Origin: Candidatus Altimarinota bacterium
GTDB lineage: Bacteria > Patescibacteriota > Gracilibacteria > BD1-5 > UBA6164
DNA: 64,000 nucleotides
Reading direction: 5' to 3'
NCBI GenBank assembly: GCA_028713225.1
Contig: JAQTOS010000002.1
Location: forward strand, 1-64,000
Positions 1 to 64,000 of the stretch are shown here, piece by piece. Under the pieces are notes generated by a model. The model did not search any database. It was not told where the DNA came from and worked only from the letters and a program-made list of their open reading frames with translations. The stretch's first letter is position 1, and each line of letters starts with the position of its first letter. The translations under genes and the position numbers were made by a program.

Positions 1-81
1 AATAGTAGCAAGTATTGCTAGAATTGTAATCACTATGATTAATTCCACTAATGTGAAGGCTTTTATTTCTTGTTTTTTCAT
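1..81 (-). CDS. Type IV pilin-like protein, N-terminal fragment
   Basis: Only the first 27 codons lie in the window; the gene runs off the left edge. They encode a prepilin N-terminus: a short basic leader (MKKQEIKA), then FTLVELIIVITILAILAT, the class III signal cleaved and N-methylated by prepilin peptidase. This start is nearly identical to those of the two large pilins at 35806 and 58613, so it is probably a third member of that family. Which C-terminal module it carries cannot be seen. Confidence 0.8.
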   Translation of the reverse strand, partial: MKKQEIKAFTLVELIIVITILAILATI

Positions 82-160
82 AACAGAAAAAATTAGTTAT
101 TAAAATATATGTGATTTTAATATATTTAAAAAAATAATCAAACAAATAATAAAAAAAAGA

Positions 161-180
161 GTCGGACCGATTGGTCCGAC
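161..180 (-). terminator. Terminator hairpin of the 182-487 lipoprotein gene
   Basis: Perfect 8-bp GC-rich stem (gtcggacc/ggtccgac) with a GATT loop. It lies directly after the stop codon of the minus-strand gene and is followed on that strand by a T-run. It is more GC-rich than most hairpins of the resident genes. Confidence 0.85.
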
Positions 181-181
181 T

Positions 182-487
182 TTATTGTTTGTTGTCGTAT
201 GGAGTAACCCAGATGACTGCACCTTTTTGAAGAGGTGTTGTGGCAACGAAAAACGATTTTTGTGTAAATTTTACAACTTTGCCTTTGAACTCACCATTTT
301 CGATAATTTCGGCTGTACCGATATTTTTGCCATCTTTGATTTCAGCAGTTAATACTACCGCTGCATATCGAGGACCTTCTTTATCAGCTTTCCAATCTCC
401 AACAGAGTTGAAGTTTGTAATTTTTCCGGCACATCCGCCGAACATTAGCATCATAGCAGCTAGTGCTGCAAGAGCAATCTTTTTCAT
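182..487 (-). CDS. Small lipoprotein, probably acquired standard-code gene
   Basis: 101 residues. The N-terminus is a lipoprotein signal peptide (MKKIALAALAAMMLMFGGCAG) with the lipobox ending at Cys19, so the product should be acylated and exported. The mature part is small and polar and I do not recognise the family. All roughly 11 glycines are GGN and none is TGA. A purine-rich ribosome site (agaaagtgag) precedes the ATG, a TTGACA/TATAAA promoter lies upstream and a terminator follows, making a self-contained unit between two resident genes. Acquisition from a standard-code organism is an inference. Confidence 0.75.
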   Translation of the reverse strand: MKKIALAALAAMMLMFGGCAGKITNFNSVGDWKADKEGPRYAAVVLTAEIKDGKNIGTAEIIENGEFKGKVVKFTQKSFFVATTPLQKGAVIWVTPYDNKQ

Positions 488-534
488 TTTTGTTTTCTCA
501 CTTTCTTGTGTATTTACTCTTTTGGAGTAATTTA

Positions 535-562
535 TTTATAATCAGGAATTTTATTTTGTCAA
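535..562 (-). promoter_or_regulatory. Promoter of the 182-487 lipoprotein gene
   Basis: On the minus strand TTGACA (557-562) and TATAAA (535-540) are separated by 16 bp, a near-consensus vegetative promoter about 50 bp upstream of the ATG. Confidence 0.6.
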
Positions 563-643
563 AGTTTTCTTTTCCAAAAAATAAATTTCACATAAACAAA
601 AAAATCATTATCCTAGGGTAAAATTAATTTTTAAGAGAAAACG

Positions 644-2824
644 ATGTTAAATCCTGCACAAGAAGAAGCTAAAAATACCGTTGAATGACCATTACTTATA
701 ATAGCTGGAGCTGGTAGTTGAAAGACTGCGACTTTGACTGCTAGAGTGGAATATATGATTAAGGAAAAACAGATTCCAATCTCTAATATACTTTGCGTTA
801 CCTTCACGAATAAGGCAGCAAAAGAAATGAAACATAGAATTGCTAGAACTATGGGGATAAGTTTTACTGGAAATCCTTATAAAGATAAATGAATGCCTTT
901 AATTGGGACTTTTCACTCGATTTGACTTATGTTTTTGAAGGAAAATATTGAAAGCCTTTGATATAAAAAAGACTTCGTTATTTATGATGAGTCTGATAAA
1001 ATCAGTATGATAAAAAATATTGCAAAAGAAGAGATGAATTTGGATGAAAAAATGTATCCAGCGAGACAAATTGCTTACAATATATCGGCCGCTAAAAATT
1101 CTCTTATCACTCCATCAGCTTATAGTTCTTATGTAGATTCAAAATTCAAAGAAATAGTTTGAGAAGTTTATAAAAGATATGAACACAAAATGCTGAAGAA
1201 TAATGCACTAGATTTTGATGATATTCTGATAAAAACTCTTTCTTTACTAAAAAATCCAGAGATTTTGAATGCCTATCAGGAAAAATATAAATATATAATG
1301 GTTGATGAGTATCAAGATACAAATGCTCCACAATATGAAATTGTTAGACTTTTGGCTGAAAAATACAGAAATTTGGCAGTTGTTTGAGATGATTGGCAAT
1401 CAATTTATTCTTGGAGATGAGCTGATATGAGAAATATTATAAATTTTAAAAAAGATTATCCAGAAGCCAAAGTTGTTAAACTTGAACAAAATTATAGGTC
1501 TACAAAAGTTATAATTGAAGCTGCTAATAAAATTATTAAAAATAATAAAACAGCTCTTGATAAGACTCTTTGGACAGATAATGCGAGTTGAGAAAAAATA
1601 GTATTTATAGAATCTCCAGATGATAGAATAGAGGCAAGTACTATCGCGAAAATTATCAAAGAAAAATGACATCCATATAAGAAAAATCTTATTTTATACC
1701 GTACAAATGGACAATCAAGAAATATAGAAGAAGCTTTGCTTAGGGAAGTAATTCCTTATAAAGTTATAGGATGACTGAAGTTTTATGAGAGAAAAGAAAT
1801 CAAGGATTTACTTGCATATTTGAGATTGATTCATAATCCAGATGATATAGTTGCGACAAAAAGAATCATAAATGTTCCTTCAAGAAAAATTTGAGATAAA
1901 ACTACAGAAGTTCTTGATATGTACAGAGAAAATTTTAACCTAAATTATGTTCAAATAATATCAAATGTGGCTGAAGTTGAAGAATTAAATAATGGAGCAA
2001 AAAGGTCTCTGGCTTGATTTTATGATATTTATTCATCACTTTTTGAAAGTTCAAAAACACTTGTAGTTTGAGAACTTATAGAAGCAATTGTTAGAAAAAT
2101 TGGCTATGAAGATTATTTAAAAGAAGAATATTCAAAAGAAGAAAAAGAAGGGAAGTTAGATAATATTGCCGAACTTATAAATTTGGCTTCAGCTTATAAT
2201 GGTATGGAAGCAAGAGAATCTTTATCAAATTTTCTTGATGATATAGCACTTATTACTGATATGGATAAGATAGATGAAGAAGAGGATTTTGTGACTCTTA
2301 TGACAATACATACTTCAAAATGATTAGAATCAGACAGAGTTTTTGTGATGTGACTTGAAGAAGGTTTATTTCCACATATGAGAAGTATAAATTCTCCTGC
2401 GGAACTTGAAGAAGAAAGAAGGCTTATGTATGTTGCGATGACTAGAGCGAGAGATGACCTTTATATTACAAGAGCTCGCGAGAGATTTACTTTTGGTAAT
2501 TATATATCAAATCCTATTTCTAGATTTATGGCTGAAATACCAGCTGAATTAATAGAAAATTATAAATTTGAAACAAAAAATAATTATTTTACTACTTCAT
2601 TAACTAGTGATTTTTGAAGTTCTGGAATAGATATTTCAAGTCCAAAATTGAAACCAAGAGCTGATAATGATGTAACTAGTTTTGCTTCATGAGATAGACT
2701 AGAACATCCAAAATTCTGAATTTGAGTTATAGTTAGCTTATCTTGAGAATTGGCTGAAATAGCTTTTTCTGGACATTGAATCAAAAAGATGAATGTAAAA
2801 ATAGCTCCAGTGAAGAAAATCTAA
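644..2824 (+). CDS. uvrD: UvrD/PcrA-family DNA helicase
   Basis: 726-residue superfamily 1A 3'-5' DNA helicase for excision repair, replication restart and removal of proteins from DNA. Visible motifs in order: Walker A GAGSGKT (22-28, with TGA as a Gly codon), [10 protein letters not shown] (motif Ia), DEYQDT Walker B (221-226), QSIYSWRGAD (motif III), QNYRST (motif IV), TIHTSKGLE (motif V), and YVAMTRARD (motif VI, near 600). The C-terminus ends in a basic domain with [12 protein letters not shown], typical of the PcrA/UvrD Tudor-like tail. Length and motif order are normal. It starts at the ATG after an AT-rich leader. Confidence 0.95.
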
Positions 2825-2839
2825 AAGAAATGCTTAAAA

Positions 2840-2975
2840 AAACTTTACATTTAGAAAAAATCTATATAATGCTATGGCAATTATTGATACTGGTGTCGAG
2901 TAAGAATTAGGTAGTTTACTTATTGGTATCGCATAAATCAAAGAAAAAAATTTTAATTTATTATTATATATAACT
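2840..2975 (+). promoter_or_regulatory. rplU promoter and candidate structured leader
   Basis: TTTACA and TATAAT boxes (about 2840-2869) are followed by a leader of roughly 100 nt before rplU. In the leader GATAC...AGTAAG can pair with CTTATT...GGTATC, giving a two-part stem with an internal loop. Ribosomal protein genes often carry autoregulatory leaders of this kind, but I cannot match it to a named L21 leader. It also contains a 9-codon ATG...TAA reading frame. Confidence 0.4.
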
Positions 2976-3287
2976 ATGTTAGCTGTTATAGAATTAGGTG
3001 GTAATCAATTTACTGTTCAAGTTGGTGATGTAATCGAAGTAAAACATCAAGATGTTTCTGTAGACTCTGTTATGACTCTTAAAGCATTACTTATTTCTGA
3101 TACTGAAGGTAAAAATGTACAAGTTGGTACTCCAGTTTTAGAAAATTCAAAAGTTGAATTAAAAGTTTTAGATCAATTTAAAGGTGAAAAAGTAAGAGTT
3201 TTTAAAATGAAATCTAAAAAAAGATATACTAGAAATAAAGGTTTTAGACCTGAAGTTACTGAATTAGAAATTTTAAGTATAGCTTAA
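2976..3287 (+). CDS. rplU: 50S ribosomal protein L21
   Basis: 103 residues, normal for bL21, a protein of the large subunit that contacts 23S rRNA. The family pattern is visible: MLAVIELGGNQFTVQVGD at the start, KVRVFKMKSKKRYTRNKGFRP in the basic second half, and a short C-terminal strand (VTELEILSI). All glycines are GGN with GGT favoured and no TGA, although neighbouring resident genes use TGA heavily, which fits codon selection in a highly expressed gene. The usual partner rpmA (L27) is not next to it. Confidence 0.95.
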   Translation: MLAVIELGGNQFTVQVGDVIEVKHQDVSVDSVMTLKALLISDTEGKNVQVGTPVLENSKVELKVLDQFKGEKVRVFKMKSKKRYTRNKGFRPEVTELEILSIA

Positions 3288-3293
3288 TTACAT

Positions 3294-3342
3294 AAAAAGG
3301 GAGTACGTGTTTTATTGAATAAATAAAAACTACTCTCTTTTT
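3294..3342 (+). terminator. Terminator after rplU
   Basis: Arms aaaaagggagta and tactctcttttt, with one mismatch and a long AT-rich loop, ending in T-rich sequence just after the rplU stop. Confidence 0.65.
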
Positions 3343-3432
3343 AGTTCAAAATTTGAAATTTGATATTAGTAGTTTTAAAGACTCTAATATAAAAATTTTT
3401 AAGTTTTGATTTTTAAATCTTAATTTAAAAAA

Positions 3433-4566
3433 GTGGTATCAAAAGTAAATTTAAAGGCTCGTATAGAAAGACATTCTAGAGTTTTAAAAAATAGCATTAG
3501 AGATATTCATCCATTCAGAGCATTTTATCATAGATTAAATTATAATATAGTTTTTATAATTATAGTTTTTCTTCTTCCTGTATATCCTATGTTTGCAAAT
3601 TTTTTTTACAATACAAACGTAGATTTTTATAGAACAAATATAGATGAGTCTTCAATCATCGATTCTTATAATATTAGTGATTCAACTAATAATTTATGAG
3701 ATTTAACTCTTACTGAAAATGCTTATTTGTCTCTAAACTCAATGAATACAGATCATTCAAGAGATGTTTCAGGAGTTTCACAAGTTATTAACTATGAAGT
3801 ACAATCTTGAGACTCTATTTGAAGTATAGCGGATGATTTTGGTATTGATATAGATAGTATAATTTGGGCTAATAATTTAAATTCAAATTCTGTAATTCAT
3901 CCTTGAGATAAATTAAAAATTCCACCAGTTTCTGGAATAATTCATAGAGTAGAAAAATGAGAAACACTTGATAGATTAGCTTCTTACTATGGAGTTTCAA
4001 AACAAGATATAATTACTCAAAATTCTCTATCAGGAGATAGTTTAGTTGTTTGGCAAAATCTTATAATTCCTGGTGCTGTTAAAAAAGAAATAAAAATAGA
4101 AAGTCCAGTTATTGCTAAAAATGATAAAAAAATAAGTAAAAATGATAGATTGGTAGCTAAATCTAATTCAAAAAATCCAAAATTAGTGTCATCTAAAACA
4201 ATTAGAAAAACATCAAATAAACTTTTGCTTGCACCATCTAGTGGATCAAATAAATTTGCAAGATGATATTGTACCCGGTTTGTTGCTCAGTATAAAAATG
4301 TAACTTGGAGAGGTAATGCTGGTGCGTGGTATAATAATGCTCGAGCTGCATGAGTTCCAGTTTGAAGAACTGCAGAAGTTTGATCTATAGTAGTATTTAA
4401 TGGGTCTTGATATAATTCTTATTATGGTCATGTTTGAATAGTTGCTTGAGATGATGGAGCTAATATTATAGTAAAAGATATGAACTATCGTGCATTTTGA
4501 GAAGTTACTACGAGAAAAGTTCCAAAATCAAGTAGAGCTATCAGATGATATATTTATGCAAATTAA
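3433..4566 (+). CDS. LysM-CHAP cell-wall hydrolase
   Basis: 377 residues, starting at GTG because no ATG lies upstream in frame. Order: basic N-terminus, one membrane segment (about residues 37-55), two LysM domains that bind peptidoglycan (VQSGDSIGSIADDFGIDIDS and VEKGETLDRLASYYGVSKQD), a basic linker, and a C-terminal CHAP amidase/endopeptidase domain. The CHAP domain shows the catalytic Cys in ARGYCTRFVAQ and His in YGHVGIV. It probably acts outside the membrane in wall remodelling or separation. Many glycines here are TGA. Confidence 0.88.
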
Positions 4567-4570
4567 AAAA

Positions 4571-4599
4571 AATCCTTTTTACATTATGTAAAAAGGATT
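4571..4599 (+). terminator. Terminator after the LysM-CHAP gene
   Basis: Fourteen-base arms (aatcctttttacat/atgtaaaaaggatt), followed by TTT, 5 bp after the stop codon. Confidence 0.85.
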
Positions 4600-4666
4600 T
4601 TTAAATTGTTTTTTTTGATAAATTTAATAAAATAGATTTTATTATAGTTAATAATTCATATTTTAG

Positions 4667-5647
4667 ATGATTTACTTATTCACTTGAAATAGTTCATACT
4701 TAATAGAAAAAAAAGTACAATCTTGGAAGAAAGCTTTTATAGATAAGTTTTGAGATTTTAATTTATTACATATTAGAGATTTATCCCAGATTAGTCAGGA
4801 TTTTTTGCGAGAAAATTTGTTATCAAGTCCATTTTTGGGAGATAAAAAAGTGATAATAATAGAAGATTTTTTCAAAAAAGCAAAGGCAAAAAAAGATGAT
4901 GAGGAAGATAATAATGATGATACTAATACTAGTAATTTAAATGATTTTTTATTAAATATTTTTCCTCGCATCCCTGAAAATAATATAGTAGTTTTGACTT
5001 CAACTAATATTTTAAAAGCTTCAAAAATATATAAATTTATCAAAGAGCACGGGAAAATAGAAGAATTTGATATAAAAGATGATATTGATTTGAAAGATAA
5101 TTTACAAAAAATATATCCAAATTCTATTGATTCTAGAGCACTTGATTTGATTATTTCATACAAAGCTGGAGATATTTATAAAATAGTAAATGAAATAGAT
5201 AAACTACATATTACAAATGATTTTATAGACTCAAAAATTATAGAAAATTTTGTTATTCCAGAGCTAGAACAAAATATTTTTCCACTTCTTGATGATTTCT
5301 TAAATCTGAAGAAAAATCAATTTTTTTCAAAACTAGATACAATATTACAAAGAAATTCATATTTTCAATTTTACTGGAGTTTTCTTTCTAATCTTAGATT
5401 TTATGTATATGTTTACAAGCTTAAATCTGACTCTTATACTTCAAGAAAAATAGTAGAAGATTTATGACTAGGTAATAGATGATTTTTAGTTGATAAAAAT
5501 TACGCAGTATCTGCTGAAAAATTATTTAAAGTTTTTGAAGATATTGTTGAGCTTGATTTACAAATGAAATCTTGAGATTTTGTAGGTTCAGCTGAAGAAG
5601 ATTTTAAATTTGAACTTGAAAAAGTTTTACTGAATTATTTTGCTTAA
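4667..5647 (+). CDS. holA: DNA polymerase III delta subunit
   Basis: 326 residues. HolA opens and loads the sliding clamp as part of the clamp-loader complex. The N-terminus MIYLFTGNSSYLIEKKVQ has the family pattern (F-x-G-x(n)-Y-L-I), with the strand KKVIIIEDFFKK and the segment NNIVVLTSTNILKASKIYKF typical of the non-ATP-binding RecA-like fold, and a helical C-terminal collar (NSYFQFYWSFLSNLRFYV). An unusual acidic stretch (DDEEDNNDDTNTS) near residue 75 is an insertion. Start at the first ATG; TGA supplies several glycines, including TGN near the start. Confidence 0.85.
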
Positions 5648-5673
5648 GAGAGGATTTATATCTTCTCTTTTTT
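5645..5673 (+). terminator. Terminator after holA
   Basis: Arms aagaga(gga) and (tatc)ttctctt followed by a T-run, overlapping the holA stop codon. It marks the left limit of the standard-code segment that follows. Confidence 0.65.
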
Positions 5674-5677
5674 GTAT

Positions 5678-5709
5678 TTGACAATACTTACAAAATCATT
5701 ATATATAAT
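5678..5709 (+). promoter_or_regulatory. Promoter of the 5789 gene
   Basis: TTGACA at 5678-5683 and an ATATATAAT box at 5701-5709. The spacing is about 18 bp if TATATA (5702-5707) is the -10 element. Confidence 0.55.
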
Positions 5710-5788
5710 TATAAGCATATTATTAGTAGGTGGGGAAAATTGTTTCTTTGCTGAAAGAGTATGCGAAAATCCATATAAAGGATTCGTC

Positions 5789-7147
5789 ATGAATCTGTTA
5801 ACAAGAGCTATTAAAAGAATGTTTGGTGGAAAAAATACCCCTATTTACATCAATTCTGATGATAAATGGGAAATTTACCCAAACAAGTATATGCTTGATA
5901 ATGGTGAAACGCAAGTTTCTCATATTGCATTGACGGATAAATATCCTGATGCTGAAATTTTAGTTGATTATTTCAACTTGGACCCCAAAAAAGTTGTTTT
6001 CTTCGTGAGAACTAACAAGGTTTATATTCCATACTCAAATCCTATCGCTATTTTGAATGATATGGATGAATCTGCTGGTGCAATATTTATCGACCCCCAA
6101 AATGGTATGTCGTTTGAAACCTATCTTTATAATGTTTCTTTACCAGTTGATGTATATTCCTATGGTAGAGATATGTCAGATACAGAGTTTTTTGGAAGAA
6201 GAACTTTGGGGAATAGAAGATGTGAATTAAACTCAATTTTCCATTCTCTTCCGACAGAAATTTCTCTTTTGCAATCTATGTTTGGGAATGGAACACGAGA
6301 AATTGCTCCCAAACTTTTGAAGTATCTTTCAAAACTGGAAGTTACTGGGAAAAATTCACCAATTTTTTACTCTCTTGTATTTGCGGATAAAGCTTTCCGT
6401 GAAAATTTGAAAGCATTTGAGGGAAAATATCGAGACCTGAAACAAAAAGCTACTTCAAGTGAGAGAGTTTTTCATCCTTTACCATTTGAATTTAGTGGTT
6501 CTAAGGGGGGATGGGAAAAATGTTTAAAATATGCAAATGAAGGTATTGTTGAGGATGTTCTTGATGAAAAAAAGCTTTTTGATTCAATTGCTGAAATTTT
6601 CCCTGAATTTGCAAAGATTTGGGAAATAGAGAAAAGACGAGCTGAATTTATTTCAGCAAATGCTTTACAAAATTGGTTTTCAGAAACATTTCCATATATT
6701 CGCTATAATGAGGATTCTATTTCCTCTCGTAGAGAAGGGAAAACTGTTACCAATGCATTTCGTTATTTGCTTTATGCACTAGATGAGCTCTATGACGGAT
6801 TTTTACCGGCTGTGGAAAAAGGTGAATTTGATTTTTCACAAAAACCTTATCCTGGTTGTCAATTTGGAACAAGTCGAGCGAAACCAAATGACATTTCTCG
6901 ATTTTTCGAGATTACTCATATCTTGGATGGTCTTAATGATGAAGCTAAAATTTCATTTGTTAATATGTCATCTGAAAAAGCTATTCGAGATCAGATTGAT
7001 ACAAAGGCAAATATTATAATCATGAAATTGCCGGTAATCTATACTGAAAACCTGCAAATCAAGTGTGAACTTGAAAAAAAAGCTGAAGAGTCTTTTTATA
7101 AGGGATTAAAAACCCTTGAAATTGAAGCTAAAGTATACTGTTTTTGA
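5789..7147 (+). CDS. Unknown 452-residue protein, standard-code gene ending in TGA
   Basis: I do not recognise the family; the protein looks soluble, with no signal peptide or membrane segment. The start ATG at 5789 follows AAAGGATT at ribosome-site distance, so an upstream in-frame extension to 5672 is probably not translated. All of its roughly 28 glycines are GGN. The gene ends in TGA (7145-7147), and a strong terminator begins 10 bp later. Under the local code this TGA would be Gly and add 14 residues encoded by the terminator stem before TAA. TGA as a stop and the use of CGA/CGT for Arg indicate an origin in a standard-code genome. Confidence 0.75.
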   Translation: MNLLTRAIKRMFGGKNTPIYINSDDKWEIYPNKYMLDNGETQVSHIALTDKYPDAEILVDYFNLDPKKVVFFVRTNKVYIPYSNPIAILNDMDESAGAIFIDPQNGMSFETYLYNVSLPVDVYSYGRDMSDTEFFGRRTLGNRRCELNSIFHSLPTEISLLQSMFGNGTREIAPKLLKYLSKLEVTGKNSPIFYSLVFADKAFRENLKAFEGKYRDLKQKATSSERVFHPLPFEFSGSKGGWEKCLKYANEGIVEDVLDEKKLFDSIAEIFPEFAKIWEIEKRRAEFISANALQNWFSETFPYIRYNEDSISSRREGKTVTNAFRYLLYALDELYDGFLPAVEKGEFDFSQKPYPGCQFGTSRAKPNDISRFFEITHILDGLNDEAKISFVNMSSEKAIRDQIDTKANIIIMKLPVIYTENLQIKCELEKKAEESFYKGLKTLEIEAKVYCF

Positions 7148-7156
7148 AAAACATTT

Positions 7157-7183
7157 TCCGACCTATTTTGGTCGGATTTTTTT
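7157..7183 (+). terminator. Terminator of the 5789 gene
   Basis: Stem tccgacc/ggtcgga with a six-base loop, then seven T. It sits immediately after the TGA stop. Confidence 0.9.
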
Positions 7184-7189
7184 GTATAA

Positions 7190-7217
7190 AAAAGCCCACT
7201 CTTTTTGAGAGTGGGGG
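7190..7217 (-). terminator. Terminator of the 7308-7886 gene
   Basis: Perfect stem cccactct/agagtggg (7195-7202 and 7208-7215). On the minus strand it is followed by CTTTTTT, as expected for a gene transcribed leftwards. Confidence 0.85.
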
Positions 7218-7307
7218 ATGAGATAATTTAAAATTATCTTGTAAATTTAATCAGGCAGATAATATAAGCTAATCTTATTTATCACCTAAAAACATTTTTA
7301 TCGCTTT

Positions 7308-7886
7308 TTACGCAGATGCCGATTGATCTTGTTCGGATGCTGCGATGATTTTGTTTACCGGATTGAATTCGTTTGCACAAATAATCATTTCAGTTGCCAG
7401 TTCTGCGCTAGGTTCCGCAAAAGTGATTGGCATACCAGATGAATTTGTCATGAAAAGCATTAAGCCATCACTGTGGATTTTAGCTTCGGCTGAAGATTCA
7501 TTACTTGCAACAGTCATTGAAATCGCGTAATCACCATTTTGAAGCAATGAAGTTTGCGTCAATTTTTTTTGCAAACTAATATTTTCATCAATGTTATTCA
7601 TTGTATGCAACATAGTGAATTCACCGTTTTGCTTGTTCTTGAGCACGAGTGCTAGTACATTTGTATCGTGATCAGGGTTGAAAGCGATGTGTTTGTATTT
7701 TGAACTTTGTAAAACAACGTCATTGTTTTCTTCATCTCCGGTGATTTTCCCAATCAGGTCATATTTATTTTCATCGACGAAATCAAGAGCTGAAACGGAT
7801 TGTTTGTTGATTGTATCAAATTGTGAGCCTTCAATAGAGGCAGCAAGAAGTGTAGCAACAGAAATACTTAACAGTGTTCTTTTCAT
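7308..7886 (-). CDS. Exported protein of unknown function, probably acquired
   Basis: 192 residues with a Sec signal peptide (MKRTLLSISVATLLAAS, likely cleavage near residue 20). The mature part is acidic with no cysteine motif apart from one Cys near the end, and I do not recognise a family. All seven glycines are GGN and the stop is TAA. An AGGTGAAAG ribosome site precedes the ATG. It converges on the 5789 gene, each with its own terminator, so the two form one block of standard-code-like DNA of about 2.3 kb. Confidence 0.7.
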   Translation of the reverse strand: MKRTLLSISVATLLAASIEGSQFDTINKQSVSALDFVDENKYDLIGKITGDEENNDVVLQSSKYKHIAFNPDHDTNVLALVLKNKQNGEFTMLHTMNNIDENISLQKKLTQTSLLQNGDYAISMTVASNESSAEAKIHSDGLMLFMTNSSGMPITFAEPSAELATEMIICANEFNPVNKIIAASEQDQSASA

Positions 7887-8286
7887 TTTTTTTCTTTCAC
7901 CTGATTTTTCAGGATTTTCTTTTTTTTAATTTTTGCCACTTTTAATAAGATTTAAAGTATTTAGTTCATATTCGAACTTTTGGTTTAAATACTAGACTTC
8001 TTATAAAAATGTTGGAGGAATATATGTATAATTAAAAAATAGTCAAAACTTTTTTATATAAAAAATAGGAAAAATTAAGAAAATAATTTTTCCTACGATT
8101 GACTTATTAGTATATTACCTTATAAATATATCTTATTTTTTGTGAAATATTTGACTTTTAAAAACTAAAAAGTAAAATAAGTATAACTTTTCTTACTTGT
8201 AGGAAAACGTTAAGCCTTAAATTTATGGGATTTATATAGCAGTATTTAAGTCCCATAAATAAATATTTAATAAAAATAATAAAAAT
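7887..8286. other. Gene-free AT-rich stretch with two hairpins
   Basis: About 400 bp without a supported gene. It holds the upstream region of the 7308-7886 gene, a perfect 11-bp hairpin at 8067-8094 (aggaaaaatta/taatttttcct), and a looser inverted repeat tttatggga/tcccataaa near 8222-8259. The right border of the acquired segment must lie here, but I see no target duplication. Confidence 0.5.
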
Positions 8287-8508
8287 ATGCAAGAGAAAAA
8301 ATGCACTATGAAGCTTCATGGGACAACTACAGTTTGACCTAAGTGACAAGTCGTTATTCCTAAAGAAGTTAGAGATCTTTTAAATATAAATCCAGGTGAT
8401 AGTATAACTATTGTAACAAAAGATAATAAAGCTGTTGCTATGATTAAAAATGAAGATTTAAAAGAACTTTTTGAATATATAAAAAGTGAGGGAATAGAAT
8501 TAGAATAA
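8287..8508 (+). CDS. AbrB/SpoVT-type DNA-binding protein
   Basis: 73 residues. The swapped-hairpin AbrB fold is visible as TTTVGPKGQVVIPKEVRDLLNI followed by NPGDSITIVTKD; these proteins dimerise and bind AT-rich promoters or act as antitoxins. A short C-terminal helix (LKELFEYIKSEGIELE) follows. No toxin gene is adjacent; 22 bp downstream begins the RND efflux pair, so it may regulate that operon (inference). An internal ATG at 8311 is an alternative start that keeps the whole domain. Confidence 0.85.
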
Positions 8509-8530
8509 TTTAATAATTAAATATAAAAAC

Positions 8531-10507
8531 ATGAAAAAAATAATAGGAATTTTAACATTATCTACTTTTGTTCTTGCTTCTTGTTGAAGTACAAGTGTAG
8601 TTGAACAAAAACAAGTTGTAGAAAAAAAATATGCAAAAATTGAAACAATTGCATTATCTAATTTTGCAGAAGAACTTAAATTGACTTGAAAAATTGCAGC
8701 CAGTAAAGAAACTGTAATTTCAGCTCAAATTTGATGATCTATAAAACAAGTAAATTATAAAGTTTGAGACAGAGTAAATGCTGGAGATGTTTTGGCTGTT
8801 GTTGACGATAAAGCTAATTTACTTTCTGTAAATTTACAAAATGCTGCAAATTCTTATGCGAATGTAAGTGATATTTATACTCTTACAAAAGAAAGTATTT
8901 TAAAAGATTTGGATTCAGCTAAATTACAACTTCAAAATGCAAAAACATCTAGAGATAATACATATAAAACAACAGATGAACAATTAAAATTGGCAAATAC
9001 TCAACTTGATAATGTAAATACTACAGATAAAAATACTAAAGATACATCTGGTATTGCTATAGATTTATCAAAAAAATCTTTGGAAACTGCTAAAATAAAT
9101 TTAGCTAATTTTGAAAAAAATTACTTAGAAACTATTTCTTCTCTTAATACTAAAAATAAAAATTTATTAAAAAATATAGATTCTAGTATAAATTCTAGTT
9201 TAACTTCTATAGATTCAGCTCTTACTTATGCTGATACTATACTTTGAATAAGTTCAGAAAATAGATATCTAAATGATTCATATGAAGTTTATTTAGGAGC
9301 AAAAGATACTTCAACAAAAACAAAAGCTGAAACTGATTATACTGCGGCTAGAACTTATTATAATAAATTAAATTCTTCTAATGATGATACATTAACTCAG
9401 TTGGATAATTTAAAAACTTTAGCTGATAAAACAGTTACTCTTTATAATGATTTAGTAAAAGTTACAGATAATTCAATAGTTTCATCTTCTTTTAATGATG
9501 CTACTTTAGCGGCTATGAAAGCAAGTATAAAAGCTAATCAAGCTACAGTTCTTTGAGTTAGGGCTACTGTTATAAATCTTCAAAGTTCTCAAGATGATTT
9601 AGCTTCAACTATATCAAGTACAAAAACTAGTTTAGAGACTCAAAAAACATCTCTTAATCAAGCTATTGTTATAGCAGAAACTAGTTTACAAAATACTTTA
9701 AGTTCTACAAATACTAATTTAGATAGCATTTCTGGTAATAAAACTCTTTTACAAAATCAATTACAAAGCACTATAGCTACTATAAAATCTTCAAGAGATG
9801 CTGTAGATAATGCTGTTAAAATAGCAGAGAATGCTTATAATTCTTCAAAAGCCAAACTTGATGCTAGTCTTGCTTCTACAAAAAATCAACTTGATTCTAG
9901 CGCTGGACAAAAAAATCAAGTATTACAACAAATAGATAATACTCTTATAAAAGCTCCATTTTCTGGAGTAATTACTGCAAAAAATATAGAAATTGGTCAA
10001 ATGTTAGGAGCAGGAACTCCAGCATTTTCTATATCAAATGAAAATTCTCAAATAGTAAAACTTGACCTAAATTCTGATAACATTAAGTTTGTAAAAATTG
10101 GACAAGAAGTAATTATTTCAAAATCTTGAAAAGAAATAAAAGGGAATATAAGCCTTGTTTCAGCTTCTGCTGATTCAGTTACAAGAATGTACAAAGTAGA
10201 AGTTAGTTTTGATTTTACAAAATTTTCTGGTGTAGTTTTGGGTGATTATGTAGATGTATTTATGAAAAAAGAAACTGGAACTGATGCTAATTTAATTGTT
10301 ATTCCTTTTACAGCTCTTATAACTTCAAGTACTTGAGATTTCTCAGTTTACAAAATTTGAAGTGGAAGTGTTCTATCTTCTCAAAATATAAAAATTTGAG
10401 CTTCAAATTCTCATGAAGTAGTAGTTACTGATTGATTAAAAGTTTGAGATAAAATAGTAACAGAAGGAACTCTGAATTTGAGTGAAGGTGATACTGTACA
10501 AGAATAA
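8531..10507 (+). CDS. RND efflux membrane fusion lipoprotein, very long hairpin
   Basis: 658-residue periplasmic-adaptor (HlyD/AcrA-type) protein. Lipobox LASC near residue 19, then a lipoyl-like half domain (ISAQIGGSIKQVNYKVGDRVNAGDVLAVVDD), an alpha-helical region of roughly 370 residues rich in Ser, Thr, Asn and Leu, then the second half (IKAPFSGVITAKNIEIGQML) and beta-barrel segments. Typical adaptors are near 400 residues, so the hairpin is far longer than usual. It is followed by the RND pump with a 17-bp gap, so the two are co-transcribed. No outer-membrane channel gene is adjacent, consistent with a cell that may lack an outer membrane. Confidence 0.88.
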
Positions 10508-10524
10508 TTATTAAACAAAATTTT

Positions 10525-13500
10525 ATGACAAATAAAATAGAATCAAAATATCTAGCTGCTCTAGAATATGATAAAAATCTTGATAAATCTTGGTATGCTT
10601 TTTTCATAGATAGAACTAGATTTACTATACTAATTATTATGATGATAGTAGTTGCAGGTTATTTGTGACTAAAAAGTCTTCCTCTTGAATCAAATCCAGA
10701 AATAAATATTGGAATTGCTTCTGTTATTGTTACTTTGCCTGGAGCAAGTCCAGAAAGTATGGAAGATTTGGTGACTAAAAAAATAGAAAAAGAAATCGCG
10801 AAAATAGATGGTATTGATACTATTACATCTACTTCACAAAATTCAGTTTCGGCTATTACTGTACAATTTAAATCTACTGTAAATACAACTGAAGCTGTTA
10901 GAGATATGAAAGATAAAGTAGATGCTGTAAAATCTCAATTACCAAGTGATGCTAAAGATCCAATTGTAAAAGAATTTTCTTTTTCAGATACTCCTATTTG
11001 GACTTTTTCAGTTTCTGGAAATTATGATGGATTTGCCCTTTATACTTATGCTAAAAAAATTAGAGATGAACTTGAAAAAAATCCACTTATTTCTGAGGTT
11101 AAAATATCTGGTTGATCTGAAACTGAATATTTAGTTAGTATAGATCCTAAAAAATTAGAAAATTACAATCTTAGTTTAACAAGTGTAAACCAAGCTTTGC
11201 AATCAGTAAATATGACTATGCCAATAGGAAATTATGATATTGGAGATTATACTCATAGTTTATCTGTTGATGAGAGATTTTATAATATAAATAAGATAAA
11301 AGACATAGTTGTAACAAAATTTGGTGATACTGGAACTATTACTTTAAAAGATATTGCAGATGTAAAAGAATCTCCAAAAAAAATCACTTCTATTTCTAGA
11401 ATGAGTGATGCAGGATGAAAAAGTCAAAATGCAGTAACATTATCAGTTGTAAAAAAAACTTGAGGTTCAATAGTAAACTTAGTAAATGAAGGACAAGTTG
11501 CACTTGACGAAATGCTTCTCAAAAAAACTATTCCAAGTGATTTAAAAATAACTACAATAGTAGATCAATCAGAAAGAATTAAATTAGATTTATCTCATCT
11601 TATAAGAGATTGAATAATTACAGTACTTCTTGTATTTATTACTTTGTTTTTGATAATTTGAATCAAAGAAGCTCTCGTTGCTTGAGCTGCCGTTCCACTA
11701 GTTTTCTTAATAACTTTTACAGTTATGGCTGTGGCTGGACAGACTTTGAATTTCCTTTCAATGTTTGCTCTTATCTTATCTCTTTGACTTTTAGTTGATG
11801 ATGCGATAGTAGTAATTTCAGCAATAAATCAGTATAAAAAAACTGAGAAATTTACGACTAGAGAAGCAGCTATTTTAGTACTTCGTGATTATCATAAAGT
11901 ACTTATTACTACCACTTTGACGGTTGTTTGGATATTTTCATCTATGCTTTTTATGACATGAATGATAGGTAAATTTATATTTTCTATTCCTTTTGTTATA
12001 ACTATTACTTTACTTGCTTCTCTTGTTATAGCTCTTACTATAAATCCAAGTTTGGCTGTAATGTTTTCTGGAAAAGATGATAAAATATCTTCTGATTCTA
12101 TCAAAATTAGATGAAAATCTAAGTTTAAAGAAAAATTAAATCAAGCCCTAAATTCTGGATTTATTTCGCTACATCCTTTAGAACAATTTTATGGTAAAGT
12201 TATTACTTACTTAATTTCAGAAAATAAAAGAGTAAGAAATTTGTTACTTTGAACTTTGCTTTTGTTTTTTTCTGCTTTGGTTTTACCAATTTCTGGAATA
12301 TTAAAAAGTGATTTTTTCCCAAAATGAGATGCTGATAATTTATATATAAATATGGAAGCTGAGGCTGGAACTAAGCTTGATAAAATGAGTAAATTAGCAT
12401 TAAATGTAGAAAAATTAGTATTAAAAGAAAAAGAAGTTTCATCATTTTCTACTTCTATCGGATGACTTGCTTCTGTAGGGAAATCATCTGGTTGAAGCTC
12501 ATCTTCTTCATCAAATTATGCAAATATAAGTATAAATCTTATAAAATCAGAATATGGTAGAAAAGAGTCATCTATTGATATAGCCGAAAGACTAAGACAA
12601 GAAGTTAAAAATATAAAAGACTTCAAAGTTACAGTTGTAGAATCATCTTCTGGACCTCCAGCTTGAGGGGATTTCGAATTAAAAATTTCAGGTGATGATT
12701 TCATAGTTTTGGATAAAATTTCATCTTATGTTAAAAAAACTCTGCAAACTATTCCTGGAGCTATAAACATAGATACTTCTAGAAAAGCTCTTCCTTTTGA
12801 ATATAATTTTGCATTAGATAATTCTAAATTAGCTTTATATGATTTGAGTATTCCACAAGTATCAAGTTTTTTGAAAAATGCTATAGATTGAGTAGAATCA
12901 ACAAAAATTTATAAATGAACAGATGAAATAATTGTTAGAACAAAGTACGATACAGCATCAACAGATACTCTGGATAAAATCAAAGATTTGAAATTATTAA
13001 ACAATAAATGACAATATGTTTATTTGAGAGATATTGTCCAAGAAAAATTTAAAGCTTCAGTTTTTTCTATAACTAGAATAGACCAAGAGAGAATAGTTTC
13101 TGTTACAGCAAGTGCTGCTAAATGAGTTACTTGAGCTCAAATACTTGCGGAATTTAACAAGAAAACTGCTAATTATACATTGCCTTCAGGTTACCAATTT
13201 ATAACAGGTTGAGCAAATGAAGAAAACCAAAAATCAGTTATGAGTTTGCTTATCGCACTTGTATTTGGTATGATTTTCATCATCGCAACTTTGATATTGC
13301 TTTATGATTCATTTAGACAATCAGTTTTAGTTCTTATAACTATTCCACTTTCTCTAATTTGAGTATTTTATGGATTAACTTTATTTGCTCAACCACTTAG
13401 TTTCCCAGGTCTTATCTGACTAGTTGCACTTTTTGGTATAGTTGTAAGAAACTGAATAATTCTTTTTGATAAGATAAACCAAAATCTATGAGAAAATATT

Positions 13501-13728
13501 CCATTCAAAGAATCTATAATAGATGCCTGAATGAGCAGACTAGAACCAGTAGTTCTAACTTCTATCTGTACAGTTCTTGGTATGGTTCCACTTACTCTAA
13601 GTAATCCTACTTGGACATCTCTAGGACTTTCTATAATATTCTGACTATCAGTTTCAACAGTCTTCACACTGCTTGTACTTCCAAGTTTGTATTATATGGT
13701 GTTTAAGAAAAAGTATGGAGTTAAATAA
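10525..13728 (+). CDS. RND-family efflux pump (AcrB/HAE1 type)
   Basis: 1,067 residues, normal for inner-membrane RND pumps that export drugs or envelope compounds using the proton gradient. Visible: first membrane segment (TRFTILIIMMIVVAGYLG), porter-domain motif LPGASPESMEDLVTKKIE, the membrane block with GLLVDDAIVVISAINQY holding the paired Asp of the proton relay, and the second repeat (LFGIVVRNGIILFDKINQN, LTSICTVLGMVPLTLS). Several glycines of these motifs are TGA. It forms an operon with the adaptor gene upstream and ends at a terminator. Confidence 0.93.
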
Positions 13729-13733
13729 AAAAA

Positions 13734-13762
13734 TAATCTAAGCGAAAGCTTAGATTTTTTTT
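13734..13762 (+). terminator. Terminator of the RND operon
   Basis: Stem aatctaagc/gcttagatt with a GAAA loop followed by a run of T. Confidence 0.88.
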
Positions 13763-13779
13763 TATTATAATATATAATA

Positions 13780-14256
13780 TTATTGTCTTAACTCTACCCA
13801 AGTATTTATTGTTCACGCACTTACTGTTGTGTAATATTGAGCATTATTTGGAACAATATAAGTTGCTACTAAATTAGCAGATGATGATGAATATAAATAA
13901 CTTACTCTAACTCAGTTTACATAAGATGCTAGTACAAATCCAGCAACTGTAGTTGGGAAAATAGATACTGTTATAGGTTTTCAAGTAGTGTTTGTATAAA
14001 TAGCTCATGAAGTTCTATAATTTGGTGAACTAGTGTTAGTTAAGTCCATGTTTTGCCGAGTTTGATCTACTCACAATTGAGATTTTCAAATATTGTTTAC
14101 TGTAGTTACTAAATTATTCCAAATAGTAGAATTTAGAGTGTCTCAGTTAGTTTGAGTTGGCAAATCAGTCCAGGCTGCAAATCCTATAAATCAAGTTATA
14201 ACTGTTCATAGGAAAACAATTCATCCTAAAAAGGCTTTTTTAATTGTTTCTTTCAT
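13780..14256 (-). CDS. Secreted paralogue A (shared N-terminal module)
   Basis: 158 residues. It has a membrane/signal segment (IKKAFLGIVFLGTVITGFIGFA), then the module AAWTDLPTQ...LNSTIWNNLVTTVNNIG, which is shared with the genes at 14279 and 21781, then a beta-rich C-terminus without a recognised domain. Glycines are largely TGA, so it is a resident gene. It probably is an exported or membrane-anchored surface protein (inference from the N-terminus). It converges on the RND operon. Confidence 0.7.
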
Positions 14257-14278
14257 AGTTTCTTAAAATTAATTATTA

Positions 14279-14715
14279 TTATCTTAGTTCAAACCACCTT
14301 GATACTCATCCTGTGACAACTATAGAATATGTTGATCCATTTGGTACAATTCCTGTTACACCGCTTATTGCTCCTGTGACTACAACTCCATTTATAACTA
14401 ACCGACATTGGTTTGCTGTAGTTACATTGTAAACTGAAACTATTATGGGTTTTCCCGTATTATTTGTATATTGTGTGGCTGTAGCAATAGATATTCAGCT
14501 TGTTCTACTTGCAACCGAGTTTGGTCTACTCACAATTGAGATTTTCAAATATTGTTTACTGTAGTTATAACTTGGTTCCAAATACTAGCATTTAGTGGAG
14601 TATTATCAACTTGAGTAGGTAAATCAGTCCAAACTGCAAATCATAGATAAGAAAATAGAACAGTTCCGGAGAATGCTAATCCAGAAAGGATACTTTGTTT
14701 TATTTGTTTATTCAT
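14279..14715 (-). pseudogene. Secreted paralogue B, frameshifted
   Basis: A close relative of the gene at 13780. Residues 1 to about 72 (MNKQIKQSILSGLAFSGTV... to VDQTR) are in one frame, which then meets TAA after about 20 codons. The following sequence (VASRTSGISIATATQYTNNTGKPII... to SRWFELR, TAA) matches the paralogue's C-terminus only in another frame. The shift lies near 14510, in the ACTCGGTTGC region. The span of 437 bp is not a multiple of three. It is either a recent pseudogene, a sequencing error or a recoding site; I favour the first two. Confidence 0.65.
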
Positions 14716-14860
14716 AAATAAAATTTAAAAAATATTTACCGAAATTTTACTAGATTAAAAACTAAAGTCAAATTTTAAAATACTCACTAAAAATTTGATA
14801 AAATACACTTTCTGAGTATAAATAAAGCCAATTTAAAAACGTAAAATTAAAGCTTTCAGA

Positions 14861-16027
14861 ATGAAAAAAATAGATACAAATAAATTGATGATAATATTTA
14901 TAGGATTTCTGGATATTTTGGCTATTGGAATTTTTGTTCCAACTTTACCAGATTTAGCAAAATATTACTGAGTTTCGGCTCATCTAATATCTTATGCTAT
15001 TGTTGCGTATGCATTTTTTTCTTTTATAGCTGGACCGGTTTTGGGGCAATTATCTGATGTTTTCGGTAGAAAAAAAATACTTATTTTATGTATTGTGTGA
15101 TCTGTGGCTTCAAATCTACTTATGACTTTGACTGCTAGTTTTACAATTTTTATATTAGCCAGAATTATAAATTGAATTACTGGTTGAAATATAAGTGTTA
15201 TAAGTTCTATGATGTCAGATATATCAAAAGATAAAAAAGAAAGAATGACAAATATGTGAATAATTTGAGCTTTATTTTGACTTGGATTTATTGTTTGACC
15301 AGCTCTTTGAGCTATGCTGTTAGCATTTTGAGTAAAAGCTCCATTTTGGCTTATGACAATTGCTTCTGTATTTGAGCTTGTTATGATGATTATTTTTTTG
15401 AAAGAAACTCACTTAAATACTATAAAAAAGAAAATAAATTATAATCCATTTAGTTCTATTTTTAAATTTTTAAAAGATGTAAATGTAAGAATATTTATAG
15501 TTTCACTTTTTATGCTTATTCTTAGTTTCTCTCTTTATCAAGGGATGTTTCCAGTATTTTTGGCTAAAGAATTTTCTCTTCCTGCCTATGTAACCTGATA
15601 TATAATGAGTGCAGTATGACTTGTTATAGCTTTTAATCAAGCATTTTTACTAAAGAGATTTTGGTTGAAAATGTTTTCTTTGAGCAAGTTATTTTTCATC
15701 ATAAATATTTGAATTTTTATACTTTTTGTAATGCTTTTTTTAATAAAAGATTTAACAACATTCTTGATTGTTTTCTTTTTCTTAGTAGCTCTGCAATGAG
15801 TTGTAAATCCTATTTATCAATCTGAAATTGTAGAAAATACGGGTGAGCACGAAAGATGAGAAATAATGTGAGTTATGTGATCTTTGCAATCTATGAGTAT
15901 GTTTATTTGACCACTTATTTGAGGTATTTGTATAGATAGAAATATTTCGATGTTTTGATTTGGAGCAATAATTGTATTTATAAATATTTTGATTATAACT
16001 AGACTTGTAAAAAAATTAAAGAATTAA
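14861..16027 (+). CDS. MFS transporter, multidrug/sugar efflux type
   Basis: 388 residues with about 12 predicted membrane segments. The MFS motif A is clear after segment 2 (GQLSDVFGRKKIL), and the segment 5 motif (GALFGLGFIVGPALGAML) resembles motif C of proton-coupled drug antiporters of the DHA1 group. The substrate cannot be read from the sequence. TGA supplies most glycines in the membrane segments. The gene stands alone, 29 bp before the next start. Confidence 0.88.
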
Positions 16028-16055
16028 GTTTTATTTAAAAGATAATTTTCTTTTT

Positions 16056-16919
16056 ATGATATTAGGGTCGTTTTTTATTAATTATATATTTTTGATAATA
16101 TTTGCATTAAGTTTTTTCTTGGTGATATATTTTTATTACAAAAAATATTATATTATTAGTAGATTGAAATTAATAGAACATAGAATAGAAAAAAGACGAT
16201 TTATCCTATCTAGATTTGTTTTGAAGCATATAGTATTTATATCAATTATATTTTGTATCCTTTATTGTATATCTCTATATTTAATTTTTTTTAAAATTTC
16301 AAACTGATATTTATCAGAAGAAAATAACTTTAATTACAAGTTAAATAATATTGAAAATATTAAAAATTATACCAATTTAGATACTTATTTTTCAGATAAT
16401 AAAGCTAAAACAATTCAGCCAGTAAATATAATAATAGTTACAGATAAAGATATTTCTAAGTTATTAAATAATTTGTGACGGATAAAAAATGAAACATTTG
16501 TAGATAATAATATTAGATTAAGAGATTTTTATTCACTTTACATGAAAAAAGAATTACCAGTAAGTAATTTATATTTGAATTGAAAAGCCCAAAATATGGC
16601 ATTTCAAATGAAATCAGATAGTAATTTTACTAGAATTCATTTAAGAGTTTGGGATTTTTGAAAACTTAAGGAAAAAAGTATTTATTTGATAAGTATATCG
16701 AAAGATACAAGTCTGAATCTAACAATGTATAATAATTTTTTGACTCCAATTCATAAAATAGACTCAAATGTAGATTTCCAAAGGGAATTTTTTATAAAAC
16801 AAATTATCACAAAATATCCATATATAAAATATAAAAAAGAGAATTTATTTTATTTTAACAAAAAATTAAATAAATTAAATTTCAAGACAGATTGAGATGT
16901 CTATATAATTAATTATTAG
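16056..16919 (+). CDS. Membrane-anchored LssY-C-like protein
   Basis: 287 residues. Two N-terminal hydrophobic segments (about 5-25 and 55-77) flank a basic loop. The remainder has the pattern of the LssY C-terminal domain: PVNIIIV near residue 125, LPVSNLYLNGKAQNMAFQM, then RIHLRVWDFGK. That domain is often fused to PAP2 phosphatases; here no phosphatase domain is present. Function is unknown; it is probably an envelope protein exposing the domain outside. Family assignment is from pattern recognition and is moderate. Confidence 0.6.
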
Positions 16920-16991
16920 AATATATAATCTATTTTTCTTGCTTTTTCTGAAAATACTCTATACTAAAAATATATAAAATAATTTTCAAAT

Positions 16992-17414
16992 ATGAAAAAA
17001 ATACTTAGTTTTTTTGTAATATTATCAATTTTGACTATCTCAAATTTCCATAATTCTGTTATGGCTTTTTGCGATACTTGAAAATGTGAGACTTCAATGT
17101 CTGATATGCAAGATTCTATGGATTCTTCTTGTTGTGGAGATAAAGAAATAAAAAAAGAAAGCAAAAAATGTAATTCTGATTGTTGCTATTCTGATAATTA
17201 TAATTCATCTGCAATTTATGTTGCAAAATTAGAAACAAAAGAAAAAGTAGTAAAAATTATTTTTAAAAATCCATCATTTTCATTTGTAGAACCGAGTTTC
17301 GATTTTTCAAATAAAAATATATTAAATTTGAATTCTCCGCCTTGAATTAAAAGCAAAATATCTGGTAATTATGCTTATCATAATCTCGTAAAAATCATAA
17401 AATCAAATACTTAA
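16992..17414 (+). CDS. Cys-rich exported protein beside multicopper oxidase
   Basis: 140 residues with a signal peptide (MKKILSFFVILSILTISNF...VMA). After it comes a Cys- and Met-containing segment: FCDTGKCETSMSDMQDSMDS, then SSCCGDKE and CNSDCCYSD. The CC and CxxxCC pairs suggest metal binding or disulfides. The gene ends 92 bp before the multicopper oxidase, so a role in copper binding or delivery is a reasonable inference. I do not recognise the family. Confidence 0.65.
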
Positions 17415-17506
17415 AAACTATCTTTTTATAAAGTTTAGATTTTTTTTCGTGCGCGAAAATTAATATATAAAATAATATAGTTTTTTTAGTATTTAAAATA
17501 ATAATT

Positions 17507-19255
17507 ATGAACCAAAAAATAATAATAGGACTTTTAACTGCAATTGTAGTTATAATGTGAATTTTCCTTTTTAAATCAGAATTTAGAGATGAAAATTTTT
17601 CTTCATTTCATAACAGAATGATGTGATGAAATAATTTTTCAGAAAATAAAGTTCCTTTTGAGTGATATAGTAAGCAAATGGCTGCTCATTGTTCTATGAT
17701 GCCAGAAATGCCTGGTTGTGAAAAATATACAGCTTTGGCATCAAAATCCACTAATGTAGCAGTGGAAAATAAAACAGATTCTAGTGATATTTCTAATCTA
17801 GCAAGTGCTAAAAAAGCGGAAATTATAGAATTGAAAAATGGCGATACTTATACAATGGAAGTAACAAAAGTGAAAAAAGAAATATGAAATAAGGAAGTAC
17901 AAATGCTTGCTTATAATGGAAGTATTCCAGGGCCTGTGATAAAAGTAGCTCAAAATAGCGAAATAACTTTGAAATTTATAAATAAAGTTCCAGATTTGGA
18001 AACAACTTTGCACTCTCATGGATTAAGACTTGATAATGCATTTGATTGAGTTCCAGTTGATATGATGTGAAAACAAAAAGTTTTGAAATATGGAGAATCT
18101 TTTGAATATAAATTGAAATTTCCTGATGCTGGAATTTATTGGTATCATCCACATGTTGCAGAAGATATGCAACAAGCTATGTGACTTTATGGAAATTATT
18201 TAGTTGAACCAACTTGAGATAATTATTGGTCAAAAGTAAATAGAGAAGAAACTTTGGTTTTGGATGATATTTTGATGGACAACGACAAAATCGAGAAATT
18301 TTCTTCATCATTTTCAAACTATGTTTTAATGTGAAGATACGGAAATACTATGATGATAAATGGAGATACTGCTTATACTCTTAATGCTAAAAAATGAGAA
18401 GTTCTTAGAATGTATTTCACAAATGTTTCAAATACTAGACCTTATAATATTCATATTCCATGAGCTAAAATAAAGCTTGTTTGAGGTGATAATGGAAAAT
18501 ATGAAAAAGAGACTTTTATAGAAAATTTCACTATAGCACCAGCTGAAAGATATGTTGTTGATGTTTATTTTCCAGATTCTGGAACTTTTGAAATTCAAAA
18601 TATAACACCAGTTTCAAAATATACTCTTTGAAAAGTAGTTGTAAGCAATGAAAAAATAAAAAATTCTTATAAATGAGAGTTTGATACTTTGAGAACTAAT
18701 AAAGATGTAATATCAGATATTGATAAATTTAGACCTTATTTTGACAAACCAGTAGATAAAAATCTGACTCTTAGTTTAGGTCATAAATGAATGAAATGAT
18801 GAATGTGAGGAGGGATGATGTGATGAATGAATATGTGAAATGAACAAAATGATGACTGAATAGAACGGGAAGATTCTATGCAAGCAATGAACAAAAATTC
18901 AAATTCTAATACACTTCAGTGGAAAATCCTAGAAGACAATACTGGAAAAGAAAATATGGATATAAATTGGAAATTTAAAGTTTGAGATAAAGTAAAAATC
19001 AAAATTTATAATGATCCAAATTCTATGCATCCAATGCAACATCCTATACATTTTCATGGTCAAAGATTTCTTGTTATTTCTAGAAATTGAGTAGCTCAAA
19101 CTAATCTAGTTTGGAAAGATACAACTTTAATCAAAAAATGAGAAACTGTAGAAATTCTTGTTGATATGAATAATCCGTGAGATTGGATGAGTCATTGTCA
19201 TATTGCAGAACATCTTATGTCTGGAATGATGATGCATTTTGTAGTAGAAAAATAA
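17507..19255 (+). CDS. Multicopper oxidase
   Basis: 582 residues, with an N-terminal membrane/signal segment (IIIGLLTAIVVIMGIFLF). The four copper motifs are intact: HSHG (169-172), WYHPH (212-216), HPMQHPIHFHG (from 508) and SHCHIAEHLMSGM (His563, Cys564, His565). The axial Met in the last motif fits type 1 copper. A Met/Gly-rich loop at about 425-445 (MKGGMGGGMMGGMNMG), written largely with ATG and TGA codons, resembles the Met-rich Cu(I) site of CueO-type cuprous oxidases. Cu(I) detoxification or metal oxidation outside the membrane is likely. Confidence 0.93.
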
Positions 19256-19262
19256 AAAAATA

Positions 19263-19290
19263 AAAACTATTTCTTCTGAAATAGTTTTTA
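19263..19290 (+). terminator. Terminator after the multicopper oxidase
   Basis: Arms aaaactattt/aaatagtttt with a six-base loop, then T-rich sequence. Confidence 0.8.
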
Positions 19291-19345
19291 TTTTGACTTT
19301 GAAGGAAAAATCCTTATAAAACTCTCTTTTAAATTACAAAAAAAT

Positions 19346-20407
19346 ATGGATTTCAACTACAAACAATCATTTATAGAATTATCTCTTATAGATATAAAAG
19401 ATGCTATATATTTAGCATCACATGAAATAAATTCTCAAATAGTAGATTTACTTAATTCATGAGATATCGTTATAACTTGTTATTGAAGTGATGCGAAACT
19501 AGATAAATGGAATAGAAAAAAATCAAGTATAGATTTACTTGTTTGTAATAAAAGTGATTTAGTGAGTTCTGAAGAAATAAAAGAATTACTAAAAGATTTT
19601 ATAGAAAAATCAAAAGATTTAATTGTAGATAATACTTATAATGAATTTTGAACTGATTGAGAAGTTTACCAGATTCAAGATGAAATACCAATTGGTAAGG
19701 AAATATCAACTTTGGCTCAAGATGATTATTATATAGATGTATTGAATTTTTCAGATGAACTGCATAAATATGAAAATAAAACTTTTCCAGATAGGCTTAT
19801 TGATGCATATAATATCTATTGAGATTCTGAAACTCTATTTAGCTTCAAACAAAAAATGCTAGATGATATTATAAGTTCACCAAAAATCTTAAAAGATTTT
19901 AAGCAAGATGTAAAATCTTATTTCAAAGAAGAGACTATTAGATGAAAAAATATTAGAAAAAATCAGCAAAATCATTTTAATTTTGATTTGGGAAGAGATT
20001 TTTGAATTTTAAGATATGATAGGAAAGATTTTTTTGGTTTCAAACATTGACCAATGAGAGCTTTGCAATACAAAATAATAGAAAAATTTATTTCTTTTGT
20101 TTTAGATAGAAAAGATTCAAGTTTGATAAGAAATTTTCCATTTTCTATAGAAAAAAGACTTATGTATTTTAAAGAAAATAAAATTATTTCTTGAATAACT
20201 AATGTAGAATATTTAGAAATTATAGAATTATATAAATTTTTTAGAGATTTAAATGAAAGAATATATTATATGACTTTATCAACAAAATATACAACTAGTC
20301 TTTTTTATGTTGATGAAATAAAAGCATTTATGTTTAAGAATTATGAATATTCAAAAGTTAGCGAAAAATTAGATAGATTTACTCAATTGTTCCAAAAGCT
20401 TGCCTAA
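19346..20407 (+). CDS. Nucleotidyltransferase-like protein
   Basis: 353 residues, soluble. Near residues 45-68 it has VITCYGSDAKLDKWNRKKSSIDLLV, close to the G-S-x(n)-S-D-I-D-L pattern of pol-beta-fold nucleotidyltransferases such as the GlnD/DUF294 groups, although one of the usual two Asp appears as Ser (SSID). The rest is helical and unrecognised. A nucleotidyltransferase fold is likely; substrate unknown and activity uncertain because of the altered motif. Confidence 0.5.
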
Positions 20408-20420
20408 AAACAAGCTTTTT
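20396..20420 (+). terminator. Terminator overlapping the 19346 gene stop
   Basis: Arms aagcttg (20396-20402) and caagctt (20411-20417) followed by T; the stop codon lies in the loop. Confidence 0.7.
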
Positions 20421-20451
20421 CTTTGCTTAATTATCTAAAATCATTAAACTG

Positions 20452-20479
20452 AAAAATAATATTTATTAATAAATAATTT
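20452..20479 (+). repeat. 28-bp direct repeat, copy 1
   Basis: An AT-only 28-bp sequence beginning aaaaataatatttattaata directly before the 20482 ATG; identical to 20654-20681. Confidence 0.75.
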
Positions 20480-20481
20480 TT

Positions 20482-20661
20482 ATGAAAATAACATTAAATA
20501 TATTGATTATTATAACAATTTTATTTACTTCTTTTTGATCTGCAGAAGCTTATAGAAAAGCATCATATCATTCTTATATAACATGACCTAAAGGATGATG
20601 TTATTATATTAATTCTCATTGAAATAAAACATATGTTGCAAGAAATAAATGTAAAAAATAA
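20482..20661 (+). CDS. Small exported protein, 59 residues
   Basis: MKITLNILIIITILFTSFGSAEA is a clear signal peptide. The mature part is about 36 residues, basic, with two Cys (GGCYYINSHGNK...NKCKK). The GGCYYIN...GNKTYV pattern recalls short secreted peptides linked to restricted phage-like or cell-wall domains, but I cannot name a family. It is bracketed by 28-bp direct repeats, so the unit may have been inserted or duplicated. Confidence 0.6.
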
Positions 20662-20681
20662 TATTTATTAATAAATAATTT
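20654..20681 (+). repeat. 28-bp direct repeat, copy 2
   Basis: Identical to 20452-20479. It overlaps the stop of the 20482 gene and ends 3 bp before the next start. Confidence 0.75.
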
Positions 20682-20684
20682 CCT

Positions 20685-21749
20685 ATGATTTCACTTCTTT
20701 TCATTTGAGTTCTAGCTCTTTATATTGCTCTAAACTATTTATTTTTATCAAGCGTATTTAAGATTTTTTCTTATAGAAATAAGAAAAAATTTACATATTT
20801 GCTTGTATTTTTTATATTACTTCCTCTTGTTTCTATGTTTTTGCATAGATTTGCTTGAGACCGAGTAGGGAAGTGGATTTATTTACTTGGAATAAGCTAT
20901 GTTTGAGTAATAATTATATCAAGTTACGTTTTTGTATTTTACAGAATTATTCACTTAAAATATAAGAAAAAATATATTTGATATACTAGTTTAGCTTTGG
21001 TAATATTATTACTTAGTTATTCGCTATATTGTGGGAGATCTATTGTTGTCAAAGAAATAGATATAAAAACTCAAAAAATTCAGGAATCAAAGAAAATAGT
21101 TTATATGGCTGATATTCATATAGATACACTAAATGATGAGAAATATATAGAAAAAATTGTGAAAATGACTAATGAAATAAATCCTGATATGGTTTTGATA
21201 AACTGAGATTTGGTTGATTGAACTAGTCTCACACATGCGACTTTTTCCGGATTTGACCAAATAAAAGCACCAATTTATGCCACTTTATGAAATCATGAAA
21301 TTTACATGTGAATTCCTTATGTAGAAGAAATTTTAGCAAAAACTAAAATAAAATTACTTAGAGATGAGATGATAGAAGAACAAGGAATCCAAATACTTGG
21401 AGCTGATGAAATCTGAGCAAGAAGCAAAGATGCGGATACAAGTAAATTACAAAAATTCCTAGCAAATAATAAAATTGATTCTACAAAACCAGCTATTTTA
21501 ATGCTTCATGAACCAGTTTGAATGGATATTGCAGAAAAATCTGGAATAGATTTACAAGTAGCCTGACATACTCACGACTGACAAATTTGGCCTTTTTCTT
21601 ATCTAGTGAAACAAGTTTTCGGCTACAATTACTGACTATACAATATCTGAAATATGAAATTCTACATTACATCAGGAACCGGACTTTGGGGGCCTCCTTT
21701 CAGACTTGGAACAAGAAATGAGATTGTTGTTATAAATATTGGGAAGTAA
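20685..21749 (+). CDS. Membrane-bound metallophosphoesterase (YkuE-like)
   Basis: 354 residues. Four N-terminal membrane segments (through about residue 115) precede a calcineurin-like phosphoesterase domain. Its metal-site motifs are visible: ADIHID (D-x-H), NGDLVDG (GD-x-x-D), LGNHEIYMG (GNHE), LHEP and VAGHTHDGQ (GHTH). The layout matches YkuE/YaeI-type phosphodiesterases. Substrate is unknown; lipid or cyclic nucleotide phosphodiesters are possible. Gly codons in the motifs include TGA. Confidence 0.88.
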
Positions 21750-21752
21750 ATA

Positions 21753-21780
21753 AAAAATCTCGCATTTACGAGATTTTTTT
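21753..21780 (+). terminator. Terminator between 20685 gene and tail-collar gene
   Basis: Arms aaatctcg/cgagattt with T-runs on both strands; shared by two convergent genes. Confidence 0.85.
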
Positions 21781-22347
21781 CTATTGTTTCATACAATAAA
21801 GCATATATGTATTTGTAGGACGAGTTTCTGTTCATCAAGCTGCAGCAGTACTTCGTGCTATTGCTCAATTTCATCCATCTCATCAGTCATAAGCAGTATT
21901 AACATCTGCATCATTGTAGTAAGTATAATTGTGTGTATGACTTTTTAATTGGTCCGTTTGTTTGCTTCATATTTTATTAGAATCACCAAGTCATCAACTT
22001 CTACTAGCCCAGTCTGGGTCATAAGTTGTATTAGGGGAAGCTCATCTTATAAATTGTCATCTTAAATCAGGAGTTCCATTTGTTCAATCAGCTAAAAGCC
22101 ATCAACTTGGACAAGATGTTAAGTAAAAAGCCATAATTGCTCAAGCGGGAGAGCTTCATAAAGTATCAACTTGAGCTCAAATAGTATTTACTTTTGAAAT
22201 TAAATTATTCCAAATAGTAGAATTTAGAGTATCTCAATTACTTTGAGTAGGTAAATCAGTCCAGGCAGCAAATCCTATAAAACCGATTCATACAGTTCCA
22301 AGAAAAACGAGCCCAGAAAGAAAACTTTGTTTTATTTGTTTTTTCAT
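21781..22347 (-). CDS. Secreted paralogue C with phage tail-collar domain
   Basis: 188 residues. The N-terminus (signal segment, AAWTDLPTQSNGDTLNSTIWN) is the module of the genes at 13780 and 14279. The C-terminal 120 residues form a tail-collar (microcystin-dependent-protein-like) domain: CPSGWLLADGTNGTPDLRGQFIRG, then QTDQLKSHTHNY, ending ETRPTNTYMLYCMKQ. Such domains are receptor-binding parts of phage tail fibres and related surface proteins. With no phage genes nearby and a native membrane/signal module, it looks like a cell-surface protein, perhaps adhesive. Confidence 0.85.
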
Positions 22348-22492
22348 AAAAAATAATTTAAATAAGTAATTTACTCATAATATATATTAATTAGAAATTT
22401 TAGCAAACAAAAAATCTCGTAAACTTACAATAATTTGCAAAATATATTTTTATGATTATAAAAGTATAAATTACTTATTAATAAAATTAATT

Positions 22493-22726
22493 ATGGTTAA
22501 CTATGTATGAGAATGAAGAATGGATATAACAATTCTTCCATGACAAACTCTTGATGATGCTATGAAAATAAGCGAAACAAATCCTATTACTGAAGCTAAC
22601 ATTGAAAAAGCTGATTTTTGACATTGTGATTTAACTAGAGAAGAAATTCAAGCTATACTTGATTCTGTTACTGAAGCAGATTTAATTAATTGAAGAGTAA
22701 ATGATTTAGAAAAAATTATATATTAG
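22493..22726 (+). CDS. Small acidic hypothetical protein
   Basis: 77 residues, acidic, no signal peptide or membrane segment. It contains TGA glycines and ends in TAG just before a terminator, so it is a plausible resident gene. No family recognised. Confidence 0.55.
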
Positions 22727-22735
22727 AAAATAAAA

Positions 22736-22765
22736 AAATCTCGTAAACTAATTTACGAGATTTTT
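22736..22765 (+). terminator. Terminator between 22493 gene and ABC-F gene
   Basis: Arms aaatctcgtaaa/tttacgagattt; serves two convergent genes. Confidence 0.88.
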
Positions 22766-22771
22766 ATGTTT

Positions 22772-24232
22772 TTATGCTAAATCTAAATATTGATCCATTC
22801 TAACTTGCCATACAAATTCATCAACATGTGATACTAAAATCATTCCTCATTCGTAAGCATCAAGTGCTTCAGCGATAACTGGAATATGTCTAAAATTTAT
22901 ATGATTAGTTGGTTCATCTAGTATAAGTAATCCTGGTTTCAAGAAAACAAGTCTACAAAATGCAACAAGTCATTTTTGTCCTTCTGATAGGTCTCAGATT
23001 CTAGTTTTCATAACTTCTCAAGTTATAAGAAAACCGGCTGCTGTAGATCTTAAATCTTGTTCTGGCATATCATTTGTAGCTGCTTGTCTAAGACAATCAT
23101 AAACTGATTGATTGAAATCTAGATTAGAGAAATCTTGTCTGTAATAACCTATTTTTACTCATTTTCCTAGAGTACAACCATCTTCAGCTCAGTTAACTAT
23201 TTTTTCTAGAAGTGTAGATTTACCAATACCATTGGGTCCACTTAAAAGTAGATGGTCATCTTTTCTGATTTGAATATCTAATTCTTTTACAACAACTTCA
23301 TCATGTCTGATAATATGAACTGAATGCAAATCAAGTAAAACTCAACCAACTCATTCTTGCATAGGAATAGTGAAAGATCTAATTGTTTTATCTTCTTTTC
23401 TAGTATCAACCATATCGTCTTCCATTTCCTCAGCGGCTTCTCTCATTTTTTTTGCAACAAGTCTAAGTTTACCTCATTTATGCGCAAATACATTTGCTTG
23501 TTCTTTTTTAGCTTGTGCTTCTTTTGCAAGTCTAGCATTTGCCATATTTTCTTTTTCTATATTTCTTTTAATTTGTTCAACTACATTATTGTAATCTCCT
23601 ACAAATTGTTCAACTCTTTTTGTGTGAACATCAAGATAAAGTACTCAATCAGTAAAGCTATTTAAGAAATCAGCATCATGCGAAATAACTAAAACAGTTT
23701 TTTTATAATTTTGTAAAAATGTAGTTAAATGCCAAATTCCGTCTTTATCCAAATTATTAGTTGGTTCATCAAGAAGAAGTATATCAGGATTTTGAATAAG
23801 TGCGGCTGCTAGTAAAAGTCTAGCTTGTTGTCATCCAGAAAAATCTTTGATATGTTTATCAAGAGGAGCTTTTTTCAAATTTACGACATCCAAAATTTCA
23901 GCAATTTGTTTATCAATATTAAATTGATCTTTATCAGGATAGTATTTTCTGAAAAATGCTTGAACTGTTAGTTCTTTGTCTTCAGCTAAAACTACTTGGA
24001 AACCAGTAGCTATAGTTAGTTTTTTATCTATATTTATTAGTCCAGATTTCTTTTCTAATTCTCCATTTATAAGCTTGAAAATAGTAGATTTACCAGCTCA
24101 ATTTTGTCACATTATAGTGATTTTAGATCCAGATCTTACATTGAAAGTTGCTTCTTCCAGAATTGGTTTTCTGAAATCATAAAAGAACTCAACTCATTTA
24201 AAACTTATTACAGTTTCGTTACTTGGTGCCAT
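22772..24232 (-). CDS. ABC-F family ATPase
   Basis: 486 residues with two ATP-binding domains and no membrane part, the ABC-F layout (ribosome-associated translation factors such as EttA/Uup). Domain 1: GQNGAGKST (42-50), FSGGQQARLL, LLDEPTNNLD. Linker: helical and charged (about 225-290). Domain 2: GPNGIGKST, LSEGQKGLVA, LILDEPTNHIN. Both nucleotide sites look intact. It can be compared with the truncated ABC-F at 48845. Reads leftward, start ATG at 24230-24232. Confidence 0.92.
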
Positions 24233-24295
24233 TGTTTTTTAGTTAAACATTTAAAATTCGGGCATATTATATGGAAAAAGACTATTTTGCAAAAT

Positions 24296-25042
24296 TTATC
24301 TAGAAATAATTTCATCTCTAATTTCTTCTCTCACATCTTTATCGTGAAATTTCAACATATCATCATTTATAATCACTCAAAAAGGTTTCCTGAGTTTTTC
24401 GTAAGTTTTTATAGTGCGAGGCAAAAAAATGTTTTTTAATATTTTTTCTGGTAGGGAACGAATATTTTCGTTCCTATTATTATCGGAATGAAAATATTCA
24501 TTCCCTACATTAACATTTTTTATTTTTATCCCTTTCCTATTCTCCTCAATAATATCTTGATATAGAGAAAAATTTGCCCAAGTTGCATTTGCTTCTATAA
24601 ATTTTTCATAAGTATTATCAAAATCTAGAATTGGCTTAAAGTAAAGAATCCGAAAATATAAATAAACATCATTTTTTATAGCAAAAGTTCAAAAATCTAG
24701 AGCATTTTCAGTAGCAAAAAAGCTTAGACAAAATCTTCCAGCATGTTTAGTCGATGTTTTTCTAACGAGTAGAATTTGAAAAATTATAGTAATTAAAATT
24801 CTAACAGTCCATAATTTATTTGGGGAAGTGACTATAAATAAATCTATATCAGAGTCAGAAGTTCAAGTATTCATAGAAATAGAATTTCCTACTCAAATCA
24901 TTTTTATTCAGGGAATCCATTTTATAAAATTTAAATATTTTCTAGCTTTTTCTAAAAATTCCTTGTCTATTTGTGATGGATTTTCTTTTATTTCAAATTT
25001 TCTTTTAAATATTTCGTGGATTTCGGGTGAGAAGTTTTGCAT
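24296..25042 (-). CDS. Pol-beta-type nucleotidyltransferase protein
   Basis: 248 residues. The catalytic signature is clear: VGNSISMNTGTSDSDIDLFIV with Asp65 and Asp67 as the metal-binding pair. The following strands and helices fit a minimal nucleotidyltransferase domain plus a helical C-terminus. Substrate unknown. A 56-bp palindromic element is embedded in the coding sequence (24452-24507) and is translated as about 18 residues, which suggests insertion without loss of frame. Confidence 0.75.
24452..24507. repeat. Palindromic MITE-like element inside a gene
   Basis: Arms of 23 bp (tagggaacgaatattttcgttcc and its complement with two differences) around a 10-bp loop, bounded by gtag/ctac-type ends. 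It lies inside the coding region of the 24296 gene and resembles the elements near 55295-55358 in having GTAG...CTAC termini. Confidence 0.7.
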
Positions 25043-25057
25043 TTGTAATACTTTTAC

Positions 25058-25270
25058 ATGAATTATTTTATAATTTTTATTTTCTCTAATTTTTTTATTT
25101 TGTCAAAAGAAATCAAATTTTTGCTTTTTAAAAGCTTTTATAGTAAAATTTCTCAAAGAGTTTTAGAAGATAAAAATACTTTTTTTGAAAATAAATTTGA
25201 CAAAAAAAACTATTTGACTAAAACTTGTCAGCTTCGCCCTAAGATTGGTGAAAAATTAAAAGAAAAATAG
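25058..25270 (+). CDS. Possible small protein, divergent from 24296
   Basis: 70 codons, Phe- and Lys-rich. It starts 15 bp from the divergent gene and ends before the 25288 gene. The second half (SQRVLEDKNTFFENKF...LRPKIGEKLKEK) looks protein-like, but there are no in-frame TGA codons, no ribosome site and no known family. It could be non-coding. Confidence 0.35.
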   Translation: MNYFIIFIFSNFFILSKEIKFLLFKSFYSKISQRVLEDKNTFFENKFDKKNYLTKTCQLRPKIGEKLKEK

Positions 25271-25287
25271 TTTTGTAAAATACTAGT

Positions 25288-27408
25288 ATGAACGCAAGTG
25301 ATAATGTTTTAAAATCTGGATCTATTGAAGGATCTGAAATCCTTATAGATATAGCAGATAATTGATCTGATTTAATGTCTCAAATTTGATGTAATTGAGA
25401 ATGACTTTCTAATGAAGAACTTGCTGAAATGGAAGTTGCTTGAGAAGTTTTTGTTTCATTACATAGAAATGATATAAAAGATGAACTAAATTATAAAAAA
25501 GATTTAAAAGAAATTTTTGAAAATCAAAAATGACAAATAGATTCTAAAAAAGCTGTCGAACATATTGTTGAACAAATAGGTCGACTTGATAGTCTTTTTG
25601 GAAACAAAAGATATGAAAAAAGCATGACAAAAGAAAATGCTTGAATTCTTAGAGAAATAGAAACTAAAGGAATTATAAATATTCAAGATAATTGTTACTT
25701 TGTTCCTTGAAGTTTGTCTAGTTTGAGAAAATTAGTGCAATTTGGTATATTGGAATGAAAGGATGTAATAATAAAATTAGGTAAATGAGTAAATCTTCAA
25801 GAGTGAATAAGATTTGTTTTACTAGAACAAAATTGACATGAAAATGCTCTTAGACATTTCAGATCAGGAACTAAATTAGAAAAATTAGAACTTGATATTT
25901 GAGATGATTCATCAATGGCTCATAGTGCATCATTTCATCCTAAAAAATTAGAAAATTGAAATTATGAAATTTCTATTAAATCATGAAAAAATGTTTTTTT
26001 CTGAATAAATTCAGTTATTGGTTCTGGAGCTGATTTCTGAGATAATACTGTTATTTGGTGGAATTCACTACTTGGTACAGATGTTAAAATCGGAAAAGAC
26101 TCTTTAGTTTGAACTTCTGTAGAAATAGATGATTCAGCTATTATTCCAGATAATTGTTTGATACCAAACTTTGCTCATATTTGAAAGGAAATAGTAGAAT
26201 TTGATAGAAAAAAATTTAAAACATTTTCTAGAATTGTTGAAGAAGCAGAAAAAAATGAATTAATAAAAGATGATAAATTAGAAAAAGCCCGTGATTATTT
26301 ATCAAAATCTTATATTATTACAGCTTCTGAATATATAGAAGATCAACTATTTTATGATAGCGAACTTGTTTGAGCTGATTGAGCTAGAAAATTTATAGTT
26401 AAGTTTGATAGTAGTGAAGATTTAGTAAATTGAGTTAAAAAAATAAATCCAGATTATGAAGGAATGTTAAATTTTAATTCTCATCATGTGACACCTGAAA
26501 ATAAAATATTTTCAGCTATAACTAGTATGTTTGATTATTTAGAAAGAAATGTATCTTCATTTGAATCTGCAAAAGAATTTAGATTTCAAAACACAAGAAC
26601 TGTATCTGAATTAACATCATTACTTTGATGAAAAATTGGAGAATCAATTTTACAAAATGAATTAGATACTGATACTATTGCTACATTTAGACCATATCCT
26701 AAAAATACAGAAAGATTTATAACTCATACTTTTCCTTATATATTAGAATTATTAGATCATAATGTTTCAATGCAAGAAATCCAAAAAATTCTTGATGAAG
26801 AATTAGAATGGCCTAAAATGGATGAAGAATATATGAAAAAAGTTTGTCTATGAAGGGTTGTTATAACTTGAAAATGTGATGTATCTTGAGAAAATTCACT
26901 TTTATATGATGCACTTATAAGATCTGATGAAGTTAATTATTCAAAAGATGAAGTTAGAATAGAAAATAGTGTTTTTGCAAAAGTTATAATGCATTGAGGA
27001 TGAACAAAAGAATCAAAAGATGTAATAGTTCTGAATACTGTTTTTCATTGATGAACATCAATTGTAAATGAAAATCTTGATTCTATGATTGTTTGAGATT
27101 ATGAACATCCATCTACTTATAATAATACTCAAATTTTGGATTCTAATATATCAGAAGGTGATATTACATGTAATAATGCAATTATCGTAAATTCATATCT
27201 ATGAAATTGAGTTTCAATTGCATGATGAGCACATGATTGAATTGTTACAATAAAAAATTCTAGACTTTTAGATACTGTTTCTATAGCTCCAAAAGTTAGC
27301 TTGAATTCAGTTGAAATAAAAGAAAAATGATATTATGTATGAAAATGACAAGTTTTTAATAATATTGTTATAACTTGAAAAGGTTTATATTCAAAGAAAA
27401 AAATATAA
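25288..27408 (+). CDS. Large protein with two beta-helix (hexapeptide) regions
   Basis: 706 residues, cytoplasmic by appearance. Two blocks have the periodic short-strand pattern of left-handed beta helices: about 245-300 (NSVIGSGADFGDNTVIWWNS, LLGTDVKIGKDSLVGTSVEI) and about 560-700 (ENSVFAKVIMHGGG, ILDSNISEGDITCNNAIIVNS). The first resembles acyl- or nucleotidyltransferase trimers such as GlmU; no nucleotidyltransferase domain is visible. The N-terminal 200 and middle 250 residues are unrecognised. Trp-for-Gly errors would occur if read in code 4; Gly at TGA fits the turns. Confidence 0.65.
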
Positions 27409-27410
27409 GA

Positions 27411-27447
27411 AAAAGCCACTTTTTAAAGCAAAAAGTGGCTTTTTTAT
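27411..27447 (+). terminator. Terminator after the beta-helix gene
   Basis: Arms aaaagccacttttt/aaaaagtggctttt around a five-base loop, followed by T. Confidence 0.9.
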
Positions 27448-27537
27448 TTTACTTTAAAAAATACCAGAAAATAAACTTGACTTAATAAAAAAAAAGCTAA
27501 AATACCCTTTGTTTTTACTTATTTAAAACAATTTTTT

Positions 27538-28023
27538 ATGTTTTTTTACAATCTTTTTAAAGAGATTATAAACAAGATGTTACAAAAAAGAGTGAAAGCT
27601 GATAAAATAGCGCTTTCTAACTTTGCACCTGACATACTTTGTAAATCTCTGAAACTTAGAGTTATAGACTCTTGAGACGATGAATCTACTATGGCTGAAT
27701 TATATGCCTTAGAAGGACCAGCTTACTCTGTACAATCTTATGGTATAGATTTCGTAGCTTCTCCAAAACATGCTGACTGAGTTGTAATAGTTGGATCTAT
27801 TCCTCAAAATATGCAAAATGCTGTAAGGGATGCTTATAAGGTTATACAAGAACCTAAAGTAATTATAGCATTATGAGATGGAGCTATAAATGGGGACGAT
27901 AGATTTACAAACTGTTTGAGTGCCAAAGATGTACTTGGAAGAGTTGATCTAGAAATACCTGGAAATCCAGCTACAGCAAAAGAAATACTTTCTTACTTAG
28001 CAAGTTTTACAAAAAAGATTTAA
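27538..28023 (+). CDS. hyfI: Hydrogenase/complex I small subunit without Fe-S ligands
   Basis: 161 residues, homologous in pattern to NuoB, HycG and MbhJ: ALEGPAYSVQSYGIDFVASPKHADGVVIVGSIPQNMQNAVRDAYK, EPKVIIALGDGAING, and EIPGNPATAKEIL. In those families the CxxC pair, a Cys after ALGD and the Cys of PGCP bind one [4Fe-4S] cluster. Here they read SGDDE (45-49), Gly115 and Asn143, so no ligand remains; the only cysteines (35 and 126) are elsewhere. It is the first gene of a tight six-gene cluster, 17 bp before the next start. It should sit at the junction of arm and membrane but cannot carry the cluster. Confidence 0.88.
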
Positions 28024-28040
28024 TTATTAATTAACAATTT

Positions 28041-30008
28041 ATGTTTTCTATAGCATTAATTCTACTTTCACTTTCTGTTGTTTATTCTTTGTTTTTTAGT
28101 ATGACAGAAAAAAAAGTAATTATACTTAATTATAAGCTTATTATAGCATTTATGCTTCTTGCAGCTAAATCTATCACTCTACTTTTTGGAATTTCAAGTC
28201 CAGAATTATTTACTAGTAGTTTGATTAGTTTAGGGAACTTAGAAGCTTTTTTTATGCTAATTTTTTCTATAGTTTCTGTTGCTATTTTGTTTTATTCAAA
28301 CTATTATTCTAGTTTTTTAAATAGAAGTAAATTGAACTATTATACTATATTTACTACATTATTTTTGACTTCAATGCTTGGAGTAATAGTTTCAGCTGAA
28401 GCTTTTACATTTTTGGTATTTTGGGAAATAATGTCTTTATCTAGTTATTTCTTGGTAATTCATGAATCAGATAAAAATGAATCTAGAATTTCAGGTATGT
28501 GGTATCTAGTTTTGACTCATATTGGTATGTTTTTTATAGTTGCAGCATTTTTACCTTTTATCGTAAAAACTGGTTCAAGTTTTTTTGCTGATTGGGCTAA
28601 TACAGTTTTAGCATTTCCATCACTAGTTTTGGTTTTTGTAGCTAGTTTAATTGGGTTTGGTGGTAAATCTGGTTTATTTCCACTTCATATTTGGCTACCA
28701 AAAGCTCATCCTATAGCTCCTTCTCATATATCAGCTTTGATGTCTGGTTTTATGGTTAAACTTCCTGTTTTAATGCTTTTAAAATTCTACTTATTTTTTA
28801 TGTCTGGTTTAGATATAAGATTTGCTTATGTACTTTTGGTGCTTTGAGCAATTACTGCTTTTTGGGGAATATTTAATTGATTACTTCAAAATAATATCAA
28901 AAAATTTCTTGCTTACTCAACTATAGAAAATATGGGGCTTATATATGTAGGTCTTGGAATTGTAGTTGCTGGAGCAAGTATGCAAAATAATATAGTTTTA
29001 TCTCTTTGAGTTATTGCTACTCTTTTTCACACTTTTAATCATTCTATTTATAAAACAATGATGTTCTCACTAGCCGGTTCACTAATAGAAAGAACTCATC
29101 ATAATTATGATTATTCTAAATTAGGTTGAATTGCTAAAATTTTCCCAATTTTTTCTCTATTTTTCTTAATTGCAACTCTTGCTATTGCAGGTATTCCTCC
29201 ATTTAATGGTTTCAATTCTGAATTAACAGTTTATTCAGCTATAATAAATATCATAACTTGAAATACTGATAAAATTTTATCTCTTGTTTCTTTATTCTCT
29301 CTAGTTTTAGTGGGAATGATGAGTGTTCTAGCATTTATAGGATTTACTAAAATGTATACTATTATATTTGCTTGAAATGCTAGAGATTCTCATATTATTG
29401 TAGAAACAAAGTCAAATACAAGTGAATATGTTTCTTATTCTATTTTAACTCTATCAATATTAGCTTTATCTTTTGCTCCAGGAATTATTAATTTACTTGC
29501 TTCAAAAATATTTTCTTTTGTTGAAGCTCCAAAAAGTTTACTTGTTATTCAAATAGGGGATATGAGTTATATGCCACTTTTAATAGTTTCATTACTTCTT
29601 GCTTTATGATATTTTTCATATTTAGCTTACAAAAAAATGGCCGGAAAAGAAGAAAAAATGGATGTATGGAATTGTGGATATCCTTATCTAGTTACAAAAA
29701 GTCAATACAAAGCTGAAAGTCTTATTCAAGCTATTAGAAGATTATATAGAGGACTTTATAGTGAAAAAAATACAACTACTTATACTTCAAAAGTAGAAGG
29801 AAAAACTTATTATAAAAAATATTTAACTAGTATAGATTACACAAGAACTTATTTCTTGAAAGTTACTTATTTATTTGAAAAAGTAATTTCTTTTGTAAAT
29901 TATATATCTGCAAAATTAAAATCTATGCAAAACTGAGTTTTACAAAATTATGTTTCATACATACTTTTTACTCTTATTGCTGCGATTATTTATATAATTG
30001 TATTTTAA
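28041..30008 (+). CDS. hyfB: HyfB-like antiporter subunit of complex I-like cluster
   Basis: 655 residues, about 15 membrane segments, of the NuoL/MrpA/HyfB family of proton channel subunits. Key charges are kept: Glu in LVFWEIMSLSSYF, Lys in GFGGKSGLFPLHIWLPKAHP, Lys in GFMVKLPVLML and Lys in FNHSIYKTMMFSLAG. The C-terminus has the HyfB-type segment DVWNCGYPYLVTKSQYKAESLIQAIRRLY followed by a last membrane helix. It likely moves protons or Na+ together with the neighbouring HyfF-like subunit. Confidence 0.92.
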
Positions 30009-30038
30009 TTAATATTTAAATTTTAAATTTTATTACCT

Positions 30039-30962
30039 ATGTTAGTTTTAAAATATATTCTATTGCAGCTTGTTGCTTTGGCTTTGGTTCCATTTTTTGA
30101 TAGTGTAATCAAAAATACAAAAGCTTTCTTCAACTGAAGAAAATGACCTGCTTTACTACAAACTTACTATGATTTTTATAAATTATTTACAAAACAATGA
30201 CAATTTGTATCTAAATTTACAAGTTATTTAAGTATATTAGCTATATTTGTTATATTTGCTGTATCACTTTTCTTATTCTTTTTTATCCCAGTTTGAGGGA
30301 ATAATGCTATATTTGATTTAAGTTTTTTCGTATTTTTCTACCTTTGAGCATTAGCTACATTTTTTATGATAACTTATGCTATGGATAATGCGACTTATTT
30401 CGGATGACTTTGAGCTGAAAGAGAATTTTTTGTAATGGCTTTAGTTGAACCAATACTTATTTTAGTTATTGCAACTTTGGCTTTCTTATTTGGTACGACA
30501 GATGTAACAAATATACATACTCAAATTTTAAGTTTAAATTTCCCATTTATAGTTGGATTTATGGTGATGATTTTAGCAATAATTGCATTTTATGTAATGC
30601 TTGCTGAAAATAAAAGATTTCCTTTTGATAATCCAGCAACTCATTTAGAACTTACTATGATTCACGAAGCTATGTTACTTGAAACAAATGCTAAACATCT
30701 AGCATTTATGGAAATTGCTTCAAAAATCAAACTTGTTACTTTCTTTTCATTATTTATATACATATTTTTCCCATTTACTTTTGGAATAACTTCTATAGTT
30801 TGATTATTTGTTTTATGGTTTTTTAAAGCTTTAGTTTTATCTTTTATAATTTGAGCTTGGGAAATATTTATAGTAAAAATCCGTATTTTTAAATATCAAA
30901 ATGTATTTATTTTCTTATTCTTGTTAAATATATTTTTACTTATATTTTATATCTTAAAATAA
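30039..30962 (+). CDS. hyfC: HyfC/NuoH-like membrane subunit
   Basis: 307 residues, about 8 membrane segments. The family signature is well kept: GRKGPALLQTYYDFYKLF near the N-terminus, and AENKRFPFDNPATHLELTMIHEAMLLE in the second half, the acidic loop that couples the hydrophilic arm to the membrane in complex I and hydrogenases 3/4. Its intact charges contrast with the loss of cofactor ligands in the arm subunits. Start codon spaced 30 bp after hyfB. Confidence 0.92.
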
Positions 30963-30971
30963 TAAACTCCA

Positions 30972-31628
30972 ATGAACGAATATTTTAATATAGCAGTGTT
31001 TGGAATAATTTTTGCAACACTTTTAATTTCTACTACAAATAATTACATAAGTTTACTTAGATACTATGTTCTTCAAGTAGCTTTGATTTTGGTTCTATTT
31101 TTTATGCTTTATTCTGGAGCATTTGCTCACGATAAATTACTTCTTGTATCTTTTATCTTTGCAATAGCTATAAGACTTATTGTAGTACCAACTTACATAA
31201 ATTATTTCATCAAAGAATTTTATGTAAAAAAATTACAAATGAGAATCACTGATAGAGTTTTTAGAATTCCACAAACTTTGATTTTCCTTATATTAATTGG
31301 ATTTTTTTCATTGTCTTATTATTTAGCAATTTTTATATTTGGAGAAGCAAATCTTATTTTTACTGCTAGTTTCTTCGTATTTTTAGCTTGAATGCTAAAT
31401 TTCGTAAATCATAGAAAATTAGTTTGAGATATTCTTTCTTTTTTAGAAGTAGAAAATGCTGTATTTTTAGCTTGATTACTTATACTTGAAAAAGTACCTT
31501 TTTATATAGAATTTGGTATTATAGTAGATATTTTACTTATACTTCTTATCCTTCTTATCTTGGTTTATAACATCAAACAAGTAGCAGGGGATACTCAAAT
31601 TTCTCATATGAATGAATTAAAAGATTAA
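30972..31628 (+). CDS. hyfE: HyfE-like membrane subunit
   Basis: 218 residues, seven or so membrane segments. HyfE is a NuoK-like subunit with an extension found in hydrogenase-4 and Mbh/Ehr-type complexes. The family is weakly conserved; placement between HyfC and HyfF plus the pattern (NNYISLLRYYVLQV, then DKLLLVSFIFAIAIRLIVVPTYINYF) support the call. It is separated by 9 bp from the previous stop. Confidence 0.8.
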
Positions 31629-31663
31629 GAAAAATTAAAAATTAACAATTAATAAATAAAATT

Positions 31664-33085
31664 ATGGAAATATTATTTTATACAAGTTTACTTGCTCCAC
31701 TTCTACTTGCACTTTGAGCAATATTTACAAGTAAAGATTTTGCAAGAAAATATTTGCAAATAAATAGATTTGCTTATCTAATTTTGGCTATATTAGCTGT
31801 ATTTTTCTATATAAAAGGAATTACTATAGATACTACATTTTTTACATTAGACAAAATAAATATAGTTTTTTACTCTATTATATTTCTTTTATCATTTTTG
31901 ATTTCAGCTTACGCAGTAAGTTATTTTGGTACAGAAATAGACCACAAAGAAATAGGTAGATGAAGATTAAAACAATATAATATGATGATAAATTTTTTCA
32001 TCTTATCTATGCTTTTTGTAGCAATTTCAAAAAACCTTATGGTAATGTGGATAGCTCTTGAAGCTACTACTATTTTTACTACTTTTTTAATAAGTTTTTA
32101 CGGAACTAAATCTAGTTGGGAAGCAGCTTGGAAATATGTAATTTTATGTTGAATCTGAGTAACAATTGGTCTTCTGGGTCTTTTTATGATGATGATGGCA
32201 GGTATTCATAATCTAGATTTCACAACTATTACAAAAGAAGTAGCAATAAATAAAAATTTACTTGAACTTGCATTTGTTTTTATCCTTGTTTGATTTGGTA
32301 CAAAAGTTGGATTTTTCCCGTTAAATAGCTGGCTTCCAGATGCTCATGGTAAATGATCTACTCCAATTTCAGCTTTCATGTCATCTATACTTTTACCTTT
32401 GGCTTTTTATATGATTATTAGATCTCAAGCAATAATTGATTTTCACTTAAATTCTGATTTTACATCTAAAATGATGCTTTTCTTTGCTCTTGTAACTATA
32501 GTTTATTCAGGTTTTGTAATGATTATTCAACATCATTATAAAAGAGCTTTGGCTTATTCTAGTAGTGAAAATATGTGAATAATTGCTTTTTCTTGGGCAC
32601 TTTGATGACTTGGAGCACCACTTGCTCAAATGTTTTCTCTACTTCATGTTGTAGGGCATTCTTTCCTAAAAACTGCATCATTCATGTCTGCTTGAAATAT
32701 ATTATTACACACTCATACTGGGCAATTTGATAAAATTAAAAATATTTCTAAATATATGAGAAATTCTAGTATTCTACTAGTTATTTCATTATTTATGTTA
32801 GTTGGTCTTCCACCATCTCCACTTTTTATCTCTGAACTTGGGATTATTTGGCAAGCTTACATAATAAATCCTTACTATGCTCTTGCATTTGTAGTTTGAA
32901 TTGTTCTAGCTTTTTCAGGACTTTTATACAATTTTTCAGGAATGTTTGCTTCAAAAGATGATGTGGCTGATCTTAAAAAAATAGACAAAGATTTCAAAAT
33001 CGGATGTATGCATATGCCAATAATTATGGCTCTAGTTTTGGCTATACTTGTTGCAGTTGTTTTTGTTTTGAATTTTAAATTTTAA
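31664..33085 (+). CDS. hyfF: HyfF/NuoN-like antiporter subunit
   Basis: 473 residues, about 14 membrane segments. Conserved charges of the proton path are present: Glu in MWIALEATTIFTTF, Lys in FGTKVGFFPLNSWLPDAHG and Lys in GHSFLKTASFMSAGN. The Lys that often follows the SAFMSS segment is not seen (SILLPLAF). It is the second antiporter-like subunit of the complex and 20 bp upstream of the large-subunit gene. Confidence 0.9.
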
Positions 33086-33105
33086 TTATAATCAAAAAAG
33101 AATTT

Positions 33106-34584
33106 ATGTTAGAAATTAAAAAAATGGATAATTTTGCGTCTCTAGTTGATGCACTTGCTAAATATCAAACTTCTGAGTATGTAGGATCATTTTTGAGAGA
33201 AGTTGATGCTAAAAATGATGAATTTTTTGTTGTAGTTAAAAAAGAAGGGAAAACTCATGTTTATTTTGTTATATCAGACAACCAAGTTGCTCTTCCAGAT
33301 TTAAGCAAACTTTTTTATGCTGCTCATCTTTACCAAAATGAAATCTATGATTTTTATGGTAGAACTACTGAAAATTTTGCAAATCATACTTTGAGATTAC
33401 ATACTCATCCTAAAGATTTCTTTCCTTTAAGAAAATTAGGGAAATCTATGGTGAAAGAAAGACAAGATTTCATTTTTACTCAAATAAATGGTGAATGACT
33501 TGTAGAAGTTCCAGTTTGACCAATTCATGCTGGTATCATTCCTCCAGGACATTTTAGATTTACTGTTGATGGTGAAGATACTCTGAATCTTGATACTCAA
33601 ATGGGATGGAAACATAAAGGAGTTGAAAAATATTTTTACACTGAAAAAGATTTAAATAAATTGCTTTCAGTAAGTCAAGATATCGCTTGAGATTCAGCTA
33701 TTGCATATGCTTGGACTTTTGCTAGACTTATAGAAGATGCTGCCGGAATAAAAATTTCTAAAACTACAGGATTAAATAGAATCCTAGCTCTAGAGTTAGA
33801 GAGAATTTACAATCATATGTGGACAATCGGAGCTCTAGGTAATGATGTTGGGCAAAGCTTTTTACTTAATTGATACCTAAGTATAAGAGAAGATTTACTT
33901 GAAGTACAAAGAGAAGTGTTTGGGTCAAGAACCCTAAAATGAGTTATAAATTTCTGAAATTCAGCTAAAAAATTATCTAAAGAAGACTTTGGTAAAATAG
34001 AAAATATTTTGAAACAAATCGAAAAAAGAGTGAAAGTTTTGGCTTATATAGAAGAATATTCATCAGGTGTTTACGATAGATTTAAAGATACTTGAATAGT
34101 TACTTTAGAAACAACAAGTCTTCATTCTGGTCTTGGTCTTTGAGCAAAAGCTTCTAAACTAGCAATGGACGAAAGAGTTTATGATAAAGATTATTTAGAA
34201 AATAAAGTAATTGTAAAACCAATTTTGGGAATACAATGAGATAGTTTTGACAGATTTCAAGTTAGAGCAAAAGAAATTTTTCAATCTATAGCTTTAGTTA
34301 GAGAGGTTATGGAAAAACTTTCTACAGCAAAAACTGAAAAAGAAGAAGAATTAAAAGAAATAAAACTAAAAGACTGATTGTATACTTCTTTTGTAGAAGG
34401 TCATAGATGAGAAATTTTTCAAATGATGTTAGTTGAAAATGGTGAAATATCATATTTCAAAGCAAAAGATCCTTCTTTTGTAAACTGGACTTTGATAGAA
34501 TATGCAGTTTTGAAAAACATAATTGCAGATTTCCCAATTTGTAACAAATCATATGATTTGAGTTATAGTTGAACTGATATGTAA
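33106..34584 (+). CDS. hyfG: NuoCD/HycE-like large subunit without NiFe ligands
   Basis: 492 residues, a NuoC-like N-terminal domain (FYAAHLYQNEIYDFYGR) fused to a NuoD/hydrogenase large-subunit domain (GPIHAGIIPPGHFRFTVDGE, HKGVEKYFY, RLIEDAAGI, LNRILALELERIYNH). Hydrogenases bind NiFe through CxxC near the start and DPCxxC at the end. Here the first motif is AGDS (194-197), so both Cys are lost, and the last is DLSYSG (484-489), losing Pro and both Cys. Ehr-type complexes are known to lack these ligands. The protein folds alike but cannot hold the NiFe site. Confidence 0.9.
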
Positions 34585-34597
34585 GAGAAAAATAAAA

Positions 34598-34628
34598 GGC
34601 TGTCATTAAATGACAGCCAATTTTTTTG
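34598..34628. terminator. Bidirectional terminator after the complex cluster
   Basis: Arms ggctgtcatt/aatgacagcc around one base, with T-runs on both strands. It overlaps the stop of the 34606 gene. Confidence 0.85.
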
Positions 34629-34956
34629 TGATTTCTTCGCAGACTGGATTACTCCACCCGAAAAGGTAACCATTTTCAGCGATTTCGGCGACAACAGGGA
34701 TTAATGTGTTTTTTATGAAGTTTATATTAACCTCATTTAGGTACAAAATTCCCATAAATGATTTTACCTCAAAAAAGTATCCCTTTTCATTAGGTGTTCT
34801 TAAAAAAATAATTTTTTTATTGTATTCTTTAAGAGAATCAGGATCATTTTTTCTTATGCTATGTACAAATGAAAAATATAAGTATTCATCATTTCCAACT
34901 AGTGATGAAAGCCGTTTAGTTCTACCTAAATATTTTACATTGCTAATGTACGCCAT
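34606..34956 (-). CDS. Unknown 116-residue protein, probably acquired
   Basis: Soluble, with no motif I recognise (MAYISNVKYLGRTKRLSS... ends EEITKKLAVI). It has six GGN glycines and no TGA. GAGGA precedes the ATG at normal ribosome-site distance, a TTGACA promoter lies 70 bp upstream and the terminator overlaps the stop. In the window this promoter-SD-gene-hairpin unit is repeated for other standard-code-like genes. It is inserted between the hyf-like cluster and nth. Confidence 0.7.
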   Translation of the reverse strand: MAYISNVKYLGRTKRLSSLVGNDEYLYFSFVHSIRKNDPDSLKEYNKKIIFLRTPNEKGYFFEVKSFMGILYLNEVNINFIKNTLIPVVAEIAENGYLFGWSNPVCEEITKKLAVI

Positions 34957-35001
34957 TTTACTATCCTCGCTTTCTTTTGTGTTTTTATTTTAGTGAATTT
35001 A

Positions 35002-35029
35002 CTTATATATAATAATTATTATTTGTCAA
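35002..35029 (-). promoter_or_regulatory. Promoter of the 34606 gene
   Basis: TTGACA (35024-35029) and TATAAG (35002-35007) on the minus strand with 16-bp spacing. Confidence 0.6.
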
Positions 35030-35095
35030 GAAATTAATTTTTTTTGTTTTTTGCATCTTAATAAATATAATCAGCAAAAATACTAATCAATATTT

Positions 35096-35728
35096 ATGAC
35101 ACAAAAACAAAAAATAGAATTTTTCATTGAAACTTTGGAAAAAATGTTTCCAAATGCTAGATGTGAGTTGGATTTCAGGACTCCTTTTCAGCTACTTGTA
35201 GCTGTTATTTTGAGTGCTCAAACTACTGATAAACAAGTGAATAAAGTAAATAAAAAATTCTTTGAATTACTGAAAAATCCAGAAGATGTAGCTAAAATAT
35301 GACTTAGTGAAATAGAAAAAAATATCAAATCTATAGGTCTTTATAAAAATAAAGCAAAGTTTATTTTTGCAACAGGGAATAAGCTAGTTAATGATTTTGA
35401 TTCAAAAGTTCCGGGTAATATTACGGATTTACAAAAACTTCCAGGAGTTGGTATAAAGACAGCAAAAGTAGTAATGGCAGTATTATATAATTGACCATAT
35501 TTAGCAGTTGATACACATGTTCATAGAGTATTAAATAGACTTGGTTTTGTTAAAACCAAACTTGCTGAAGAAACAGATAAAAAAACTGAAAAAATATTTT
35601 CTGATAAGGATAAATCTAGATTACATCATTTGCTTATATTCTTTGGTAGATATCATTGTACAGCCAGAAATCCAAAATGTGAGACTTGTCCTTTTACTCA
35701 AATTTGTAAATTTTATAATAAAAAATAG
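35096..35728 (+). CDS. nth: Endonuclease III
   Basis: 210 residues, normal length. DNA glycosylase/AP lyase that removes oxidised pyrimidines. The helix-hairpin-helix is LPGVGIKTAKVVM with the catalytic Lys, followed by VDTHVHRVLNRLG with the catalytic Asp. The C-terminal iron-sulfur loop is complete: CTARNPKCETCPFTQIC (C-x6-C-x2-C-x5-C), so this protein keeps its cluster although the nearby small subunit does not. Confidence 0.95.
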
Positions 35729-35805
35729 AGTTTATTATATTTTTCTTGAAAAATTTACAAAATAATATAAACTCACAAACAATTTAAACATTAAATTTCA
35801 TACTT

Positions 35806-37623
35806 ATGAAAAAACATCAAACAAAAGCCTTTACCTTAGTCGAATTAATCATAGTGATTACAATATTAGCTATTCTTGCTACTATTGGCTTTATGTCATA
35901 TCAATCATATACAGCTGACACTAGAGATTCATCAAGAATAACTAGTCTAAAAACAGTGTATGATTGATTAACAATCTCATATGTAAAAAAACAAACATAT
36001 CCAACACCAGATGACTACATAGATATAGTATGAGTATCAAAACAATGATATGTTTGAGATATAATTACAAAATCAATCAGATGAGATTCATTTAAAGATC
36101 CAAAAGATAATACTAGATTTTTGTATAGTCTAGACTATACGTGAAAAAAAATTCAACTATCAGGATTTCTAGAAAATAATAATAAATTACTATTATCACA
36201 AAATAATACATTTTTAAATCAAGCATTTGCTTGAAATATAGATTATACAAGTAGATATATCTATACAATATGAGATAGAGTATGAATACTTCTAGATTCA
36301 AGTACAAATGCTCCAGTAACAGAAAGAATATCTACAGGAACCCTAGACCTAAATACAGATACATCAAATTATACTGTAGTATTCTCAAATAATACAACAA
36401 ATTCAGGAACAATATCATGAAGTGGACAAGCTCTATTAACAAATATATCAATAATACAAAATTCATGTGTACTTGGAAATACAGTAGTAACATCTTGATG
36501 ACAAATAAGTGCATATAATACAAATACAGTTGCATATAACCAAACTTGTACTCCTATATCAAGAACATGTAATAACTGAATATTAAGCTGAGATACAAAT
36601 TATAAATATGATATTTGTTCACCAGCAAATGCACTAAATTGTACACGAACAACATATAACTGATATAGTGTTCCAGCAATAAATCATGGAATAACACAAA
36701 CTATATCAAAAGCTATTACTTGATGAACATCTTCTATTGATGCAACATGTACAAACTGAGCTTTATCTTATGGAACTGAAACTACTACTTGTAGTACAAA
36801 TTACACATTAACTTGAAATTCTTGTGTAGCAAATACTCAAACAGTAACTTGTTGATGAACTATTCCAAGTAATGCTACAGCTGCTACACCAACAACATAT
36901 ACACAAACATGGAATTGAACTATATGGGCTCCTACTACTAGTTGGTGAGCAAGTCAATCTACATGTGATTTTAATTGTAATACAAATTATGCTTGGAATT
37001 GAACTTCTTGTGTACAAATATGATCTTCAAGTACAAATCCAGGATTATCTTGTTTGGATATATTGAATAAAATACCAACTAGTACAAGTTGAAATTATTG
37101 GATAAAACCAGATACTGCGGCATCTTTCCAGGTTTATTGTGATATGACAACTGATTGAGGTTGATGGACAAGAGTTTTTTATAGTAATTCAGCTTCTGTA
37201 CCTAGAACTTCAATAGATTGAGTAAATTGGAATATATGAAATACATTAAGTGTAAATTTTTCTATATTATATGAAATGAGAAATAGAAAAAATAACTCAG
37301 GAGTTTATGAATTTAGATTATTTAATGATGCTTGAATTTATAACCGGTTTACTCAAACAAATTCTTATAATACTAATCCAGTATGAAATTCTTACACTAG
37401 AAAATGATGAAATTTTACATTTTCTTGGGGGTCTACTTGGTATTGATTAGCAACATCAAATTTTTGAAGTGCAACCATGCGAGCTTATTGTAGTTTAGCT
37501 ACTACTTATGAATGAAATTCTCGGCGGAATTGTTTTCAAGATCAAGATGCAGCATCTTTTTGAGCTTGACCTTGGCAATATGCATATACTTCTCAGGCTT
37601 GGGTACAAATTTATCAAAAATAA
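35806..37623 (+). CDS. Large type IV pilin-like protein with fibrinogen-like C-terminus
   Basis: 605 residues, much longer than a usual pilin. N-terminal prepilin signal (FTLVELIIVITILAILATIG), then a pilin body similar to that of the 58613 gene (YPTPDDYIDIVGVSKQGYV, NTRFLYSLDYTGKK), then Cys-rich YxxxGxSC-type repeats, and from about residue 410 a fibrinogen-related domain (SCLDILNKIPTSTSGNYWI..., CDMTTDGGGWTRVFYS). A tip adhesin or minor pilin function is likely. 90 bp at 36925-37014 are identical to 59717-59806 in the other pilin. Confidence 0.88.
36925..37014 (+). repeat. 90-bp block identical to 59717-59806
   Basis: Both pilins carry this block without a single difference (begins tgggctcctactactagttg), in the same reading frame, with diverged sequence on both sides. 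Confidence 0.85.
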
Positions 37624-37658
37624 AAATAATCCTTACCAAATTTGGTAAGGATTATTTT
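37623..37658. terminator. Bidirectional terminator after the pilin
   Basis: A perfect 36-bp palindrome (arms aaaataatccttaccaaa and complement) between convergent genes. Confidence 0.88.
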
Positions 37659-37670
37659 TAAATATAGAAT

Positions 37671-38495
37671 TTAAAAAAACTCCATTTCTCATTCTGCATA
37701 TTCTTCAGGCGGATTTATTATATTATCTAAATCATTTATCATTTGGAAGAAAAATCATTCCATTAATTTTGAATTTTTTTGAATAAGTAAATCTACTGTA
37801 TTTTCTCATTCGTGATGACTTTCTTTTAAATATTCAATATTAGTTGAATAATTTGGATTATATAATCATAAAAAATCAGTAAGTAATATATGTAAATTAT
37901 TTCTGAAATCTATTATGAAAAAATTTAAAAGATTAAAAATATATTCTTTTTGTTGCTGAGTAAAATCCCCACTTTGTTCTAAATGTATTATTAATATTGA
38001 AAAAATTAGATTAACATCAACAAAACATCATATATTTGTGATGTATTTATTTATTTGTTTAAATGGTCTTATAAGCGATTTTATTTGTAATTTATTATTT
38101 TTATTTAGAAGCATATCTTCCAAAATTTCTAATTCTTTTTCTATGTCAGTAAGATAAGAAAAATCATACATTTCTAACAAATCAGCATCACTATAAATTA
38201 TATCACATTTCTGTTTTTTCTCTTCTATTTTAGTTAATATAAACAATCTATTAAAATTATGTATATTTTCTTTTTGAGTTATATTATTTTTTATTATTGT
38301 CTTTTTTGCAATTAAAAATGAATCATTTATTCATTCATATGTAATAGAATCCCTAAGTATTAATGTTATTCTTTCTAGAAAATCATCTGTTATTATCTCT
38401 ATTTTATCTTTTCAAGAAGATATTATTTGTCACTTTATATCAAGATCCATTGATGTGGAAAATGTTTTATAAGAGCTTAGTTTTATTTTGGTCAT
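37671..38495 (-). CDS. Hypothetical protein, 274 residues
   Basis: Soluble, rich in Ile, Asn, Lys and Glu with helical pattern (EKELEILEDMLLNKNNKLQIKS). TGA glycines and TAA stop indicate a resident gene. No recognised domain. It converges on the pilin gene across the shared terminator and is divergent from pnp. Confidence 0.6.
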
Positions 38496-38639
38496 TTTAT
38501 TTGATGTATTTTAGTTTTAATTGGAAGAGACTTAATTTAATAAAAATTTAATATAAATCAAATAAATTTGAAAAAAAAACTATATTTGTTATTATGTGCA
38601 AGAATTTAATTTGGAAGCTAAATATTATTTGGAAACAAG

Positions 38640-38690
38640 CAAGAATTTTATCAAGATAAAAAGTTTATTTTTGTTTTGATAAAGTTCTTG
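38640..38690 (+). promoter_or_regulatory. Long hairpin in the pnp leader
   Basis: Arms of 23 nt (38640-38662 and 38668-38690) with three differences, most of them G-U tolerant, and a 5-nt loop. The hairpin lies 58 bp upstream of the pnp start and is not followed by a T-run, so it is unlikely to be a terminator. In E. coli a pnp leader hairpin cut by RNase III controls PNPase synthesis; this could be an equivalent (inference). Confidence 0.6.
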
Positions 38691-38747
38691 TATCTAAAAT
38701 ATTTTTATCTATTTAAATTTATTTTTATATATTTATTTTTTATTATT

Positions 38748-40997
38748 ATGATTGGATTATCAGATAAGACTGCACCAAATGTAAAAAGTTTGAAAAAAAC
38801 TTACTCTATCGGTGGAAAAAATATAAGTTTTGAAGCTGGAAAATTGGCTTTACTTATAAACGGAGCAGTTACTATAAGCGACGAATCTGGAAATGTGCTT
38901 CTTGTTACTGCTTGAGTAAAAGAAGAATGAGTTAACGGGAAAGCTGATTTTTTCCCTTTAGTTGTTGATTATCAAGAAAGATTTTATGCAACTGGTAAAA
39001 TCGGTGGTAATAGATTTCAAAGAAGAGAAGGAAGACCTTCTGAAGCAGCAACTTTGACATCAAGATTGATTGATAGACCTATTAGACCTATGTTTCCAAA
39101 AGGATTCATAAATGATACTCAAATAATTGCTATGGCATTATCTTCATCAGGAGTTTCTGATTTAGGATTTTTTGGTATTACGGGAGCTTCTCTTGCTCTT
39201 ATGATGACTGGAGCTCCTTTCGAAGGACCAGTTGCTTGAGTTAGAGTTATTCAAACTCCAGCAGGAGAATTCATATTTGATCCAAATTTCGAAGAAGAAA
39301 AAACTGCTAGATTAAATATACTTGTAGCTGGTACACTTGACGCGATAACTATGGTAGAATCAGCATGAAAAGAAGTTTCAGTTGATGAAATGATATCTAT
39401 TTTGGAATTTTCTCATAAAGTTATCAAAGAACTTTGTAATGCAGAAATAGATTTTATCGCTGAATATAAAGCTGCTTATGGAATCCCTGAAGTAAAAGCA
39501 TTTTATAATAAAGTTGATGAAAGTTTATATGGAAGAGTAAAAGCATTTTTAACAGAAGAAAAATTAGAAACTCTATATAACAAGTGAAAAAAAGAATTTC
39601 ATGATAATTTAGTGAAACTTGAAGAAGAAACTAAAGAATTTCTAGGAATGGAAGCATCTGAGTCTGCTATCAAAGAAGTTTGTTCAATTGAAGAAGCTTG
39701 TGTTGCTGGAATAGAAATAGATGAGGGAAGTATTGCTGAACTTGTTTACAAAAGAGTAAAAGAAGTAATGAGAAAAAATGTTCTAGAAAATTCTAGAAGA
39801 CTTGATGGAAGAGCATTAGACGAAGTTAGACAAATCAAAGGTGAAGTTGGATTATTACCTAGAACTCACGGGTCGGCACTTTTCCAAAGAGGTATGACAC
39901 AAGCTCTATCTATAGCAACTCTTTGAGGTCCTGGAGATGTTCAAACGGTTGATGATATGTATGAAGAAACAACTAGAAGATATATACATCATTATAATTT
40001 CCCTCCATTTTCAGTAGGTGAAGTTAGAATGTTAAGAGGTATAGGAAGAAGAGAAATCGGTCACGGTAAATTAGCTGAAAGAGCACTAGAAAATATGATT
40101 CCTTCTGAAGAAGAATTTCCATATGTAATAAGAGTAGTTTCAGAAACTATGACTTGTAATGGTTCATCATCTATGGCTTCAGTTTGTGGTTCTACTATGA
40201 GTCTTATGAATGCATGAGTGCCAATCAAAGCTCCAGTAGCTTGAATTGCCATGGGTATGGTTTATGATGATGCTACAGGAAAATATAAAATTTTATCTGA
40301 TATTCAAGCTCAAGAAGATTTCCTATGAGATATGGATTTCAAAGTAACTATGACTCCAAATGGTGTTACAGCTATGCAACTTGATGTAAAAATCAAAGGT
40401 TTATCTATGCAAGTTTTCAAAGAAGCTTTCGCACAAGCTAGAATTTCTATAAATTATATTCTAGAAGAAATGTTAAAAGTTATTCCAGAAACAAACAAAG
40501 AATTATCTCCTTATGCTCCTGCAATAATCGCTTTCAGAATAGATATTGATAAAATTAGAGCAGTTATTTGAAAAGGTTGAGAAAATATTCAAGGACTTGA
40601 AAAAAACTACAAAGTTGATATTCATATTGAAGATGATGGACTTGTAACTATTACAGCTCCAGACCAAATAAGTGGAAAAAAAGTTGAAGAACTTATAAAA
40701 GCTCAAATCTGGGAACCAGAAGTAGGTTATACTGGAATTTGAGTTATTGCAAAAATCATAGAATGAACTTGAGCAATCGTTGAATTTAACGGAAAATCAT
40801 GAATGATACATATTTCTAAATTAGCTCCTACTAGAGTAGTAAATGTAATCGATGTTGTAAAAGAATGAGAAAAAGTTGAATTTGAAGTTATTGCAGTAGA
40901 TAAAGAAAAAGGAAGAATTTGATTGAAGAAAAAATTTGAAGCACTTCCAGTTAATACTGAAGCTCCAAAATTTAGTTTAGAAAATACTTGAATTTAA
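38748..40997 (+). CDS. pnp: Polynucleotide phosphorylase
   Basis: 749 residues. A 3'-5' exoribonuclease that uses phosphate and takes part in RNA decay. Two RNase PH-like domains: the first with [24 protein letters not shown], the second with [34 protein letters not shown] and [17 protein letters not shown]. The KH domain has IGKGGENI (about 607-614), three of its glycines being partly TGA, and an S1 domain with GKSGMIHISKL near the C-terminus. Length is slightly above normal. Preceded by a long hairpin. Confidence 0.95.
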
Positions 40998-40998
40998 T

Positions 40999-41031
40999 AC
41001 AAAAAGAAAGCCCTCACGAAAGTGAGGGTTT
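40999..41031. terminator. Terminator with second copy at 42689
   Basis: Hairpin ccctcac/gtgaggg with GAAA loop within a 33-bp sequence that is identical to 42689-42721. It serves pnp and probably the convergent 41049 gene. Confidence 0.85.
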
Positions 41032-41048
41032 GTTGTTATTAGTTAATC

Positions 41049-42593
41049 TTAGATTTGTTTTAATTTAACTTTTTTTGTAAATCATCTATCACTACAATCA
41101 ACAATACTTGTAATTTTAAATCTACGAACATCATTAAATTCAGCGTCTCTTTCTATATTAAATTGTGCACCATTTTTAACAGATCTATAAGATGTATAAA
41201 ATAAATATTCATCAGAGTCTAAAACATTAACATCAACTAATGTCTGGTCGCTAAATAAATATGGGACTTTACAATAAAATTCCTTTCATATAAAAATATC
41301 TTCTTCTGTTAATGATTGGCTTTCATAATGAAATTCTTTAATGTCATTTCTAGCTTTTCTTTTCATTTTAACAGCTTCCTCTTTTTTCTTTTTTTCATAT
41401 TCTTCCCAAATTGTTACATCAGGAGTAAGACTTTTATATAATTGTCATCTGTATCAAATTCTTCTTAAGAAAAAATACTTTGCATCATCTCATTTAAAAA
41501 TAGATAATAATTTTTTAATATTATCTAAGTAATCTTTTTCTGATCTTTTAAAAATTCATATATTAGATCCATTTTTGAATTTAACAGGACTATTAACAAT
41601 AACATCTCAATTATCAGCAACCTTAATAACTCATTTTCAAAGACTTGAACAAACTTCCAGACAATTAAGTATTTCAGAATCGATATCTAATATAAATTCT
41701 ACATCTCATGTAAATAATGATTTTTTTTCACTTCTATTATTAAAATCAACAAAAGATTGAGTAATTGTATTAAAAACTTTTAAAGATAGAGTATATAATC
41801 AATTTTTCTTTAATAATTCATCAGTCATTATTTCAAATCAAGTATTTTCTGAGTTTTCAAAATATTTATAAATATTCTCAACTTTCATATATTTTGCTAA
41901 TCAAAAAAGTGTTTTATATGAATTATTATACAAGTCAAAATTATCAAATTTAGACATATATAATTCATCTTTATTAACAGTAGATAAATCAATGAATTTT
42001 AAAAATCTTTCTGTTTGTTCTTTTTCTTCTTTAGCTGAATCTTTTAAAATAGAACTATATAAATAAATCATATGGCTAAGAGAATGAGTTGTATTTGATT
42101 CACTCACAACTCACACTCATAAATTTTTTAATTTAAAATTTTCATATTTAGTTCAAAAATCAATTAATGACATAGGATTTCAGTTTGAATATCATAATTT
42201 CAATTCATTTACTTTAATATCTTGTCATCTATATACATGTTTTATTTGATTATCTGAATCATAAAATCAATATTTTTTTAATAAAAATAAAGAAGTTTTA
42301 TAATCTAAATTAGCAGTATTTAATAAGTTTCAATCCTTATTTATAATTCAAGGCACAGTAATATTACTTAGAGATGATTTTAATACTCTATTAAGTGCAT
42401 TTAATCTTTTAGGATTATTTAAAATTAAATTGTTAATAATATCTTGAAAATTATCAACAGATTCCAGTACAACTCAATCTCTTTTTATAATTTTATCATT
42501 AATTAAATTATTAAGTCAATCAGGAAGTTTACTAATTCTAGATGAATTAAATGATTTTTCAAAACTTTTATCTTTAAATGGTAAATTAGTCAT
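41049..42593 (-). CDS. Hypothetical protein, 514 residues
   Basis: Soluble, no signal peptide. Segments such as GLNNLINDKIIKRDGVVLESVDNFQDI and EEYEKKKKEEAVKMKRKARNDI (charged, coiled) do not match a domain I know. TGA glycines throughout, so a resident gene. It has its own TTGACA-N16-TATAAA promoter. The 33-bp terminator repeat flanks it on both sides. Confidence 0.6.
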
Positions 42594-42629
42594 ATATATA
42601 GTAAAAAACTTTTAAAAAATAAGAGATTA

Positions 42630-42657
42630 TTTATATATAATTAATTATTTTTGTCAA
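42630..42657 (-). promoter_or_regulatory. Promoter of the 41049 gene
   Basis: TTGACA (42652-42657) and TATAAA (42630-42635) with 16 bp between; the same architecture as on the acquired-looking genes, so the resident sigma factor probably reads both. Confidence 0.55.
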
Positions 42658-42688
42658 ATTTTAAATCATTGAATTTTAAATATTTAAG

Positions 42689-42722
42689 ACAAAAAGAAAG
42701 CCCTCACGAAAGTGAGGGTTTT
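42689..42722 (-). terminator. Terminator of the 42743 gene (repeat copy)
   Basis: Second copy of the 33-bp sequence at 40999-41031, with the same ccctcac-gaaa-gtgaggg hairpin, downstream of the minus-strand gene at 42743. Confidence 0.85.
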
Positions 42723-42742
42723 GTTGTTTATGGGAATTTTTT

Positions 42743-43099
42743 TTAGAAAAAGTATACAATCGCTGAGTTTATAATAATAATTAAGCAATTTAGTACAAAA
42801 CTAAAAAATAATAGCCCAATGCTTATATTTTTATTCTCGGTGATAACCGTTTTTTCGATTTCTTCTATTTCTACGGTTTCACTTGTTAATATATTGTCTT
42901 CTACTTTATACATTACATAGGGGGTTTTAATTCTCCACATAATAAATAGAAGCCACATTAAATTTATCCCAAGCACAAGAAACAAAGATGCTAAGTTTGG
43001 TTTTATAGTAAGATTTATTACCGCTGATAGTAATACTAACATTAAAAACTTACTCATAACATCAATTTTATAATATGCGTAAAGAACAGTAACTTTCAT
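42743..43099 (-). CDS. Small membrane protein, probably acquired
   Basis: 118 residues from the ATG at 43097-43099, chosen over an upstream in-frame ATG because AAGGAAAAGGA precedes it. Three membrane segments (about 17-33, 41-55, and 95-116) with an acidic loop (NILTSETVEIEEIEKTVITENK). No TGA codons; few glycines, all GGN. A TTGACT/TATAAA promoter lies upstream and a hairpin downstream. No family recognised. Confidence 0.65.
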   Translation of the reverse strand: MKVTVLYAYYKIDVMSKFLMLVLLSAVINLTIKPNLASLFLVLGINLMWLLFIMWRIKTPYVMYKVEDNILTSETVEIEEIEKTVITENKNISIGLLFFSFVLNCLIIIINSAIVYFF

Positions 43100-43132
43100 T
43101 CCTTTTCCTTTTTGTGTATTTGTTTGCAAAAA

Positions 43133-43160
43133 TTTATAATTAAATTTAATTTAAAGTCAA
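43133..43160 (-). promoter_or_regulatory. Promoter of the 42743 gene
   Basis: TTGACT (43155-43160), TATAAA (43133-43138), spacing 16 bp, minus strand. Confidence 0.55.
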
Positions 43161-43240
43161 TTTTATTTTTGACAAATATTAAGTTTTAATTATACATTAT
43201 TCTAATTAGATATTTTATTTTTTTAAATATTTTCTAAAAT

Positions 43241-44887
43241 ATGCCAAAGAAAATGGATGTAGAATGACTTAGTATAAGTACAAATTCAAAATGAGAGGAT
43301 TTTAGATTGGAAGGAGTAAAGGATGAAGTTGGTAAAATAGTGAATGTGAAAAATGTTAGAATTTTGTATAAACAATCAAATGATTTTTTGAGATCTTTGG
43401 AATCGCCTAAAAATTTAGAAGAATTTATTTCTTTTAGAGAATCTATAAATTCACAAATAGATGAATTATTTGTTTGAATTTTATCGAGTGAAACAGATAA
43501 TTTTAGATTATCATTTTCAACAAGTGATGTAAATTTCCTTATTTGAGATGAAGGAAAAAGAATGGAGTTAGAAGAATTTATTTTGAAAAAACATAATATA
43601 TATTTTTATTATTTAAGTGAAGCTTTAAGATTAGGGAAGCTTGATTTATTATTTTCAAAAACTGATTTAAATACTTTGAATAATCTTATAGATTCAAATA
43701 TTTTTCAGTATATGAATGAACTTTTGTTGATTTGGCAAACAGATTTACATACTTGAAAAAATATAGATATTCCTGAGAGATGAGAGGATTTGAAATATGC
43801 ATGACTTGTTGATTGAAAATTTGTTCCTTACAAAGAATTACTTAGCCCTGAAATTATAAAAAAAGAATATTTAGCAAATATCGAAAATAGTGATTTTAGA
43901 AAATATTTTTTTAAAAATTTAGTAAAATTTTTAAATTCAGGAGTAAGACCATTTGAAGATTGGTTAAAAGCTGAACATTTTGCTATAAATACTTGGGAAG
44001 ATTCTAATTCAAAATTATCTCTTAATACATCTATTGAAACTTATCAAAAAGAAAATATTTTAGTTGATTTAGAACTTGAAGTTTTTCTAAAACAAGAAGA
44101 TAATCAATATAAAGAATCAGCAACAAATTTATCACAAAAATATTTCTTGGAAGATTATAATATTTGATCTATAAAATTTTATTTAACTGAACCTATTTTA
44201 TCATCGGGTGTTGTGTGATTTAAAAATGTTTTAGGAAAGAGTTTTCCAAATAATCCAACAATAACAGAAGAAAGATGAACTCTTATCTACACTGTTATAT
44301 GAAGGTTAGGAGAAAAAACTCTTGTAAAAGCACAATCTTTTATTGATGCTTTATGAATGAAAGATGTAAATTCAGAGTCTTTTGCAAAAAAATCTATAGA
44401 CCATGTTGCTTTTCATGAATACTGACATAGTTTATTTATAAAATGAAATAAAAATTCTCAACTTGAAGAGACAAAGGCTAGTTTGTTTTATCTTCTTTCT
44501 ATTTACGACCAAAATAAAAAAGAAGCATTTACAGAAGATTGGATAGAAGATTTCTTGAAATTTATGATAGTTGAAGCAACTAGAAAAGTAAAAAATAAAG
44601 ATGTTCCAGACTATATTCAATATGTTATAAGAGAAAAATTTTCATTGAATTGAATGTTTAAAAACTGACTTATTTTCTGGCAAGAAAACGGAAATATCTG
44701 AATAAATCCCGATAAAGAAGCTTTTGCTTGATTTTTAGAATATTCAAAAGATTTACTTTTTAGTATAAAAGAAATCTATAAAATGGATAATATAAAAGAA
44801 GTTGAAACTGAGATGTTAACAGAATTATACAAAGATACTATGGAAAATATAGAACTTATTTATAGTAAAATAGTTCCGCAAAAATAG
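43241..44887 (+). CDS. Zincin-type metalloprotease-like protein
   Basis: 548 residues, no signal peptide. An HExxH zinc motif, HVAFHEYGHSLF (His392 and His396), is followed about 15 residues later by QLEETKASLFYL, where a Glu can be the third ligand as in gluzincins. The large N-terminal part and the C-terminus are unrecognised. A cytosolic peptidase is likely. TGA codes the Gly of HEYGH, so the motif is only visible in code 25. Confidence 0.7.
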
Positions 44888-44981
44888 AATAATTTTAGAG
44901 TGGCTTAAATACTGCTCTTTTTTTAATTTATTTTTTGACTTTTTTCGGCTTATCCATATAATCTCCTCGCTAATTTTGTAT

Positions 44982-45059
44982 GGTGCTCGTAGTTCAGTTG
45001 GTTAGAATGCCAGATTGTGACTCTGGAGGTCGAGGGTTCGAACCCCTTCGAGCACCCCA
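44982..45059 (+). tRNA. tRNA-His (GTG)
   Basis: Cloverleaf with acceptor GTGCTCG/CGAGCAC, an extra 5' G (G-1) facing discriminator C73 as required for tRNA-His, anticodon GTG in the loop TTGTGAC, T arm GAGGGTTCGAACCCCTTC-like and encoded CCA at 45057-45059. Confidence 0.96.
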
Positions 45060-45135
45060 TTTTTTTTGTAATGACTACATAAAATTTTATGTAAGATTGC
45101 AAAAATTTATTTATTTTTTAATTTTTTAATTGCTT

Positions 45136-46374
45136 ATGGCAACTAATGACATGGCTCTTTTTGAAGAGTTATTAAGTCAAGCACCTGCAATTAACTATCC
45201 AAAAACTGGAGATATAGTTAATTGAACTGTAGTTAAGGTGGAAAAAAAGAACATACTTGTAAATGTTGCAAATCAATTTACAGGGCTTGTTGTTTCTAAA
45301 GAAATTGGTAATACTGTAGATCTTGCTGCTCTAACTGAAGGTTCTAATATCGAAGTTATGGTTTTAGGAGATTCTGTAGAAAAAGGTTTATTAATTCTTT
45401 CATTGAAAAGAGCTAATCAAATCAGAAATATTACTAATCTTACTAAATACTTCACTTCTGAAGAAATTATTAAAGTTAGACCTACTGAAGCTAATAAAGG
45501 TTGATTACTTGTTGATATCGATGGTTTAAAATGATTTATACCAGTATCTCAATTAACTCCTATTCATTATCCTAGAGTAGAAGGAGCTGATCCTGAAAAA
45601 ATACTAGAACATTTAAATGGTTTAGTTGGTAAAGAATTTACTGTAAGAGTAATAAACGTAGACGAAGCGGGTAAAAAAATCATATTCTCTGAAAAAGCTG
45701 CTATTTCTGAATGAAGAAAGAAAGCTCTTGAAACTTTAAAAGTTGGAGATACTGTAGAATGAGTTGTAAGTGGTATATTAACATATTGATTATTCGTAAC
45801 TTTTGATGGTTTAGAATGATTAGTTCATGTATCTGAAATAGATTGGGGACATGTAAATGATCCTTCAAAATTTGCTAAAGTTGGACAAAAAGTTAAAGTT
45901 AAAGTTATTGGACTTGATTCAGATAAAATATCTCTATCAATGAAAAGATTACAAGAAAATCCTTGGGAAGTTCTTGCTAGAAAATATAAAATTAATGACA
46001 TTATTAAAGCTCCTGTTTCTAGAATATCACAATTTGGTGCATTCTTAGATTTAGAAGGTGGAATTCAAGGTCTTATACATTTATCTGAAATCTCACACGG
46101 TGTTGTTAGAGATATTAGAGAACACATCAAAGTTGGTCAAGATGTAGAAGCAAAAATCATAAATTTTGATCCTATTACTAAAAGAATAGGTCTATCATTA
46201 AAAGCTTTAGTTGAAGCTCCTGCTAAGACTGAAGAAACTGCTACTGCTGAAGCTCCTGCTACAGAAGTAAAAGAAAAAAAAGCTCCTGCTAAAAAAGCTG
46301 CTCCTAAAAAAGAAGCTGCAGTTGAAGCCCCAAAAACTGAAGAAATTACTATTTCTGGAGAAGGGATCAACTAA
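45136..46374 (+). CDS. rpsA: 30S ribosomal protein S1
   Basis: 412 residues with four S1 RNA-binding domains (about 25-90, 105-180, 195-262 and 280-350), for example GGLLVDIDGLKGFIPVSQL and GLFVTFDGLEGLVHVSEI, then an Ala/Lys/Pro-rich tail (APAKKAAPKKEAA). Four domains are common outside Proteobacteria. Unlike rplU and tsf it does use TGA. In a genome with few Shine-Dalgarno sites S1 may matter for start selection (inference). Followed by rpsB and tsf. Confidence 0.95.
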
Positions 46375-46476
46375 AAAAGATTTTATTCCGATTATACTTC
46401 CTGCTAGCTAAAACTGGTCACGGTATAAGATGACGATAAAATGAATATTTATAATTTAAGGATAAAAACAATAAAA
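46375..46476 (+). promoter_or_regulatory. rpsA-rpsB intergenic, possible rpsB leader
   Basis: 102 bp with higher GC than its surroundings in the middle (ctagctaaaactggtcacgg). TTATAC and GTATAA could form an outer stem. This may be a ribosomal leader or promoter; no named element recognised. Confidence 0.3.
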
Positions 46477-47265
46477 ATGGAAAAGAAAACATTAAGCGAA
46501 ATGTTTGAAGCTAATATGCATATTGGTAACAAATCAAACTACCGGAATCCAAAAGTAAAAGAATATATATATGGTGCTTCTAACTGAGTTCATGTTATAA
46601 ACTTAGTAAAAACTGCTGAAAAAATCGAAACTTTAAAAGCTGCTTTAACTACTGCTACTAAAGAAGGAAAAAAAGTTTTAATAGTTGCTACTAAATTACA
46701 AGTAAAAGATGCTTTTGTTAAATTAGCTATCGATACTGGTTCTTTCTACGTATCAGAAAAATGGGTACCAGGTCTTTTAACTAATTTCAAAACAATTAAA
46801 AAAAGAATTGCTACTTATATAAAATTATCAGAAGATTTAGGTTCTGGAGCATTAGACGTTTTAACTAAAAAAGAAAAAGCTGTTAAAATGCTTGAACTTG
46901 AAAAATTAGATAAATCATTCAAATGATTAAAAGAAATGAATAGAGTTCCTGAAATTATATTCGTAGTTGATGGTGTTTTTGAAGCTCAAGCTTTGAGAGA
47001 AGCTTCAATTTTAGGATTGACTTCATACCAAATCATTAATACAAACTGAGATATTGATTTAGCTTCTGATTTTGCTTTAGCTAATACAAACTCTACTAAA
47101 GCTATGGCTTACTTAGCTAGTACTTTTTCTGGAAGTATCGTAAAAGGTGCTAAAAGAGAAGCTTCTGCTACTGTAAGAATGGATGCTCCTAAAAATTGAG
47201 CTCCAACAGCTAAAACTTTTGTTAAAAAAGCTGATGTAAAACCTACTGAAGAAGCTGCTGCTTAA
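46477..47265 (+). CDS. rpsB: 30S ribosomal protein S2
   Basis: 262 residues. uS2 binds the 30S platform with S1. Family pattern: MFEANMHIGNKSNYRNPKVKEYIYG, VHVINLVKTAEKI, WVPGLLTNFKTIKKRI, and PEIIFVVDGVFEAQALREA. C-terminal extension is Ala/Lys-rich. A few glycines are TGA. Sits between rpsA and tsf as is common for rpsB-tsf. Confidence 0.96.
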
Positions 47266-47303
47266 TTAACTTTGGAAACAAATTATATTTTTACAAAAAG
47301 AAT

Positions 47304-47753
47304 ATGCGACCAAATGGAAGTCCTTTAGGAGAAAATTCAAATTCTAAATCAAATGATGAGTTTGATGTTTTGGAAGAAGCTACATTTAAAGAGGAAACTC
47401 CTAAAACTGAAGAATCTTTTGATGAAGGAACAAATAAAGACAGATTTAATTATGTTATTTCATATGTTCCACCATTATTTTTCTTACTTCTTTTTACTGA
47501 TGTAGAGAGAAGTGAGAAACTTGATAAACATCTTAAACAATCACTTGTTTTATTTACTCTGTTTATTTCACTAGTTATATTTTTCTCTGTAATCTGAGCT
47601 GGGTTTCTATCTAGAATTATAACATTGATATATATTTGAGCGTTTGCTTATCTAGCATTCAATGCCTATAATTTTAAATATATAGAATTACCATCAGAAA
47701 AAGAGATGATGTGATTTTTTGATAAATATCTTTTCGACAAAATAAAAAAATAA
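47304..47753 (+). CDS. Small membrane protein between rpsB and tsf
   Basis: 149 residues. An acidic N-terminal stretch (about 1-45, FKEETPKTEESFDEGTNKD) precedes about three membrane helices (YVISYVPPLFFLLLF, LVLFTLFISLVIFFSVI, LIYIGAFAYLAFNAY). The pattern, including KHLKQSLVLF, resembles DUF4870/Tic20-like small proteins but weakly. It interrupts the usual rpsB-tsf pair and is probably co-transcribed. Confidence 0.6.
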
Positions 47754-47780
47754 TATTTTACTTTTTAACAAATACTTATT

Positions 47781-48566
47781 ATGGCAATAACTGCTGCACA
47801 AGTAAAAGAATTAAGAGATATTACTGGTATCTCAATGATGGAGTGTAAAGAAGCTCTAACTTTGACTGATGGTGATATTGACAAAGCAATAGATGAACTT
47901 AGAAAAAAAGGTTTAGCTAAAGCTGCAAAAAAAGCAGATAGAGAAACTACTGAAGGGGCTATTAAAATAGCTACTGAAGGAGATAAAGCTTATGTTGTAT
48001 CTGTATCTTGTGAAACTGATTTCTTAGCGAATTCAGATAGATACCAAGTTATGCTTGATGCTACTATCAATTTCTTGAAAGCTAATGGAGAAGACTCTAT
48101 TGCTGCTGCTCAAGAAATGATAAACAAAGATTTTGCTCTAGAAATGGGGGAAAATTTACAAGTAAGAAATTACAAAATTATGACTGGTGTAGCTTTTGGT
48201 GCTTATGTTCATTCAAATAGTAAATTAGCTGCACTAGTTGTTGCTAACATAGCTGCTGATGAAGAAAAACTAAAACAAGTTGCTATGCATGTTACAGCTT
48301 CAAATCCAGATTTTTTAAAAGCTTCTGAAATTTCAGCTGATGTAATTGCAAAAGAAAAAGCTATTCAATTAGAAATGATGAAAGCTGATCCAAAAATGGA
48401 AGGAAAACCTGAAGAAGTTTTATTAAAAATTATCGAAGGTAAAATGTCTAAATTTGCATCAGAAGTATCACTTCTTGAACAAGCATTTGTTATGAATCCA
48501 GATCTTAAAGTAAAAGACTTTATTGGAGAAAATACTTTAACTGCATTTTACAGATATAGTATATAA
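47781..48566 (+). CDS. tsf: Elongation factor Ts
   Basis: 261 residues. Nucleotide exchange factor for EF-Tu. N-terminal UBA-like domain AAQVKELRDITGISMMECKEAL, then the conserved core TDFLANSDRYQ, VAMHVTASNPDFL and the C-terminal FGEN-type region (LKVKDFIGENTLTAFYRY). All 13 or so glycines are GGN and none is TGA, like rplU. Resident gene nonetheless, from family and context. Confidence 0.96.
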   Translation: MAITAAQVKELRDITGISMMECKEALTLTDGDIDKAIDELRKKGLAKAAKKADRETTEGAIKIATEGDKAYVVSVSCETDFLANSDRYQVMLDATINFLKANGEDSIAAAQEMINKDFALEMGENLQVRNYKIMTGVAFGAYVHSNSKLAALVVANIAADEEKLKQVAMHVTASNPDFLKASEISADVIAKEKAIQLEMMKADPKMEGKPEEVLLKIIEGKMSKFASEVSLLEQAFVMNPDLKVKDFIGENTLTAFYRYSI

Positions 48567-48656
48567 TTAAAAAAAGATAATTTTTGAAATACTTTGTATA
48601 ATACGAATTAAGCCTTGTAAAAAGTATAAAAGCTATTTCAAAAATTTTTCTTTTGA

Positions 48657-48731
48657 AGCTCCATAGTTCATCGGTTAGAATTCAGGACTCCAAATCCTGC
48701 GAGCTGTGTTCGATTCACAGTGGGGCTGCCA
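48657..48731 (+). tRNA. tRNA-Trp (CCA)
   Basis: Acceptor AGCTCCA/TGGGGCT with one G-T pair, anticodon stem CAGGA/TCCTG, loop CTCCAAA with anticodon CCA, discriminator G and encoded CCA. A CCA anticodon reads UGG, so UGA is not served as Trp. Confidence 0.95.
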
Positions 48732-48747
48732 TCTACATATTTAAAAG

Positions 48748-48773
48748 AAATTCGTCTTCGGGCGGATTTTTTT
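48748..48773 (+). terminator. Terminator after tRNA-Trp
   Basis: Stem aaattcgtc/ggcggattt with a TTCG tetraloop, then T-run. Confidence 0.85.
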
Positions 48774-48844
48774 GTTTTATTTATAGCCTTTTTAAGAGAA
48801 AAAGATATAATCCATAAAATTATAAATAATAAGATAAATATTAA

Positions 48845-49657
48845 ATGTTTGAAGATATTATAAATCTGGTTTTGGCTCATCATGAGGATTTCACTTATGA
48901 GGAAGTAGAAGAAGTATGTCAGGATTTTTATGATAAAATTCCAAAGAAAATAAAAGAAGAAACAAAGCTTAAGAGATTGAACAAATACATGACTGTAGAA
49001 TTTGAATTAGAGAGCAAAGAATTCACATTTGAGTGAGAATCGACTAAAGAATATTCACTAGAAACGATTCCAAAATCTTTATTTGAATGAAAATCTAAAA
49101 TTGTTTCAAGTCTTATAAATATCAAAAATCTAAATAAAAATATTGAGCAAACTTATTTATTTGAAAATGCTGAATTAAAAGTAAATTCAAGAGATAAAAT
49201 AGCACTTATTTGAAAAAATTGAGCAGGTAAAACGACTCTTTTAAAGATGATTATTTGAAAGGAAGAAAATTTAGATTGAGTAATAGATATTGCTCCTGGA
49301 GTGAAAATTGGATATTTATCTCAAGATTTATTTTGGAAATCAGATAAAAATACTCTTAGAGAAGAAATGTTAGATTTATTTCCAGAAATAAATAAACAAA
49401 TAGAAAGATTAAATGAAATCAAGGAAAATCCTGAAGCCTGGAAAGAAACAGAAGATTTAAATAAATTATTAGTTGAAAATGATTGATTTAAAAAACATAC
49501 ACTTCAACTTGAAATACTTAAATATTTCTGATTTTCTGATGAACAATTAGACTTTAATGTGTTGCAATTATCAGGTTGAGAACAAACAAAAGTTCAAATA
49601 GCCAAATTTTTGATACAAGAAGTGGATTTATTTATTTTGAAAATTTTCTTAATGTAA
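48845..49657 (+). pseudogene. ABC-F ATPase cut off before its Walker B motif
   Basis: 270 residues left. After about 90 unusual N-terminal residues, an ABC domain begins with SLINIKNLNKNI; Walker A is GKNGAGKT (123-130) and the signature LSGGEQTKVQIAKF lies near 242. The sequence then reads QEVDLFIL, where DEPTNHLD should follow, but instead runs into KIFLM and TAA. From that point DNA belongs to a standard-code-like gene on the other strand. Half of domain 1 and all of domain 2 are missing, so it is probably non-functional. Confidence 0.8.
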
Positions 49658-49902
49658 AATCTAGGGTCGCTATCATTTCTGGCACAGTGACTATCATCTT
49701 CGATAAGTTCATACTTTTGTAGATACTCATCATAAGTTTTTTGGCCAATATTACTATTTCCGCCAGATTGTCTGTGTTGCCAGCCTTTAGTTGAAAATTT
49801 TTGGTCGTGGAAACTTCTTCGTTCAACTGTAATTGCTGTTGTTCCAAGATGTTCCTGAGCCAAAGAAATTTCAAAATCATTTGCTGTATTATCTTCTAAC
49901 AT
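49655..49902 (-). pseudogene. Foreign gene fragment joined to the broken ABC-F
   Basis: Starts at the ATG at 49900-49902 after GGAGG, the strongest Shine-Dalgarno in the window. It encodes about 83 residues (MLEDNTANDFEISLAQEHLG..., then WQHRQSGGNSNIGQKTYDEY..., NDSDPRFY) with GGN glycines only. Its frame continues into the antisense of the ABC-F gene and meets TGA at 49594, so the natural 3' end seems lost at the joint. No family recognised. The exact joint between about 49640 and 49660 is uncertain. Confidence 0.6.
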
Positions 49903-49926
49903 ATAAACCTCCAATAGTTTAGTAAA

Positions 49927-49957
49927 TTTATAATAAAAGTATTATAGTATTTGTCAA
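49927..49957 (-). promoter_or_regulatory. Promoter of the 49655-49902 fragment
   Basis: TTGACA (49952-49957) and a TTATAAA-type box (about 49927-49934) on the minus strand, spacing 17-19 bp. Confidence 0.5.
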
Positions 49958-50026
49958 TTTCTTTTTTATTTCTCTAATTTTAATATTTTCTTATAATACA
50001 AAAAATATAAATTAAATAAAAAAATT

Positions 50027-50236
50027 ATGGATATTGATGTAAATTTGCTATATGCTGGAATAATTTTTGGAGCATTTGGAATGTGATATTTTGTTTATGG
50101 AAAACGAAACTCTAAATTAATAGCTTTGTTGTCGGGAATAGTACTTATGGTATTTCCATATTTTGTGACAAATATTTACTATGTTGTTGGAATTGGTATC
50201 TTTTTTATTATTCTACCATTTATTATAAGATCATAA
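50027..50236 (+). CDS. Small membrane protein, 69 residues
   Basis: Two membrane helices (LLYAGIIFGAFGMGYFVYG and LIALLSGIVLMVFPYFV) and a third hydrophobic tail. One Gly is TGA, so a resident gene. It ends 2 bp before the next start and is probably co-transcribed with it. Resembles short hypothetical membrane proteins with a GxxxG-rich first helix; function unknown. Confidence 0.65.
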
Positions 50237-50238
50237 AA

Positions 50239-50808
50239 ATGCAATATACAATTACTTATTCTTCGGCTCGTCATTGATATGTTAGACTTATGCCTGATAT
50301 GAGCTTGAAATTAACAATTCCACGCAAGAAATCTGGAGATAAAAATTTTGAAAATATCTTGCTGGAAAAATGAAAACAATTACTTGTTAGATATCAAAAG
50401 AGAAATGTTACAAAAATAGAATCTATTACAGAAGACTTTGTTCTGATATTTTGAGAAAAAATAGATTTGGCAAATATTTCTGGAAATCTGGATAAATACT
50501 TGAAAGAATTATTTATTTTAGAAAGTACGAAACTTTTGGATAAATATTCAGCTTTTTTAGGAATAGCTTACCATAAACTAAGTGTTAGAAAATTGAAATC
50601 TAAATGGGGTTCTTGTACTCATACAAATAATATTTCTCTTAATTTGAATCTAGTTCATTTGGATAAGAAATTCTTGGAATATGTTGTTGTTCATGAAATT
50701 TGTCATTTGAAAGAAAAAAATCATTCAGTCAGATTTTGGGATTTAGTAGCTATTTTTTCTTCTGATTACAAAGAGATTAGAAGGGAATTAAAGAGAATTA
50801 GTTTCTAA
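50239..50808 (+). CDS. YgjP/SprT-like metallopeptidase (DUF45)
   Basis: 189 residues. The zinc motif HEICHLKEKNHSVRFW (His152, Glu153, His156, then His162) and the preceding SVRKLKSKWGSCTHTNNISLNLNLV are the hallmarks of the YgjP family. Start at 50239 immediately after the previous stop. Cytosolic metal-dependent hydrolase of uncertain role. Confidence 0.88.
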
Positions 50809-50811
50809 AAT

Positions 50812-50858
50812 AAAAAGAGTAGTAAACGCACACCCCGCGTTTACTACTCTTTTTACGT
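50812..50858. terminator. Strong bidirectional terminator
   Basis: Eighteen-base perfect arms (aaaaagagtagtaaacgc and complement), seven-base loop, between convergent genes. Part of the right arm (gtttactactttttt) is repeated directly after. Confidence 0.9.
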
Positions 50859-50870
50859 TTACTACTTTTT

Positions 50871-51755
50871 TTATTTTAATTTCCATTTTATTACTTTTAA
50901 TACGCTTGTTACAATTCAATCACTATTTGATTTTAAATCTGAATTTAGATTCGCATTTGCAAAAGTAAAAGTTTCTAAATCTGCTGATTTTCTTATTCAA
51001 TTATATAGAAGTCAATATAGTCTCAAATCTCTGATAGAAAAATTATCATGACTTATTTTTATATTTTCATCTCAAAAATATTTTTTAAATTTTCAACTAT
51101 CTTTATTGTAATAATTTATCTTATTTTTAGAAAAATTTATAAAATCAATTATTTCAGATTTAAATTCTTCTAAACTTATTTTACCAGGATTATAGTATCT
51201 AGATGTTATTTGAAAAGCTCACCATCAATTTGGAGGATTATCCAAATTACAATTATGTTCTTTTTTCCACATTGCAATTATAAGTTCAGTTGGGAAATCT
51301 TGTTCTTTGGCAATAGCATCGATAAAATCATAATTTTTTATACACGCATTTGTTATTTCTCAAGATATTTCTTTCCCGTAAGTATCTATTAGATTCTGTT
51401 TTGGATTTATTTTTATAGCTTTTGCTAGGCTTACTTTTTTTTCAGGAGTTTTTATTTTTACTGCTTTTTGAGGATGTTCTTTTTTATCTTTTTCTATATA
51501 AGCAACTAGACTATTTTTGATTATTCTCAAAAAATATATAGTTCTTTCATTTTCCCTATTTGTTTCTATATATTTATTTATTTGATTTTTTAGAATTTCT
51601 ATTCTCTCTACTCATTTATTTTTATAAATGCTATCTATTTTTGTTTGTATAGTTTGCAATTTTATATTTTCTTCTTGAGTAGGCGAATAAGTAGCATAAG
51701 AACTACTAGTTAATATAATGCTAGACACTAAAATGCAGGCAATTATTTTTCTCAT
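50871..51755 (-). CDS. Exported transglycosylase-like protein
   Basis: 294 residues with signal peptide (MRKIIACILVSSIILTSSSYA). A coiled, charged region (about 25-100) is followed by a lysozyme-like domain: FPTELIIAMWKKEHNCNLDNPPNGGGAFQITS, where Glu in KKEH fits the catalytic acid of SLT-type lytic transglycosylases and GGGAFQITS the second motif. Probably a peptidoglycan-cleaving enzyme. Assignment is by pattern only. Confidence 0.65.
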
Positions 51756-51905
51756 GAATTATTTTTTATTTATAATGTTGCCTGATTTTAAGTATAAATT
51801 ATTTTTTTCCAAACTTTTTGCTCTTGACTCTTTTAATTTACTTGATTTTTGGCAATCTTTTATTATTATGCATTTATACTTTTATACAATAATTTTTTTG
51901 CTTTT

Positions 51906-52349
51906 ATGAAAACTACTTTTTATATGCTAGTTATAGTAATTGTTTCATATATTTTACTTGTATTTATTTCTCCAAGTGTAGCTGATAATATAGGAGATAA
52001 ACTTGGAATAAAAGATACAAATGAACAAATTAGAAATTTTAAATCTGGTTTAGATATTTTTTCTACAAATACTTCAACTTGAACTAGTGTGGAGAATAGC
52101 TGAACTAGTGCAACAAATACAGGTACGTGAGTAAACCCATTAGAACAGGTTACAGATTTACAGTGATGAGTTATGCAAGCTAGAGATATTATCACAAACA
52201 AAATTTCAGAAACAAAAACTGATCTAGATGATACTAGAAAAGCAGTTGATGAAACGAATAAAAATATTCAAAAAACTCAAGATTCAATAAATGCTACTCT
52301 TGATTCTGTAAATCAAGTACAAACTTCTTTGTGAAAAATAGTTAAATAA
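51906..52349 (+). CDS. Membrane-anchored coiled-coil protein
   Basis: 147 residues. One N-terminal membrane helix (FYMLVIVIVSYILLVFISP), a Thr/Gly/Asn-rich linker (NTSTGTSVENSGTSATNTGTG) and a C-terminal coiled coil (ETKTDLDDTRKAVDETNKNIQKTQDSI). No enzyme domain. It is 21 bp upstream of dcd. Structural or scaffold role possible. Confidence 0.6.
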
Positions 52350-52370
52350 TTTTAATAATAAAATAGTAAT

Positions 52371-52949
52371 ATGATATTAGCCGATAGCGAAATAATAAAG
52401 AGATTGGAATCAGGAAATATAGAACTGATTCCCACTAATGGAATAATTTATGATAATAGACAAGTTGGTCCAGCAAGTCTTGATTTTAGATTAGGAAATG
52501 TTTTCAAATCTTATAAAAGAGATAATTTAACAGTTATTGATCCAAAAATTGGAGTAGATGAAAAACATGTAGAAACGATTAGAATTCCAGATTGAGAAGC
52601 TTTTATACTTCATCCGAGACAATTTGTACTTTGAGTTACTCGAGAAAAAATCAAACTTCCAACAGATTTAGTTGCTAGATGTGAGGGAAGAAGTTCTATT
52701 GGTAGACTTGGAGTTATTATACATTCTACAGCAGGATTTATAGATCCAGGATTCGAAGGAACAATTACTCTTGAAATAACAAATATAAATGAAGTACCAA
52801 TTGCTCTTTACCCTGGAATGAGAATAGGACAATTTGCATTTGAACTTTTAGAATGAGAAGTTATAAATTCTTATGATAAAAGAAAAGGTAGTAAATATAT
52901 GGGACAAATAGAACCAGAAATAAGCAGAATAGCTCTAGATATATACTAG
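52371..52949 (+). CDS. dcd: dCTP deaminase
   Basis: 192 residues. Makes dUTP from dCTP for thymidylate synthesis (or dUMP directly in bifunctional forms). Conserved: [26 protein letters not shown] (catalytic region with the nucleotide-binding Arg/Ser), [19 protein letters not shown], and the C-terminal KGSKYMGQ. Start MILADSEI is the typical Dcd start. Confidence 0.94.
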
Positions 52950-53069
52950 GGCTATTTTTTTATAAATGTCTATATTAATTTTACTTATTTTTAATAATTT
53001 TTTTGCAAAATCATATTTTTTCGGTTAGAATACCTCTCGTTAATTTATTTAATAATTTTTTATAGACTT

Positions 53070-53978
53070 ATGTTGACAAAAAATAAAAGTTTAGCAGTTT
53101 TGGCTGCTATGATATTATCTACAGCTAGCTTAGCTTCTGCTGCTACTGGAGATATGATGACTACAGGTGCTATGTCTGGAACTACTATGGATGCTGGAAC
53201 TACTATGATGGATTCTGGTTCTACTTTAAAAATAGATAAAGTTGATGCATCAGTAGCAAAAACTATTTCTGCTACTTTTACAAAAGAATTATCTAAAGAT
53301 GGTGCAGTAATGAAAGTTATGGAAGATAATAGAATTTCTTCTTCTATTCCTGATACTACTGATACTAAAAAAGTAACTTTGGTTTTGAATGATGATGTTC
53401 AAACTGGATCTACTTATAGCCTTTTCTTAGTTTCTGGACAAGAAGGATCTATGGATTTTACTATAGGAGATACACTTCCTACAGATTCTATAGCTAATAC
53501 TGAAACTACTGGAACTCAAAATATTGCATCTATTAAAATTGTAGATTCAAAAACTATTGAACTTACATTTAAAGCTGATATTGCTGGAGATTCAGAATTT
53601 AAATTATTAAAAGAGGTAAAAGTTGCTTCTACTGATATAACTGGTAACACTGTTACTATGACTACAGAAAATGATTTATCTACTGCAAAAACTTATACTC
53701 TTACTATTGTTGCATTAAATGATATTTCAGGAAATCCTATATCTACAGATGATAGTTTATATGATTTTAATTATACTGGAACAGATTCTACAGATACTGC
53801 ATCTGGAGCAACTGATTTAAATGCTGCTACTGGTGCTACTGCATCTGGAGTTGAAGCTGCTGCTGCTCAAGCTAAAGAATTACCAGGAACTGGTCCGAAA
53901 GAAACAATCTTGTTCTTTGCAGCTATGTTACTTGCACTATTCACTGTATTATATTACAGAAAAAAAATAGCTAGATAA
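53070..53978 (+). CDS. LPGTG-anchored surface protein
   Basis: 302 residues with an N-terminal signal peptide (about 1-25), a Met/Thr/Gly-rich stretch, two Ig-like or SbsA-like beta domains (LKIDKVDASVAKTISATFTKEL; IKIVDSKTIELTFKADI), an Ala-rich spacer and a C-terminal sorting signal: LPGTG (271-275), a hydrophobic helix and RKKIAR. Anchoring by a sortase is expected. No TGA codon is used for its many glycines, perhaps because of high expression. Confidence 0.88.
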   Translation: MLTKNKSLAVLAAMILSTASLASAATGDMMTTGAMSGTTMDAGTTMMDSGSTLKIDKVDASVAKTISATFTKELSKDGAVMKVMEDNRISSSIPDTTDTKKVTLVLNDDVQTGSTYSLFLVSGQEGSMDFTIGDTLPTDSIANTETTGTQNIASIKIVDSKTIELTFKADIAGDSEFKLLKEVKVASTDITGNTVTMTTENDLSTAKTYTLTIVALNDISGNPISTDDSLYDFNYTGTDSTDTASGATDLNAATGATASGVEAAAAQAKELPGTGPKETILFFAAMLLALFTVLYYRKKIAR

Positions 53979-54009
53979 TTCTAGCATTAAGTTAAAGCCT
54001 TAATAAAAA

Positions 54010-54040
54010 AATCTCTAGAGAAGTCTAGAGATTTTTTTTG
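54010..54040. terminator. Terminator after the LPGTG gene
   Basis: Arms atctctaga/tctagagat with loop GAAG and T-run; shared with the convergent gene at 54052. Confidence 0.88.
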
Positions 54041-54051
54041 TCTATAATTTT

Positions 54052-54531
54052 TTAATTTCTTTCTTCAAAAACTAAATATTTCAATCTATTTATATGAGTT
54101 CTTAATTGAGAGTAAGAATCATCAATAAGTTTCAAAACATTTGTATCTTTTTTTAGATAAGGATATTTTTCTATTTTTCTATTCCATTCTAAATATTTAT
54201 TTAAATTGTATCATAAATATTCATATTCAGTTACTATTCAAGACATTTTTGTGTAAGAAAATTCTCAAGTTTTATATTTTTGAATTATTCAATATTTTAA
54301 TTTCTTATCATAACTTAGCATAGCAGATTGCATATTTTTGAAATTTTCTGAACTGAAATTATAGCTATTTATTTTGATATTTTCTAATTTTGTGATTTCA
54401 GGTCAATTAGTAAGATGCAGAATTTGATCTATTTCTCATTCAGAGTATCCTTCTTCTAGAGCAAAAGTATTATTTAAAGTTGAAAAAACAAGAGCTGTAG
54501 ATATAATGAAGGCAAAGATTACTTTTTTCAT
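54052..54531 (-). CDS. Exported hypothetical protein, 159 residues
   Basis: Signal peptide MKKVIFAFIISTALVFSTLNN, then a helical charged protein (YSEGEIDQILHLTNGPEITKLE). TGA glycines, so resident. No known domain. Confidence 0.65.
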
Positions 54532-54581
54532 ATTAGTAAAAAATTAAAAGATAAGATTTATTTATAATTATAAATTTCAAT

Positions 54582-55289
54582 ATGTCAAATAAAAATTATT
54601 ACGATATTCTGTGAGTTTCAAAAACTGCAAGTGAGGAAGAGATAAAAAAGGCTTATAGAAAACAGGCTATGAAGCATCATCCAGATAGAAATAAATGAGA
54701 AAAAACAGATGAAAGTAAAATCAAAGAAATAAATGAAGCTTATGAAGTGCTTTCAGATAAAACTAAGAAAAAACAATATGATACTTTTGGTTCTACTGGA
54801 AATTTTTCTGGATGAGCTGGAGGATTTAGCTGATATGAAGATATTTTTGGCTGAGCTAGTAGATGATGATCTAGACAACAAACTGGAGGATTTGATTTTG
54901 ATCTAGGAGATATTTTCTCTCAATTTGGATGATGAAGTTCTAAAAAACAAAAAAGACAAACTAGTTATGATTATGATGATATGTTTTCGTCTCATCAAAC
55001 TAAAAAAGAAGAAGTTAATTTGGATTTAGAAAAAACCTATGAAGTTGCTATTTTTGATTTGATTTTAGGAACAAAAATAGATGTAGAATGAGCAGATAAA
55101 CAAAAAGCAAAATTGAAAATTCCAGAAGGAACTAAACCAGGAACAAAGTTCAAAGTAAAAGAATTTGGGAAAAGTTTAGCTTGAAAAAAGTGAAACTTAA
55201 TAGTGAAAATAGAGGCAAAAATGCCAAAACATATTAGTGATTTGGATAAGAGTTTGCTTGAGGGGATTAGAGGGAATATATCTTATTAA
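54582..55289 (+). CDS. DnaJ-like co-chaperone (CbpA type)
   Basis: 235 residues. J domain at 5-70 with the HPD motif (MKHHPDRNKG) and KEINEAYEVLSDKTKKKQYD, then a Gly/Phe-rich region (80-125, many glycines as TGA: FSGGAGGFSGYEDIFGG), no zinc finger, and one C-terminal beta domain (KLKIPEGTKPGTKFKVKEFG). Shorter than DnaJ (about 370) with a single substrate-binding domain. Partners with DnaK, which is not in the window. Confidence 0.9.
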
Positions 55290-55294
55290 AAACA

Positions 55295-55358
55295 GTAGAG
55301 ACACGATTTATAGTGTCTAAAAATAAAACAGTAGATACGTATTGCAATACGTATCTAC
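55295..55358. repeat. Two GTAG...CTAC palindromic elements in tandem
   Basis: The second is a perfect 28-bp palindrome (55331-55358, gtagatacgtattg and complement). The first (55295-55319, gtagagacac...gtgtct) is a decayed relative whose right end is lost. Both are preceded by AACAGTAG and lie in the dnaJ-trmH gap. Confidence 0.8.
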
Positions 55359-55384
55359 AATATAATTAAAAATAGAAAATAACA

Positions 55385-55840
55385 ATGTCTAAAAAATACA
55401 TACTACTAGAATCAATTCGCTCTATGCAAAATGTTGGAGCAATATTTAGAAATGCTGACTGAGCAGGATATCATAAACTTCTTTTAACTGGACATACTCC
55501 AACTCCACCAAGATCTGATATTTCAAAAACGGCTTTATGAGCAGAAGAAACAATAGACTGGGAATATGCAGAGGATGCTATTGCTGTAGTCAAAGACTTG
55601 AAAGCAAAATGATTCAAAATTTTTGCTGTAGAATTAAATGATACTTCAGTTGATTATAGAGATTTTTATAAAACCGATGTTTGAGATATATGCCTAATAA
55701 TGTGAAATGAAGTAAAATGAGTAAGTCAGGAAATGCTAGCTTTAGCTGATTACACAGTTCATATTCCAATGTTAGGGAATAAGTCTTCACTAAATGTTTC
55801 AGTTGCAGCAGGAATTGTTATGTACTGATTTGTAGAATAA
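55385..55840 (+). CDS. SPOUT RNA 2'-O-methyltransferase (TrmH family)
   Basis: 151 residues, the catalytic domain only. The three SpoU motifs are clear: NVGAIFRNADGAG, CLIMGNEVKGVSQE and IPMLGNKSSLNVSVAAGI. It lacks the N-terminal substrate domain, so it resembles TrmL/TrmH-size enzymes. Target could be tRNA or rRNA. Two glycines in motifs are TGA. Confidence 0.9.
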
Positions 55841-55842
55841 AA

Positions 55843-55868
55843 AAATGAAGTTTGAAAACTTCATTTTT
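55843..55868. terminator. Terminator after the SPOUT gene
   Basis: Arms aaatgaagttt/aaacttcattt and T-run, between convergent genes. Confidence 0.85.
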
Positions 55869-57179
55869 TTATTCTATTTTTTCTTCTCTTGTTTCAGAAC
55901 TTATTCTATTTTTGATTTTTAATTTAACATCATTTGATTTTTTATCCCAGATAATATCTTCAATATGATTTATAGTATTTCATTTTTCATCTTTTTGAGA
56001 CTCTATTTGCATTATTTTATCATATGAATCAAATAATATATCTGTAGGAACATCATATGAAAAAGTATTATGAAATCTAGAATAATGCTCGCTATCATCA
56101 TAAGATTCATTATCTCTCCAATTAGCTATTGTTCTCAATTTTTTTTCATCACTAGTCATTAATTTTTGAAATAATTTTTCATGATTTTTTACTAAGCCGT
56201 CCTCAATTTCATGATTTCTATACATTTGATGAAGAATACGATTGATAAGAATTTGTTTTCTTATTTCAAGTATTCAATTTAACCCAGATTCATTTGTTAG
56301 GTAATTTTTTGTTTCCTTTTCAGACATTTGTATAAATTGCTTTTTAAATACATCATATCTATAAGAATTATCATTTCTAATAGATAAATCATAGTTTAAA
56401 TTATCATTTGCCTTAATTATTATACTAGCATCATTTTCTCAACTTCATTCATCAGTTCATTCCCAATCCACTCAGAAAGTTATAGAATCTATTCAGACTT
56501 TTTGATTTTTTATCATTAATTTTAAATCTGATTCATCAAGGGATTCTACTTCTGAACCATATAATCATTTTTCTAAATTTTCTATAGCTTGTTTTTTTGA
56601 TTCAGCTAAATTTTCTATTTCTTGTCATTGAGGAATTTGTAGAGCTGTATCAACTGTATCCTTTCTTTCTTCACTATCTCAAGACATAATTTTTTCTTGA
56701 GTTTCTCAAATAGCTTTTTCTCTTGAAGTTTTATCACTTATTTCTAGAGGACTTTGTACTTTTGAAATAGGTAAGGCTTCATTAATATAATTATTTGGGT
56801 CTAATTCATTTCTAAGTCGAGCCAATTTTAATTTTTCTCAAGTTAATAGAGAAAATCTTTTTTTATCTTTTTTTAGTCTTGATTTTGGAGTATCAAATCA
56901 CATCCAATTTTCATAAGTAATTGTTGTCTTTTCTCATTTTTTTTCTCTTGTTTTATAATCTTTTGTTTGAGAATATAATTCATTTACTTTTTGCCAAAAA
57001 AGAGCAGATTTATTTGTATCTTGCAAAAAATCTTTAACTATAGGATCTTTCCAATTAATTTTATCTCATTTAATAGCTGATATTGGAAATCAAGTTTCTT
57101 TTCAGAAATTCATTACAACTATCTTTGTTAAACTATCTCAATTTTTTACTTTATATTCACTATAGTTTTCAATTCACAT
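55869..57179 (-). CDS. Hypothetical protein, 436 residues
   Basis: Soluble, charged, with many TGA glycines. The internal region EIENLAESKKQAIENLEKGLYGSEVES is helical; the C-terminal part is rich in Asn, Asp and Lys. No recognised domain. It could be read from an ATG at 57177-57179 followed directly by TGA (Gly). Confidence 0.6.
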
Positions 57180-57270
57180 ATATTATCAAATTATTATAAA
57201 ATATTTTAAATATTTTATAATAATTTATACATTTTTGCAAATTTTTGATATATATTTATATAAAAAAATA

Positions 57271-57286
57271 GCGAGCATATGCTCGC
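57271..57286 (-). terminator. Terminator of psiE
   Basis: Perfect palindrome gcgagcatatgctcgc after the psiE stop with T-run on the minus strand. Confidence 0.8.
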
Positions 57287-57295
57287 GTAATTTTA

Positions 57296-57736
57296 CTAAA
57301 CTTCTTCTTCTTCCCATTCAGGTTTTTTTTCTTTATCACCTAATTTTTTGTTTTTATACTCTAGTATTACATAGCTTACAACTAAAATAAAAATTGTTGT
57401 AGCAGCTTCAATCATATAAGTATGTTCAAGTATTAGGAAACGAACAGTTCCTGTTGCTCCAATGTAAAGAAGATATCTAAAAGGAAAGTGATAGTTTTCC
57501 TCAAAGTATTTAACAATCATTGCAACAATTTCAAAGTAGATAAAAAAAAGGAAAATCTTTTTTAGGATTTCATGTCCATCACTTTTGACAGAAATTACCT
57601 CTAATCCAATTCCATATATTTCGGAAATCATTAGAAGTATTCCAAGAATAGCTATGATTGTAATAAGAATATTTAGAGAATTTCTTAAATACCTTGCTAC
57701 TGTAAGTCTATGAGGATTTGATTTTATTTGTGTCAT
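57296..57736 (-). CDS. psiE: PsiE-like membrane protein, probably acquired
   Basis: 146 residues with four membrane segments. It closely follows the PsiE (phosphate-starvation-inducible) pattern, with FIYFEIVAMIVKYFEENYHFPFRYLLYIGATGTVRFLILEH as the family core. PsiE is common in Proteobacteria; its role is not well defined. No TGA codon, TAG stop, AAAGGAG ribosome site and own TTGACA promoter and hairpin. It stands as an isolated unit between resident genes, consistent with transfer from a standard-code bacterium. Confidence 0.85.
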   Translation of the reverse strand: MTQIKSNPHRLTVARYLRNSLNILITIIAILGILLMISEIYGIGLEVISVKSDGHEILKKIFLFFIYFEIVAMIVKYFEENYHFPFRYLLYIGATGTVRFLILEHTYMIEAATTIFILVVSYVILEYKNKKLGDKEKKPEWEEEEV

Positions 57737-57771
57737 TGAATGACTCCTTTGTTTTTGTTTTTTGATTTGTG

Positions 57772-57799
57772 ACTATATTTATTTTAAGTTAATTGTCAA
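57772..57799 (-). promoter_or_regulatory. Promoter of psiE
   Basis: TTGACA (57794-57799) and TATAGT (57772-57777), spacing 16 bp, minus strand. Confidence 0.6.
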
Positions 57800-57804
57800 A
57801 TTTT

Positions 57805-57834
57805 AAAAAATCCGATTATATAATCGGATTTTTT
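57805..57834 (-). terminator. Terminator overlapping the rsmG stop
   Basis: Arms aaaaaatccgatta/taatcggatttttt; the last five codons and stop of rsmG are part of the hairpin. Confidence 0.85.
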
Positions 57835-58502
57835 AGTGGTTCTCATATTCTTCTAGGATAAATTTTGGGAGTATTTGAAACCTTTTTTACAAAAACAAGT
57901 ATTCTAGATTGGCCTTCTATTTCATATTTTTCTATTTTTTCTATGATTCATCCAAGCTCTTTTAGAGCTTTTTTTCATTCATTTAATTCTAGAGGATTAT
58001 CTAGTTTATAAGCTATAAAATATCATCATACTTTAACTAAAGGAAGAGAAAACTCAAGTAATGCAGGAAAGTAGGCCATTGCTCTGGAAACAACAGTATC
58101 ATATTTTTCTCTTTGATTTCTATCATGTCAGATTTCTTCAGCTCTTCCAGCTAGTCAGCTAGTTTTTTCTAAGCTAAGTTCATTTGCAAATTCTTCACTT
58201 GCTCTTACTTTTTTGGCTACACTATCTATCATAGTTAGTTCAATTTCTGGGAAAAATATTTTCAGAGGAATTCCTGGAAATCATCCACCACTTCAAATAT
58301 CAGCTATTTTTCAAGATAGAGAAGTGAATTTTGTCAGCATTAAACTATCTATGAAATGCTTAACTATAATTCCTTCATTATCTCTTATAGCAGACAAGTT
58401 CATAACAGAATTTTTTGCTACAAAAAGCTCTAAGAATTTTTCAAAGAGGCTTATTTGTTCAGGGTTTAAAGTAATATCATATTTATTGAAAAGAGAATTC
58501 AT
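57816..58502 (-). CDS. rsmG: 16S rRNA m7G527 methyltransferase
   Basis: 228 residues. The SAM-binding motif IADIGSGGGFPGIPL and VSRAMAYFPALLEF are typical, and the C-terminus ends YPRRMGEPLKNPII, matching the conserved YPRKxGxPxKxPL of RsmG. This supports translation through the terminator stem. Several motif glycines are TGA. Confidence 0.93.
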
Positions 58503-58612
58503 TTGTATAAATTATAGTTTTAAATTTGTTAATATTATATGAAAATATTTTATTTTGCAATTTTATGGAATTTAATTAGACTAGAGCCCACTTAAACATA
58601 AAATTTCATAAT

Positions 58613-60133
58613 ATGAAACAACAAATAAAAGCCTTCACCTTAGTCGAATTAATTATAGTAATTACTATTCTAGCAATACTAACTACAATATGATTTATGT
58701 CATATCAATCACATACATCTGATGCTAGAGATTCATCAAGAATAACTAGCCTAAAAACAGTGCATAAATGATTAACAATATCATACTTAAAAAAACAAAT
58801 ATATCCAACACCAGATGATTATATAGATATAGTATGAGTATCAAAACAATGATATGTATGAGAAACAGTTTCAAAAGCTATTAGATGAAATTCATTTAAA
58901 GACCCAAAAGATAATACTAGATTTTTGTACAGTCTAGATTATACATGAAAGAAAATAGAACTATCATGATATTTAGAAAATAATAATAAAATAATATTAT
59001 CACAAAATAATCCATTTTTTAATCAAGCTTTTGCTCGAAATATAGATTATACAAATAGATATCTGTATACTATTTGAGACAATGTATGAATTCTTCTAAA
59101 TTCAACAACAAATGCCCCAGTAAATGAAACTATTTATACTTGAGCTATAGATTTACAAACAGATACACAAGAATATAAAGTAGTATTTTCAAGTACCTGA
59201 ACAATATCAGGTTCTGGTCAAACTCTATTAACGAATATATCAATAATCCAAGATTCATGTGTACTGTGAAATACAGTAGTAATAAATTGATGACAAATAA
59301 GCGCATATAATACAACTAGTGTAGCATATAATGAAACATGTACTCCAGTATCAAGAACTTGTAATGGGTGAGTTTTAAATTGAGATATCAGTTATAAATA
59401 TTATACTTGTGCACCAGCAAATGCATTAAATTGTACACGAACAACATATAATTGATATAGTATTCCAAATATAAATCACGGACTTACGCAAACAATATCA
59501 AAAGCAGTTACATGATGAGTATCAAATATAGATGCAACATGTACAAATTGAGTTTTATCTTATGGAACTGAAACTACTACTTGTAGTACAAATTATACAT
59601 TGACTTGAAATTCTTGTATTGCTAATACAAGATCAGTAACTTGTTGATGAAGTATTCCAACTAATGCTACAGCGGCTACACGAACAACATATACACAAAC
59701 ATGGAATTGAACAATCTGGGCTCCTACTACTAGTTGGTGAGCAAGTCAATCTACATGTGATTTTAATTGTAATACAAATTATGCTTGGAATTGAACTTCT
59801 TGTGTAGCAAATACACAATCTTGTATTATAACAAATTGAATATGATCTCAAACTTGGAATTGAACTGATTGGTGAACATGTACAGTTATAGCTTGTAATA
59901 CTTGATATTCTATTAGTTGAAATTCTTGTGTAACAAATCTTACTAATTGTCAGATTAAATATCCACTTAATTCAGTTATATATGATAATTGGAGTTCTAT
60001 ACCATATAATTGAGCAGCATATTCTGTTGTAAAATGACAATGGTCTGTAAATTGAACTTATTGTAAAATGCGGGCTGAACGGTGAAATCACACAGCTTAT
60101 GGACATCGGTCAAATATGCCAGGATGATGGTAA
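58613..60133 (+). CDS. Large type IV pilin-like protein, second paralogue
   Basis: 506 residues. N-terminus MKQQIKAFTLVELIIVITIL... is a prepilin signal; the body is near-identical in pattern to the 35806 pilin (YPTPDDYIDIVGVSKQGYV, FLYSLDYTGKKI). The Cys-rich repeats contain the 90-bp identical block. After it the sequence differs: more repeats (CIITNGIGSQTWNGTDWGTC) and a short C-terminus (YCKMRAERGNHTAYGHRSNM) instead of the fibrinogen domain. Upstream DNA (ttaaacat...aaatttcata) also matches the other pilin. Confidence 0.88.
59717..59806 (+). repeat. 90-bp block identical to 36925-37014
   Basis: Second copy; see the 35806 pilin. Identity ends sharply on the right where one continues with acaaata and the other with gcaaata. 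Confidence 0.85.
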
Positions 60134-60141
60134 TAATAAAA

Positions 60142-60164
60142 AAAACCTCAATTGAGGTTTTTTT
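60142..60164. terminator. Terminator between pilin and glmS
   Basis: Palindrome aaaacctcaattgaggtttt with T-run. Confidence 0.88.
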
Positions 60165-60165
60165 A

Positions 60166-61998
60166 TTATTCTACAGTTACAGATTTTGCTAGATTTCTTG
60201 GTTTATCTATTTCTCTATCAAGTTCTCTTGCTGCATAATATGCAAAAAGTTGAAGAGCAACAGAAACAGGGAAAATAGATAATTCTTCGATAGTGTGAGG
60301 AATTTCTATTACATCATCATATAAATCTTTATTTTTATCTCATTTCGTAATTAATCAGATTACAAGACCATCTCTGGCTTTTATTTCTTTTAGAGTTGAG
60401 ACATTTTTATCTGTAAATCTTCCTTCTGGATTTATAAGTAGAGTAGGAAAACTTGGTTCAATAAGACTTAGTGGACCATGTTTTAATTCTCCAGCTGAGT
60501 AGGCTTCTGTATGATTGTAAGTGATTTCTTTACATTTCAAACTTCATTCCATAGCCATTGGATATTGAATATTTCTTCATAAGAAAAACATATCTTTATA
60601 ATGCGCATATTTTTTTGCTACTTTTTGGATTTTTTGAGATTCAAGTAAAACTAGAGAAACATTATCTTTAAGTTTTTGCATACAAGCTAGAATTTCTTTG
60701 TATTTTGTATATTCTAAATCTTTTTTATTTCCCAAATACAAAGCCATAATTAGAAGCACTCAGATTTGTCCGATGAAACTTTTTGTTGCAGCAACTCAAA
60801 CTTCTCTTCCAGAATGAGTATAAAGCCCTAAATCGCTTAATCTAGCGATACTAGAACCAACTACATTTACTATTCAAAATGTAAAACCTCATTTATTTTT
60901 TACTACTTTCAAACTTTCTAAACTATCAGCTGTTTCACCAGATTGAGAAATGAAAATATATAGAGTATCAGTATTTATAAATTTTTTCTTGTATTTAAAT
61001 TCTGTACTTACATAAACTGTTGTTGGTATAGAAGCTAATTCTTCAAATAAATAACTTGCAGTCATTCCAGCATTATAACTTGTTCAGCTAGCTATTATTT
61101 CTATTCTTTTGAAATCTTTTGCGGCTAATTCTTCAAGAGTGTTTGATTTGATTTCTAATGTTTCAAAATCTATTCTTCATTTGATGAAATTATCTATGAT
61201 TTCTGGAACTTGGAAAATTTCTTTTTCCATAAAGTGTGAAAAATCTCAAAGAGCATAATTATCTTCGCTATATGTGATATCTTCTATTTGTTTATCAAGG
61301 GAAAGCCCACTATCTAAACTGATAATTTTATGAGTATTTCCTTTTATAACAACCATTTCTCAGTCATCCAAGTTGATATAAGTTTTTGCAAATCTAGCCA
61401 AAGCATTAGCGTCAGATGATAGGAAATATTCTCATTCAGCAAGCCCTAAAACCAAAGGACTTCAGATTTTTACTCAGATAAGAGTATCAGGTTCTTGTCT
61501 ATCAATAACACCAAGAGCATAAGCTCAAGTAATTCTTCTAAATACTTTTTTGATTGTAGTTTCTATATCAGTTTCAAACATATCTTCTATAAGTTTTGCC
61601 ACGATTTCTGTATCAGTTTCACCATAAAATGTATATCCTCTATCTTCCAATTCTTTTTTCAGTTCTATATAGTTTTCAATAATTCCATTATGAACGATGA
61701 AAAATCTTTCATTTTTTGAATAATGAGGATGAGTATTTTCCATAGTTACTTTCCCATGAGTAGCCCATCTAGTATGTGCAATTCAAGTATTATATCATTC
61801 TAATTCTTTGTCCGAATTTTCTACTTTTGTAGCGAGATTTGAAACTTTTCAAACAGCTTTTTCTATATAAAATTCTCCTGCTTTATTTATTTCGCAGATT
61901 CCAGCAGAGTCATAACCTCTATATTCCAAATTTTTAAGTCATTCAAGCAAAAAAGGACTAGCTTCTTTATCTCATTTATAAGCAAATATTCAACACAT
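60166..61998 (-). CDS. glmS: Glucosamine-fructose-6-phosphate aminotransferase
   Basis: 610 residues. Makes glucosamine-6-phosphate for peptidoglycan. N-terminal glutaminase with nucleophile Cys2 (MCGIFAYKG) and conserved RWATHGKVTMENTHPH, HNGIIENY; two SIS sugar-binding domains (IEIIASGTSYNAGM, FISQSGETADSLES, and GRNIQYPMAMEGSLKCKEITY); C-terminus PRNLAKSVTVE is invariant in the family. Length is normal. No ribozyme sequence was identified upstream. Confidence 0.96.
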
Positions 61999-62204
61999 AG
62001 GTAGCTTTTGGTTAGGTTTAATTTTTTGTTTCAGAAAACTTCTTGTTTTCTTGATTTGAAGTATATTTATTTATAATAATAAATCAAAATTTTTGCGATT
62101 GAATAAGAAATAAATACTTATATTCTATAAAAAAACTTTTTTATTGAAAAATTTTAAACTAGAAGTATTATTTAAGAAATATTTTTAATTTATTAAATAA
62201 TGTA

Positions 62205-62840
62205 ATGATGGATGACTGAATTAGGAGAAAAGTAAAAATACAAAATACAAACTATAAATTAATAAAAAATATACATGATATTTTTGAAGATGAAGATGAT
62301 GATATATATAATGAAAATAATATTATGCATAATAAAGATTATTTTATTGAATGGCATAATAAAAAAATATTTTTAAATATTCCTAATACTGAAGATACAG
62401 ATTCCATTGATTTGAAGAAAAAAATAAAAATGTGACAAGTAAAAGAATCAGAATTTTGGTGGTATTATAACTGAATGAATGTTTGAGAAGAGGTTTCAAA
62501 ACAATCTCCTTTTGAAAGACCTTGTTTGATATTAAATGTTAAATTATGAGCAGATTTAGTTTATATTGTTCCTATTACTTCATCTGAAGATGTAAAATAT
62601 AAAAGTTTTGTAGAACCTATTGATAATCCTGCAAAATATTGATTAAAATGAGGGAAAGAATCATCTTTTATATTAAACCAAATAAAAGCTATTTCAATTA
62701 GAAGACTTATAAGAAGAATAAGTTGAAAGGAAAAAAGTACAGGGGAAAAATATGTTGATTATGAAAAAGTTAAATTAAAAAATTTAAGATACAAACTTTA
62801 TAAACAAGTTTTGTGAAGTAATTTTGATATTAAATTATAA
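62205..62840 (+). CDS. PemK/MazF-like protein
   Basis: 211 residues. The central part follows the PemK/MazF pattern: ERPCLILNVKLGADLVYIVPITSS, then SSFILNQIKAISIRRLIRRIS. MazF proteins are mRNA-cleaving toxins of about 110 residues; this has about 90 extra N-terminal residues rich in Asp, Glu and Asn. No antitoxin gene is adjacent, so a toxin role is only suggested. Two ATGs (62205, 62208) are tandem; the first is used. Confidence 0.6.
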
Positions 62841-62878
62841 TTTGAAAAACTAAAATAATATACTAAAACAAAAAAAAA

Positions 62879-62905
62879 GAGAGAACCGAAGTTACTCTCT
62901 TTTTT
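62879..62905. terminator. Terminator after the PemK-like gene
   Basis: Stem gagagaac/gtt(a)ctctc with CGAA loop, T-run on the plus strand and A-run before it, so usable in both directions. Confidence 0.75.
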
Positions 62906-63000
62906 CTTATAAATCTTTTCAAATCGTCTCCAGCGAGACTCCATGATATAAATTTTACATCATGTGTTAAAGCACGGAATCTTTAAACGAGAATATTATA
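62879..63000 (-). ncRNA. Candidate structured RNA downstream of clpP
   Basis: Between clpP and the PemK-like gene are consecutive perfect stems: ttaaag/ctttaa (62967-62986), catgat/atcatg (62942-62964), gtctc/gagac (62926-62939), and then the terminator hairpin. The region is more GC-rich than other gaps here. Minus orientation places the terminator last. I cannot match it to a named RNA (not tmRNA, tRNA or a clear SRP RNA). Confidence 0.4.
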
Positions 63001-63012
63001 TTCATTTATTTT

Positions 63013-63038
63013 ATAATTGCAAATATTTTAGCAATTAT
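63013..63038 (-). terminator. Hairpin after clpP
   Basis: Perfect arms ataattgc/gcaattat with a ten-base AT loop, 48 bp after the clpP stop. There is no long T-run, so terminator function is tentative. Confidence 0.45.
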
Positions 63039-63085
63039 TATTTATTTTCTTTTTGAATAAATTATCTATTTTGATAGGCATTTTC

Positions 63086-63718
63086 TTAATCTTTATTTTT
63101 TATAATCTTATCAATAAGTCCATAAGCAAGAGCATCTTCGGCAGTCATATAATTGTCTCTGTCACAATCAACTTCTACTTTTTTGATATCTTGACCTGTG
63201 TGTTTAGCTAAAATTCCATAAAGTCTAACTCAAGTTTTTAGAATATGTTCTGCTGCAATTCTGATTTCTGTAGCTTGTCATTCAGCTCATCCTAGAGGTT
63301 GGTGAATCATTATTTCTGAATTTGGAAGAGAATATCTCATTCCTTTTGTTCATCCAGCTAAGATTATAGAACCCATAGAAGCGGCAAGTCATACACAAAC
63401 TGTAGCAACTGGACATTTTACATATTGCATAACATCATAGATTGCAAGACCAGCTGTAACATGTCATCCTGGAGAATTAACATACATAGTGATTGTAGCT
63501 TTTGGATCTCGTTTTTCTAAGTAAAGAAGTTGAGCAATAACAGTATTTGCAACCATAGAATCGATAGCATCTCAAAGAAATATAATTCTATCTTCTAAAA
63601 GTCTAGAATATATATCATAAGCTCTTTCTCATTGTGGAGTTTTATCTATTACAGTAGGAATCAAAGTTCCTGTTACTGGAGTTCTTTTTTTAGCCACTTT
63701 TTTAGTTACTTTTGCCAT
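63086..63718 (-). CDS. clpP: ATP-dependent Clp protease proteolytic subunit
   Basis: 210 residues, normal. Catalytic triad: Ser114 (GLAASMGS), His139 ([10 protein letters not shown]) and Asp184 ([16 protein letters not shown]). [19 protein letters not shown] is the conserved oxyanion region. A basic N-terminal extension ([13 protein letters not shown]) is slightly longer than usual. ClpX/ClpC partners are not in the window. Confidence 0.96.
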
Positions 63719-63949
63719 ATTTTTGTTATTTAAAAAAATAAGTTTTCTTCATTTTAACTTTTTTTAATTTTAACTCAAATTTATTTTGATTTTTCCTTTA
63801 CTATAAATATAATTTGAAGATATTTAGAACTTAAAAATATATTAGAAAATAAAAATACTATTTTGGAAATATAAAAAACTTGAAAATATTAGTAAAGAAG
63901 GATAAAATTCTCTTAGATAAAAACAAATTAATTAATAAACAAAACAAAT

Positions 63950-64000
63950 ATGAATTACAATGTATTTAAAAGCTTGGTAGACGTCTTGGTTAAAACTTAT
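63950..64000 (+). CDS. Start of a gene running off the right edge
   Basis: ATG followed by 16 open codons (MNYNVFKSLVDVLVKTY) after an AT-rich leader, divergent from clpP. Too short to identify. Confidence 0.45.
   Translation, partial: MNYNVFKSLVDVLVKTY

Follow-up and report, generated by a model that had tools for sequence, protein, structure and literature searches.

Standard-code genes that seem to persist in a bacterium reading UGA as glycine

The genome of Candidatus Altimarinota bacterium (GCA_028713225.1; here G000) reads UGA as glycine, and the stretch of 64,000 nucleotides analysed here (the window; positions 1 to 64,000 of contig JAQTOS010000002.1) carries, between resident genes with TGA glycine codons, a 452-codon gene written in the standard code. 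This gene belongs to a class of TGA-free genes with Shine-Dalgarno (SD) leaders, which lie dispersed among resident genes, mostly one at a time, and possess their own promoter, SD leader and terminator. The account cautiously favoured here is that a standing class of solitary, laterally acquired standard-code genes persists in bacteria with UGA as a glycine codon, either through repeated re-import or through selection against TGA. The features of the locus are listed in Table 1.

Table 1. Features of the 452-codon gene and its surroundings (window coordinates, except for the 16S rRNA tails)
Feature	Position	Strand	Remarks
Resident left neighbour	4667..5647	+	5 of 10 Gly codons are TGA
Terminator-like hairpin of left neighbour	5646..5669	+	
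Promoter-like TTGACA-N16-TATATA of 452-codon gene	5678..5705	+	10/12 matches
Shine-Dalgarno AAAGGA of 452-codon gene	5777..5782	+	6 nt 5' of ATG
452-codon standard-code gene	5789..7147	+	23 GGN, 0 TGA; GC3 0.22 (residents about 0.12)
TGA in stop position of 452-codon gene	7145..7147	+	
Intrinsic terminator	7157..7183	+	stem 7157-7176; T-run TTTTTTT 7177-7183
Next in-frame TAA after 452-codon gene	7187..7189	+	42 nt past TGA; T-run end about +40
Terminator of convergent gene	7195..7215	-	
Convergent 192-codon gene	7308..7886	-	7 GGN, 0 TGA; GC3 0.33
Shine-Dalgarno AGGTGA of convergent gene	7897..7902	-	
AbrB-like (presumed) small resident gene heading ancestral operon	8287..8508	+	precedes MFP in G001 and ten other relatives
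MFP-type adaptor, resident	8531..10507	+	13 TGA; 70% identical, syntenic in G001
RND transporter, resident	10525..13728	+	27 TGA; 82% identical, syntenic in G001
16S rRNA 3' tail, G000	L252 about 2929-2990 (G000:C16)		
16S rRNA 3' tail, G001	L253 about 2930-2990 (G001:C100)		

TGA makes up 52% of the glycine codons in the resident genes of the window and none of those in the 452-codon gene, in agreement with the sequence-only reading, which had described the latter as standard-code DNA inside a UGA=Gly genome. The probability of finding zero TGA among 23 glycine codons is 5e-8 at the pooled resident rate and 6.6e-4 when the variation between genes is taken into account by a beta-binomial distribution fitted to 551 resident genes; the absence of TGA alone is thus not unique to this gene. 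The case for a standard-code origin is made by zero TGA combined with the SD leader, the codon usage and the stop position. The codon usage is unameliorated, being poor in ATA, with CGA and CGT arginine codons and GGG glycines, and the gene departs from the resident type in its rate of TGA glycine, in its SD-led start and in having no TAA or TAG before the inferred transcript end. Its promoter-like motif was missed by a generic scan that demands T as the last base of the -10 element. One gene of the RF family (PF03462) and a tRNA with a UCA anticodon are present in the G000 genome, which is consistent with code 25.

That TGA occupies the place expected of the stop is supported by the homologue from a second species (G001, see below), in which TAA occupies the same alignment column. 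The stem of the terminator starts 9 nt past this TGA. As had been predicted, reading with code 25 extends the frame by 14 residues (GKTFSDLFWSDFFV) up to the next TAA; however, this TAA lies beyond the T-run, so that the message is probably non-stop for the resident ribosomes, which would probably run off a transcript ending at the terminator.

Among 353 genomes of the taxonomic class, the sole homologue of the 452-codon gene (36% identity), besides one marginal 51-residue match, was found in the other examined member of the genus, 'Candidatus Gracilibacteria bacterium STF1_204' (G001; record JAQVPN010000007), and the family consists of these two members only. The G001 gene sits upstream of the AbrB-MFP-RND genes, as in the window, while the opposite flank differs; in ten other relatives the operon occurs without a homologue of the 452-codon gene upstream. 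The G001 homologue has 10 GGN codons and no TGA, among neighbours that write most of their glycines as TGA, and shows a GC content of 22%, a GC3 of 0.12, an SD leader and a TAA stop. A chimeric assembly, which the sequence-only reading had admitted, or contamination, is hardly credible: nothing besides the odd composition speaks for it, whereas the operon-side junction recurs in the independent assembly of G001, a finding that removes the chimera, and several genomes have single genes of the class flanked by TGA-rich residents.

Recent transfer, the other proposal made from the sequence, is doubtful if taken as one event. It does not fully account for a TGA-free, SD-led homologue with 36% identity at the corresponding place in G001, and the pattern recurs in other families and genera; the window copy itself may nevertheless be a recent arrival, because its GC3 and codon usage are unameliorated. 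The search for a donor taxon that had been suggested yielded none. Neither the 353 genomes of the class and 380 genomes sampled from the phylum nor phage and plasmid sequences, IMG/VR and a pattern scan of GTDB genomes gave a homologue of the 452-codon gene outside the genus (the marginal match excepted), pattern scans being of a kind that misses distant homologues, and matches of ClpP and NMO in plasmids named no donor phylum. The protein had no match above chance in Pfam, NCBIfam, PHROG, PADLOC or PDB, and AlphaFold run on the two-sequence alignment of the family reached a pLDDT of only 39.

The convergent neighbour was also correctly said to be free of TGA, although this absence is weak taken alone (P about 0.02); the gene does, however, have a GC3 of 0.33 and an SD. 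Its N-terminus resembles a signal peptide, as judged by eye; no homologue of it was found, and there was no match in Pfam, NCBIfam, PHROGs, PADLOC or PDB. The resident gene on the left is presumably holA-like. Further candidates for the class in the window, which are TGA-free and either GC3-high or SD-led, lie on the minus strand at 182-487, 34606-34956, 42743-43099 and 57296-57736, and a resident ClpP gene containing TGA is located at 63086-63718. The MFP genes of genus g24, which belongs to the same order (L118, L120, L122 and L123), have 0 to 3 TGA, unlike those of family f1: within the order, TGA use differs strongly.

The counts for the class cover 0.91 Mb of G000 (73%) and 43% of G001. 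The TGA-free genes of G000 form two groups, one with resident-like GC3 and one with GC3 of at least 0.16. In the second group an SD of 5 or more nt precedes 13 of 15 genes, compared with 7 of 604 residents (Fisher 3e-20; the GC3 and SD length thresholds were set by inspection, and the SD and TGA statistics assume that genes are independent), and in G001 all four TGA-free genes have an SD, as does one of 331 residents. High expression was considered as the cause of TGA absence and rejected. None of the eight TGA-free residents with low GC3, a group of ribosomal genes and others presumed to be highly expressed, has an SD of 5 or more nt, so that the class is not explained by high expression; in both instances where such a ribosomal-type gene has an orthologue in the 43% of G001 examined, the orthologue contains TGA.

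The class includes ClpP, NMO, a YkuD transpeptidase, a CDP-alcohol phosphatidyltransferase (CDP-OH), an HDOD protein, an RNB nuclease, a glucosaminidase and MBL-fold hydrolases; several members are hydrolases, among them ClpP, RNB and beta-CASP nucleases, an MBL-fold hydrolase and the glucosaminidase, and one is a phospholipid-synthesis enzyme. Several class genes end in TGA, and in 9 of 10 TGA-ended genes with a terminator (G000 and relatives together) no in-frame TAA or TAG precedes the end of the T-run. Most are preceded by a TTGACW-N16-TATAAR promoter. The idea of a class-specific promoter was dropped, since this motif also precedes resident genes; it is therefore not specific to foreign genes and is probably the local promoter. 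At 10770-12164 of L050 (G000:C8) two genes of the class are adjacent, one for a YkuD-type transpeptidase and the other for a second ClpP; the latter ends in TGA just before a terminator. An SD-led RNB-domain gene (L073, 6289-7860, minus strand) contains a single TGA where RNase R homologues have arginine, which looks like a CGA-to-TGA change after arrival.

Three families of the class are common to G000 and G001, namely the 452-codon gene, CDP-OH (44-48% identity) and geneB (240 residues, 35%), and each lies near the same gene on one side in both species, with one gene between geneB and the shared neighbour in G000. The G001 copy of geneB, TGA-free and SD-led, is located downstream of the orthologue of the left neighbour in the window, the spot held in G000 by the 452-codon gene; relatives of geneB in two further genera are TGA-free too. 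The CDP-OH gene of G001 (L234, 2731-3348; G001:C85) carries an internal TAA and is apparently decayed, the copy at the G000 locus being intact.

A TGA-free CDP-OH is encoded in five species of genus g4 at a single locus, next to a 441-residue gene common to all five; the CDP-OH proteins are 71-83% identical and the neighbouring proteins 77-93%. In the nine conserved glycine columns of CDP-OH the codons GGA, GGT, GGC and GGG interchange (seven columns vary), and TGA occupies 0 of 45 cells, which are not independent, the copies being related by descent. The glycine columns of the neighbour gene interchange TGA and GGN. Two of the five CDP-OH copies stop with TGA. The copy in G029 is recombinant: its interior has an identity of 0.95-0.96 to G022, the leader and the downstream gene of about 0.88-0.95 to G035, and the terminator is like that of G035. 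As judged from these identities, the mosaic shows recombination inside the gene, and its donor may be another Gracilibacterium. In G044, from another genus, a TGA-free and SD-led ClpP shares 72% identity with the ClpP of the class in G000; it uses TGA for 0 of 17 glycines, and its other codons are close to those of G044 residents. The constraint is not universal, as TGA is present and an SD lacking in the CDP-OH homologues of G008 and G010, which belong to the same family.

The canonical 3' tail of 16S rRNA reads GGTTGGATCACCTCCTTA (GGATCACCTCCTTA), and in both G000 and G001 it is altered to GGATGGACTATCTCCTTA (GGACTATCTCCTTA). The altered tail still pairs with AAGGAG. The leaders GAGGTGAT and GGGGTGAT of several class genes fit the canonical anti-SD and pair incompletely with the tail GGACTATCTCCTTA of their own ribosome, which suggests that they arose on a canonical ribosome. 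Resident genes mostly have no SD leader; together with the altered tail, this possibly reflects a family-wide change in translation initiation.

On the favoured account of a persisting class, the source would be host bacteria, or phages and plasmids around them, and the genes would escape erasure into the local dialect. Standard-code DNA would enter by uptake or by phage, and the unit would then establish itself in an intergenic site between residents, where such genes are seen. Thereafter the frame may be overwritten repeatedly by homologous standard-code sequence, or TGA may be selected against, or both; the pattern is observed, and in either case GGN codons would change among themselves and never to TGA. 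The positions of stops and terminators suggest that TGA-ended copies probably give non-stop or extended products in the resident cell, in which case these copies would be recent imports, or be tolerated, or be read where TGA stops. A single transfer does not explain why, at shared loci, diverging copies remain without TGA and keep their SD leaders. Counting against the favoured account, the searches yielded neither a donor genome nor a standard-code homologue of near identity, and a family of just two members is too small for tracing the history of the window gene. The decayed members (CDP-OH of G001 with its internal TAA, and the RNB gene with TGA at an arginine position) fit plain turnover of acquired genes, and an AT-rich donor with the standard code could mimic copies that appear ameliorated but TGA-free.

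It is possible, though rather improbable, that the class consists of nothing more than ordinary recent horizontal transfers, that is, independent and not yet ameliorated acquisitions of host genes, with the G001 copy acquired separately. The GC3, codon usage, SD leader and TGA stop of the window gene would all be expected from this, the examined 43% of G001 lacks homologues of most G000 class genes, and a CPR relative has been reported with horizontally acquired genes and probable import of host DNA (PMC8080830). On the other hand, for three families the homologues have one flank in common between the two species, a TGA-free gene is retained at a single locus by five species of g4, and the copies in G001 and G044 are AT-rich and yet TGA-free.

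The avoidance of TGA despite GGN turnover and despite amelioration would also be accounted for if these were genes in the dialect of the host (no UGA glycine, canonical SD, UGA stop), kept because decoding takes place inside a host or prey, or on elements that the host shares. This would be selection against TGA in its strongest form. TGA stops without backup before the terminator, leaders that fit the canonical anti-SD and not the own 16S, and the autonomous promoter-SD-ORF-terminator design point the same way. This reading is nonetheless unlikely: the class promoters also precede residents, some copies are broken, the window gene has no effector-like annotation, and we know of no route by which these bacteria deliver DNA or RNA into a host. 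A still smaller likelihood attaches to the class genes being cargo ('morons') of phages of Gracilibacteria compatible with the standard code, left behind in the chromosome. Phages of this kind, compatible with code 11 and without in-frame TGA, have been reported (PMC10746230), and class genes are autonomous transcription units; but those phages keep backup stops near TGA (PMC10746230), which the class units mostly lack, pattern scans of IMG/VR gave no relative of three class families, the 452-codon family is absent from the phage and plasmid records searched, and the surroundings of the window locus showed no obvious phage genes. The persistence of a standing class through re-import or selection remains the account preferred here.

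It has been proposed that a genome becomes isolated from foreign genes when a stop codon is reassigned. The genes described here cross this recoding barrier and seem to keep their standard form afterwards, with exchange among synonymous glycine codons and without entry of UGA. They offer a direct way to study gene exchange between recoded parasites and their hosts, as well as termination without RF2 and a possible use outside the recoded cell.

In their design the class genes resemble phage morons, which are likewise solitary promoter-SD-gene-terminator units; the class genes, however, are chromosomal, and no prophage is apparent at the window locus. Code-11-compatible phages of Gracilibacteria and Absconditabacteria (PMC10746230) are similar in having no in-frame TGA, in being able to use TGA as a stop and in being readable in both codes, whereas the class consists of single chromosomal genes between residents, mostly without a backup stop before the terminator and with no phage homologue found. 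In Vampirococcus lugosii, a CPR bacterium with code 25, 126 horizontally acquired genes were described, and import of host DNA was proposed (PMC8080830). Those genes are alike in their lateral origin and in a recipient that reads UGA as glycine; the class differs in that TGA-freeness, SD leaders and TGA stops are kept at loci shared by related species, although the copies have otherwise ameliorated or recombined.
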